DNA of 64,000 bases from Hoplostethus atlanticus (lineage: Eukaryota > Chordata > Actinopteri > Trachichthyiformes > Trachichthyidae). The translations under genes were made by a program, and so were the position numbers. A model generated the notes under the pieces. The model saw nothing but the letters and a program-made list of their open reading frames with translations. It was not told the origin of the DNA and ran no database searches. The DNA is taken from positions 16,594,001 through 16,658,000 of the forward strand of contig JAXDDX010000001.1 in NCBI GenBank assembly GCA_034670405.1, given 5' to 3'. Shown here piece by piece: positions 1 to 64,000 of the stretch. Position 1 is the stretch's first letter, and each line of letters starts with the position of its first letter.

Positions 1-621
1 CAAAAATATAACAGTAACTAAATGACAACCAAACTCAACCAGGAGGGAAAGCAGGGGAATGACAATAATGACATAAATGAAAAGTAACGGCCCTAATGTA
101 GAAAATGAAAGTGACAATATGGCAGCGGATGGCTCAGTGTGACAGGAAGTGAATGCTTCATATCTTTATGAGCCGACGACTGTCTGGGAATGACGACTTC
201 AAATAACGCCTGTCCTCTATGAAAACCTTGTGACTCCAATTTCGGTGTTTTGCTTGAACATTCACCCGGCCCGTTGTCTACTGAGCAACTTTCAAACTGA
301 ACCTGTCAAACCGATTCAGAAAACACACTGGATAATGTCAAAACGGAATAGTCGCCACGCGGGAAATAAATCTGCTATTCTGGAGATATTACAAGGTTTT
401 CATCTGAAAGCGACGAAACAGCACTGCGACATCTGACGAGGGGCCGACTGCCCTGAAACCCTGCAGATGTCTATTTTTAAAACAGATGACCACAGGAAAA
501 GGTGACTATCTCCATAGCGATGACTCTATAAATATGAACACGCACATATGTGTACGCACATGCATGCGAGCGCACAGACGTTCAACAAGGGTAGCAGTGT
601 AGATAGACACCCAAGTACACA

Positions 622-675
<54 letters not shown>

Positions 676-1063
676 AACAGACACCCACCCTAACATAATA
701 TGAGATTAAGACTGACATGCTTTTCCTCAGGCAGCGAACAGAGGTTTGTGTGCTGACAAGATCCCAACCCGACAACCCGGCCTCTCTCCTCTCTGCTAAA
801 AGAGTCTAACCTCTTTCTTTCTTTCTTTCTTTCTTTCTTTCATCTGGTTCAGGTAGAGGGACAACGGTTGAGGACAGGAAAGACGGGGAAGCAGCGAGAG
901 GGAGGAAAGGTGAAATGGTGTGATTACCATTACCAAGAGCGAAAATTGGCTAAATGAGGCAAAGAGAGAGGAAGAGAGGGGTGGGGGGAAGAGAAAAAGA
1001 GAGAGAGTATAAAGAGAGAGAGCAGGAGTGACAGGGATTTGAGGTGACAGAATTAGGGTGCTG

Positions 1064-1183
<120 letters not shown>

Positions 1184-3703
1184 ATTCAGCGCACCACCCA
1201 CAGTTTGGAGTGAACAAATTACTTTGGGTGTAATCACGGCTAATGATTTGAACAAATACAGGCTAATAGCTTAAAGGGGCATTGAGCCATTTATGACTTT
1301 ATGACCTCTCTCAATGACCGAGGACTGGCAACAGCACCGACAGGTCTCTGACGGCAGAATACGGTGGCCTGTAATGGACAGAAATATGACTGTGACTCTT
1401 TGGCATCAGAAACGAGCTGACCAATTAGAGCAGAGACTGAACCGATACGTCTAGTGAAGAGGTCACATATCACAGTGCAAAATAATATTCTTTTTTGGCT
1501 TCAGAATAAAATGCACTCTGACTGACTGCTATTTTCGTAGCTTGTTAAACTGCCATGTAAAGTGGGCACTGGGCTGTCTGTATTCTGTATTCTGAATGTG
1601 TTCTCCTACGCCACTGAAAACGGTCATGGAAGCTCCAACGTCAACCTGCATCTCGGCTGCACCCGTACAGAAGCTAGAGTAGCCTTCTACCTTGCCAGTT
1701 CGGAAATGCCTATTACTGTTTTTCAGAACGTATATATTTGTATCACCAAATATGGCAAAAAGGTTAGATTGGTAATGACATTTCTTCCACCCCAAAAAAC
1801 GAGGTACACAAGAAACACTTGAATGAACTGTTCTGAGCTAGCATGCATGCATGAATATATATATTGCTCGCAGGGAAGGGTTCGATTTCTTCCACCTCTG
1901 CTGCTGAATATTTAAGGGATATTCTTCATATTCTTCAGCACGTCCCAGTCTGACAGTCGATAGCACAAGACCCCTCCTCCCCAAAAAACCTCCACTCCCC
2001 TCCCCGGTGACAGGCGTTATTAGTTTGATGACAGTGAATTGGATGACAGTGGGAGATGACACGATTCTATTTCCATGTTATGCCTTGCCCCCGGGCTATT
2101 AGTAAGCAAATACACAGCTTCGACAAGCTAACATATAGTCATCTGAAAAAGAAACAAACAGGGCTGCAACAGAGCAGCATTGCATTTTATTCCAATATTT
2201 ATATTCACCTAGCACCCTGCACTTTCATTCCCTTTCACATTCATTCATTGCCTTTGCCATGAAAATGATGGAATCCTGCTGCAAACTCCTGCTGGAGTTT
2301 ATGAAACACGAGGAAAAGACTGAACAGACTGACCGAGTGAATCCAGGTGAAAGCTACGATCCTTTATTGAGTTCCTCTATTAAATCTCCTTCAGCTCTGA
2401 AAGGGAGACGCAGATGAAGGGGAGGAGACGGGCTGACGAAGGGCTACTGAAGAGTGTGCAACTCCTACTGTTTGGTAGCCTCGTCCTGGCACTTAAACGT
2501 TACTGACTGTGACTTTAGACTTTGATCATGTGGTCTGTCGGGGACCTCTGGGACTCATTTGCTTGTAAATGGACCAGAGAAGACTTTTTGATGATGACTT
2601 TTGATCATTTTGATTTATTTTCTTTAATCTAGTATGTGAGCACTGCACTCGCCGGGACCGCCGGGACCCATTAGCATTTAAAAGGCCAGACGGGACCTTT
2701 GTATTGAGTTATTCTGCCTCTCACTCTCCCAGGAAGCGTCGTCTACTGCCTGGGCTCTTCCTTGTTGGTTAGTCCCATTGTCGCTGATGAATATTACGGG
2801 GTTGAATGCCCTACTCTGCTGCCGCTATCTGCTCGACAGCTTGTGCCTCAGGAAAGCGGTATCTTCCACTGGGAAGCGTGGCGCGATAGGTATCGGTTCT
2901 CTACTCTCTCTACTACCCCTGACTCTGCCCTGCCGCCTGAAGCCTAAAAGTCTGCTCTCCCCTCACACCGAGATCCCTGAGAACCGGTTATGTTCTCCGC
3001 TGCCATAACCTATATCTAACATAAGATAAGAACAATAACGTAATGCGGTTGAAACGAGTCTTTCAGCAGCAGCAGGCTGTCTCTTTGTGGTGGAGTGTGT
3101 ATAACAGAGGACTGTTGCTCTCTCCTCTAGCTCCCACAGCCCCGAGGAAAGACTTTCCCTTCCTGGAGATTAGGATTAGAGCCACGCTAAGTCTGATTGA
3201 ACACCGCAGAGCAGTTCTCTCTGTATGTGTGTGTGTGTGTGTGTATGTGCGCGCTTCTCTCTGTATGTGTGTGTGTGTATAAATCTAAGCGTATAAGCAG
3301 TCGGGTGTGAGAAGAAGATGTCATCTGTGTTTGAGTATCTGCGAGATTTCGCGCGCTTGTGCATGTGTAAATCGTTCAGAGAGTGTAAGCCGAGGAACGT
3401 GTAACGTGTGTGTGTGTGTGTGTGTGTGTGCACACTTGGTCAGAGTTCTAAGTATGTGCGAGAGAGTGGCTGTATGAAGGAGATACTGTGTGTAGGTGTG
3501 TGTGTGTAGGTGTGTGTGTGTGTGTGTGTGTGTGAAAGAGATAGCGTGTGTGTCTGGGCATGTGTCTGTAAATTGGTCATAGTGTGTGAGTGTGAAAGCA
3601 GAAGAGAGAGAGTGTGAAGAGGATATTGTATGGGTGTGCTCACATGTGTGCATGTATATGTAAATCAGAGTGTGTAAGCAGGAGAGAGTAGAGTGTCTGT
3701 ATG

Positions 3704-3759
<56 letters not shown>

Positions 3760-5104
3760 AACATTGAAAGAGCTGTAGGTTTGTGACAAAAGGCAAAAGA
3801 TTAGCTGAACATGAGGAGAAAGCGGCGAGGATTTAAAGAGTTCCCATTCGTCCTTAAACTGCTCATCCACTAGAACAGGCAGCGTTCCCGTTCCGCCGAA
3901 GCTGCACCAAAACAAGCGAAGCACTGAGCGGGGAAACCATCAAATATTGATATCATCTATCAGTCAATAACTACCACCATTCGCAAATGCTATTGTTATA
4001 CTTTGTTGCCCTCAGACTATTTCTGACGCAGTGGGTTGAGTGGGCCTTTTTCAACAACAACCTGATCCACACTCACAGCTGAGAGCCGCCCAAACCCTGT
4101 GCAACCACAGCCTCTTACTAATGCACTTCAGCGGTTGATGAGAGAGGGGAGAGTGTTTCTCACCCTCTCACCCACTCCCCACCTCCCAGAGACAGCAGGC
4201 TTGGATGCAGAGTGCCCTAGTGGCCGTGAACTCCCGAAACTCATCACCACTGAATCGGACATCCATTCTCAGTCGAGCACAGAGAAGAGAAATACTTTGA
4301 TATCGCAGCCATTTCAGCCCTTTCTCTGCACCTCAAACACCGATTGATGTTTCGTTATGTATTGACGTGGCACATTACATGCCTGACCATCTAGCGCATT
4401 TAGCTCCGCGTTACAATTCGTTAACACAACTAATCCACTTCCCTTCGTTTCAGGTATTTCGGCAGTAATATGCTACCTAGAGCACAGCAAGCTTTATGAT
4501 TTCATGCTCCATCTAGACGCAATCCACTGTGGATTCATCTTCTGTCCGCAGGGGACATTCAGATGGATTCATGAGGGATCTGGAAATCACAGGGAATCTG
4601 ATTTCTCCCAGTTCCGACAAGCCGTGAAACCATGTGGCAGAAAGAGTAAAAAAAAAAAAGTCTTCAGTAGCTGTAAATGCTCTGTAAATACAGCCTTTAA
4701 TAGGATGGTTAAATGTGAAGGTACTGTGAACTGCTGCAGAAGAACAAGATCCATGTTCTTCTCTGACATCCAACACCTGAAGGTAAAACATAAACCATTC
4801 TGATTTTCTCTGTCGCTCTCTTTTCCCGTCTTTCTCTCCCTCTCTCATTCATCGTGGCACAAACATACTATCTTCAACGGCGCAACACGTAACTATGGCA
4901 ACGCAAATATTCATTGTGTAATTGCGTGTGCACGTGCGCGTGTGCGTGCGCTCCTTCACAATCTACCAACCTTCCTCGAGGATCTAGCAGCTATCTGCGG
5001 CCAAAAGAAATACACGTCTGCTGGCACCGACGGCGGCTCGGCAGAACTAGCGGTGTAGCGAAGTTACCCCCCCCGCCGGCCTGGAGCCAGGAGGGTCCCC
5101 GATA

Positions 5105-5600
5105 ACAGAGGGGTCCAAATGTCATCACCGTCCACAAGAACAAGGGCTGCGAGGCCATCTGTCACAACGGTATAGGGCAATATTTCTCCTTGGTGTTGCC
5201 AGCAAAGTCCTGGCAGAGAGCGGCTGACAACATCACAGAGGCATTACTGTCAGAGTCAGTGTGGGTTCAGGAAAAAACAGGACCTGGACCATGCTATTCC
5301 CAGCAGGGCAACCTTCAGGAGTTGTGCTGATAGCAACATCAGGACTCCCAACGTGCTACATATGACACTTTTGTGGAGGGGCCTACTCCCACTTGTCTGC
5401 TCAGCCAAATTAGTCACCATCATCTGCCAGTTCCACAATGCCAGGTTCAAGTGAGCCCAGTCGGCCAAGAGCCGGTGCCATTCGGCGGATACACCAGAGG
5501 AAGTGCCAGCGCTCCTTATCTTCCTCTTATATGTCACTCAGCTTCTCCGCAGGGCATTCCTGGGTCCATTTTGTTGACTGGTGGTGTATTTTTCTTATTC
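5105..5600 (+). mobile_element. degenerate non-LTR retrotransposon (reverse transcriptase) fragment
   Basis: Plus-strand translation in shifting frames gives pieces recognisable from LINE reverse transcriptase: a VITVHKNKG-like stretch (compare VTIFKKGD), a GQYFSL stretch (compare RGISLL) and SQCGFRK. Frames break within a few dozen residues, so the copy is long dead. The clade cannot be assigned safely. Confidence 0.55.
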
Positions 5601-5917
5601 TCATGGATAACTGCACCCAACACCGACTGGGATCTTTTTTTCTTAATGTGATTCAGACAGATGTTTCACACGTCCAATATGGATTTTGTGGTCAAAGCCG
5701 ATCACTTTTTTCATCTCACGGCAAACGTCAGCCAAACAACTCCAGTATTCTACAGGTGCCTGATATCAGAGCACACTTAAAGGGACATTTCACCAAATCA
5801 GGGATGCAGCAAACCGCCTGATATATATACTATCTTTGGAGCATGGATCTAGTTCACGCAGCTGGAAAATTGTAAAAGAGAGAGAGAGAGAAAGAGAAAC
5901 AGACACTGTGTAAAATA

Positions 5918-6611
5918 GTGTTTTATCATCTTCGCAATATTGCCCAGATTCGACCCATGCTAACAGAGGCAGACGCAGAAATTTTAGTACATGCCTTTGT
6001 ATCATCGAGAATCGACTATTGCTATGTCCTCTTTTCAGGCTTACCTACTGGGCGCACTAAAAAACTACAACTGGTCCAGAATGCTGCTGCCAGAATCCTG
6101 ACCAAAACTAGGAAATTCGACCATATAACTCCCATCCTGTCCTCATTACACTGGCTCCCAATTCAGGCCAGGTGTGACTTCAAGGTGCTCCTACTTACAT
6201 ATAAATCATTACATGGGATGGCACCGTCCTTATCAGATCTGATTAAACCATATAAACCGCCACGCGCCCTCAGATCTCAGGACGCTGGCTACCTGTCCAT
6301 CCCAGCAGTCAGAAAGAAAACTGCAGGTAACAGAGCCTTTTCTTTTATACATTGTGTATACGCTGCTTGCCCAAACTCGGCATCTATCGCACGCCCAACC
6401 GTCCTGGTAGGGGGAGCCCTCTCTGAGTAGCCCCTCCCAAGGTTTCTCCCATTTTTCTCTAAAGGTTTTCCCTAAAAGAGTTTTTCCTTGTCCTCTGTGA
6501 GGGTCTAAGGCTGGGGGATGTTGTGTACTAACCATTTATTGTTTTCACATGTTCCTTAGAGACTGTAACGGTGATTAAGGGCTCTACAAATAAATGTGGT
6601 TTGATTTGATT
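5918..6611 (+). mobile_element. 3' end of an L2-like LINE with TTTGAT tail
   Basis: An open frame from 5918 encodes the C-terminal part of an L2-type reverse transcriptase: SRIDYC, LQLVQNAAARILT, HWLPIQARCDFKVLLL and YKSLHG are characteristic. After about residue 142 the frame leaves the family consensus and runs into 3' UTR. The element ends at about 6588-6611 with ATAAAT and a short (TTTGAT)n tail. It is 5'-truncated, as is usual for LINEs, and sits in the cpne2 intron in the opposite orientation to the gene. Confidence 0.85.
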
Positions 6612-7442
6612 TGTATGTGTGCATGCAATATGTGCGTGTGTGTGCAATATGTGCGTGTGTGTGTGTGTGAGAGCTCACATTGTATATGTATTTGTATTTG
6701 TATGTATTTGTATGTCTTTGCATTTGTATTGGTGTGTGTGGGTCCAGACTGTGTGCACTGTGTGTGTGTATGTGTGTGTGTTACAGTCTGAATGCTCTGG
6801 AGCGTTTGTCAGCAGGACAGCTATGTTTCAGCTCTGTTAGACATAAATGCCCTGGCCAATAATAAAACAGCATTGTGTGTGTGTGTGTGTGTGTGTGTGT
6901 GCATATAATGAAACAGCACTCTCTCACTCGCTCAGTGCCACACAAAGGTGTGACATCAGCAGGGACACAAGTTTTTTTCCCATCAAAAGACCAAAATAGA
7001 CTATGACGATCTCTCTTTCTCTCTCCTATCTCCCTCCCTCTCTTTCTCTCTCTATGTCATCTCCCTTTCTCCACCTCTCAAATTTACCTTCATCTGTTCA
7101 TCCCTCATTTTCTCACTCACTCTCACTTTCTCTCTTTTTCTGGCCACCTCAAAATATCCTCTTCCTTTCACCTCTTTTTGTCCTCTCCGTTCTCTCTCGC
7201 CTTCTATTTCTGTTTTCACTGCACAGGAAAAATACCCACATTTTCACGTCCCCAAATGTCCATTTCTCTCTCACTTTGCTGTTCTCATTCTCCTCCTTTT
7301 CTCTCTCTCTCTCTCTCTTTTCCTCCCCCTTCCCCTTTTCTCTATGTAAATGATTGTGATCCGACTGTACCCCTGGGAGAGGGAAACAGAAATCTGCTTC
7401 AGAGAGGGGGAAGCATGTAACCGGTATCTCATTATCTCGTCA

Positions 7443-19503
<12,061 letters not shown>

Positions 19504-22500
19504 GGTCTGGGGGTCAGGAGAAAATGCCCTGAGGAATAAGGAGAAAAAAAGATAATAAGTATTATATTATTATAAGTATAGTCTCGCACACGGTGAACCC
19601 ACATCGGCTGCGTCTTGGTTGGCCATGGGTGCCCTTTGAAATCTTGAACGAAAACGAAAGTTAAACATTGGGAAAGTGCAATTGAACACTATACTGCCTA
19701 CAAATGCTGGGAGCCGTGGTAAGAGGTTTGGAGTATAGTGAACTAACAGTACAAGAGTATAGTGGATACGACCTTCGCCATCATCAAAGTATCAAATCCG
19801 CAACCAGCACATAGGATTTGCTGTATCTACTAGGATTCCACCGACATGGGTTTTTGAATACCAATACTTTTGGACTGAAGGCGCCGACAGCTTGTGCTGA
19901 TATTCAATATATTTCAATTTGACAGTTTTCATGCCACAAAGATTAAAAACATTCAGTGTTTCCCCCGCAAAACGCTCCACTGGAACAAATCCAAATGAAA
20001 TTCTTTCAGGCGGGTCAGCAGCTCTTTCAGGTAGGGTGACGCACCCCACCTATCCCATGGTGAGGGAAACTAATGGATACTTTAAAATGAAGAATACATT
20101 TACAAAAACATGACTGAACAATTGAATGAATAAATGAAACTTCATTGCAGGTTTTACAGACCTGTTGTGTGCTCAGCGAGAAATCTCCATCATATCAGCA
20201 GTGGACGCCATAACAGACCAATATCAGCCTGCGGTCTAACGCTTGTGCCGTTTAGGGTGAAAGCTAGCTTGTATGTTAGAGGAAACCGGGGCGGGTAAGA
20301 GCAGGTCACCGGGGTTATCAAGCCGGGCTCCTCCCATCGCAGATGTTTGGTTGAATTAGACCCACGGACGCCTCCAGAAGGCTCCACAGTGAGTTCTGGC
20401 GTCCCAGAACCACCGCCCTCCTCATAACCTCAACACTTGATGAGACATACACTCACTTACACCACCCCTGACATTACATGTAGCCAGTAATTTTCTACCT
20501 CACCCTCAATTTCAGCGGCGGTTGGCTAAAAGGACAGCTGACCCTTCAAGCTGACCCGCTTGAAATGATCCACTCAACAGTTCAGAAACCAAACCATAAT
20601 TGCAATAAACAGGATTGACAGTGAGGAACATCCTCAAGGTTAGGACCTGGAGTTAAGCGATAATGACTGGGAGGCCATGGGTTACGGTGCAATGTTGGCC
20701 CGACATGCATGCTGCACCACCAAGTGACAATACTGCATCATCACCCACTGCCTCAAGGTAATTATTGCTTTTATATTGGAGAGAATCACCAGCACCTGTC
20801 ATTTTAGTATGACCAGTTTACCTAAAAGGCCACCCCGATGAAATGGTTAGCTCGTCCCTTTGTTGCCTTTAGGTGGTTACGCAACTTTTCAAAAGTGTGT
20901 GCTATGCTCGTCTTCACTGATAGTTTACAAATGGAAACATTATTGCAGAGAGAGAATTAGACACTTGCAACAAATCGATCGTCCATATTTCTTGCTCATC
21001 AGATGATACATAATACCCTTTTCCCACTGAAATCATTGTTTCTGTAGTACTGTAACAGAAATAGGACAAGTTGGGCAGGTGTAGAGAGTCCATGACTGGG
21101 TTATCATGCAGGATTGGCAGTTTCTACGTGTATTTGCTGCTGATTTGGGTTTTCTTTCCCAATGGAGGACACATGCATAACAAAAATAACAGGAGGAATC
21201 TACAAAGGTGCATAACTAGTTAACAATTAACCAAAAGCTAGGTGTGTTTTAAGCACTCAAAAATGACAGTTGGAACGTTTATTTGTAATTACACACACAC
21301 ACACAAACTTGGGGCCTCGCCCTTGTAGGATGAGCCTGGCGCAGGTCATTGCTGCCCTCTGGAAACCCTGGATAAAAAGGACTACGCAGTATAATTAAAC
21401 ACTGCACACTCTCACTCAGTCACACACACACACACCGTGGCCTGAGCCGTGGTCGAGGGCTGAGGAACATCAGAGGGTATGGAAAAGAAATAAAAGAGAA
21501 AGAGAAACACACACACTGAAACCCAGTCTGAATGCAATGGAAACCAGACGTCTGAACACGCTATGAACCAGCGTTAGAAATAAGATCTGGATACCTCGTG
21601 TCATTTCCTAGAAGCTACAGTGAAGACAAAAACAACGCCAGAGCACCATGTGTCCATGTTGTTTCTGTGCTGGAAGGATACTGTCTGTTGCTAAGAGACT
21701 AACGTGTCATAACCAGCGTGTCCCTCCCATTCCGCTCATGTGACGTTATATTGTTAGTGTACTGAAAATACTATGACAATCTTTCTCATTCATTCACTCG
21801 GTCATTCATAGGTAGGGGCATCGCTCATCTTAGCTGGTAAAGTCTTTTACTTTATTCACTGGTGCATTGGTCATGGATTCATTTATTCTATTGTTCATGT
21901 CACTGTTTTTACTCATTTCATTTAACAATGCTAACCCATTAAAACACAGGTTTTGATGGAGTCCTGAGTAGACAGTGGTGTAACGCCATCAGATACCTGC
22001 CACTACCTTTAGTGTCCCTTCAAATGGCTTTGGTGAGAAATATGTACATTGCTAACAAGCCATTATAAGGAAACACAACAGCAAATATAAAAATAAACAA
22101 TGATGGAAAATAAACAACTGGAATCCAAAATATCTGAATGGATGAATGAAAAAATAAGCCTATATTGCCCCTGGAGGAATTTGCCTTTTTGCTTAGATAA
22201 GTGCATATAAGTGTATGTGCTTCAAAGCAGCAGACACTGTAATATTTGCCTGCAATTGTCACTGCCAACATAGGTGAGAGACAACATAGGTGGTTTCTGA
22301 CTATAAATACTGATGTCTAAAGTGGTTTTAATTTGGTGCACGGTTTAGTTGGGTTCAGGTAGTCGCGTGGCTGGTAAGGCACCCAAACACACTTGCAAAG
22401 GGTGCAGACAGGGAAAACATTCGTGGGTGACGTGCAAGTGATGCGTGCCACCGCTCAGCGTTCCAATGGAAACCAAAGGGTGCATATACCACATCATACT

Positions 22501-22783
22501 GTACCATATCCATGCAGCGATAGTCAACATACAGAATGATCAGTTATAGATTGTTCTACTACCCATATGAGCACCCTTTGTGTGCGGGAGAGCGGATGGT
22601 ATGGCACTCAGGCAGCCTCGTCCAGGAGCCTGGGGGTATTTTCCATGGCCCTGATGATGATTTCCACACCCAGCAGTACAGTACATTCACCCAAACTGCC
22701 TCTCTGTGGGGGGACATCATGGAAAGTCTGACAGGTAGAGTGCGACTGACAAAACAGCATGGTGTAGGGAATCCACTCACACA

Positions 22784-22821
<38 letters not shown>

Positions 22822-22986
22822 GCAAATACTGTAACAAGGGAAAACACATCTTAATAGCAGAGTGGCTTTACATACATAGTCATTTAGTTAAGTCTAATGA
22901 CCTGTCCAGTGAGTTTCTGTGTGGCCAATAGAAATTAAAGACATAGAATGGATCAAAACAGTAGAATAGAAGAACTTAATCACAAG

Positions 22987-23024
<38 letters not shown>

Positions 23025-23397
23025 CTACATGTTTTCTCTTTCATACTGAGCTCGCAACCAAGGTGTTCCTGCAGCGAAATGTTGTCTTCAAAACCACAAA
23101 CATGCGCCTACTCACAGGCACACGCATGCACGCGCCTGCCTACACGCGTACACACACACGCCAGATTCTCCCCTGTCACCACAGCCGGTGCTATGTCCTG
23201 CTTTAATACTTCAGCCCTCAGTATCTCCAATCTCTCTGAAGAGATGAGTGACAGTAAATAAATAATCGGATTACTATGGAAGTCTGAACTTGATAAACGG
23301 ATGTTGGTGCTGGCTGTAACCACAACACCCACTGGCACACAGCACACATGACGGTTGAATGGCTACAAAAAAATGGTGAAAATGTGTTTTTACTCAC

Positions 23398-23600
23398 CTC
23401 AGTAAATGACGTCCAACTTCTCACCCGCTTTTCTCTTGACAATGTTTTCTAATATTACCAGAAATATCCCCTTTTGAATCACTTTTCTTACAAAAGAGCG
23501 CAAATTGAAGTTGCCGTGGTCATTTTTTATCCCAAGTATCCCGAAAGGCGCAACAGTGTTTGAGAGTAAATCATTCTAGTGGCTTGTCTTCTCTTTCTCT
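23398..23600 (-). other. candidate non-coding first exon and promoter side of cpne2
   Basis: On the minus strand a strong donor (CTGAG followed by GTGAGT) ends a possible exon at 23398. It lies about 3.9 kb upstream of the acceptor in front of the cpne2 start codon, where a 5' UTR exon is required. No long reading frame crosses it. The 5' border is not visible and 23600 is only a guess. Somewhat CG-rich DNA at 23635-23730 could be the promoter. Confidence 0.35.
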
Positions 23601-24766
23601 CTCTCTACCCAAAACCAGTGATGGATGGAGCTGAGTCAAGCTCGCGGGGATAAACCAGCGTAACGCGGGACGTATGGTGATTCTGCCTTCAAAATAAAAG
23701 CGTCATTATGACTCCCTGACCGCTGCAGCACGTGCTAGTCAACAAGAGTTTTATTTTGAGAGGTCTAAGCAGAAATTGTATTTTTCATGCTGTCCGACTT
23801 GACACTGGTCTTGGATGGAGAGACGCAAGTGGTTCGCAGAGCTCAAAGAAAAACGCACACGCGCTCCTCTCTCGCTCCCCTCAATACAATCACTATAATA
23901 TTCCTATAAAGCCTTATAGTGTGTATGTGGCACTAAATAGTGAGTTTATAGTGACCCTGTCGAACTTTATGCCATTTTGTATTCTCAGTGACATCACTAT
24001 ATTCCTAATGGCGTAAAGAGACCAGTTCTGTGATATTTGTGTAGTATCCTTTTAAAATGTATTATAGGATTACAATCATACAATCATTTGAACCTATTTG
24101 GGGATACCTAAGCGATATTTGATTGATTATCTATCTTGTCAACAACCAATCATTCACCATTTATCATAAGCCATATCTGTCTCATTCAAAAAAATACCAA
24201 CAAGTGCAGCTGAAGTGGCCGAGGTCTGCATTTCATTGGTGAATTTTGGCGTAGTAGTTTTGGGTTCCATTGATTTGTGTTTATTGTTCACCTGGCGCCC
24301 TCTTCTGGCTCATGTCGGTAACACAAGCGTATGGTCATGTTTGTTCTCGGCCCCTTTCCCATGTGGAGGACTCAGATGCGCTTGCTTTCTTTTCACACAC
24401 TACCAATAATAATCTCTGGGTCAAGGTGTGGTATGGGTATGGGTCAAGGTGAAGTAGTTAATACTGCTAGCCAATATGTATGTATGTGCCATGGCCTAAG
24501 AGACTATGAGGAAATTAATGAATCCTAACATGTTTACCCATTACAAATAAAGCAATGAAATATATATAAAAAAAAGAAAAACGAGGAGCCAATTAAAGAC
24601 AAAATGAGTGAACATTAAATGTAATATGCCATGTGCAAAATTTCTATTACTTGCGCCTTAAACATATTTAATGGAAGCATAATGTCTTGTATCCTTGAGA
24701 CTTGTGAAAATGAAATACAATTGCACTACTGCTGCAAGGTAAACAGGGATTAAGTGTTCAATGACT

Positions 24767-24802
<36 letters not shown>

Positions 24803-26449
24803 GTGTATAAATGTGTAAAGTGTAAATGATGGCCAACAACCAAGGTTATCTTCTTTAATCGTCAGTCTCTGCTGACATTTCAGTGCAAGTCAGAATGAAT
24901 TATGAGAACAAAAATAAAAGCAAATTATGTCATTTGAGAACAAACATAAACCTTTAAGAGAAACACCATTAATAACATTTTCAATCAGCAGTATGTTATT
25001 TCTATGCCTTGGGACAGCTTGGTCTGTGCTCGGTAAAATCCCACAGGATTTTAAAAGGACATTTGGACGGTATTCAGAACTGATGGGTCGAGTCGGACAG
25101 AATCCAAACCAATGTAAAAAAAAAAGAAAAGGAGGCTTTCGGACAGTAAACTGGAATGACGTCAGATTAGTCTCACTTGTTCACAAAGATCCAAACTTTG
25201 ACCCAAGGCCATAGAAATAACACATTATATACAGAACGTGAACTCTAAAGGAGTGGTATTCCCCAGGAGAAAAATATACAATACCTCTCATACTGTACAA
25301 TACAAAAATACAGCATCACAGCATCATTTACAACATGTGAAATCATTTGAAACAAACAGCTTAAATTACGTAGAAATAAATATCAAAGTCAGTCATTGAA
25401 AATTCCTTGATAAATTCTTTGATAAATACGCAAGTGGATAGAGACCACAACCTAAAAATGAGCAGGAGGGCAGGATAACAGCGGTGGTGGCCAGGTATCC
25501 TTCCTCCTAACTTTAGTTTCACTGACAGTTTGTGTGTTGTTGTTTGTTTGTTTGTTTGAGTAACTGTGGTCTCTAATGATTGTAAACATAGTGCAGTACA
25601 AAGTGGCTCAGTGTGCATCTGAGCCACCGTACCTAAGGGGGAAGTCCATCCTCAGATACTCCTACACTGTTATATATCATCAATGTGATGATGTTCAATG
25701 CATTTCATGCCTTTCATGCATTACCTCCACCTCAGTGATTTCCTACATTTCTCAGGGTGACAACTCCCGGGGGGGTAATCTTGTTGCATTGGTTTTATGT
25801 GGATTTCTCCCCGTGTGATTGTTGAACGTCGGCGCAGAATGGTGAATCTAGAAAGAAGCCTTTGCTCTCTGATTCTGAGCGACTGGCGCCAAAACCTGAT
25901 GTTTTCCCTGGATGTTTTAGATTTTGTTTTTAAAAATGTTCTGCTATCAAACTCCATTCTAGCTGCGCTGCAAATATCTCAACATCATGTCATCTACATT
26001 TGGCCATTTATCCACAATAATAAGAAAAATACACCCCTTGCATTTTTTTGTATTATTATTAGTGGTAGTAATAATGTTTCTGATCGGTTGTGATCAATAC
26101 CTGATTAGAAATCCCTGCCCACACACTACATGCATTTATCTGTATCTGTGCAAAAACGTTACTGGATAAGGACTTCATGTATTTTCCCTGCTACATCATA
26201 CCAACAGCTCTCAAAAACAGTACGCAGCCACCTCTCCACCTCTTGGCATGAAGCGGAAAAATGTTTTTCAGCATTTAGTTTCAAGCTACATTCAGTGTTC
26301 TGCTTGTTTGGTTTGCTCCTAACCTACAACACTTCTTATGTTGCAGGGATGTGGGAATGCAATGGATATGTGTGCAGTAGCTTCATACAAAATATGACTT
26401 GACTGGTCTGATACTTTCAGTTGTTGAAGTTGGAGACTAACTCAGGAAA

Positions 26450-26804
26450 CACTACCCTGACCCTTCCCCTTAGCCATGCCTAGCCTTGCCTATTTGTCGT
26501 CAATTATGTGTCTGAGCTCTTGTTTATTGGCTCTTGTTCATTTGATACACTTATTTGTCTTAGCTCTTGTTTATTTGATTCTCTTATTTGTCTCATTTGT
26601 TTAAGATATAGTAGGTTGCTAACTTATTGCACTCTTACCTTAACACTAGTTATGCTCTTAGTTGCTTGTTTAGGAAGGAAATGCACTTACGATTTCTGGT
26701 GACTAGTAGTTTTCTTGCCTACCTACGTTGAATGCACTTATTGTAAGTCGCTTTGGATAAAAGCGTCTGCTAAATGACTGTAATGTAATGTAATGTAATG
26801 TAAC
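26450..26804 (+). mobile_element. 3' end of an L2/UnaL2-type LINE or SINE with (TGTAA)n tail
   Basis: The stretch ends with the conserved teleost tail AAGTCGCTTTGGATAAAAGC followed by GTCTGCTAAATGAC and five TGTAA units at 26779-26803. This stem-loop plus 5-base repeat is the 3' recognition end shared by UnaL2-like LINEs and their SINEs. The 5' limit is uncertain. Confidence 0.8.
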
Positions 26805-27118
26805 TAGTGAACCCATTTTAATCTTCCTACAACCAAAACTGGGCACCCGACACTGAACTAAAAGGGGCTGGAGGGACAGTGAGGCCGTAGGATGCTACAC
26901 AATCAGATATAGGCCCCTCCCCTTTTAAAATTCCTTTTGTCGTTTTTTTCCTTTCATTCGATGCTCAGCTCCAGTCAGCAGGCATGTTGTAACTATAATT
27001 TGGATTCCTCTTGTGGGCGGAGCAATACTGCACTGTAGCACTAATTCACCTTCACACGCGCTAAAACGTGACGGTTTACTCCCTGAAGCCACTGCCAGTC
27101 AGACCCAACCTGACTAGA

Positions 27119-27604
27119 TTAGGTGGAGGAGAAGTTGAGCCTCCTGTCCTTCAGTCTGAGTCTCTGGGTGTCAGCGCTAGAGATCTGGTTCCTCCACAGC
27201 CTAGACAGCACAAGGGCAATGTAACATCATGAATGTTTAAATATAGTACAAATCCAAACAAGGCTCCATGCAGTCTATTCTGCAGCACATTTCTGAATTA
27301 AACTGAATCCTTTTCGCTTCGCTTTCCCTTAAAATTGTTAATTAATTATCTTTTGTCGAAGAAATCACGTCTGCAAACTACTCAATATACTATCAGCACA
27401 TAGGTGAGACTAACAAAATGTATTGATCCATGTTCAAGCCAAAACCATCCCTATATATAACTATGAAAGCGAGCCAGGCTCACCTGATGAGCTGCAGAGC
27501 GGGACAGGACTGTAAGGCTCCGACCAGGGCCTCCGCTCCAACAACACTCACATTGTTGGACTCCAGACTGGGAGAAATGAACACATACATACCTCGTCAT
27601 GCCA

Positions 27605-27656
<52 letters not shown>

Positions 27657-27758
27657 ATGCTCATAAACTCACTCTAGTCTGACCAGCTTCTGACAGAGAG
27701 GCAAAACTTTGGCCAACTCCACTGCCACATCATCGCCACAACCATTCCATCCCAAACT

Positions 27759-27805
<47 letters not shown>

Positions 27806-28994
27806 TTACAAAGTGAATCCTCCTTGCATGATCAGGGGTCCCAAACTCAACACGAGGGCCACATTTGAGAAAGGAAGAGTCAAGGGCCGGACATTAAATT
27901 AGATATTAAGACTACTACAATGTACGGCTAAACAACATGACAAATAAATGTGTACTCAACATGGAAAATGTGTAAATAATAACATCTTAGTCATGTTTAA
28001 CTTATAATGGATGTCTTGTCATTTCCAATAGCTTCCACCTCTTTGGGAGCGCGTCCTCCTACGTTTCATGATAGGTTCCTACCAACAACAAATAGCCTCC
28101 CGCAGGCCTAAATATGACACATCAATGGATGCACGATATTCAGCCATACTCTCGTAGAGATTGTTCTGTGATGTTCTAGAATAGTCCTGAACCGTGGCAA
28201 CTTTCCGAACGGGGACACGGTGTTTGTCAGGTGTGACCCCGTGGGATATTTCCACATAACAAGGTGCTTCAGAAGGGGCAGCCTCGAGGCCGGGCTGTGG
28301 CACCGTGGCTCTAATGGAGGGAGAAAACGATCTCGCCTCGAGAGATTGAACGTCGGCCCTCAGTGTGCAATTCACCGCAATTCGGTCATTCGCGTAATTC
28401 CGGCGCACTCGCACACATTGGCTTTCCCCTTAACCAGCCATGAAACTGACAATTTCCTCACAAATCTGAGCAGTGCTGAGTCCTTGTAGCAGATGAGACG
28501 CACAAGCTTTTTGTCTTGACACTCTCAGAGAGGTAATCGGCTCCCAAACTGTCTTGAAATTGTCTGTGAGGGAGAATGAAATGACAACCCAGATTCAACA
28601 CCTGGGCCGGATCCAAATTCTCGCTGGGCCGGATCCAGTTTTTGATCGTAGTCAAAAGGTTTTTGTTTTTTTTCCACAATCCCATTTTCTTTTTCATGTT
28701 ACCTCACATCCTGTATGAGGTGACAGTTGGCCAGGCTGGCAGCTACGGCACACAGCTCAGAGGTCCCAATGGAGGTCAAGCTGAAAGACCATAGAATAAA
28801 AGTGGAATGAAATGATTTAATACACACAGTACGAAACGTGTGACAGGTTGTGTTACAAGGCCGTAGTTCAACACATTGTAAAGTACCATAATAATAATAA
28901 AGAGTCTTACTGAATCTTGGTGAGGTTCTTCATGTAGACTAGTGCTTTGGACAGACTCACGGACCCTTCAGAACCGAGCTTGTTGTCTGATATA
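27119..28994 (-). CDS. nlrc5: nlrc5 last LRR exons and C-terminus
   Basis: Exons 28911-28994 (84), 28703-28780 (78), 27673-27756 (84), 27484-27567 (84) and the terminal coding exon 27119-27200 (SLWRNQISSADTQ... ending LNFSST, then TAA). Products such as SLESNNVSVVGAEALVGALQ are regular LRRs. The intron between 28703 and 27756 holds a hAT-like repeat and an (AG)n tract. Confidence 0.9.
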
Positions 28995-29052
28995 CTAGGA
29001 AAGACACACACAAGCACATATAGGACATGAACAAAATAGGGTAAATGTCAGT

Positions 29053-29105
<53 letters not shown>

Positions 29106-29617
29106 TTACTCTAGCAACGGTGAGGCGTGCCAGCGAGGGCAGGACTAGGACCATCCTGGCAGCAGAGAGATCACCGAGACTGTTACTGGACAGACTGGAA
29201 GACAGTGGCAGTAGATGTGTTAGTACTGGGTTGTGTTGTCCTCTGGGTACAGATGCACACAAAGCAAGGATTATTTAACTTTAACTTCATACTTCTACTT
29301 GACCAAAATGAAATCAGATCAAATTAAAAAAAAATAAAAAACAGGAGTGCAGGAGAAAATGACACCCTCTCTGGTGTTATGATTTTGACTGTGTGGTTAA
29401 AAAAAAACAGGATGAGGAGCCACTCGTGTGGCCCCGGAGTATAAATGGTACATATGAATGAACAAAAAACATGAATGAGGCCCCTGGTATGGGGTGTTTC
29501 ATATGTGCAATTATAGTCATCATGCCCTTACTAGAGCTCCTCCAGTTGATTACAGCTCTTCAGGGCCTCCAGCAGCCTCTCTCCTGATTGGTCATTGATA
29601 AGGTTCTTTGACAGACT

Positions 29618-29662
<45 letters not shown>

Positions 29663-30056
29663 TACGAGCGGTCTAACCTCTCTGACAGCCTTGGAAACTG
29701 CATCGGCACACAGACAATACAAGCAGGATGGTACAAGACCGATCCCTTACCTGATCTTCCTGAGGCCCGTCCAGACAGGAAGGAGTCTGGTCAGCTGTTC
29801 GACCCCTCGATCAGCCATCCTCCAGCCCTCCAAGCTGACACAGAGAGAAAAAACACATCCAACAGATACATTTTTTTTTTTACTCGGTTAAATACTTCTT
29901 GTTCAAGAATACATTGACTGTATGACAGCATCACTTCTGTGTGTGTAAAACTCACTCTATCTCCTCCATTTGTGTGAGTCCCTCTATTGCAGCTAGAAAG
30001 TCCAGCACACCCTTCGCTTCTGATGGGCCCATCACGGTGGCAACCTTCAGACTGGG

Positions 30057-30120
<64 letters not shown>

Positions 30121-30946
30121 TACCATTTAAAGGATCATTTCGGTCCACGGTGAATGTAAAGCCAACAGACGAGTGGCCTCTCTTCCTTATGAAATCCCTG
30201 TTTTTAGCGGTAGCCTGTAGCTGGAGGGATTTTGTAGATGTCCGTTACTTCAGATATCGTAGTGGATAGGAAACAAGCCTTTTATCATCATTCAGTCCGA
30301 CTGATTTGTGCGTCTACTTAGCACCTTATTCTAATCCACCTCCATAGGAACTACTTGTACTTGGCTTAACAGTCACCGTGGCCGGAGGAGAGAGAGGATG
30401 ACTTGCAACCACGGTTATGATCCAGATCCAATCGTGAGTACATCCTAACGCACTGAGCCAAATTAACAGCCCTCAAGTCATCAGCTTGAAATCACAAAAT
30501 TTGAGAACTCATTTTAACATCATCAAACTTTGAAAAACACTTTTTCCAACGAATATGGCCCAAAGGGAGGCCATGGGAAGATCAGGCTGGAAAACAGAAT
30601 CATTACATACACGATGTTTCTGCAGAGTAGTCTGGAGACGCTAACTTATTTGCTATGCTATGTCGCCAAAACTGTTCCAAGTTAATTGAGTAGCCTTTAG
30701 AATTGCTCGCAAAAGTCAATTTTAGGTTATGAGAACAGTTATTATGAAAATGAAAGTTCCCAGAAGGAACAGTTTTGAAGATCATTTCTTTCTGATGAGT
30801 TTTGCTAATTGTTGCTCGGAGGCAAACAGCGGACCAGATTGTGTTCCTCACTTGAGTCTGCGTATGGAGCTGGTCTTGCGTAGTCCCTGGGCCAGACACG
30901 CCCTGCTGTCCTCATTCAGCGGCACCCAGTCCAGACTGGTGGGGGT

Positions 30947-31009
<63 letters not shown>

Positions 31010-34000
31010 ACTTAGACATTCAACACATTATAGGAGAGAAAATGTGCCTGTTCATTGTGTGTTCATATGTATAACGTGTGTGTGTGTGTTACCAAAGCCC
31101 CTCCAGACTGACACACTGTCCCAGTGCTTTGACCAGCTGCAGCGCTCCAGTCGCTGTCCATCCACGACAATGGGACAGACTAGTGGAGACAAGTCAAACA
31201 GCAGCATGTCCTCACAGTTATTTATATGAAACAGTTCAATGTTATCAATAGCATTCACTATAGAATTACAAAGTCAGCATGATATATATGTCTGACTGTT
31301 AAAATAATGTACATGTCTATAGATGTTATGCTTACTTGACTGATCTGAGACAGGGCAGCTTCAGGAACGTTCTGGCCAGGTTCTCAGCTCCTCTGTCACT
31401 GATCACATGACCTGACAGACTGACAAGAGAGAGCAACATCTTTTCAGTCATTTCATTCAGACAACATGGATCCTTCTATATGGGAGTAAAGTCCATACTT
31501 GACCAGGAAAAAGTGAGGTTGGAATCCATTTTTTTAAAGCATCTGCTAGGAGTCGACTGAAACTCAACCAGCCACGCAATGCAAGGCAGAGCTAGGTCTC
31601 TTTCCCCTCTATGTGAAGATCTAAAAGAGCCACGACATACTGGATTCATCTGAACCAGGCTGACTATGAGTCCATTAAACACCAAGTATTGATGCATAAC
31701 CTCAGTAAAAGAGAAAAAGACCCTCTTGCTGAGCTAGTTCAGGTTACCTCAGGCTACACGGTTTCTCAACCAAACAGAAAGAACACCAATGCAAGCACAG
31801 GTGTTATTCAGTACTAAATTGAAACCTTGAATTGGCGGGTCTTGAGATTGAAACCAGAGAAGAGGCTGTGTAAACACTGCGATTTGAAAAAAAAGACGGA
31901 GACGGAGATGCATTCGGTGTTTGAATGTCCCAAATACAGCAGGATAAAAGAAATGAAGGTGAATAGATTCCAGGTTTTGATACTACATGTCTCTGCCCTC
32001 TCCCAGGAACAAATATTCCTCCATGCACTTGGAGAGGAGGCTAGATCTGCCGGCCAGATGGCTACAGAAACTACTTGAGATATGGAGCTTCACTACCATA
32101 TATGTTGATGCTATGTTAATAAATACTGTATGTGTACTGTTGTCTGAAAACAAACTGAAATTACTTACATATTTTCACTATTACTTGTATTTAATATGTA
32201 GTATTTGATACTACAGTGATGGATATACTATTGTAAATAATTATAGAAATATTGATATTATCATAGTTATCTATCAATAATCAATAAAGAAGATACAGAG
32301 TAATTGTGCCCTTGTTTTGGATCTTAATATTTTGTTTTATGTGTGTGTTTGTTATGTTTGAATTCACCGAATTAAAAAAATAAAATGATATGATGAAACA
32401 TGTTGGCTGGTTACCAAGGTGCCTACTCTTGGTTCTGATGGTTCGATTGTAAATATCACAAGAAAATGAAGAGTGATAAAATGTGCAGACATCATACTGA
32501 GTTCTGAGTGATATCGGCTCGCTCTAAAGTAAAGACAAGAGATTTACCGAGAGCAAACAACCAAGCAACATCTCAAACTACACTCTGCTCAGACAGGACA
32601 GATGAAATTGCTCTCGACTGTTTTGAGAATAAAACTGTGCCTCAGGTATAAAAAGGCTATTTGCTGTATTGCTCACTTTAAGCACTGGATGCCTGTGGAG
32701 TGCAGCAGGGCCTCTGACAGCCGCTCAACCACATCCGCACAAGTCTCTTTGGAACCGAGACTACGGGAGAAAAGAACAGACGAGCTTCATGCTGGGATCC
32801 TGAAAACAATCGTTCGTAATGGACAAAGTGACAAACGTAAAAAAAAAACCTCTTACCTGAGAGTGGTGAGATTTGGCAGCGAGGGCAGGACAGAGCAGAG
32901 GAACTCGGCTCCCTCTGTACCCAGGCTGTTGTGGGACAGACTGTGGACAGCGAGGACAACGTCATCAGAGTGAAGCAAAGTGAAGTGAACACAGGATTGA
33001 GATCATTGTATGTACGTAGATTTCTTTCTTTCATGCACAAATATCTGTGATTGAACATATAACAACTGATGGTACTAACTCCAGCTCTGTCAGCAGAGGA
33101 CACCTCTGGATGATGCTGCTCATAGCTGCTAGGTGGCGCCCTTCTACTGCACAGTCCACAAGGCTGTAGAGAAGAGGAGAGGATACACGCTTTACAGTTG
33201 GGAAAGTGGCTATTGGATGTTGGCATTCTTAAACCAGTGTGGCCACAAGTTTCTGCACTATTTACAATTATTTTTTTGCATTTTGTGTTTCTCAAGACCA
33301 CGTTTCCTGTAAACCTTGTGTTTTTTTTGTTGACAAGAGGATGTTTGTACTTGCCCCCCTCCCCTAGCAACAGTTCTGTCCAGGACCATTGGAACCCTTA
33401 ACGTACAGCTTCTGAAATAACTTTGGTATTGTAACTTATTCTATTGTAACTTCACCTTTCATCTGTTAACAACACATGATCAAACAATAAGGATATAGAT
33501 ATAAAAAAAAATATTTTATGGCTAAACTGAGAAGTGGCTATTGGTTCCCTTTTCTACTATTTAGTTGCAGCCTTTGGCAATGACGACTGCTACCACACAT
33601 TTCTTGTAACCATCGATAAGCTTCCTGCACCTTTCTGCTGTTTCCTCTTGAGCCACTCCTGGGAGCTTTTGGATGTGTGTTTTGGGTCACTGTCCTGCTG
33701 GAGGACCCATGACCTTGGCCTAGTCTTGGCCATAACTTTTTGCAGTCTGACAAGGAAAGCTGATGTGGAGCTGAAACTATGCAGTTGGAATAGAGGAACT
33801 GGAATAAAGTTGTGTGTTTCTTCCAAAATAAAAAGGGTTCCTGTGTTGTGCTGTAAAGCAATACAGCAGTTTTCTGCCAATCTTCTCAATGATCTTCTCT
33901 CTCTCTCGTCTGTTGAGGGTAATTATACGAATGCCTCAACGTGGTAATGATGTATTGATCTTAAAATTCAACAGGCAGCAATTTAAAAGAAAAACAACAA

Positions 34001-34431
34001 TGTTTTCTTACCCTATTTTTTCTGTAGGCATTGATGGAGCTGGATCTGTGGAGTCACCACTATAAACACAAACACCAGTACAGTATAGCCTAGATCATTT
34101 TCAAGTTTGATATCAGAAAGGAGCCAGAAAACACCCGAACACACCCGCCTTGACGACAGGTGTTGGTGTTATATTATGTGCTGAAGTTAATGTGTGTATA
34201 CAGATAATAGACAGTGAATAATAATACACACCATTTCTGTTGAGTCAAATATTGCAAAGTAAGAAATTTGAAATACAAGACATAATTCTTTACCTGACTG
34301 AAGTCGGACCAGTGAACTTTATCAACGACAAGTACAGCGTGGTTTGGTGCACCCTGCGAAGTCAATGCACTTTTAATCTTTACACATTACACCATACATA
34401 TACCTGTATACCGGCACCTTGATGTGGGCCA

Positions 34432-34485
<54 letters not shown>

Positions 34486-34634
34486 CCTCTGTGTCTCTAC
34501 TGGTATGCATCTGCATATCTCACCCGATAGTGTGTATGTTTCTGTTGAGGTTCAGACAGCGGCACACCAAACTAACAGCTGCCTCTGACTTTATCCAACG
34601 CTCCTCAATACTGACACGAGAGAGAGAGACAGAA

Positions 34635-34674
<40 letters not shown>

Positions 34675-35323
34675 AGCACTTAACACTAGAACTGGCTCAA
34701 TATCCACAAAACAATCCACAAAAAGTCTGTAGAGCAAAGCTAAAACTTCTCCACCCAGCTATAAAAATTACAGAGGAAATTGACAGTGTGCACGTATTTA
34801 CACATATACACACCAAAGGAATAGGGAGGGGGCGTGTCTCTGTAGCCAAGTCTAGACTGAGTGAGGCAGTGGTTAAAAATGGTTGAGCCATGTGACCCAG
34901 AATTACCTCGTGTCACCAGCATGGCAGCAGAATGGCTACGAAACCACGGACGTAGTGACAGAAATTGACTTTAGGATGGACAGAAAACAGAGGCTGCATC
35001 CATCTCTTCTCACCTGACATGACATGTTCTGTGACCACTGTTGAGCAGTTTCACCAAGTCTTCAATGCACTGGGACCCAAACCAGTTGTTCTTGAACCTA
35101 CAGACACCAAGCACAAAGCAATCACTCCGAAATTCATCATACCATGGTTATTAAGCATCAGAGGCTAGTATGAAAAAGTCCTCACATCGCCCTCAAATCA
35201 AGCTAGTGCTGTCACTGTGTCATACAAAATCAGGTCTGGAATCTGTCCCTTGATGACATGGATCTTCACTTTGAGGCTAGGGAAGGTCTTTGTCTTCTTG
35301 CTTCAGCCACTACAAATTCTGTC

Positions 35324-35365
<42 letters not shown>

Positions 35366-38300
35366 TATACAGTATGTGTGTCTGCTTACTTCAGAGTGTG
35401 CAGGGAGGGTAGTAAGTTGAGGCTGTTCCATATGACCTGCAGTCCGTCAGGCCACTGGCTAATACTGGACAACCTGTTACAGTGAGGGACACAGATAAAA
35501 AAATCAGTCAGGTCTAATTCATCAGTAGGTGCAGTTATCAAATGTTTAATGTTGTATAAGGTTTGCACTCAAATAACATCTGTCATAAATTCTGATACCA
35601 GTGCATGAAAACCTCAAGCTCTAGTTCATTTTTGTTTCTTGAAATTAAACATACTCGTTATTGTAGCTGTTGGGTGGAAGCCTTTGTATCTCCCAAATAT
35701 CAACCTTTCAGGAAGTAAGCTTTGTTTTCAGATTGACCACCATGCATTTTTGAGTTCATGCAATGGGTTTCACCAATAGAGGAGCATGTGACAGAAGTTG
35801 CAACATGAACTTACAGTGCCAAAGAAACACATTTGAAAGATGGACATGGATGCCCCAGGTTGTACTCACTCCAGTTTGGTCAAACTGGGACAGCCAGACA
35901 GGATCCCTGCCAGTCTGTTCAGGTGGGCAGGTTCCAAACTACTGTCTCTGACACTGGGGAGGGAAGGGAATGGATGGAGACAGAGAGAGAAAGAGGCAGG
36001 AGGAAGAGTTTGGAAGGGCAAAAAAGTGAGAGCGTAGTCACCCAGAGCTGCTAGCTGCATTGTTTTGTGTTATTGGGACTTAAAAATCGTTCTTAAATCA
36101 GTTCATAACAGTTTTCAAGCTGCTCAAGTGGAAAATATTGTGCTTTGGGTTGAACTTCCTGTCGCCGTGTGCCATCCGGGTTTGTCAGAGTGCGTCCACA
36201 CTAAGCCGTTTAACTTAGCGGTGGACACCTGGCTGAAGGCGACGTGTCAATCAAACAGAAAGCCATAGTAGTTATGAAGGTTGACTCAAGGAGTGGTAAG
36301 CAGCCATATTACCGCCTTCAATGACTGCTTACAATGACATTAATACCTGTTAATACGTGTTAAATCAATACTAGATTCGATTCGATTATCAGCAACCGTT
36401 GTTCCCTCTTTGCACCGTATGTTGTTGTCCTACCTTAGTGCTTTGCCACAGCTTCCATCTTGTTCAAAACGGATGAGCGACCTCTCCTCCGCTCCCAGAC
36501 TAATGCATCAGAAAGACAGCCAGGCAGCCAGAGACAGACAGCCAGACAGCCAGGCAGCCACAGACAGACAGCCAGACAACCACAGACAGACAGGCAGACA
36601 GGCAGACAGACAGGCAGACAGGGATGAATATATCCTCATGAATTCATTCTTTTGATTCTTCATGCTCGCCCCCCCCCTCCTTCATTCCTTCATTCCCTCA
36701 CTCTTTCCTTCATTGCTAGATGGGACAGTAAACAGACTCACCTGACTTCTACATCAGAGGCCTTGTCACAGGTACACAGTGTACTGGCCACATCTAGCGC
36801 CCCCTGTTGGGTCAGGCTATTGTTGCTCAGACTGTGGATGGAGAAACACCAAGTGCATCCTTACATACCGATATTATATATTTATACACACAAATTGGTA
36901 AATGCACAGTGAAAAGGGGAAACAAATGAATAAATATATTCATAAAGCAATAAAAGTACAACTGAATAAATAAATAAATAAATTAGGAAGATATATATTT
37001 TTTATCTACAAATACAACTTAAATATATTAATTAATTAATATATTAAGTATTAATTTATTTATTTCCCTTTTTATTTTATTTATTGAGTCATGTATTCAT
37101 TTATTTATGCCCTTTTTATGCTATTTCAAATTCCTCAATTCCCCAAAATCACTGTTCTGTGTGTCCTGCATCTTCATAGAAAAAGTATTACAAATTTAAA
37201 AAGTATTATTCCAACACAACACAGGCACCAGTTAAAGGTCTTTGAATTTTGTGCTGGAAAGTGCAGCATAATAGAGAAGCAAATGGTGACCAGTTGAATT
37301 TCCTGTCTTTTGCAACTTTTGACAAACCTTTCACTGAAAACATCTTTTTTTACTATTAGTTTTGTGGTTGCTAACCAGCATACCTCAACATTGTGCAACA
37401 TCATGTGTGTATCTTACTTGACAGAGCTGGTGATTTGAAGTCTTGGCAGGGAATCCACAAAATACTTCACTCCCTCGTCTTTCAAAAGGTTACTTGACAA
37501 ACTACAGTGAAAACAAAGAATAGGTTACCATCCGTGTCAATACTGTGCCAGCAAGTGAGAGAGTTTATGTGTGAGGTTGTGTTTGTGTGAGTGTGTGGTA
37601 CATACTCCAGGTCAGATATCTGAGGACACTGCTCCAAGATCTCAACCAGTCTCTCCACGTTGTCACTGCTCAGGCTAAAATGACTTAACCTTCATGGACA
37701 GACAGACAGTCAGTTAGACATCCAGTCATGTTCACACTATTTCACTTTTTTTTTCAGAAAAGGTGCTGCCTCAACTGTGTTTTGTGCTAATAATGAAAAG
37801 CGGGTTGCACGACACGCACTTTGTTTCCATAACAACCAGCTGCAGTGGTGCCCCCATCATCAAACAGTGTCCAACTCAGACATTTACTGACACTCCTGCA
37901 ACACAGTCAATGTGCTCCCATACTAACACTTCATGATCAATGGAAGAACTACGTCCAACTTTTCTACGTCATTTTTTTGTTGTTGTCTTAAACTGTCAGC
38001 TGTTTATGTACTGTGAAACCCCGCCTCCTCTTTTGTGTGATTGGTCAGCTCCCAAAAAAAGTGGTCGACATCACGTGCACGCCTCTAAAAAGTTAAAAAA
38101 AGTTATACATAGACAGTCAATCAGAAAGATTTCAGCTGAAGCTACATCGGCCATACTGTGAGACAAACTGAATTTGCCTTTTCAACCGCCCTCCTTCCAG
38201 TATTTCTATAGATGGTCCACGTGATCAGTGCTCGTAACTGACCTGCAGCTGGCTTGTTCTGCTTTCACTGTGTCGAGCTGGATGAAGGATTCACTCTGAG

Positions 38301-40908
38301 GCCTGAAGTAGAGTTGAAAGCAACCTTTAACTCTTTCAAACATTATCCATGACAGATATGAAATCATTGATATAACTGATCTATCACAGTATCTCGTATT
38401 AATTCTAGCCTCAAACTAGCTCGACTAGCTGTGTTAGTAAATCAGGAACAGGGTAAAACTTGTTCTTTTCTTGATGGATGCAACTAAGGTACCTGAGGTC
38501 CACTGATTTGACCCGCCGGATGTCAATCAAACAGCTGACCAATGTCAACGCTCCATCTATGGACATGTTGGTATGGCTGACACTGTGTAAGAAGGGAAGA
38601 AAGGGTTGAGGAAAAGTAAGGCAAGATGAAATTGTCCTTTGGCTGCCAGGTTTTCTGAAAATCATCTTAATAATATCATCATACTAATATCTTCATACTA
38701 TAGTGAAAGAGGGCCCTGGGCAGCAGCTTTGTGTAGGATTTGATGGGTGGTAGAAATGAATATATAGCTGGAAGATGTGTAGTCAGTTTTACAATTTACA
38801 CAAAATGATGAGATTGCAAACTGGCTGCTGTGGTGGCCCGGAGGTGGTTGGAATTCCCACAGTAGCTGGTAAAATGAGAAACACTCTTCACTCCCTGACA
38901 ATCTACTGTTGAGTTGTCCTTGAGCAAGGCACATAACCCCCAACTGTTCCGGTGGAGCTGCTCAGTGTGGTTGTACTGGGCAGCTCCCAGTTGTGCATGT
39001 GTGTCTGAAGCAGGGTGTGGCTGCAGAAGAGCAAGCGTGCTCGGATAACGTTCCCTGGATGAGTAAATTGACGTTTGACCAAATCTGGTGGGAACACAGA
39101 GCCAACTACTAGTTTCCACTAGTCTTTGATTGCTGGTACAAACACATTTCTGCACTGTTGAATGGGCTGTTTCAAGCCAGGGTCAGCCTTCCCATTAGCT
39201 TCTGTTGTTGACTTTAAAATTATTGGGTGAAATGTAAATGTGGAATAGAAATAGGTGTGATGTCGGGATCGTGTTTGTGAGTATAGGTCTGACCAGTGTT
39301 GAGGCAGGTGCTTCTCGGATGCCAGAATTGATTGGTGAACTACTGGAGGTGTTGTAAACTTTGATGGGAGGTGCTCACTTGATAAGCCCGATCACGTACC
39401 CATGAAAAGCGGTGAAATGTGTCGGCTCACCACCACAGGTTCAAGGTTCACTGTATTAAAGCGTTAGGGAAATTCTGTCGGTGCAGTAAAACAGGATATA
39501 GACATAGTGGTGGTGACTTAGCGCTGTTGTGCGCTGGGGAGCAACACCGAGGCGGGGGATGCCAGCAGACTCAACATTCACAATACAGGCTATCGCATGT
39601 CAAAGGGCTAAGCAGCCTGGAGGAAGTGACGGAAGGAAGGAAGACAGAAGTGCTTCAAGTGCTCATTTGTCACTCAGCTACACAATACTTCCTGCCACAA
39701 AGCTGCAGCCTCAGTGAAGTTAGAAGAGTGCCAACTTATCAAACATATTCCTGTACATATGTTTGTGTATGAGCCATACACATTTCTGTATGCCTGCTAC
39801 TTCCATCTGTAAATGCTAAAAATGCACATTTGCACATCCAGACTCATTTCGGGAAGTTACCTCCATCCGTATATTTTCCAAGGTGATAGCTAGCAGTGCG
39901 CATCTGAACACATTTCTTTCTGATCATGTTACCTTCAGGGACCAATTTAGGTTTCATCTAATCTAATACAATGGAACAAAACCGGTACAATAACAAAGCA
40001 ATCTGCACTCACCCTCACATACAAAATCACCTCACACGCTGATCAATTCATGCACTCGGCACCCCACTGACACATGCATGCACACACGACCTGCACGCAA
40101 TCATTCGGCGAGGGGAGGAGTTCTTACTCGAGCCTCTGCAGCGATGTCATCTTGGGCAGGACTTTCAGCAGCTGCTTCACGGCCTTGTCTTTCAATGAGC
40201 TGCGAGACAAACTGACGACAACACGACTAGTATATACATCTGTCTCTCCTCTCATACCACAATGTCACAACGCATGCGTGTACGACAGGGCGACTTACTC
40301 TAGCTCCAAGCGGGAGGGACACCGGCTCAATCTCCTACACAGCTTGGTCATGTATGGATGCTGGATGTTGCTGCGGGTAACCCTACAGTGTAAAAGAGGC
40401 GAGGAGAGTTTAGATGTCACCGCAAAACCACTTTGCTTCTACTCCTACTTTTAATCTGGAAATGATGTTCTCAACCTACTGTACCTGAACCTCTTGAGCT
40501 GCTGTTCTTCATCACTGAAACATTGCCAGAGAACATGATTAACTGAGAGACAACGCAGGCGGTGGTATTGAGATGTGTGGATGTTTTCACCGAGGAGGCT
40601 TTGCTACCTTTCGTTGGGGCGGAACTTCAGGATCACCTGGTCTCTGCCGCCGTCACTGGAAAAACCAAGAGGATACCCAAGAGTGAATGCCAGCGTTTGA
40701 CACAACTCCGTACTGGCTGCTTGCCATGTTGGTGATACTACGTGCATTCATTCTGCTGTTGCACTCATCATGAGGCATTCTGGGAAATAGCTGCCTAAAA
40801 CCTGACGAGTACCTGACGTGAACTTCTGTCATTCTGCGATGGGTGCAGAGAGCGCTAGCCAGCATCAGCACTCCTTCCATGTTGATGCCATTCTTACTGG
40901 CACTGGGT

Positions 40909-40981
<73 letters not shown>

Positions 40982-43762
40982 GGAGAAACACACATTTGCC
41001 AACAAGATTAGATCAGTTTTGCGTCATAACAACACTGAGAGAGTTATCCACACTTTTATCTCATCTGTCGTTGAATACCCTGACCTGCACATCATGGGAT
41101 CATATACCCGTGTTTTGATTTCACTACACAGATTACCTGCTAGCTTTAGAATTAGATGATTGTTTTGAGTTTTGAACTTTCTATGAATTTTTTTCATTTC
41201 CTTTTTTCCTTTTTAAGTGAGCCTTACTTGATTTCCTGGATGTTGCTAAGATGAGACAGCAGGTCCAACAGTTTCCTCAGACCCCTATTGCCTAAAGAGT
41301 TACTGGATAGACTGGATTTAGAAGATGAGGAGTTAGAAAATGTAATAGGCAAGAGAGACACAGAGAGAGATACAGGCCAAAATCAAGGAAACACTTGAGT
41401 AAATGGGGGATGCAAAGTATATTGTCGTTCTGAGGCAGCAGGTTGCAGTGCATGAAGCCCTTATTGCACTAAATGCACTTCTGCGTTAGAATATTCCTCA
41501 CCCTGTTCTCCACTAGCGAAGAGTACAAGTATGGCGTATACCAAAAGGAGTCTACAGGCAAGAGTGCTAGTTTCGTCACAGTGGAGAGTGCTAGTGGCTC
41601 TGTTACGGTGGGGGGGGTGCTTCTTCCTGGCACGGTTTAGATCAGTGGTTTTCGGTGACGTGTCATCGTGACCCAAGAGTATGCAGGTTTTCAGTTCAAC
41701 CAAACACCACAGCGACTGATTTATAAGCACACCTTCAACCAGAGAGGAGGTTGTCATGTAGGTCATGTATTAGTGAAATCTGTTTGGCTGCAATGAAAAC
41801 CTGCATGCTCTTGGGTCACACAGATTAAAAAAAACACCGGTTTAGAGCCACCGAACCCTTGAGAGGGGAAGGTAAATGGCAATAACGTTATTCTGGATTG
41901 ATCATGTTCACCCTACGATGAAGATTTTTCTATCTTGATGGGAGTGGAAACTTCCAGGATGACAAAAGCCCACATCTACAGCACACAAGTGAAGTAAGTT
42001 ACTGAATTGCTTGATGAAAATGAAGACCATGGCCATACTAGTCAGGTCTCACCACTTGAAATTTCGTGTAGAAGAATGGTGTCACGTCCCAGACACTTGT
42101 ATAACCGATGCCTATTTGCACTCAAGTTGTTCTAATGGCTCACGGTGGCCAAACGCACTATTGAGACATTTTAAGTTGGTGTTTCCTTCAGTTTGGCGGT
42201 TACCTGTACATACAATATGCACCGCAATATAACCTGCCTGTCTTTGGTATAACCTGTCTTATCTATTTGTGTATTTCCGATTCACTATTATAAGTTGGTG
42301 CGTGCATGAATGTGCGTATGGTTTGTGTGGAGCCTGTGTGTTGTATCTTACTCCAGCAGGGTGAGGTCAGAGGAGGGTCCAAAACTCCGCCATACTCTCC
42401 CCAGGTCAACAGGCAGCAGACCACAGCAGCTGAGACTGACAGAGGCAACATCATCACCACCCTTCACATCATCATCTACCATCACCATGCTCACTAACAT
42501 CATAAACAGTATCACCATCAATATCATCAGTATCATCCTTATATCCATCATCATCATCATCATCATTTAAAACTTGATGGATACAGAACAACACAACACT
42601 CATGTTTAAGGAGAATCCATACCAGAGCTTCCTAGAGGTTTCTTGTCTTGGCTGGTCTGTCCCTCCAGAGAACACTATAGACACACTGTCAGGACGCTGC
42701 AGTCTGATAAACAGTAAGTCACACCGACAGTTACATTAACCGGTAACGCCACTTTAAAAAATGAAGTTACGTTATTCTTGTGGTTTATCAGTATTTGTTA
42801 ACTTTATGAAATTTGAAACTACACTAGGCAAGATATTTAAGTCAAAATACACACGTCTTGAGAGACTAAATCACAAAGTGGGGCTGCAGCAGAGAAGAGC
42901 GTCCCATCCCCTCATTTTAGACACCATAGATTGCCCACATGTAATTCTGGTGCTGGGTATAGACACAGCACACAGCAGCTCCCCGTCCAGAGAAAGCGCT
43001 GGACTCATCAATGCAGCTTTAATTATGACTGTTAGGATTGCATCATTCATTCACAGTCCAAGAGGAACCTTGTCTTAGAATAAATTCAATTTGATTTCCA
43101 CATCTACAAAACCGGCCCAATACAAGGCATGTTGTCAAATGATTTGTTTGTATGTGTGAATGTGCGTGCATTTACAGTGTGTATTCGTGCGCATGCATGC
43201 ATGCGTCTACGTCTAGGTGTGTTTGTACCTGGCGTTTAGCTCCACCACAGCAGGGCAAGTAGACAGCAGAGCAGTCAGAACCACCAAGCCATCCACTGAC
43301 ATATGGCTGTCATTCACACTGAGGAGATATTAAAAACACCAACAAACTGATATTGTGGTCTATTCTTGTGTATGATGTAAACTGTTTCCCTCGGGACAAT
43401 ACATGGTATTGCATTGTAACAAAAGCCAGGTTGTGTACAACTAAAAATGAAATACGTCATGCCTTTTTCAATTCCTTCTCTATGAAGCTGTTGTCTCTAA
43501 TATCTGGGTATACAAGACAGTTGTGAAGGCTTACTGGTATCTACTTTAATGCAAAATACTTGTAACATTATTTACACAAATGACACAAATCAATGTTTAC
43601 TGTCTGCTGTGTGATGGGTAGTCAGGGGACGAGTCAGGGAATTTGGTATAACAAGTGAATGTCTTACATGATGTTTTTGGTGATGTTGAGCCTGGGCAAA
43701 AACTCAGCCAGAGATCTTAGAGTCTCCACCTCCCACTGGCTTCCAGATAGACTGGGGAGCGC

Positions 43763-43843
<81 letters not shown>

Positions 43844-46800
43844 TTTGATTTACATAATTATCAGTAAGACTGTAGTACAATAGTATCACACTGCCCTGGT
43901 CGTTGGTCATATAAACATCAGTATCTTGCCGACAAACGAGGAAGCCATGGCCCATGGAAGGCATTGTCAAATTGGTGTTGTTCACAGAAAAAGAAACTGA
44001 ACTTCTAGCAATGACTTGCATGAGCTTTGTGCAGTGTGAACATATCTGTGGTTTTGAATGTTACATAATAACTTACTCCAGGATAGATATGGCAGGGCAG
44101 CTGGCCAGTGACTGTCTCAGTCTTTTCATCCTAGTTTTGTTCCATGACTGGTTCCGCAAGCTGGTGAAAAATGGTACTATAAGAGCTCAAGGAATTAAAA
44201 AAAATAATAATAATAATAACAATCATAATTGGCAACAAACATGGACACTCAGAACCAGACTCGGCATGCCAGGGGGAGCCACACCACCACTTGAACAACT
44301 CAGACACAGAACCGTCAGACTGACGGCCGCCAGAACAAAATGGAAATCAATCACAATGTAAACCAGCGTCACCATCAAATTCAAATAAAGTGACAGCACA
44401 GGACCCAAACGGAGTAAATTCAAGGAGTACATGTTGTGTACAGAGGGACACTTTACAAAACACAAAATAAATGTTGTTAACTATGGTGAACCATTTGACT
44501 TCAGAGAGGGAGCAGAGTTCACCTGGCTAGATTGGAAAGATGTGGACAGTGTTCAAGTTCTAACAACAGGGTTATTGTCTTCGTGTCTTACCTGACTATT
44601 GGTCCACTGTTATTTTTATGGCTGCAAGGAAACATGGGGGGTGGGAGGGTGAATAGATAAGAGAGAATTAAGGGATGCAACATTTACCGAATGACGAGTG
44701 ACAAATTGCATGGTCAATGTTTGGTTCATTTTTATTGTGTTCATTTCACTATGAAACTCACCTGTTCATATCAGAGTTTTGAGAGAAAGTTACTTTGATT
44801 TCCTTCATTCCACTGCAAAAAAAAATCTCTTTTAAGTATATAATATATAAATATATATATAAATATATTACATAAATACATAAATACGCATATTGGAGCT
44901 GACAAACCTAAGAACTTCTATTTTGGTCTATTTTTTGTTTACTTGATCTGAACCTTTCAAAAAGGTATTTAATAATTGAAACAGCATAGTCGTAAATCTG
45001 AAAATAAGTTGATGCCTGTGAAGAGACCAACTTCAGTTCACTCTATACTGGGTGTGTGTAGGGTCATACTCAGCGTGGACATGTTGGATGTTCAAACAGG
45101 AACTCATCTTCCTTATGAGATGGTTAACACCATCCAGAGAGTTGCAGTTTCGACCCAGCCTGCAGGGACACACACACACGTGACACGAAACATGATGATT
45201 CTCTCGCAAGAGGTGAAATGTGTTGGCCCAGTCAGAAGTGTGTACTTACATTACAGAGGTCAGCCTTGGTAGTTTGGTGAAGATCTTAGCTATGTTTCTG
45301 ATCCCTCTGTCTCTCAGGCTGTTGGCACTCAGACTGCCACAGAAACACACAGCAACATAATTAGCAGAGTTGTAGGAAATTCAATCAATTCCCACATCAA
45401 CCGTGAAAATTAGAAGAACCAGAGAAATGTACACTTTAACAAGGATATTAGTTAGTACCCAATATGCACTTATTTTGAAGCTACACCCTGGGGATTGACG
45501 GTACTAAGGTATAATAGTACTGATACTATACAAAGGCACTATGTGTACCAGACAGTATCACCACCGCACCAGTTATACTAGACCCTCTCAGGTATAGGCC
45601 TTTGCAGAAGCGTTCTAAATGCCCTATTGGAAGATTTCTTGTTGATTCTTATTTGGATAGCAAGCCTTACATTTGGAAAGCTGTACCTAGTTAAAAAAGA
45701 CTCACCAGCTGTGAACTGATCTGAGCACACCCTGTACTGATTGCTGTCTGCCTTGACATATTTGCGATTAACTGAGGCATGTTCTTTTTATTGCTAATTG
45801 TTTTGTTTATTCTCCTTCATGTGCGACAATTTTTGGAAGTCTACAAAATGATTTCTTCTAAGCCATTTTTCCTGCCGTATTAGAACAGCCACCCACACAT
45901 TTATTTATTTATTTATTTATTTAGTTAGTTAGTTAGTTAGTTAGTCCTAGTCACGCCTTCAGTGCACTACAAGGTGTAGCTTGAAAAGTGTTAGTTGGTG
46001 TTTGCTAGCAAACTAGCTAACTAGCCAGCAGGCCAATTCGGCAAAACAACTGGTAACGTTAACATGCCACTACTAGCCACTGCTAAGCTAGCTAGGTAGC
46101 TGCTACTATACATTAGGGTGCTAATCAGGTCAGTGATAGTTAGCTGACCAGATACTGACCAGTTAGCTGACAAACTGACATTATCTAAACAAAAAAATGT
46201 ATCACATGTATCAGTGGCCAGTCAAAACCAGCACAGAAATTAACCGTGTCTATTTAGGTCTATTAAGCCATACGCTTAGCAATGCAACCAGCTGTTCCCA
46301 AGAGCTGAAGACCTCCAGTATGGCCGCCAGAGGGTGTGTTATGGTTATAGTTTAATAATGTTGTCAGTATAACAGAAGGATAATATACTTGATCTCAGTA
46401 ATGTTTGGACAGTTCTGTAGAGCTGAGGCCAAGCTAGCTGCTCCAACGTCAGTCAGACTGGTACCAGAAAACCTTGGGAAGATAAACACACAATCAGTCC
46501 ATTGGTGATGTAGCGGTGTTTAGGTTGGCTTACTTCAACATCCCTGATTTCAATGGTAATTAGGCTGATAGGTGATATATTGTAAATACCCAGTACACAC
46601 TACACCACTATCTGCATGATATGAAGTAAAAGAGAGACCAGAAAGGAACTTTCAACACAGACTATGAAGCAAAAGCTCCCTCACAAGACACTGACTCAAC
46701 ATTGTTTTTTTGGTAGACTCTGCAATGAGCAACCTTGAACTTCATATTTATTGTACTTCCCCATTCAAATGGCTGTAAAATTCAACGGTAAGCTCAAGCA

Positions 46801-49800
46801 GTTCAACATTTGGTTGCATGTTCTCTGTGAATCGTCATGAGTTGATTGATTGTAGGTGTTGCTGATTAGTTTGGTTTGTCCAGCCAGGATATCAACTAGG
46901 TGTTAAAGGAATAGTTCATCCAAAATGAAAAGTCAGTCATTTTCTACTCATCCTCATGTCAGTCGAAACTCCACTAAAGTTCGTAGGACCACCAAACAGA
47001 CAGTTAGCTCCCGTTGTTCAATCACAGCCTGCTCCCAAACTCAAACTAAAATAACAGGACTATATTTATCTCCGGTGTCTCCCTTACTCAGATTATCAGC
47101 CGTCATGATCAGCAGCTCATTTAAAACGAAGAACTTTATTGACAATTGAGGCAACAGCTTGTCTTCTTGTGCAGAAAGAGATTGATCTCCTTGAACACAG
47201 CTCCAAAAAAAGCATAAAACGTCCATCAAATTTCTCCAAACAGCTTGTGTAATGAGGAAAACAGGAGCTAATGAGGATAATATTGGACCCACAGTGCAAT
47301 AGTTTGGCCACAAAACACTTGGATTATGCTGCACAAGCTGTTCGGAGAAATCTGGTGGACGTTTTACGAATTCTTTGGAGCCGTGTTCAGGGAGATCAAT
47401 CTCTTTTTGCACAAGAAGACAAGCTGTTGCCTCAAATGTCAATACAATTCTTAGTTTTAAATGAGCTGCTGATCACAGCTGATAATCTAAGGGATAAAGT
47501 AAGGGAGACACAGGAGAGATGGCTGTGATGGGATTCAGGCCAATCACAATTACAAAGGCAGCTATATAGTCAAGTTATATTAAGTTGAACATCAATTAGC
47601 AGTATATATCAGCTTTAAAAGAGTTTAAAAGAGCTTTAAAAAACAAACAGACTTCCAAAGAGGACAAGGGGAACAGTTTTGAAAATCAAGACAACGTAAG
47701 TCAAGCACAGACAAGCTGCAAGAGGAACAGCGGTTGCACATAAAGGTTCACTGATAGACACTAAACAGTATAGTACACGACAAAACTACAGCCTCAAAAA
47801 TGACCACAGGATTGAATCAACACCTCTGTGACTCTACACAGAACCAATGTAGGCAGAGCAAAGATCGGGTCAGGGATAGGACAGGGAGGGTAAAAATTAG
47901 GAACTCACTCCAGTTTTCTCAAGGTTGTCACTTCAGGCAAAATGGAGGACAACTTCTCGGCAAATTTGTCATTATACTTGCGGCTGCGAAAACTGAAGAC
48001 ATAAAGAGTGAAAATATATAAATACTCGTTCACATTTTACGAACTCATGTATACAATACATACAAGGGAGGTGGAGATGCCCGATGAGGACATGCTCCCA
48101 CACCTCATACAAGTGGATTATGCTCTCTTTGGTCAGTCTTTACCTTTGCTCTACGTACTTACCTGAGCGAGTGAATGTATCGACAGCTCGGCAGGACATC
48201 CAAACACTCTGGCTCCATTGAGCACGCGCCAAAGTCCAACCCGACGCCGATGTCACCAACTGAGCCAACCACAAAGGCCAGTGCATCGATGTCGTTCGGC
48301 AGCAGCTGGATGTTCCGCAGTTCCAGGACGGGTCTCGTACCCACAACGTCCTTGGCCAGCTGGCAGTCCTGGGTCTCCCGGACACAGTGGCAAAGCTGTA
48401 ATACCTGAGTGGATGTATGGATGGATAGACTGATAAGGAGAGATCGACAGAAAGACAGACAGAAACAACATCATATTTCAGCCGAGTCCAGTCTACCTTT
48501 GGTCCAGTCAGGGTGATGCTGCCAGACAGGTTCTTGAGCAGTCTCAGAACCAGGGCTTGTCGTGCTTTGACCAAGCTCTGAGCTGAACCCCTGGCTAACT
48601 GAAGCAGGGCCGGGGCGCACAGTGGGGAAGCCAGACCGCATACGAAACCATGAAGAGAGTCGGTAAAGACTGTCTTCAGGTCTGACTTGGTGGTCCAACG
48701 AGTCTTCAGGTTGAATCTGAGAGAGCAATGAAGGGAGAAGGTCAGTGGCTCTATATGATTCAGCTGAAAGCTCACAGCCACGTCGCTGTGGAACTCTTGC
48801 TTTCAGTGTTGCGTTATCGCAGATTGTGACAGATTGGTTATATTTCCTGGATTAGAGCTTTTATTTTTTATAACCAAACCCAACAGGATTCCTCTGGACC
48901 CGATGAGGCACATTTCAGTAACGCAAAGGAACTCGTGGGTTTGCTCAGGCTCATGAAGGAGCCGGACTTCATGGGTTGAATTCCTCACCTCTTCTTGAGC
49001 TGTGCCTCAGTAACATCCTCACTGGTCATGATTCTGAGCGCGGCCAGAAACTCCTGTACCGTCAGATGGATGAAGCAGTAGGCATGGCCAAGCGTCCCAT
49101 CCTCACGTCTCAACTCCACCTGACAGACAGGGAGAGAGGTATTCAATACATCTCTTGAGGATTATTGCTTAATTTAATTACAGAGTGACAGGATGTTTAC
49201 TGGAAATGTGGGTAAATTGCACGCACACACACACACACAACCAGGTTGTACCTGTAAGAAGAGTCCGGCCTTCGTGGAAACCTCAAGAACTTCCCGAGAA
49301 ACTTCTTGCTCCATGAAAAGGATCTTGCTTTCCTCTAGCCCTCTCCAGGCCAGCCGACTCAGCTCCCACACCACCGACCGATGCCGACTCAGATCAGGTA
49401 GACACACTGTGCTGGACGCAGGCACAGACACAGACAGAAATTGTAAATTCAACATGCATTTGAAGGTTGAAATTGTTAAAGTACACATTAAAGTGAAAAC
49501 TGTCTCAAGGCTTGAAGGTCTTTCTTTAGGGTTTCTTGTATCCTGGATCTAGCTTCCCTCTACATTCACCTGGCCAGTCTATTTGGTGGAAAGAGCAGGT
49601 GTTTGTCATGTTTTGTACACTGTGTGGCAAAAAAATATACTTTAATAATGTTCAGTGCTCTAGTGAGCTTCTACCTCTGTCTCTGTGGAGGTGCTGTGGT
49701 CTTCATCCTGTCGTCTCTGGCCCTTCCCTCTCCATCAGCTCCAGTCCCAGCGCCCCGGCTCAGAAACGCCCCGAGAACAGTGAGGTACACCTGGGTAAGG

Positions 49801-51554
49801 GAGGGGGGCACCTGGGGTGACGAGGTAGACGCACCAAGGAGCCCTTCTCCTCCTCCACTTGCCCCAACCTCTCCCCCTCCTTGTTCTCCCCTTCTTTCTT
49901 GACTCGCTCCTCCGCTGCCCTCTCCTCCTCTTCCTCCTTCGCCACTCTGTACTGCTCTCTCTCCTTCCCTCTGTTCCAGCAGCAGGTGCTCCAGACAGAC
50001 GCAGCAGATGTTGCAGAGGGCGGGGAGGGAGGACATGGCGAGGAGGTGTTGGCTAGAGAGGAGGAGATCCACTGCCTGCTTGCCAAGGGCTCTGTTTGTT
50101 GCATGACCTTTAAAGTTGAAATTGAAGTCAAGTTCAATACTATCTCACCATGGAAGTGGGATTGCATGAGTTCAGCCTAAAGTCACAAATACAACAACCT
50201 CAATACAGACGCATGAAAGTTTTCACCTTTTGCCCCAAAGTAGTTCTCAACATACTCCACGACCTCGCGGCGCTCCCACCCCAGCAGCTCCCCCGCGCTA
50301 TCCGCCACGTCTTCCAAGTCCAGGACGTCGCGTGCCCGGCAGGTGACCACCAAAGTGCACCCTGGGAGAATGCTACGACTTAACAACCCTGAGACGAGCT
50401 CCGCGACAGGCAGCGGCCTTTGCGGGTCCAACAAGTCCGTGTTCCCCTGTGTCTCTGTTCTGGTGATCTTGCTGTGAAACTCATCGTAGCCGTCCAGCAC
50501 CCAGCAGCTCTGCTCTGGGTTGGAGAGGAGGTAATCCAACACGGCCCTCTGCTCAAACACAGGGTATAATATATAGAATGAAAACATGACAGAGACTGTT
50601 CTGAATGTGTTCTGTTGGTACTTTCACATTAAACATATCAGGAAAGTCCTGCTTTGGCCAGATACTGTAGCTCTATCTCTACATACCTTCTCACTGTCGC
50701 CCCCTGCTGCAGGGAGGTAGTGTTGGAATAGCAGCTCAGACAGAGACAGAGGGTGGGACAGGAGGTTGAGCTGACGAAACTCCAGCAGGACAAAGAGGAA
50801 GGAAGAAGGGATGGGGCCCTGGATAATAGGAGGGAGGGAGGGAGAGAGATAAGGGGGTAGGAATGAAGGGGATAAAAATGAAGGAGAAGAAGAAGAATGT
50901 GAAGAGGAAAGGGAACAACAAAACAAAGAGGGAGGGAGAAAAAATAGGAAGATATTTATTTAAAATAACAATTTACGCAAGTTCTGTTTATGAGACACCA
51001 AATAAAAGATGAGACATATAAGAGTGGACTTGCCAGGCCCTGTGCCCAAAGCTGTCCCAGACAGGACATCAGCAGAGTTTTCCCTGATCCAGCCTGGCCC
51101 AACAGAACCATGACCTGTCCTGCAGAGCCTCGGAGGAAGGTCTCTAATGTCACTCTGGCCTCCATAGACCCGTAGTCTCCATCTGGCTCTGAACATTTGG
51201 GGGAAAAAGTAAAATATCAACAAGGTATGAGAGATGAGAAGAATCAGGTTGTGAGGCAACATCCCCCAACTTTCTGCACCTTCACCAGCCTAGGCTGTCG
51301 GGTCACGGTGGGGGTGGCAGGTTTTATATAAACATATATATTGGTATAGTTATCCTGTGCATTTCCCCTCTTGTATGTTTCGTGGTAACATGTTTTCTGG
51401 TATTTTAGTTTTGTTAGTATGTTGGTATAATGGACTGGCGGCATCTTATTCCTCACCCTTCCCTGCCCCACCCTTACCCCTTACTCTGAAAACCCCCATT
51501 CTTCACGTGTCACTCACACACACAAGCAAATGCCCACGCCATGCATACATGCAT

Positions 51555-51586
<32 letters not shown>

Positions 51587-54500
51587 GATTTGTGTGTTTT
51601 GATGTAGTCTCCATCTTTGCTGCTAAGCGCTCATCACTGTGGTGTTTCTGCACTGCACTTCCCAGAGATCACCTGTCAATCAATCAGTGTGTCCAGTACT
51701 GTGACGTCTTTCCTTTGTCTGTTCAGCCAAGGTGGCTATCGCTGCTCATGCTAACTACCCAGGTCTTCCTCTATTTATTCAAAACAAGGTGCTGTTGCTG
51801 GAAACATAAAAGGCATCACTTCCTGTGCACCAGAGGATTTTCCTATCTGGGAAAGACCTACCTGACGGGTGTTGGTGATAGAGAGATAGCAGCATTCAGG
51901 GCCTGCAGATGTATCCGTCATTTCCTCGTTCCCTCTACTAACCTGGTGTTCTGCTCCCCCTGTCTCCTGGCCCAGGGGTTTGGTCAGGCCTCTCCCTGGC
52001 TCTGTTCATGTTTCTCGGGCTGACCCATACATCCTCTAGTTGGACCTCCATCACCAGGCGCTCGGCCTGTCTCTTCCACCTCCTCTGCAGCAAACTCCTC
52101 ACTGCAGTGGTGTAGTGCTCCCAGTGGTCTGGTGGGCAGGGGTGGGGGTGAGGGTGGGGGGGGTCAATGGTCACTATCCAATAAGTCAGTACATCACTAA
52201 TACTGTGGATACTATTAGAATAAGCAAAGGATTTTTTTTCCTCCTCTGTAGCACTGTAGATTTGTTTTATGAAAATGTATTAATATCATAATCATAAACA
52301 TAATTTTGAGCAATGAGATCACAGATGTTTCAGTGGTTACGTTTACATACACAGAGAATTACATTCTTACTAAGGTGACTCAAGTAACCTGGTTTTGTTT
52401 GAACACATCAAACACACTCCTTTCACTTTTAAGTTTCGCCATCTCTGCAAACCCACACAGTATTACGGGTACATTTTGATGTCAACAAAAAAACATGGTG
52501 GCGAGCATTGCGTACCATTGGAATCATTGTGTTAGAAGTAACCTGAGTCAAAGAGGGAGGAGGAATATGTTGTGTTAACTGGTTTATTCCTAGCAACAGG
52601 GAGACTCAGCTGCAGGGTATCAAAGGTGCATGCAACAGCTTAATCCTAATATGATTTTAACTGGAGAATGGCCAATATCCGGGTTGCTTTGTTCATGTCA
52701 ATGTAACCACAGGGAAATAAACCCTCTGTGTCGTGCATCTGTCCTACCAATACGTGGCCGTTTGCTGGCTTGCTGTTCAGAGGGCGGCGATGGGGACTTC
52801 TCGTCCGTTAGACTGGGGCTGCTGCTTTCAAAACCATCTACAGTGCAGAAAGAGACAGAAATAACGAGGGAATACCAGAATGTAAAAAAAACAGTGGTGC
52901 TAGAAATATGAATTGTGCTGGTTTATTCCTGGCAACAGGGAGACTCAGCTGCAGGGTATCAAAGGTGCATGCAACAGCTTAACCCTAATATGATTTTAAC
53001 TGGAGAATGGACAATATCCGGGTTGCTTTGTTCATGTCAATGTAACCACAGGGAAATAAACCCTCTGTGTTGTGCATCTGTCCTACCAATACGTGGGCGT
53101 TTGCTGGCTTGCTGTTCAGAGGGCGGCAATGGGGACTTCTCGTCCGTTAGACTGGGGCTGCTGCTTTCAAAACCATCTACAGTGCAGAAAGAGACAGAAA
53201 TAACGAGGGAATACCAGAATGTAAAAAAAACAGTGGTGCTAAAAATATGAATTGTGCTGCATTTTGCATATTTTGCCACTGGCGGTACAGTTAGATCATT
53301 TTTGGTTTCACAATCATCTGCAGAGACGAAAGTAAAGCATTAAAGGAAATAAAGGGGGGATCCCAGAGTGAAACAAAAGAATAATGTTGCAAAACATTCT
53401 GATCATTGTCGGACTAATTGTGTGGCAACACTGCTCTCTTTCACTTTTTTCACTTCGGTTTGTCATCGGTATTGTCTGCTTTGAGACCTCTGGCTCAAAA
53501 CCAAATGTAGATACTATTGATATTTAACTCTTGAAAAAAGAAACATCTTTCACTAAAACTCAGCTTCCAAAGTGCAGCATTTGCTTGTTACTAAGTATGT
53601 TGGCTCAAGAGTTTTAGACGTTTATCGATGAAAAACGGTAGACAAGCATAAGGGCCATGATAGAAAGGCAGCAATTTGGCAATAGGCCTATTCCCTTCAG
53701 CAGGAATTATGACTGAATCAAGGTGTATAACATCATAAACTATGATGAACTAGGGATGTTCAATAATCCACATATGGTATGCCTGTGGTCATGGAGGAAG
53801 CATAACGTTTTTAACGTTAACTACACCACAACTTTCAGTTTCATCTTGCAGATACAAATTGCATAACTTTCGTTATTTATCAGACCTTTCAGAGGATGAA
53901 TGCTGTTCTACAAACTGGTTTTGCAGAATTAGATCATGACAAATGAGAGGAATGTGATCGCCAGTGTTGCTGTGATCTCTTTGATGAAATATATATATAT
54001 ATTTTGAATAGCACACTTTTCAAAAAGAGAATACAAAAGTGCTATATTAATAAAGTATATCTTTTAAATATTACCAACCATGCAGATCTACTTTTGAAAT
54101 GGGGCCTATTCATGTAGAGTCGATTGTCATAGACAGTATTTAATAGTAACGTCGTGTTGTGTTGCAAACAGGAAAATGCAATGCAAATACATCCAAAGCA
54201 GCACAGATAATAGCTGAGGGCGCGGTGGTAGCTAGCCTAGAGGTTAGTGAGGAGGAGGAGGAGGGTTGCCAGTTCAAACCCCTGGATCATCTAGGAAGAT
54301 CTGGGCAGGAATGCTGTCAGCCCCATTGAGGCACCCTTAAGACATGAAACCTCTAGCTGCTCAGTTTCTAAGAGCATGCATATAAAATAAAGGTTAAAAA
54401 AATCTTGTTCAATGTAAAACACATATAAATGCATCTAACGTGCACAACAAACACAAAACATCATTCTTTTCACACACACTCGAGCACATATACTCTTACA

Positions 54501-55285
54501 CATGCTGACATACACATACACACAGTTAGCTACCTGTGTCTCTGAGAGAAGCTGGTTCTCTGGCTGGTAGCATGGCATCGGCTGGACAGACAGACAGGCA
54601 GACAGACAGACAGACATGCAAGCAGATAAACAGACAGGCAGATTTATTTCTGTTTTTCTTTGCCTGTATCCTGGTATCAATATTAATATCACTCATTATT
54701 CTTTACATATTGTTAAACAACTCAAACAGTTGTTTTTTCTCTCTTGCTTTTTTGAAACTATGGCTTTAAGGCAAATAACATTTCGGTCGGCAGGCTTGTT
54801 TCTGGTGGGTCTCCACATTTAAAGACTGCAGGTTTGAACTTAACTTAAGAACTAGCCACTTAAAAGAGATTTGGGATGTACAATACAGACACGTAAACCT
54901 TCCCTCACACGTCAACACACTTTTATAGCTTTCTCTCATACTCACTGGTTGGATATCCAGCCACCGATATGAGCCTGGACTCCAGGCGCAAAGGCATGTT
55001 CTCACATAACATACACATACACTGCAGAAAGTTCCGGCAAACCGCAGCGTTCGCGGTGCTGAAGTACTCCAACATCATCGAGATGCATTCCCCCGCCGCT
55101 GGCGCCGAGCTAGTCAGGGCCGGCTGCTCGACGCGGCGCCGAGCATCGCCGGGCATCATGTCCCACAACTTCATTAGGACCGCAGGTGATTGACAGCTGA
55201 GGATGTGGAAGAGCTCGGTGGATTCCTGAGCCAAAACGGAGCACACTCCTTCCTCCTCGAGGTCAACCTCCTCCTCCTCCTCCAT
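27119..55285 (-). CDS. nlrc5: NLRC5-like NLR protein, complete 56-exon coding region
   Basis: NLRC5 is an NLR that, in mammals, enters the nucleus and activates MHC class I genes; fish orthologues are interferon-responsive. Thirteen coding exons from 55285 to 48163 encode the N-terminal fold, linker, FISNA-like segment, NACHT and winged-helix region. Forty-three LRR exons follow from 47992 to 27119. Joined, they give 5,896 nt, one base more than a multiple of three because of an extra base in exon 29110-29194. Without it the protein is about 1,964 residues (human NLRC5 is 1,866). Walker A is GQAGSGKT, Walker B is CWVLDGYDEF, and FIHLTVQEFLAAL is the usual NLR motif before the LRRs. All introns inside the LRR array are phase 2. 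The stop TAA is at 27119-27121. The name rests on the domain order, the very long LRR array and cpne2 immediately downstream. Confidence 0.93.
27833..28650. mobile_element. hAT-like non-autonomous DNA transposon in an nlrc5 intron
   Basis: The left end reads CAGGGGTCCCAAACTCAAC with GAGGGCCACATTT, and GGGCCGGA motifs recur at about 27893 and again at 28608-28635 (TGGGCCGGATCCA). These ends are widespread in fish genomes and usually attributed to hAT elements. The interior has a 111-codon minus-strand frame that resembles no transposase I recognise. Confidence 0.5.
29055..29103 (+). repeat. (TG)n beside the donor of the frame-broken LRR exon
   Basis: About 24 TG units end six bases before the exon at 29110. 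In the pre-mRNA (minus strand) this is a CA-repeat starting a few bases inside the intron after the GUAAGA donor. Confidence 0.95.
29110..29194 (-). CDS. nlrc5: nlrc5 LRR exon with one extra base (frame break)
   Basis: The exon reads SLSSNSLGDLSAARMVLVLP and then LARLTVAR, and is 85 nt between a TTCCAG acceptor and a GTAAGA donor. The other LRR exons between 29532 and 47992, and those to the left as far as 27484, are multiples of three. The end should read like LTVLE; a T inserted near 29116-29117 would explain LTVAR. As read, the next exon is shifted and reaches TGA after eight codons. Skipping this exon restores the frame. Assembly error, a null allele and regulated skipping are all possible. 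Confidence 0.8.
29532..33163 (-). CDS. nlrc5: nlrc5 regular LRR exons, block 1
   Basis: Nine exons, mostly 84 nt: 33080-33163, 32857-32940, 32677-32760, 31336-31419, 31093-31179 (87), 30852-30935, 29956-30051 (96), 29751-29834 and 29532-29615. Typical products are SLSHNSLGTEGAEFLCSVLP, SLSGHVISDRGAENLA and SLSKNLINDQSGERLLEAL, close to the RNase-inhibitor-like LRR consensus. The short strand exons of the upstream modules are absent. Three of the acceptors (30852, 29956 and 29532 exons) follow (UG)n tracts in the RNA. Confidence 0.9.
29622..29660 (+). repeat. (AC)n ahead of LRR exon 29532-29615
   Basis: About 19 AC units. In RNA this is (UG)n ending six bases from the acceptor. Confidence 0.95.
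30057..30119 (+). repeat. (AC)n ahead of LRR exon 29956-30051
   Basis: About 31 AC units. In RNA this is (UG)n that runs into UUUCCCAG, the acceptor of the exon. Confidence 0.95.
30947..31007 (+). repeat. (AC)n ahead of LRR exon 30852-30935
   Basis: About 30 AC units. In RNA this is (UG)n followed by CACCCCCACCAG at the acceptor. Confidence 0.95.
31830..31990 (+). mobile_element. LINE reverse-transcriptase C-terminal zinc-knuckle remnant
   Basis: The frame RLCKHCDLKKKTETEMHSVF then ECPKY shows a Cys-x2-Cys...His-x4-Cys knuckle, as at the C-terminus of many non-LTR retrotransposon reverse transcriptases. Only a short fragment is preserved. It lies in an nlrc5 intron on the opposite strand. 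Confidence 0.6.
33536..33900 (-). mobile_element. Tc1/mariner transposase fragment
   Basis: The minus-strand frame contains VLQQDSDPKHTSKSSQEWLK, matching the conserved QQDNDPKHTS block around the second catalytic aspartate of Tc1-like transposases. Upstream, KLWPRLGQ appears in another frame, so a frameshift is present and the copy is dead. It lies in the intron between LRR exons 34012-34059 and 33080-33163. Confidence 0.8.
34012..35953 (-). CDS. nlrc5: nlrc5 LRR module 6
   Basis: Exons 35870-35953 (84, LEPAHLNRLAGILSGCPSL), 35390-35473 (84, SSISQWPDGLQVIWNSLN), 34524-34610 (87, AAVSLVCRCLNLNRN), 34294-34353 (60, TTLYLSLIKFTGPT) and 34012-34059 (48, GDSTDPAPSMPTEKI). This copy is more diverged, and the last exon (48 nt, proline-rich) is the least certain. 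Confidence 0.78.
34618..34670 (+). repeat. (AG)n tract in nlrc5 intron
   Basis: GA-rich repeat with GACAGAAAGACAG interruption, immediately upstream of the acceptor of exon 34524-34610. In RNA it provides a pure UC pyrimidine tract. Confidence 0.9.
36434..37689 (-). CDS. nlrc5: nlrc5 LRR module 5
   Basis: Exons 37606-37689 (84, NVERLVEILEQCPQISDL), 37418-37501 (84, SLSSNLLKDEGVKYFVDSL), 36742-36831 (90, SLSNNSLTQQGALDVAST) and 36434-36499 (66, ERSLIRFEQDGSCGKAL). This is the same four-exon order as module 4. Confidence 0.87.
36510..36620 (+). repeat. (CAGACAGG)-type minisatellite in nlrc5 intron
   Basis: Imperfect tandem units of CAGCCAGACAG and CAGGCAGACAGA between LRR exons 36434-36499 and 36742-36831. 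Confidence 0.85.
38243..40382 (-). CDS. nlrc5: nlrc5 LRR module 4
   Basis: Exons 40299-40382 (84, MTKLCRRLSRCPSRLEL), 40128-40211 (84, SLSRSSLKDKAVKQLLKVL), 38493-38582 (90, MSIDGALTLVSCLIDIRRV) and 38243-38302 (60, SESFIQLDTVKAEQ). All splice sites are canonical and in phase 2. A SINE-like repeat lies in the 1.5-kb intron. Confidence 0.87.
38815..39100 (+). mobile_element. SINE-like repeat body
   Basis: Contains CCTTGAGCAAGGCACATAAC followed by CCCCAACTG and GGAGCTGCTCAGTG, a block found in many teleost interspersed repeats. No intact tRNA-like promoter was recognised. It lies in an nlrc5 intron. Confidence 0.5.
40485..42429 (-). CDS. nlrc5: nlrc5 LRR module 3
   Basis: Exons 42352-42429 (78 nt), 41228-41311 (84, SLSSNSLGNRGLRKLLDLLS), 40813-40902 (90, INMEGVLMLASALC), 40608-40655 (48, GRDQVILKFRPNE) and 40485-40514 (30, DEEQQLKRF). 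This repeats the 84-84-90-short-30 pattern of module 1. The 90-nt exon acceptor directly follows a (UG)n tract of about 35 units in the RNA. Confidence 0.85.
40910..40979 (+). repeat. (AC)n ahead of LRR exon 40813-40902
   Basis: About 35 AC units. In RNA this is (UG)n followed directly by UCACCCAG, the acceptor. Confidence 0.95.
42623..44160 (-). CDS. nlrc5: nlrc5 LRR module 2
   Basis: Exons 44077-44160 (84), 43668-43751 (84), 43229-43318 (90) and 42623-42703 (81). Products include WNKTRMKRLRQSLASC, LRSLAEFLPRL, MSVDGLVVLTALLST and PDSVSIVFSGG. The 84-nt exon at 43668 has a long (UG)n tract 12 bases ahead of its acceptor in the RNA sense. The first leucine position in some units is replaced, which is typical of the irregular NLRC5 repeats. 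Confidence 0.85.
42813..43024. mobile_element. MITE-like element, copy 1
   Basis: Shares ACTAGGCAAGAT, AAAATACAC and AAATCACAAAGTGGGGCTGC with the element at 60750-61116, and ends TGCAGCTTTAATT, an inverted version of the left terminus of that copy. It is shorter and internally different, and lies in an nlrc5 intron. Confidence 0.6.
43764..43842 (+). repeat. (AC)n ahead of LRR exon 43668-43751
   Basis: About 39 AC units. In RNA this is (UG)n ending 12 bases from the acceptor (GUUGCGCUCCCCAG). Confidence 0.95.
44592..45333 (-). CDS. nlrc5: nlrc5 LRR module 1 (rest)
   Basis: With exon 46389-46472 these form the first copy of a repeated exon module: 45250-45333 (84 nt, SLSANSLRDRGIRNIAK...), 45070-45159 (90 nt, NSLDGVNHLIRKMSS...), 44762-44812 (51 nt, GMKEIKVTFSQNSD...) and 44592-44621 (30 nt, HKNNSGPIV). 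The last two are too short for whole LRRs and appear to supply an extra strand and turn. The 30-nt exon is supported by good splice sites (TTGCAG and GTAAGA) and phase. Confidence 0.8.
46389..47992 (-). CDS. nlrc5: nlrc5 first LRR exons (84 nt each)
   Basis: Exon 47909-47992 (FRSRKYNDKFAEKLSSIL...) and exon 46389-46472 (RFSGTSLTDVGAASLASALQ...) are the first two 28-residue LRR units. Each has 84 nt, phase-2 introns on both sides and one leucine-rich repeat per exon. The 1.4-kb intron between them contains a foldback DNA element (47093-47470). Confidence 0.88.
46904..47530. mobile_element. foldback repeat with long imperfect inverted arms
   Basis: TTAAAGGAATAGTTCATCC at 46904 is a common start of a fish non-autonomous DNA element. 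About 47118-47252 and the reverse complement of about 47320-47465 are closely similar over roughly 130-140 bp (for example GAGGCAACAGCTTGTCTTCT in both), separated by a short centre. The arms make two frames that look like proteins of 85-133 codons on opposite strands, which are not genes. Confidence 0.7.
48163..49411 (-). CDS. nlrc5: nlrc5 exons linking winged helix to LRRs
   Basis: Four exons: 49252-49411 (STVCLPDLSRHRSVVWELSR...), 48989-49119 (GHAYCFIHLTVQEFLAALRI), 48497-48716 (TVFTDSLHGFVCGLASPLC...) and 48163-48404 (VLQLCHCVRETQDCQL...). FIHLTVQEFLAAL is strongly conserved in NLRs. The last exon holds the first leucine-rich elements (VLELRNIQL) and ends in phase 2, setting the frame for the whole LRR array. 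Confidence 0.9.
49675..50818 (-). CDS. nlrc5: nlrc5 NACHT core, helical domain and winged helix
   Basis: Three exons. 50687-50818 encodes GPIPSSFLFVLLEFRQLNLL. 50227-50548 encodes Walker B (CWVLDGYDEF) and TLVVTCRARDVLDL, the sensor-like region. 49675-50089 begins ALGKQAVDLLLSSQHLLAMS, continues LPALCNICCVCLEHLL, and ends VPPSLTQVYLTVLGAFL. Between the last two motifs is a low-complexity insert of roughly 55 residues rich in Gly, Glu, Ser and Arg. The acceptor of the last exon is placed at ACAGAG so that the phase-1 join gives alanine. Confidence 0.88.
51034..51188 (-). CDS. nlrc5: nlrc5 NACHT exon with Walker A, GC-type donor
   Basis: Encodes EPDGDYGSMEARVTLETFL and then GQVMVLLGQAGSGKTLL, the P-loop that binds ATP. 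The reading frame and the next exon fit only if the exon ends after GCACAGGGCCTG with the intron starting GCAAGT, a known minor class of splice donor. No GT donor nearby gives a usable frame. Confidence 0.88.
51943..52128 (-). CDS. nlrc5: nlrc5 FISNA-like exon before NACHT
   Basis: A 186-nt phase 1-1 exon. It encodes a basic helical stretch (AVRSLLQRRWKRQAERLV), then EDVWVSPRNMN and RERPDQTPGPGDR, the pre-NACHT pattern known as FISNA in fish NLRs. RRWKRQ is a second basic cluster. The donor is GTTAGTAG. Confidence 0.85.
52748..52837 (-). CDS. nlrc5: nlrc5 linker exon, duplicate copy 2
   Basis: This copy is identical in length, phase and splice sites to 53087-53176, and its product differs at one residue (serine for leucine, KSPSPPS). 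Because both copies are phase 1-1, a transcript can contain either, both or neither without a frame change. Confidence 0.75.
53087..53176 (-). CDS. nlrc5: nlrc5 linker exon, duplicate copy 1
   Basis: A 90-nt phase 1-1 exon encoding DGFESSSPSLTDEKSPLPPS followed by EQQASKRPRI. The tail ASKRPR is a basic cluster in the linker between the N-terminal domain and NACHT, where human NLRC5 carries its nuclear localisation signal; whether this one works as such is inference. It lies in a 339-bp unit repeated in tandem. Both splice sites (CACTGTAG and GTAGGACAG) match the other copy. Confidence 0.75.
53265..53400 (-). pseudogene. possible decayed third copy of the duplicated exon unit
   Basis: The minus strand has a CTGCAG acceptor at 53318 followed by ATGATTGTGAAACC, similar to ATGGTTTTGAAAGC in the two good copies. 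The intron side (GAAAGTAAAGCATTAAAGGA and beyond) also resembles theirs. The only donor-like GT in the aligned position would give 38 nt, which breaks the frame, so it is probably dead. Alignment was by eye. Confidence 0.4.
54221..54345 (+). mobile_element. tRNA-derived SINE
   Basis: GGTGGTAGCTAGCCTAGAGG resembles a tRNA A box and GTTGCCAGTTCAAACCCC a B box, followed by a body ending GAGGCACCCTTAAGAC. This is the usual architecture of teleost tRNA-headed SINEs. It lies in the nlrc5 intron just left of linker exon 54534-54581. Confidence 0.6.
54534..54581 (-). CDS. nlrc5: nlrc5 short linker exon
   Basis: A 48-nt phase 1-1 exon after a CTGTCCAG acceptor (pyrimidine tract made of CTGT repeats) and before a GTAGCTAAC donor. 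It reads TDAMLPAREPASLRDT. It is short and low in recognisable features, and is supported by phase and splice sites only. Confidence 0.6.
54946..55285 (-). CDS. nlrc5: nlrc5 first coding exon: acidic start and death-fold-like domain
   Basis: The ATG at 55285 has a good Kozak context (GACCATGG). It opens 113 codons plus one base, beginning with a run of glutamates (MEEEEEVDLEEEG) and followed by helical sequence such as VLAQESTELFHILSC and AVLMKLWDMM. This fits the atypical CARD/death-fold region of NLRC5, which is poorly conserved, so the fold is inferred from position. The donor is GTGAGTATG. The acceptor at 55302-55306 leaves a 16-nt leader in this exon that contains another ATG. Confidence 0.85.
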
Positions 55286-55485
55286 GGTCAGTCTCCATCA
55301 GCTGGGACGCACACAAACAGATATGAGCAAACGTGAACGCAAGGGCACAAAAGTACACATACATACACACACAGCAGCATACATACACACACAAGAATAG
55401 ATGTGCACCTTAAAATACATCATTGGTTATTAATGTTGTTGCATTAAGCCCACGCCACTTGCAGACCTCAAAGTTGCAATTGAAC

Positions 55486-55850
55486 CAGAGCTTGTAGGAT
55501 CATGAAGGATCCTCACCACCCCAACAACGGACTGTTTGAGCTGCTGCGGTCAGGCAAGTGCCTCCGCAATTCACGCAGCCAAAACAGAGAGACTGAGACG
55601 GATATACATATAGTGACTAGACATATTTATATTTTTCACATATTTTTCATACTTTTTTATTTATAGTCTTAATATATTGTAAATAGGGTTGCTTCTTTTT
55701 ACTTTGTACTGTAAATATTGCTGCTTCGTTATATTGTATATACTGTTGTTGTTTTTTGCACAATCCCGTAAAGCATTACCACTTTCATTTCACTAGACAT
55801 CCTGTATGTGTATGTGACAAATAAAGTTCTTGAATCTTGAATCTACTCGA
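55486..55850 (+). mobile_element. 3' end of a non-LTR retrotransposon with TTGAATCT tail
   Basis: The frame KDPHHPNNGLFELLRSG matches the C-terminal region (DPSHPxxxLFxLLPSGRRxR) of a fish LINE family. An A/T-rich 3' UTR follows, ending ACAAATAAAGTTCTTGAATC with repeated TTGAATCT. It lies in the first intron of nlrc5, antisense to the gene. Confidence 0.75.
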
Positions 55851-56170
55851 TTTAAATACTAGTACATATAGAATTCACACTATAATCAGTACAGCTTCAA
55901 CAACATTTGACTTAATAACACATCCACATCCAAGTACATTCATAGCAACTGCATGTATGTGGTTGGTGAGGGTGGGACACAAGACCTTCAGATGGTCTAA
56001 CACTCTATTTTTAAATAAATATTGGAACAAATCCAGACCCCAGAAGACTTAACATTATATATACAATTATTATTATATGAAATACAAATATATGTATCCC
56101 CATCGTTCTCTATTCCTCAACCATCTTATATTTTGTCTAAATGCAGCAAAAAACGTATTTGTTACGTAGC

Positions 56171-56213
<43 letters not shown>
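56171..56213 (+). repeat. (AG)n microsatellite in nlrc5 intron 1
   Basis: About 20 AG units, some 370 bp inside the intron from the candidate first exon. Confidence 0.95.
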
Positions 56214-56215
<2 letters not shown>

Positions 56216-56580
56216 TCATCGAGCTAAGTTATTTTCTATTTTCTCCTGCGACTCTCTCACATTGATAAAAAAAAAACCCACTAAAACAAACCCTGTTACT
56301 TTATTTGAGAAAGACACAATCGGCATATCATATGTTATTGTAAAATTATTGTTTTTGCTAAATTGTACTTAATGTAACTAATCGCCCCAGTAACCCAAAA
56401 AGCACATCCTCTGTCTTGCCCTCAAACAATGAGCCAGCTAAGGTCACGCGAGGTAACGAGCATCGCTTCAGGTTACTGTCGCGCACCTCTTACTCAGCTA
56501 GTTTTCAGCCTCTCGTTTACCAGCTCTGCTATTATGTAGTAATAGATAGAAGAGCCTGGTAAATAAATATCCACACTCAC

Positions 56581-56630
56581 CGAATGTTGTCGTAGACTGC
56601 ATCTCTCTGCAGCCAGGCTGGCTATTTACA
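56581..56630 (-). other. nlrc5 candidate non-coding first exon
   Basis: On the minus strand, CTACGACAACATTCG is followed by a strong donor GTGAGTGTGG, so an exon ends at 56581. It is the only good 5' UTR exon candidate upstream of the acceptor at 55302, about 1.3 kb away. The start near 56630 is estimated from the IRF-like sites immediately upstream. Confidence 0.5.
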
Positions 56631-56680
56631 AAAAAACGAAACCATGGGTGGGGAATTAGTTTTAGTTTCGTTTTGGGCAT
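56630..56680 (-). promoter_or_regulatory. candidate interferon-response (IRF/ISRE-like) elements of nlrc5
   Basis: Two AANNGAAA cores (both AAACGAAA) lie about 30 bp apart in opposite orientation: plus strand at about 56634-56641 and minus strand within 56664-56674. The second sits in AGTTTTAGTTTCGTTTTG, one base from the ISRE consensus AGTTTCNNTTTC. They lie just upstream of the candidate first exon of nlrc5, a gene known to be interferon-induced. Binding is inferred from sequence only. Confidence 0.5.
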
Positions 56681-56699
56681 CGCCGACTTATGTGTTTCA

Positions 56700-59151
56700 A
56701 ATTTTGCGGGTTGGCAGTTCAGTTCCTGTCCCGTGGTTTTAACAATAAGCCACTGAACCCACACTCTGTAACAGTCGTCTCCATCCAAACCACTTTAAAG
56801 TATTTTCAGGTTTTACACATTATCAGCGTAGGTCACAGAGAGCCGCCGCTCGTGCTTCAGCTGCGTGCGTACCTTGGCGGCAAGCCACACCTTTTGCACA
56901 GTCGTCCTGTCTTGTGCCAATATTTGAAAAATGGAGACAATTCTCCCAAGGGTGGCGCTACAGCAGCGGGTTAAAGTTCGAAACTCTAAAAATCCATACA
57001 AATTCAGAGGTATGTGCAACAGATCTGTACTTTTCTGAGAGTATGGGTCAAATGTGAGGAAACTTTCTTATGCTGGTAACTATTGGCAATTATGAAGTCC
57101 ACCATTGGACATTGAACCAAACCAAAATCCAGACCATCCTCAGAAGGTCCCCGTGAAACGACCTGTAAAGATTTTTTTTTTAAATGTCCACAGTGATCAT
57201 AACTGTACTACTGTCTGTAAATTGTCTGTAAATTGTACTACACACACACATTTCAGTACCTTGCCTTTGACCAATCTCAGTGACATTAAATTGTAATGTT
57301 TCTGTTGTAATTTTATCTTTAAAATTTACATTTTGACAAAATGTCAAACTTTTCACAACTTAAGACATGTGTGCAGGAATTTACAAGACTGAACTGATTT
57401 TACACATAGCATGTTGCAGTTGTCTTTGAAGATTTCACAGTACTTTCTGAGCCTGTTCTCTGGGGGAGATTTAATAATCCAGCCTATGTACGAAGGCCAC
57501 AGACTCTTCTCTCAATGCAGAACACTGACAAGAAGTTGAAGCACTGCTTGAAATCTGTCATATTAAGGGCAAAAGTAAAGCGGGTGCACTTTTATGTAAG
57601 TTTTCTATTTGATTTCTTCACTGATAATTAGAAAAGACAAAGTCCACTGATATTGCACCCCTTGTATTTTTATAAACCTGTATTGTGATGGACAGATGAC
57701 TTTTTTTTCTTTGAAACCACAGTAACTGGAATCAAATGCCATCTATAAGTGGCACAAGCCAGCATTGTGAAACAGAAAACACCCTAAAATCCCATTAAGG
57801 TGCATTGAAGGGACGTTGGTATAAGACTCAAAATTCAAACTTTCTCGCTAGGAAACAATTTTGATAGTGAGACACTTTAGCCCAGTGAATACTTTTCCAA
57901 GCTAGATTTTTTTGTTGGAATTTTATACTTATTTTGAACAAATTTTATAGCACAATAAAATGTAGAAAAGGTCAAGGGGCTGGTGCTTTTCATAGCTACT
58001 GTAGTTTTCCCAACAGTATCCATCATTGAGGCTTTACAACACTTCACATCATTTCATCATCTCCATCAATTCACTAAGCAATACGATTATTGTCACGAGA
58101 ATAAGTGTCCTGTCCTCTTGATGTCATCACTCAAACTCATCAACTCTCCATAACTCTCAGCCCACATGAAATTGTCCAGGAATTTGTGCAGCTAGGTGCA
58201 AAAACCCCCTTTTCACTGAAATGCTTCCTTAAAAACATTCAAGTCATCATCACTGTATGTACGGTCACCTTTATTGACAAAGTACATTTTTACATGGTTC
58301 CTGACATGACACAAAAATCATAGAATAAGCTGAAGCTTAAGAGAATATATATTTAGAAAATAAAAATATATTACACACATTCAGTAACACTATATATACT
58401 GTAACATAAACTGGACTAGGGGATGGCAGCAGGAAACAAATGTTAATGTATCAGCAGTTTTATTGCTTAAACAATCATGGTAACAAACAGCTTCATCTGG
58501 TGAGAGCTTGTTCCAGGTTTTGACTTAAACTCTTTGATTTATGTGTGTGTGTTTTTTGCAGCCTTTCGTTGACCTTGTCCATGGCAGTAGTAAGCAAGGA
58601 TTGGAACAGTAAAAAACGTATTTCAAGTAAATCCCCACCCAGCCTTGGATCCCTGGAAGAGGTAACAAGTTAGAAGACAGCAGACCATTCATAACATCTG
58701 TGTTCCAGTTTATATTGAGAAGTGCTGGAGTAGTGTGTGTGCAATTCATCTCTGGTTCAACATCCATAAAATCACTAATGAATGTCAACACTGAAGTCTG
58801 CCCACCCCCATAAATAGTGCTGACAATGCATAACATTTAGTGTACACCTCTATCCAAAGTGCCATGCAGGACTGTAGTGCATCCATGTTTGTAGTATGGG
58901 TGGCTGCCAAAAAAGGCCCCAGTCCAACACCTTACCCTGGCATTGTATGCATTTAGCTGGTGCTCTTATCCAAAGCCAAGTGGCAGGTAGTGGCAGAACA
59001 CAGAGCATGGTGGGTAGGACCGGACCACAGCGTGGAGGTACGGGGGTGCAAAGTCCTTCACAGACTTGTAAGCCAGGGTTTGCAATTCGATACGAGCAGC
59101 CACGGGCAACCAGTGGAGGGAGTGCAGGAGACCTCCAGTCTGAGTTGTAAC
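56700..59151. other. intergenic DNA between nlrc5 promoter and the synaptotagmin-like 3' end
   Basis: No coding exon was supported. The syt-like 3' UTR should occupy the right part: minus-strand AATAAA signals lie at about 58459-58464 and 58270-58275. A repeat remnant lies at 58945-59150. Confidence 0.5.
58945..59150 (-). mobile_element. repeat remnant with L2/UnaL2-like tail
   Basis: The plus strand reads TGCATTTAGCTGGTGCTCTT followed by ATCCAAAGC, a mutated reverse complement of the tail at 26.7 kb. It is followed by CTTGTAAGCCAGGGTTTGCA and CAGTGGAGGGAGTGCAGGAG, which occur in many fish repeats. It ends against the stop codon of the synaptotagmin-like gene, so the 3' UTR was colonised. 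Confidence 0.55.
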
Positions 59152-59537
59152 TCAGATCAACAGGCAATGCCACTTTGCTATTGGCTGGCGGACGACGCGC
59201 ATCATCAGGCTCCAGTGCTGGTCCTCGGAACGCTTCCCCTTCCCCACAGTACACTGGCCGATCAGATTCCTAGACGGCATCCTAACTGTGTGGGTCTCGT
59301 ACACAGAGACCAGGATTTTACACTGTTCGAGAGGAAACTCTGGTAGGGAGAACACGAGGACCTGGTTGAAGACGGTCACCTGGCTTCGGGCCACTGCAGA
59401 GGTTTTCTGGTGCCGTAGCTTGGATTGGTTGCAGCGTACGCTGATCCTGGCATACAGGGCTGCACAAGGCATCAAACAGACAAGGTAGATCAGGAATTGG
59501 GTTATTCATGCATTACATGTGTATGACAGCTAGCAGG

Positions 59538-59570
<33 letters not shown>

Positions 59571-62260
59571 TTTTTTACTTATATCAGAGTGCGTCTCAGT
59601 GGGTAGTGTTCTGATCTTTAGCAGCCCAACCTCCAGCCTCTGAGAAGTGGGAAGAAACTTCAGCGAGAGAAGTACCTCTCCTACATGATCCTACGCACAC
59701 AGAGAGAGATTTGTTTTATCAGGGAAGTCTTTTAGATTCAATACAATGTACAGTCATAATACACTGAGAACATATAATACAAAATATAAGTAATAAAAAA
59801 TAAAGGCTAAGATAAGACGAAACTTTATTGATCTCCTTGATTCAGTGGAGGAAATAGACAAATAGAATATAAGCACAAAGATGGCCTGCATACATGAACA
59901 CAAATGTACGTGTGTGTGTGTGTGTGTGTGTGTGTGCACGTGAGACCCACCTTCTGAGGTGTCTGCAGATCTTCTTGTAGTTCCAGAGGGTAGGAGATCT
60001 TAAGGTTCCCCAGAGGAACCTTCACCTCGCCTAAGACCACGTGTCTGGAGAACTTATCAAAGTCCCTCACCTGAGACGCAGACAGACAGTTTAGTTATAG
60101 AGACCCACAATGCACTTCTCTATGACACCTGATTACTCTAAGGGACAGCGGAGTATTTGTTACATCTATATACCAGGACGCTGTGGCTCTGGCCATCCTT
60201 ACTGTTGGTTACTTGTTCTGGTGACGATCTAGGAATTTAACCTTTAACTGCTGCACTCAGCAATTAGCATTTAGTATTGAGTGTTAAGATCTTGAAACAA
60301 GTGAAAATATATTGATACTAGACGAGGGATCTGCCTTACTTCAAAAGACAGTGACAGACAGAGACAGTGTTTATCTACTGCAGCACCTCCATCCTGAGGG
60401 TGATGTGATGCAGCTCCTCCTCCTCTTGCAGGCTGCAGCTGAACTGGTCTCCAAACAGAGGGTTAGCGCTGTCCTTCACAATGCGCGTCTGCCACTGCTG
60501 CAGCACTGTCCAGTAACCCCGGGCTGCTTCTTCACACTAGGAGGATCACAGCAGTAATCCATCACACCTATACAGTACATGAGAAAGGCTACCAGTGGCA
60601 TTTTAGGTGAAACTTAATGACAATTTGTGCACAATGTGTTTCTGGTGAGACAAAAAAAATGACTAAAACTAAAAAAAAAGGTATTAAGTTGTTATTGTTT
60701 TTTTTTTTTTTTTTGTTTGTTTTTAAGTAATCCTACTAAATAATGTATATTAAAGCTGCACTAGGCAAGATCTTTATGTAAAAATACACTTATCATATCA
60801 GTCAAAATCACAAAGTGGGGCTGCGAGAGTGTCCCGTCCATCCTAATTCAATTCTGGTGTGGTCATGGTGGGAAATCTACCCCGCGAACAGGAAGTGACA
60901 AATTTAAATTTAAGAGAGCAAAGTACAAAACGTACTCCTAAACAGCAGAGTCCAGAGTCCAACAATAGCTGAATCTCTTCACCTGCTCCACCCCTACCAG
61001 ACACCAAGAAGAAGAAGAAGTGTATTTATTGGTTTTCAAGTCTGTAAAAGCGAAGCAGTTACCCCTTGTTGCCATTAGGGGGCGCCAACGTGCGCCGTTG
61101 CCTAGTGAAGCTTTAAATTTAGGGAAATATTTAAATTCATAATACAATTGTCAGTGTACTTTCAGTAGAATTGTAACGTGAGATGATTACAGTATCATAC
61201 TTTTTTTTAAGCCAAATTACCTCCTCATCCACAACCCCGCCCCCTTTCACTCCATCTGATCCTGCCCTCATCAGTCTTAGCCTGACAAAGGGCTGGAGGC
61301 TGCGGCTTTGGCTCTTCCCCTGCAGCCCCTCTGCCTGCAGCACGGTGACCACCAGACAGGACTGCAGCTGGTCGTAGTAGAGGGAGAAACGCAGCGATCC
61401 ATGCAACTGGTCGGGGATAGGGGGGGTGGACAAGGGCGTATTACATCCAAAGATACATACTGCATGGAAAATATACTGTAATGTGCTTAGTTTTTTCATT
61501 AATGTGATCATCTGATGACATTCAGTGTTAGAAAGATAGACACATCAGTATATCATTCTCTAGTTTTGAGACAGGTTCTGCTCATGTTACTCTAAATACA
61601 TATGAAATATGAAAAGTACCTCATACTGTATATCCTGATTTCGGCTATTTTTAAAAATAGAAATTAACAGCTGATATATTTTCTTTTGTTTATGTAACTT
61701 TTCCTTGTTGTTGCATGTAACTCCTGTTAGATGGAAAATGTGTTTTTGTATTTTACATGATGGGTTTTTGAAACGATTTCATACATTCTAGGGTCATTTA
61801 CAGGATTGTGTAAGCTTTCCAGTTAATTAAGAAAATGAGAAAAAATAAATAAATAATTGAAGTTGCAAGATTTTGAGGCGACGGCGGGAAAATAACGTCT
61901 ATTACTGTCTCGAGGCTGGCTTGCTCCTCCAGCTCCTCCCCTGCCTGGCTGGACAACGAGCCCAGAGATAGACAGCGACTCAGCCTGGAGGCCTCCATGC
62001 CTACATCCTGCACCTGCACACACACATGCACACACACACGCACACGCGCACACACACACACACCCTTTTCGTCACCTATTGCTGTAGCTCTGTAGCTCAT
62101 GTTTTCTATGAGCATCTACAGCACATGGACACAGGCAACACTGCAGCTTGGTTTTCTTTACTGTGTATAACTAGTGTCACCTCTCCCTTGTCTGAACAAA
62201 GATCCTTATTAATCCACAGATCACACACAGAGACTAGAATATCAACATCCTCCACTGGTC

Positions 62261-62310
<50 letters not shown>

Positions 62311-63413
62311 CGCCCAGTGTTTGGTTTACTGTGTGTAGGAGATTCACCTTCAGATACAATGGTGTCATGTTTCTAATGACTAGAATGTCAAGATGAGAAC
62401 TTGTTTTTTTTATTCACTTTTGTGTCTTTGGCAGTTTGTTTCCACTTGTCAAGACTGATGATCAGTATATTCTGGTAGCCTACTAGCATGTTACTAATAA
62501 TAAATAAAAAATGTTGCTAGAGGTAGCATCTATATGCCTAAAACGGTATGTGTTTACATTTGACCAGCACATTTCTTTACAGAATAGTGTTAAATTATTT
62601 TAGACATATGAGGTACTGTGGACCTGCCACAGGAAATAATGGACTGTCTGTAATAACGGCCTGTCTCTTTTGTTGAGGTAAAGTATTATTGTATGGTATT
62701 ATGGTAATGCCCTTTCAACACTTCTCCAGCTTGTATGTACTAGTAGGATATTATCTTTGATGTATTCTTATATCACAGGACTTAGAATTCACTGGCAAAA
62801 CAATCCTTAAAATAATGACCAAGGCTGACCACCTATATAGTATGCCGGGAGTGCTGCTTTGAATTCTGGGTTGTCTGATACAATGGGCTGGGCATGTAAG
62901 AGCATAAGGTCAAAAGAAATTAAGCCCACTAATCCAGTTTCAAAAAATATATATTATTATAGTCCACATCCCCTCAAACCTGGGCCTACTATTTTATCAC
63001 CACCTTCCTCCCCAGTTTTCTGCTGCCCAGTATGTCTTACCGTAGTACTTGGAGTTCCTGAGTAGTTTCCTGCTGTTGAGTACTTGCCATCAGAGCGGAG
63101 CAGGCTGCTACTATTCACTAAAGGAAGATTCAGGCACAAGTTTGTTGTTTGCTGTTGATGATTACTGTCTTCGTCAGACAGCCAATAAGCATACTCTATT
63201 CTATTCTATTCCCTAGTACTCACCAGTATCTTGTGCAGTGTGTGTAGTGTATGTCTGTGTGCAGCATCTGATGACCTGCCACAGTAGGATGCCCAGGGCC
63301 AGCAGCAGTAGAGTCACGGAGATGGCCAGCATGCAGTACTTGACGGGGTCTGAGAAGGGCATCCTCAGCACTCCAGCAGCAGCAGACAGCCACAGAGAAG
63401 CTAGGTCATCCAT
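59152..63413 (-). CDS. synaptotagmin-like membrane protein, complete eight-exon coding region
   Basis: Exons 5' to 3': 63224-63413, 63041-63117, 61906-62013, 61221-61406, 60387-60536, 59951-60070, 59579-59690 and 59152-59459. They join without a frame break into about 416 residues, the usual synaptotagmin size. The ATG at 63413 starts MDDLASLW. One hydrophobic helix follows (CMLAISVTLLLLALGILLW) with adjacent cysteines (VIRCC), typical palmitoylation-like sites. C2A begins LHGSLRFSLYYDQLQSCLVV and C2B begins VGEVLLSLKFLPTSQRLEV. The end HWSLMMRVVRQPIAKWHCL matches the synaptotagmin C-terminus. The calcium-loop aspartates are largely missing, so calcium-independent trafficking is likely. The exact paralogue could not be named. 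Confidence 0.87.
60750..61116. mobile_element. MITE-like element with 19-bp terminal inverted repeats, copy 2
   Basis: TTAAAGCTGCACTAGGCAA at 60750-60768 is inverted as TTGCCTAGTGAAGCTTTAA at 61098-61116, with one mismatch. There is no coding capacity. It sits in the intron between syt-like exons 61221-61406 and 60387-60536. The internal AAATCACAAAGTGGGGCTGC ties it to the copy at 42.8 kb. Confidence 0.75.
62263..62309 (+). repeat. (AC)n in the syt-like intron
   Basis: About 23 AC units between exons 61906-62013 and 63041-63117. Shorter (TG)n/(AC)n tracts also flank exons at 59545, 59911 and 62021-62062. Confidence 0.95.
63224..63413 (-). CDS. syt-like exon 1: luminal tail and transmembrane helix
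   Basis: Encodes 63 residues plus one base. A short N-terminus is followed by the hydrophobic helix and a juxtamembrane IRCCTQTYTTHTAQDT. A valine codon (GTG) just upstream is in frame, but the ATG at 63413 is the first methionine. The acceptor at 63457 leaves a 43-nt 5' UTR stretch in this exon. Confidence 0.85.
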
Positions 63414-63679
63414 CTGCACCACCACGACTGTCTACCTCCGAGGGTCCTACATACCTCTGCAACACAGGAACACAGACCATATAAGGAGGCTGTCAATAAT
63501 GGAGAGGCAAAAACAATTAAATAAATGTTTCAATTTCAATTACCATTAAGAGATCATGATTTGTACACTAACATTTACACTACACTAATAAAACTAACAA
63601 TTTCGGATGTACAAATATTTTTGTGAATCTCCCTCTAATTGGGTGGATACTTTTGAGACTTTTTGCGTCTGAAATTTAC

Positions 63680-63801
63680 TCTAGCCAGAATATCTAAGAG
63701 TAACTTCCGGTTTGGGCGTCCGTCCTTCAAAACAAAAGTACGTACGTTTAAACGTGAACAAATATTTTTTATGCATGACGTATGATTGAGGGGCGTGGCC
63801 T
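63680..63801. promoter_or_regulatory. probable bidirectional promoter
   Basis: The region between the syt-like 5' end and a plus-strand ATG contains AACTTCCGGTTT at about 63703, a consensus ETS site, and GGGGCGTGGCC at about 63790, a GC/KLF-type box. It lacks the CA repeats of the surroundings. This arrangement is typical of TATA-less divergent promoters. Confidence 0.4.
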
Positions 63802-63909
63802 ATGCGCCGAATGCGGAAGAAGAGACCGGGTGGCGGAGAGTTTGAGAAACAAGAGGAGCATTCAAGAAAAAGACTTGTACCGTCGGATAATCAAACCCCA
63901 TCAGCTCAG
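63802..63909 (+). CDS. possible first coding exon of an unidentified plus-strand gene (partial)
   Basis: From the ATG at 63802 (or the in-frame ATG at 63811) the frame is open to the window end. It reads MRRMRKKRPGGGEFEKQEEH and on to SDNQTPSAQ, where CAG is followed by GTGACC, a possible donor at 63910. The product is basic and hydrophilic, as expected for a nuclear protein N-terminus. I do not recognise it. Confidence 0.35.
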
Positions 63910-64000
63910 GTGACCAAGAAAAATAAAATATTTCAGCTATCAGAAATAGGCCTAAGTGCAAGAAATGAAGGCGACTGTCTTAGAACGAGAACAAGAGTAA

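Follow-up and report, generated by a model that had tools for sequence, protein, structure and literature searches.

Analysis of a 64,000-nucleotide stretch of the Hoplostethus atlanticus genome (the window; positions 16,594,001–16,658,000 of contig JAXDDX010000001.1, in an assembly of 632.8 Mb and 1161 contigs) reveals a head-to-tail duplication at window positions 52579–53256, with a unit of 339 bp, within nlrc5 on the minus strand. Each unit holds one 90-nt exon (K1 and K2, in transcript order) that lies in the linker upstream of the NACHT domain and whose peptide carries the basic motif KRPR. The joint reading that we favor, at a probability of roughly 0.55, is that of a young, near-neutral tandem duplication of a symmetric nlrc5 linker exon, in which KRPR would act as a nuclear import signal and the second copy would be largely redundant. 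The features on which this reading is built are collected in Table I.

Table I. Position of the duplicated units, exons and repeats in the window
Feature	Positions	Strand	Evidence
Stretch with 20 candidate 84-nt LRR exons, one common phase	27484–47992	-	Exon-sized scan
Open frame with NACHT match; CWVLDGYDEF read by eye as Walker B	50183–50623	-	Pfam
NACHT exon (exon 4) with Walker A GQAGSGKT, proposed GC donor	51034–51188	-	Model
Next linker exon (exon 3), contains QRRWKRQ	51943–52128	-	Model
Interspersed repeat with 24-nt inverted ends (52333–52356, 52687–52710)	52331–52712	.	Genome matches
Duplication unit nearer NACHT, second in transcript order, 339 bp	52579–52917	-	Tandem Repeats Finder and direct comparison
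Exon K2, 90 nt, phase 1-1, encodes ...DEKSPSPPSEQQASKRPRI	52748–52837	-	Open frame and splice consensus
Duplication unit nearer N-terminal exon, first in transcript order, 339 bp	52918–53256	-	Tandem Repeats Finder and direct comparison
Shortened copy of the interspersed repeat in the K1–K2 intron	52918–53051	.	Sequence comparison
Exon K1, 90 nt, phase 1-1, encodes ...DEKSPLPPSEQQASKRPRI	53087–53176	-	Open frame and splice consensus
Older partial third copy: acceptor-side intron and first 15 nt of exon; exon would begin at 53317	53303–53409	-	Alignment
nlrc5 first coding exon, ATG to phase-1 donor, atypical CARD	54946–55285	-	Pfam and model

A young duplication of a symmetric exon

Direct comparison of the two units gives 7 substitutions and no indels, that is, 98% identity through the introns and an inter-unit distance of 0.021, and Tandem Repeats Finder describes the same region as 52579–53259 with a period of 339, 2.0 copies, 97% matches and 0% indels. 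The two near-identical adjacent units proposed in an earlier note on this DNA, introns included, are thus borne out; the ends given there (52581 and 53258) lie one to two bases off, and three bases (CTG) common to both sides of the junction blur the unit ends in any case. When the whole window was searched for direct repeats of at least 90 bp, the 339-bp pair and two simple-sequence families were returned. At the substitution rates commonly assumed for fish, the distance of 0.021 corresponds very roughly to one to a few million years, which is the age that we assign to the duplication unless conversion has reset the distance, and the term "recent" used in the earlier note is supported. Two of the seven differences fall in the 90-nt exon, one changing S to L and the other being silent in an arginine codon of KRPR. 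Constraint on the K exon is not visible, because divergence is equal in exon (2/90) and intron (5/249; Fisher p = 1.0).

Both K1 and K2 stand in the minus-strand context ...CTGTAG/exon/GTAGGA with AG and GT ends and a length of 0 mod 3, and their peptide reads xGFESSSPSLTDEKSP(L/S)PPSEQQASKRPRI. The intron between them measures 249 bp and the one after K2 619 bp. Exon boundaries were taken from the splice consensus and the modelled part comprises the N-terminal exons up to NACHT. Phase 1 is found at the end of exon 1 and at the start of exons 3 and 4; since all four modelled joins are thus of phase 1, a transcript could include zero, one or two K copies without frame change, and the corresponding modelled forms (227, 257, and 287 residues) are all open. 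The exon coordinates, intact splice dinucleotides and phases of the earlier note, as well as its placement of a frame-neutral exon in the linker, therefore hold.

Identity of the host gene

The host gene of the duplicated exon is nlrc5, as the earlier note had stated. The assignment follows from the atypical CARD, the NACHT domain, the array of 84-nt exons and a copine neighbor taken together. The match to the atypical CARD (PF18461) is marginal and partial (28.8 bits for a cut-off of 28.6, profile positions 45–95 of 95), and it is the single match in the genome; that to NACHT (PF05729) has an E value of 1.7e-12. An exon-sized scan was adopted for the LRRs because their exons are split by introns. 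Its counts are limited to candidates whose length is exactly 84 nt, those of 81 and 87 nt being excluded, and its splice matrices are approximations; elsewhere in the window it finds one such candidate on the minus and two on the plus strand. Pfam, applied to six of the LRR-exon peptides, matched one to an LRR model below cut-off and five to nothing; an LRR exon on its own is too short for Pfam. A strict LRR pattern run on whole frames gave one minus-strand match outside the gene and one on the plus strand, shuffles giving 0 to 3 (n = 20).

Two joined exons downstream of nlrc5 on the same strand have as their best match in the PDB BONZAI 1 (E 1.4e-21), which we take to be a plant copine, and human NLRC5 presumably neighbors CPNE2. 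When run singly against Pfam, one of these exons matched C2, whereas the other had no match. For the N-terminal part, the PDB yielded no significant match and no NLRC5 chain (best E values 0.017 and 0.032, trypsin inhibitors for the most part); the one NLR recovered from the PDB was NAIP, with E 0.55 over Walker A. NCBIfam returned nothing for three proteins.

Several further observations concern the gene and its surroundings. The donor of the Walker A exon seems to be GC (CTG/GCAAGT), which would make the following intron of the GC-AG type. The LRR part contains at 47106–47475 a foldback element, an inverted repeat with 144-nt arms that are 90% complementary and 82 nt apart. Exons of the copine gene extend over 11653–19566 (minus strand), downstream of nlrc5 and on its strand, and upstream of nlrc5, at 59828–63431 (minus strand), there are frames that look by eye like a C2-domain gene with a membrane segment, presumably synaptotagmin-like, the C2 match of the one frame tested being under cut-off. 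At the level of the genome, at least 150 matches to the FISNA domain were counted (150 of 197 candidates being scored), corresponding to a large fish-type NLR family. A cod-like absence of MHC class II was considered and rejected because MHC II beta matches the genome four times above the cut-off, one match having an internal stop. The FISNA and MHC II beta matches are together in keeping with a teleost.

KRPR as a candidate import signal

The classical monopartite import signal has the consensus K-K/R-x-K/R, and a bipartite signal consists of two basic clusters about 10–12 residues apart. Within the 287 modelled residues the pattern K[KR]x[KR] is found in the two copies of KRPR only, and the chance of finding it in 30 residues drawn from the modelled region is 0.007. 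The motif does not extend to a bipartite signal: no basic pair lies 10–12 residues before KRPR, and 18 residues separate KR from the basic patch RRWKR of the next exon. The distance to Walker A is 94 residues for the inner KRPR, in both the one- and the two-copy forms, 124 for the outer KRPR and 73 for RRWKR. The import signal of human NLRC5 is described as bipartite (K121 R122 and R132 R133 K134; PMC3848420, PMC7922096), with Walker A at residues 228–235 (PMC7922096), and from the figures given in the latter source the human clusters lie 94 and 106 residues before Walker A, residue 134 being 94 away from residue 228. The coincidence at 94 residues is suggestive only, because three distances (73, 94, and 124) are compared with two human clusters (94 and 106). 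For zebrafish NLRC5 a review reports a monopartite signal and a protein both nuclear and cytoplasmic (PMC12436146). The import-signal region seems free to change between vertebrates, since the mammalian NLRC5 signal is reported to be mostly absent in birds (PMC8105094). Judged from its sequence, KRPR appears to be a good candidate import signal, plausible if unproven. A second import signal would probably add little, and two KRPR motifs are to be expected without selection because the copy is so young.

A less likely alternative (the confidences that we attach to the alternatives overlap and do not sum to one) is that K is a real linker exon in which KRPR is not an import signal, import proceeding via RRWKR or another route, so that the doubled segment would do no more than extend a disordered linker. 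All modelled forms, the zero-copy form included, contain RRWKR, a dense basic cluster that may serve import by itself; the S/P-rich K segment, moreover, resembles by eye a flexible linker. On the other hand, it is KRPR, and not RRWKR, that fits the K-K/R-x-K/R pattern and that holds the human spacing to Walker A.

Predicted use of the K splice sites

Splice sites were scored at the AG and GT positions of 51.0–55.4 kb with approximate matrices. With a score of 4.7 the K donor (TTG/GTAGGA) falls short of the donors of exon 1 (6.9) and exon 3 (8.4), and about 7% of 290 nearby GT sites do at least as well. The K acceptor reaches 8.3, compared to 6.5 for exon 3 and 7.2 for exon 4, a value attained by 5 of 297 AG sites, both K acceptors among them. 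By these scores the K exon would have usable splice sites, with a mediocre donor of a kind that could be skipped.

It is unlikely, in our view, that the K copies are cassette or relic exons spliced rarely or never, the duplication then being without consequence for the protein. Such a case would be in line with the mediocre donor, with skipping that stays in frame, with the equal divergence of exon and intron between the units, and with the older third copy (see below) that has no good donor of its own. In the same direction, the splice variants of zebrafish and human NLRC5 have, according to a review, a common 5' region and differ in the LRRs (PMC5536018), so that copy variation of the K exon is without precedent in the variants described there. 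Against it, both K1 and K2 are open with intact splice dinucleotides and matching phases, and their acceptors score above those of exons 3 and 4. A regulatory role, in which splicing of zero, one or two copies of an import-signal exon sets the nuclear dose of the MHC transactivator at a locus whose K region was copied at least two times, we regard as improbable.

Breakpoints of the duplication

The left breakpoint of the duplication falls inside an interspersed repeat of about 380 bp, of which the copy between K1 and K2 keeps the right part only. Elsewhere in the genome this repeat has at least 43 matches (40 of 331 candidates scored), 67–85% identical among the matches listed. A long stretch common to both breakpoints was rejected, as its score is reached by 172 of 1000 shuffles; CTG alone is shared at the junction, which is not remarkable. 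An origin of the K exon itself from a mobile element was likewise rejected: exon plus acceptor flank matches the genome only at K1 and K2 (two of two candidates scored), and the K exon is thus not a member of a dispersed repeat family visible to this search. An assembly artefact, with two haplotypes of one unit joined in tandem, is very improbable in view of the clean 339-bp unit, the precise junction inside the repeat, the spread of the seven differences over the unit, the absence from the assembly of a second place holding the K exon, and the location of the duplication in a contig of 19.5 Mb.

An older third copy

Next to the young pair lies an older partial copy, in which 74 of 94 ungapped positions are identical to 53162–53255. 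Its local score of 61 is reached by none of 1000 shuffles (mean 19.3, maximum 36), the stretch having been chosen after being seen, and no other minus-strand stretch of 47.0–55.4 kb scores above 60 in the same scan. The decayed third copy of the earlier note is therefore real, but "decayed" needs a qualifier, given that its acceptor is the top one of the 297 AG sites in 51.0–55.4 kb with this approximate matrix. A good donor of its own is lacking among the seven GT sites before the K1 acceptor, the best scoring 2.3 compared to 4.7 for the K1 donor (GC sites were listed, not scored). As this older partial copy adjoins the young 339-bp pair, the K exon region was duplicated at least two times, at different times. 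Its acceptor, if joined to the K1 donor, would delimit a 231-nt alternative exon that is in frame (231 is a multiple of 3, and the minus-strand frame is open from 53317 to 53087, an open stretch in that frame having a chance of about 0.037, the frequency in 5000 shuffles multiplied by one third) and has the best acceptor nearby, but we give hardly any credit to this minor alternative, because the added T-rich sequence would be translated into a run of hydrophobic residues (STIHIFSTTVFFTFWYSLVISVSF), unusual in a linker, and the 231 nt include K1's own acceptor.

Proposed explanation

Taken as a whole, the observation made in the earlier note is confirmed, and its interpretation is supported in part. 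We return to the near-neutral duplication of a linker exon as the best explanation. A young 339-bp tandem event would have copied one phase 1-1 linker exon, the intron sequence flanking it and the terminal part of an interspersed repeat. The K exon probably encodes a flexible Ser/Pro-rich stretch ending in the monopartite import signal KRPR, upstream of NACHT, and a transcript could hold none, one or two K copies with the frame kept. A single signal most likely suffices, with the second largely redundant, in which case the duplication would persist as near-neutral variation. The assembly itself shows the duplication, the open frames, the splice dinucleotides and the identity of the gene, whereas we infer that transcripts include the K exon, that importin alpha binds to KRPR and that a protein with two copies would act as one with a single copy does. 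Counted against this explanation are the mediocre donor, the equal exon and intron divergence, the presence of RRWKR in the next exon and a distance match that is only suggestive. Should KRPR prove to be the signal for nuclear import of fish NLRC5, that whole signal would sit on one skippable, frame-neutral exon, and a link from splicing to nuclear entry of an MHC regulator would then be directly testable.

Comparison with known systems

As in human NLRC5, to the extent described in the sources cited above, a basic motif lies here between the CARD core and Walker A, and the inner KRPR shares the 94-residue spacing of R-R-K134. Unlike the human signal, KRPR forms one cluster only, with no KR pair 10–12 residues upstream, and it is carried by a separate exon that is present twice. 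With zebrafish NLRC5 it has in common the monopartite type of motif in a fish NLRC5; the likeness is one of motif type, not of site or sequence, and the zebrafish account in PMC12436146 mentions, in the part available, no duplication. No published report of this nlrc5 exon duplication was found among the titles and abstract openings of one literature collection. The duplication is an ordinary kind of event, belonging to the well-known class of tandem exon duplications, and may be neutral. As in the tandem exon duplications outlined in PMC9013439, a homologous exon is found adjacent together with flanking intron, and the reading frame is kept, whereas the present case, known from the assembly, is distinguished from such duplications in general by its very young age, with 98% identity extending through the introns.
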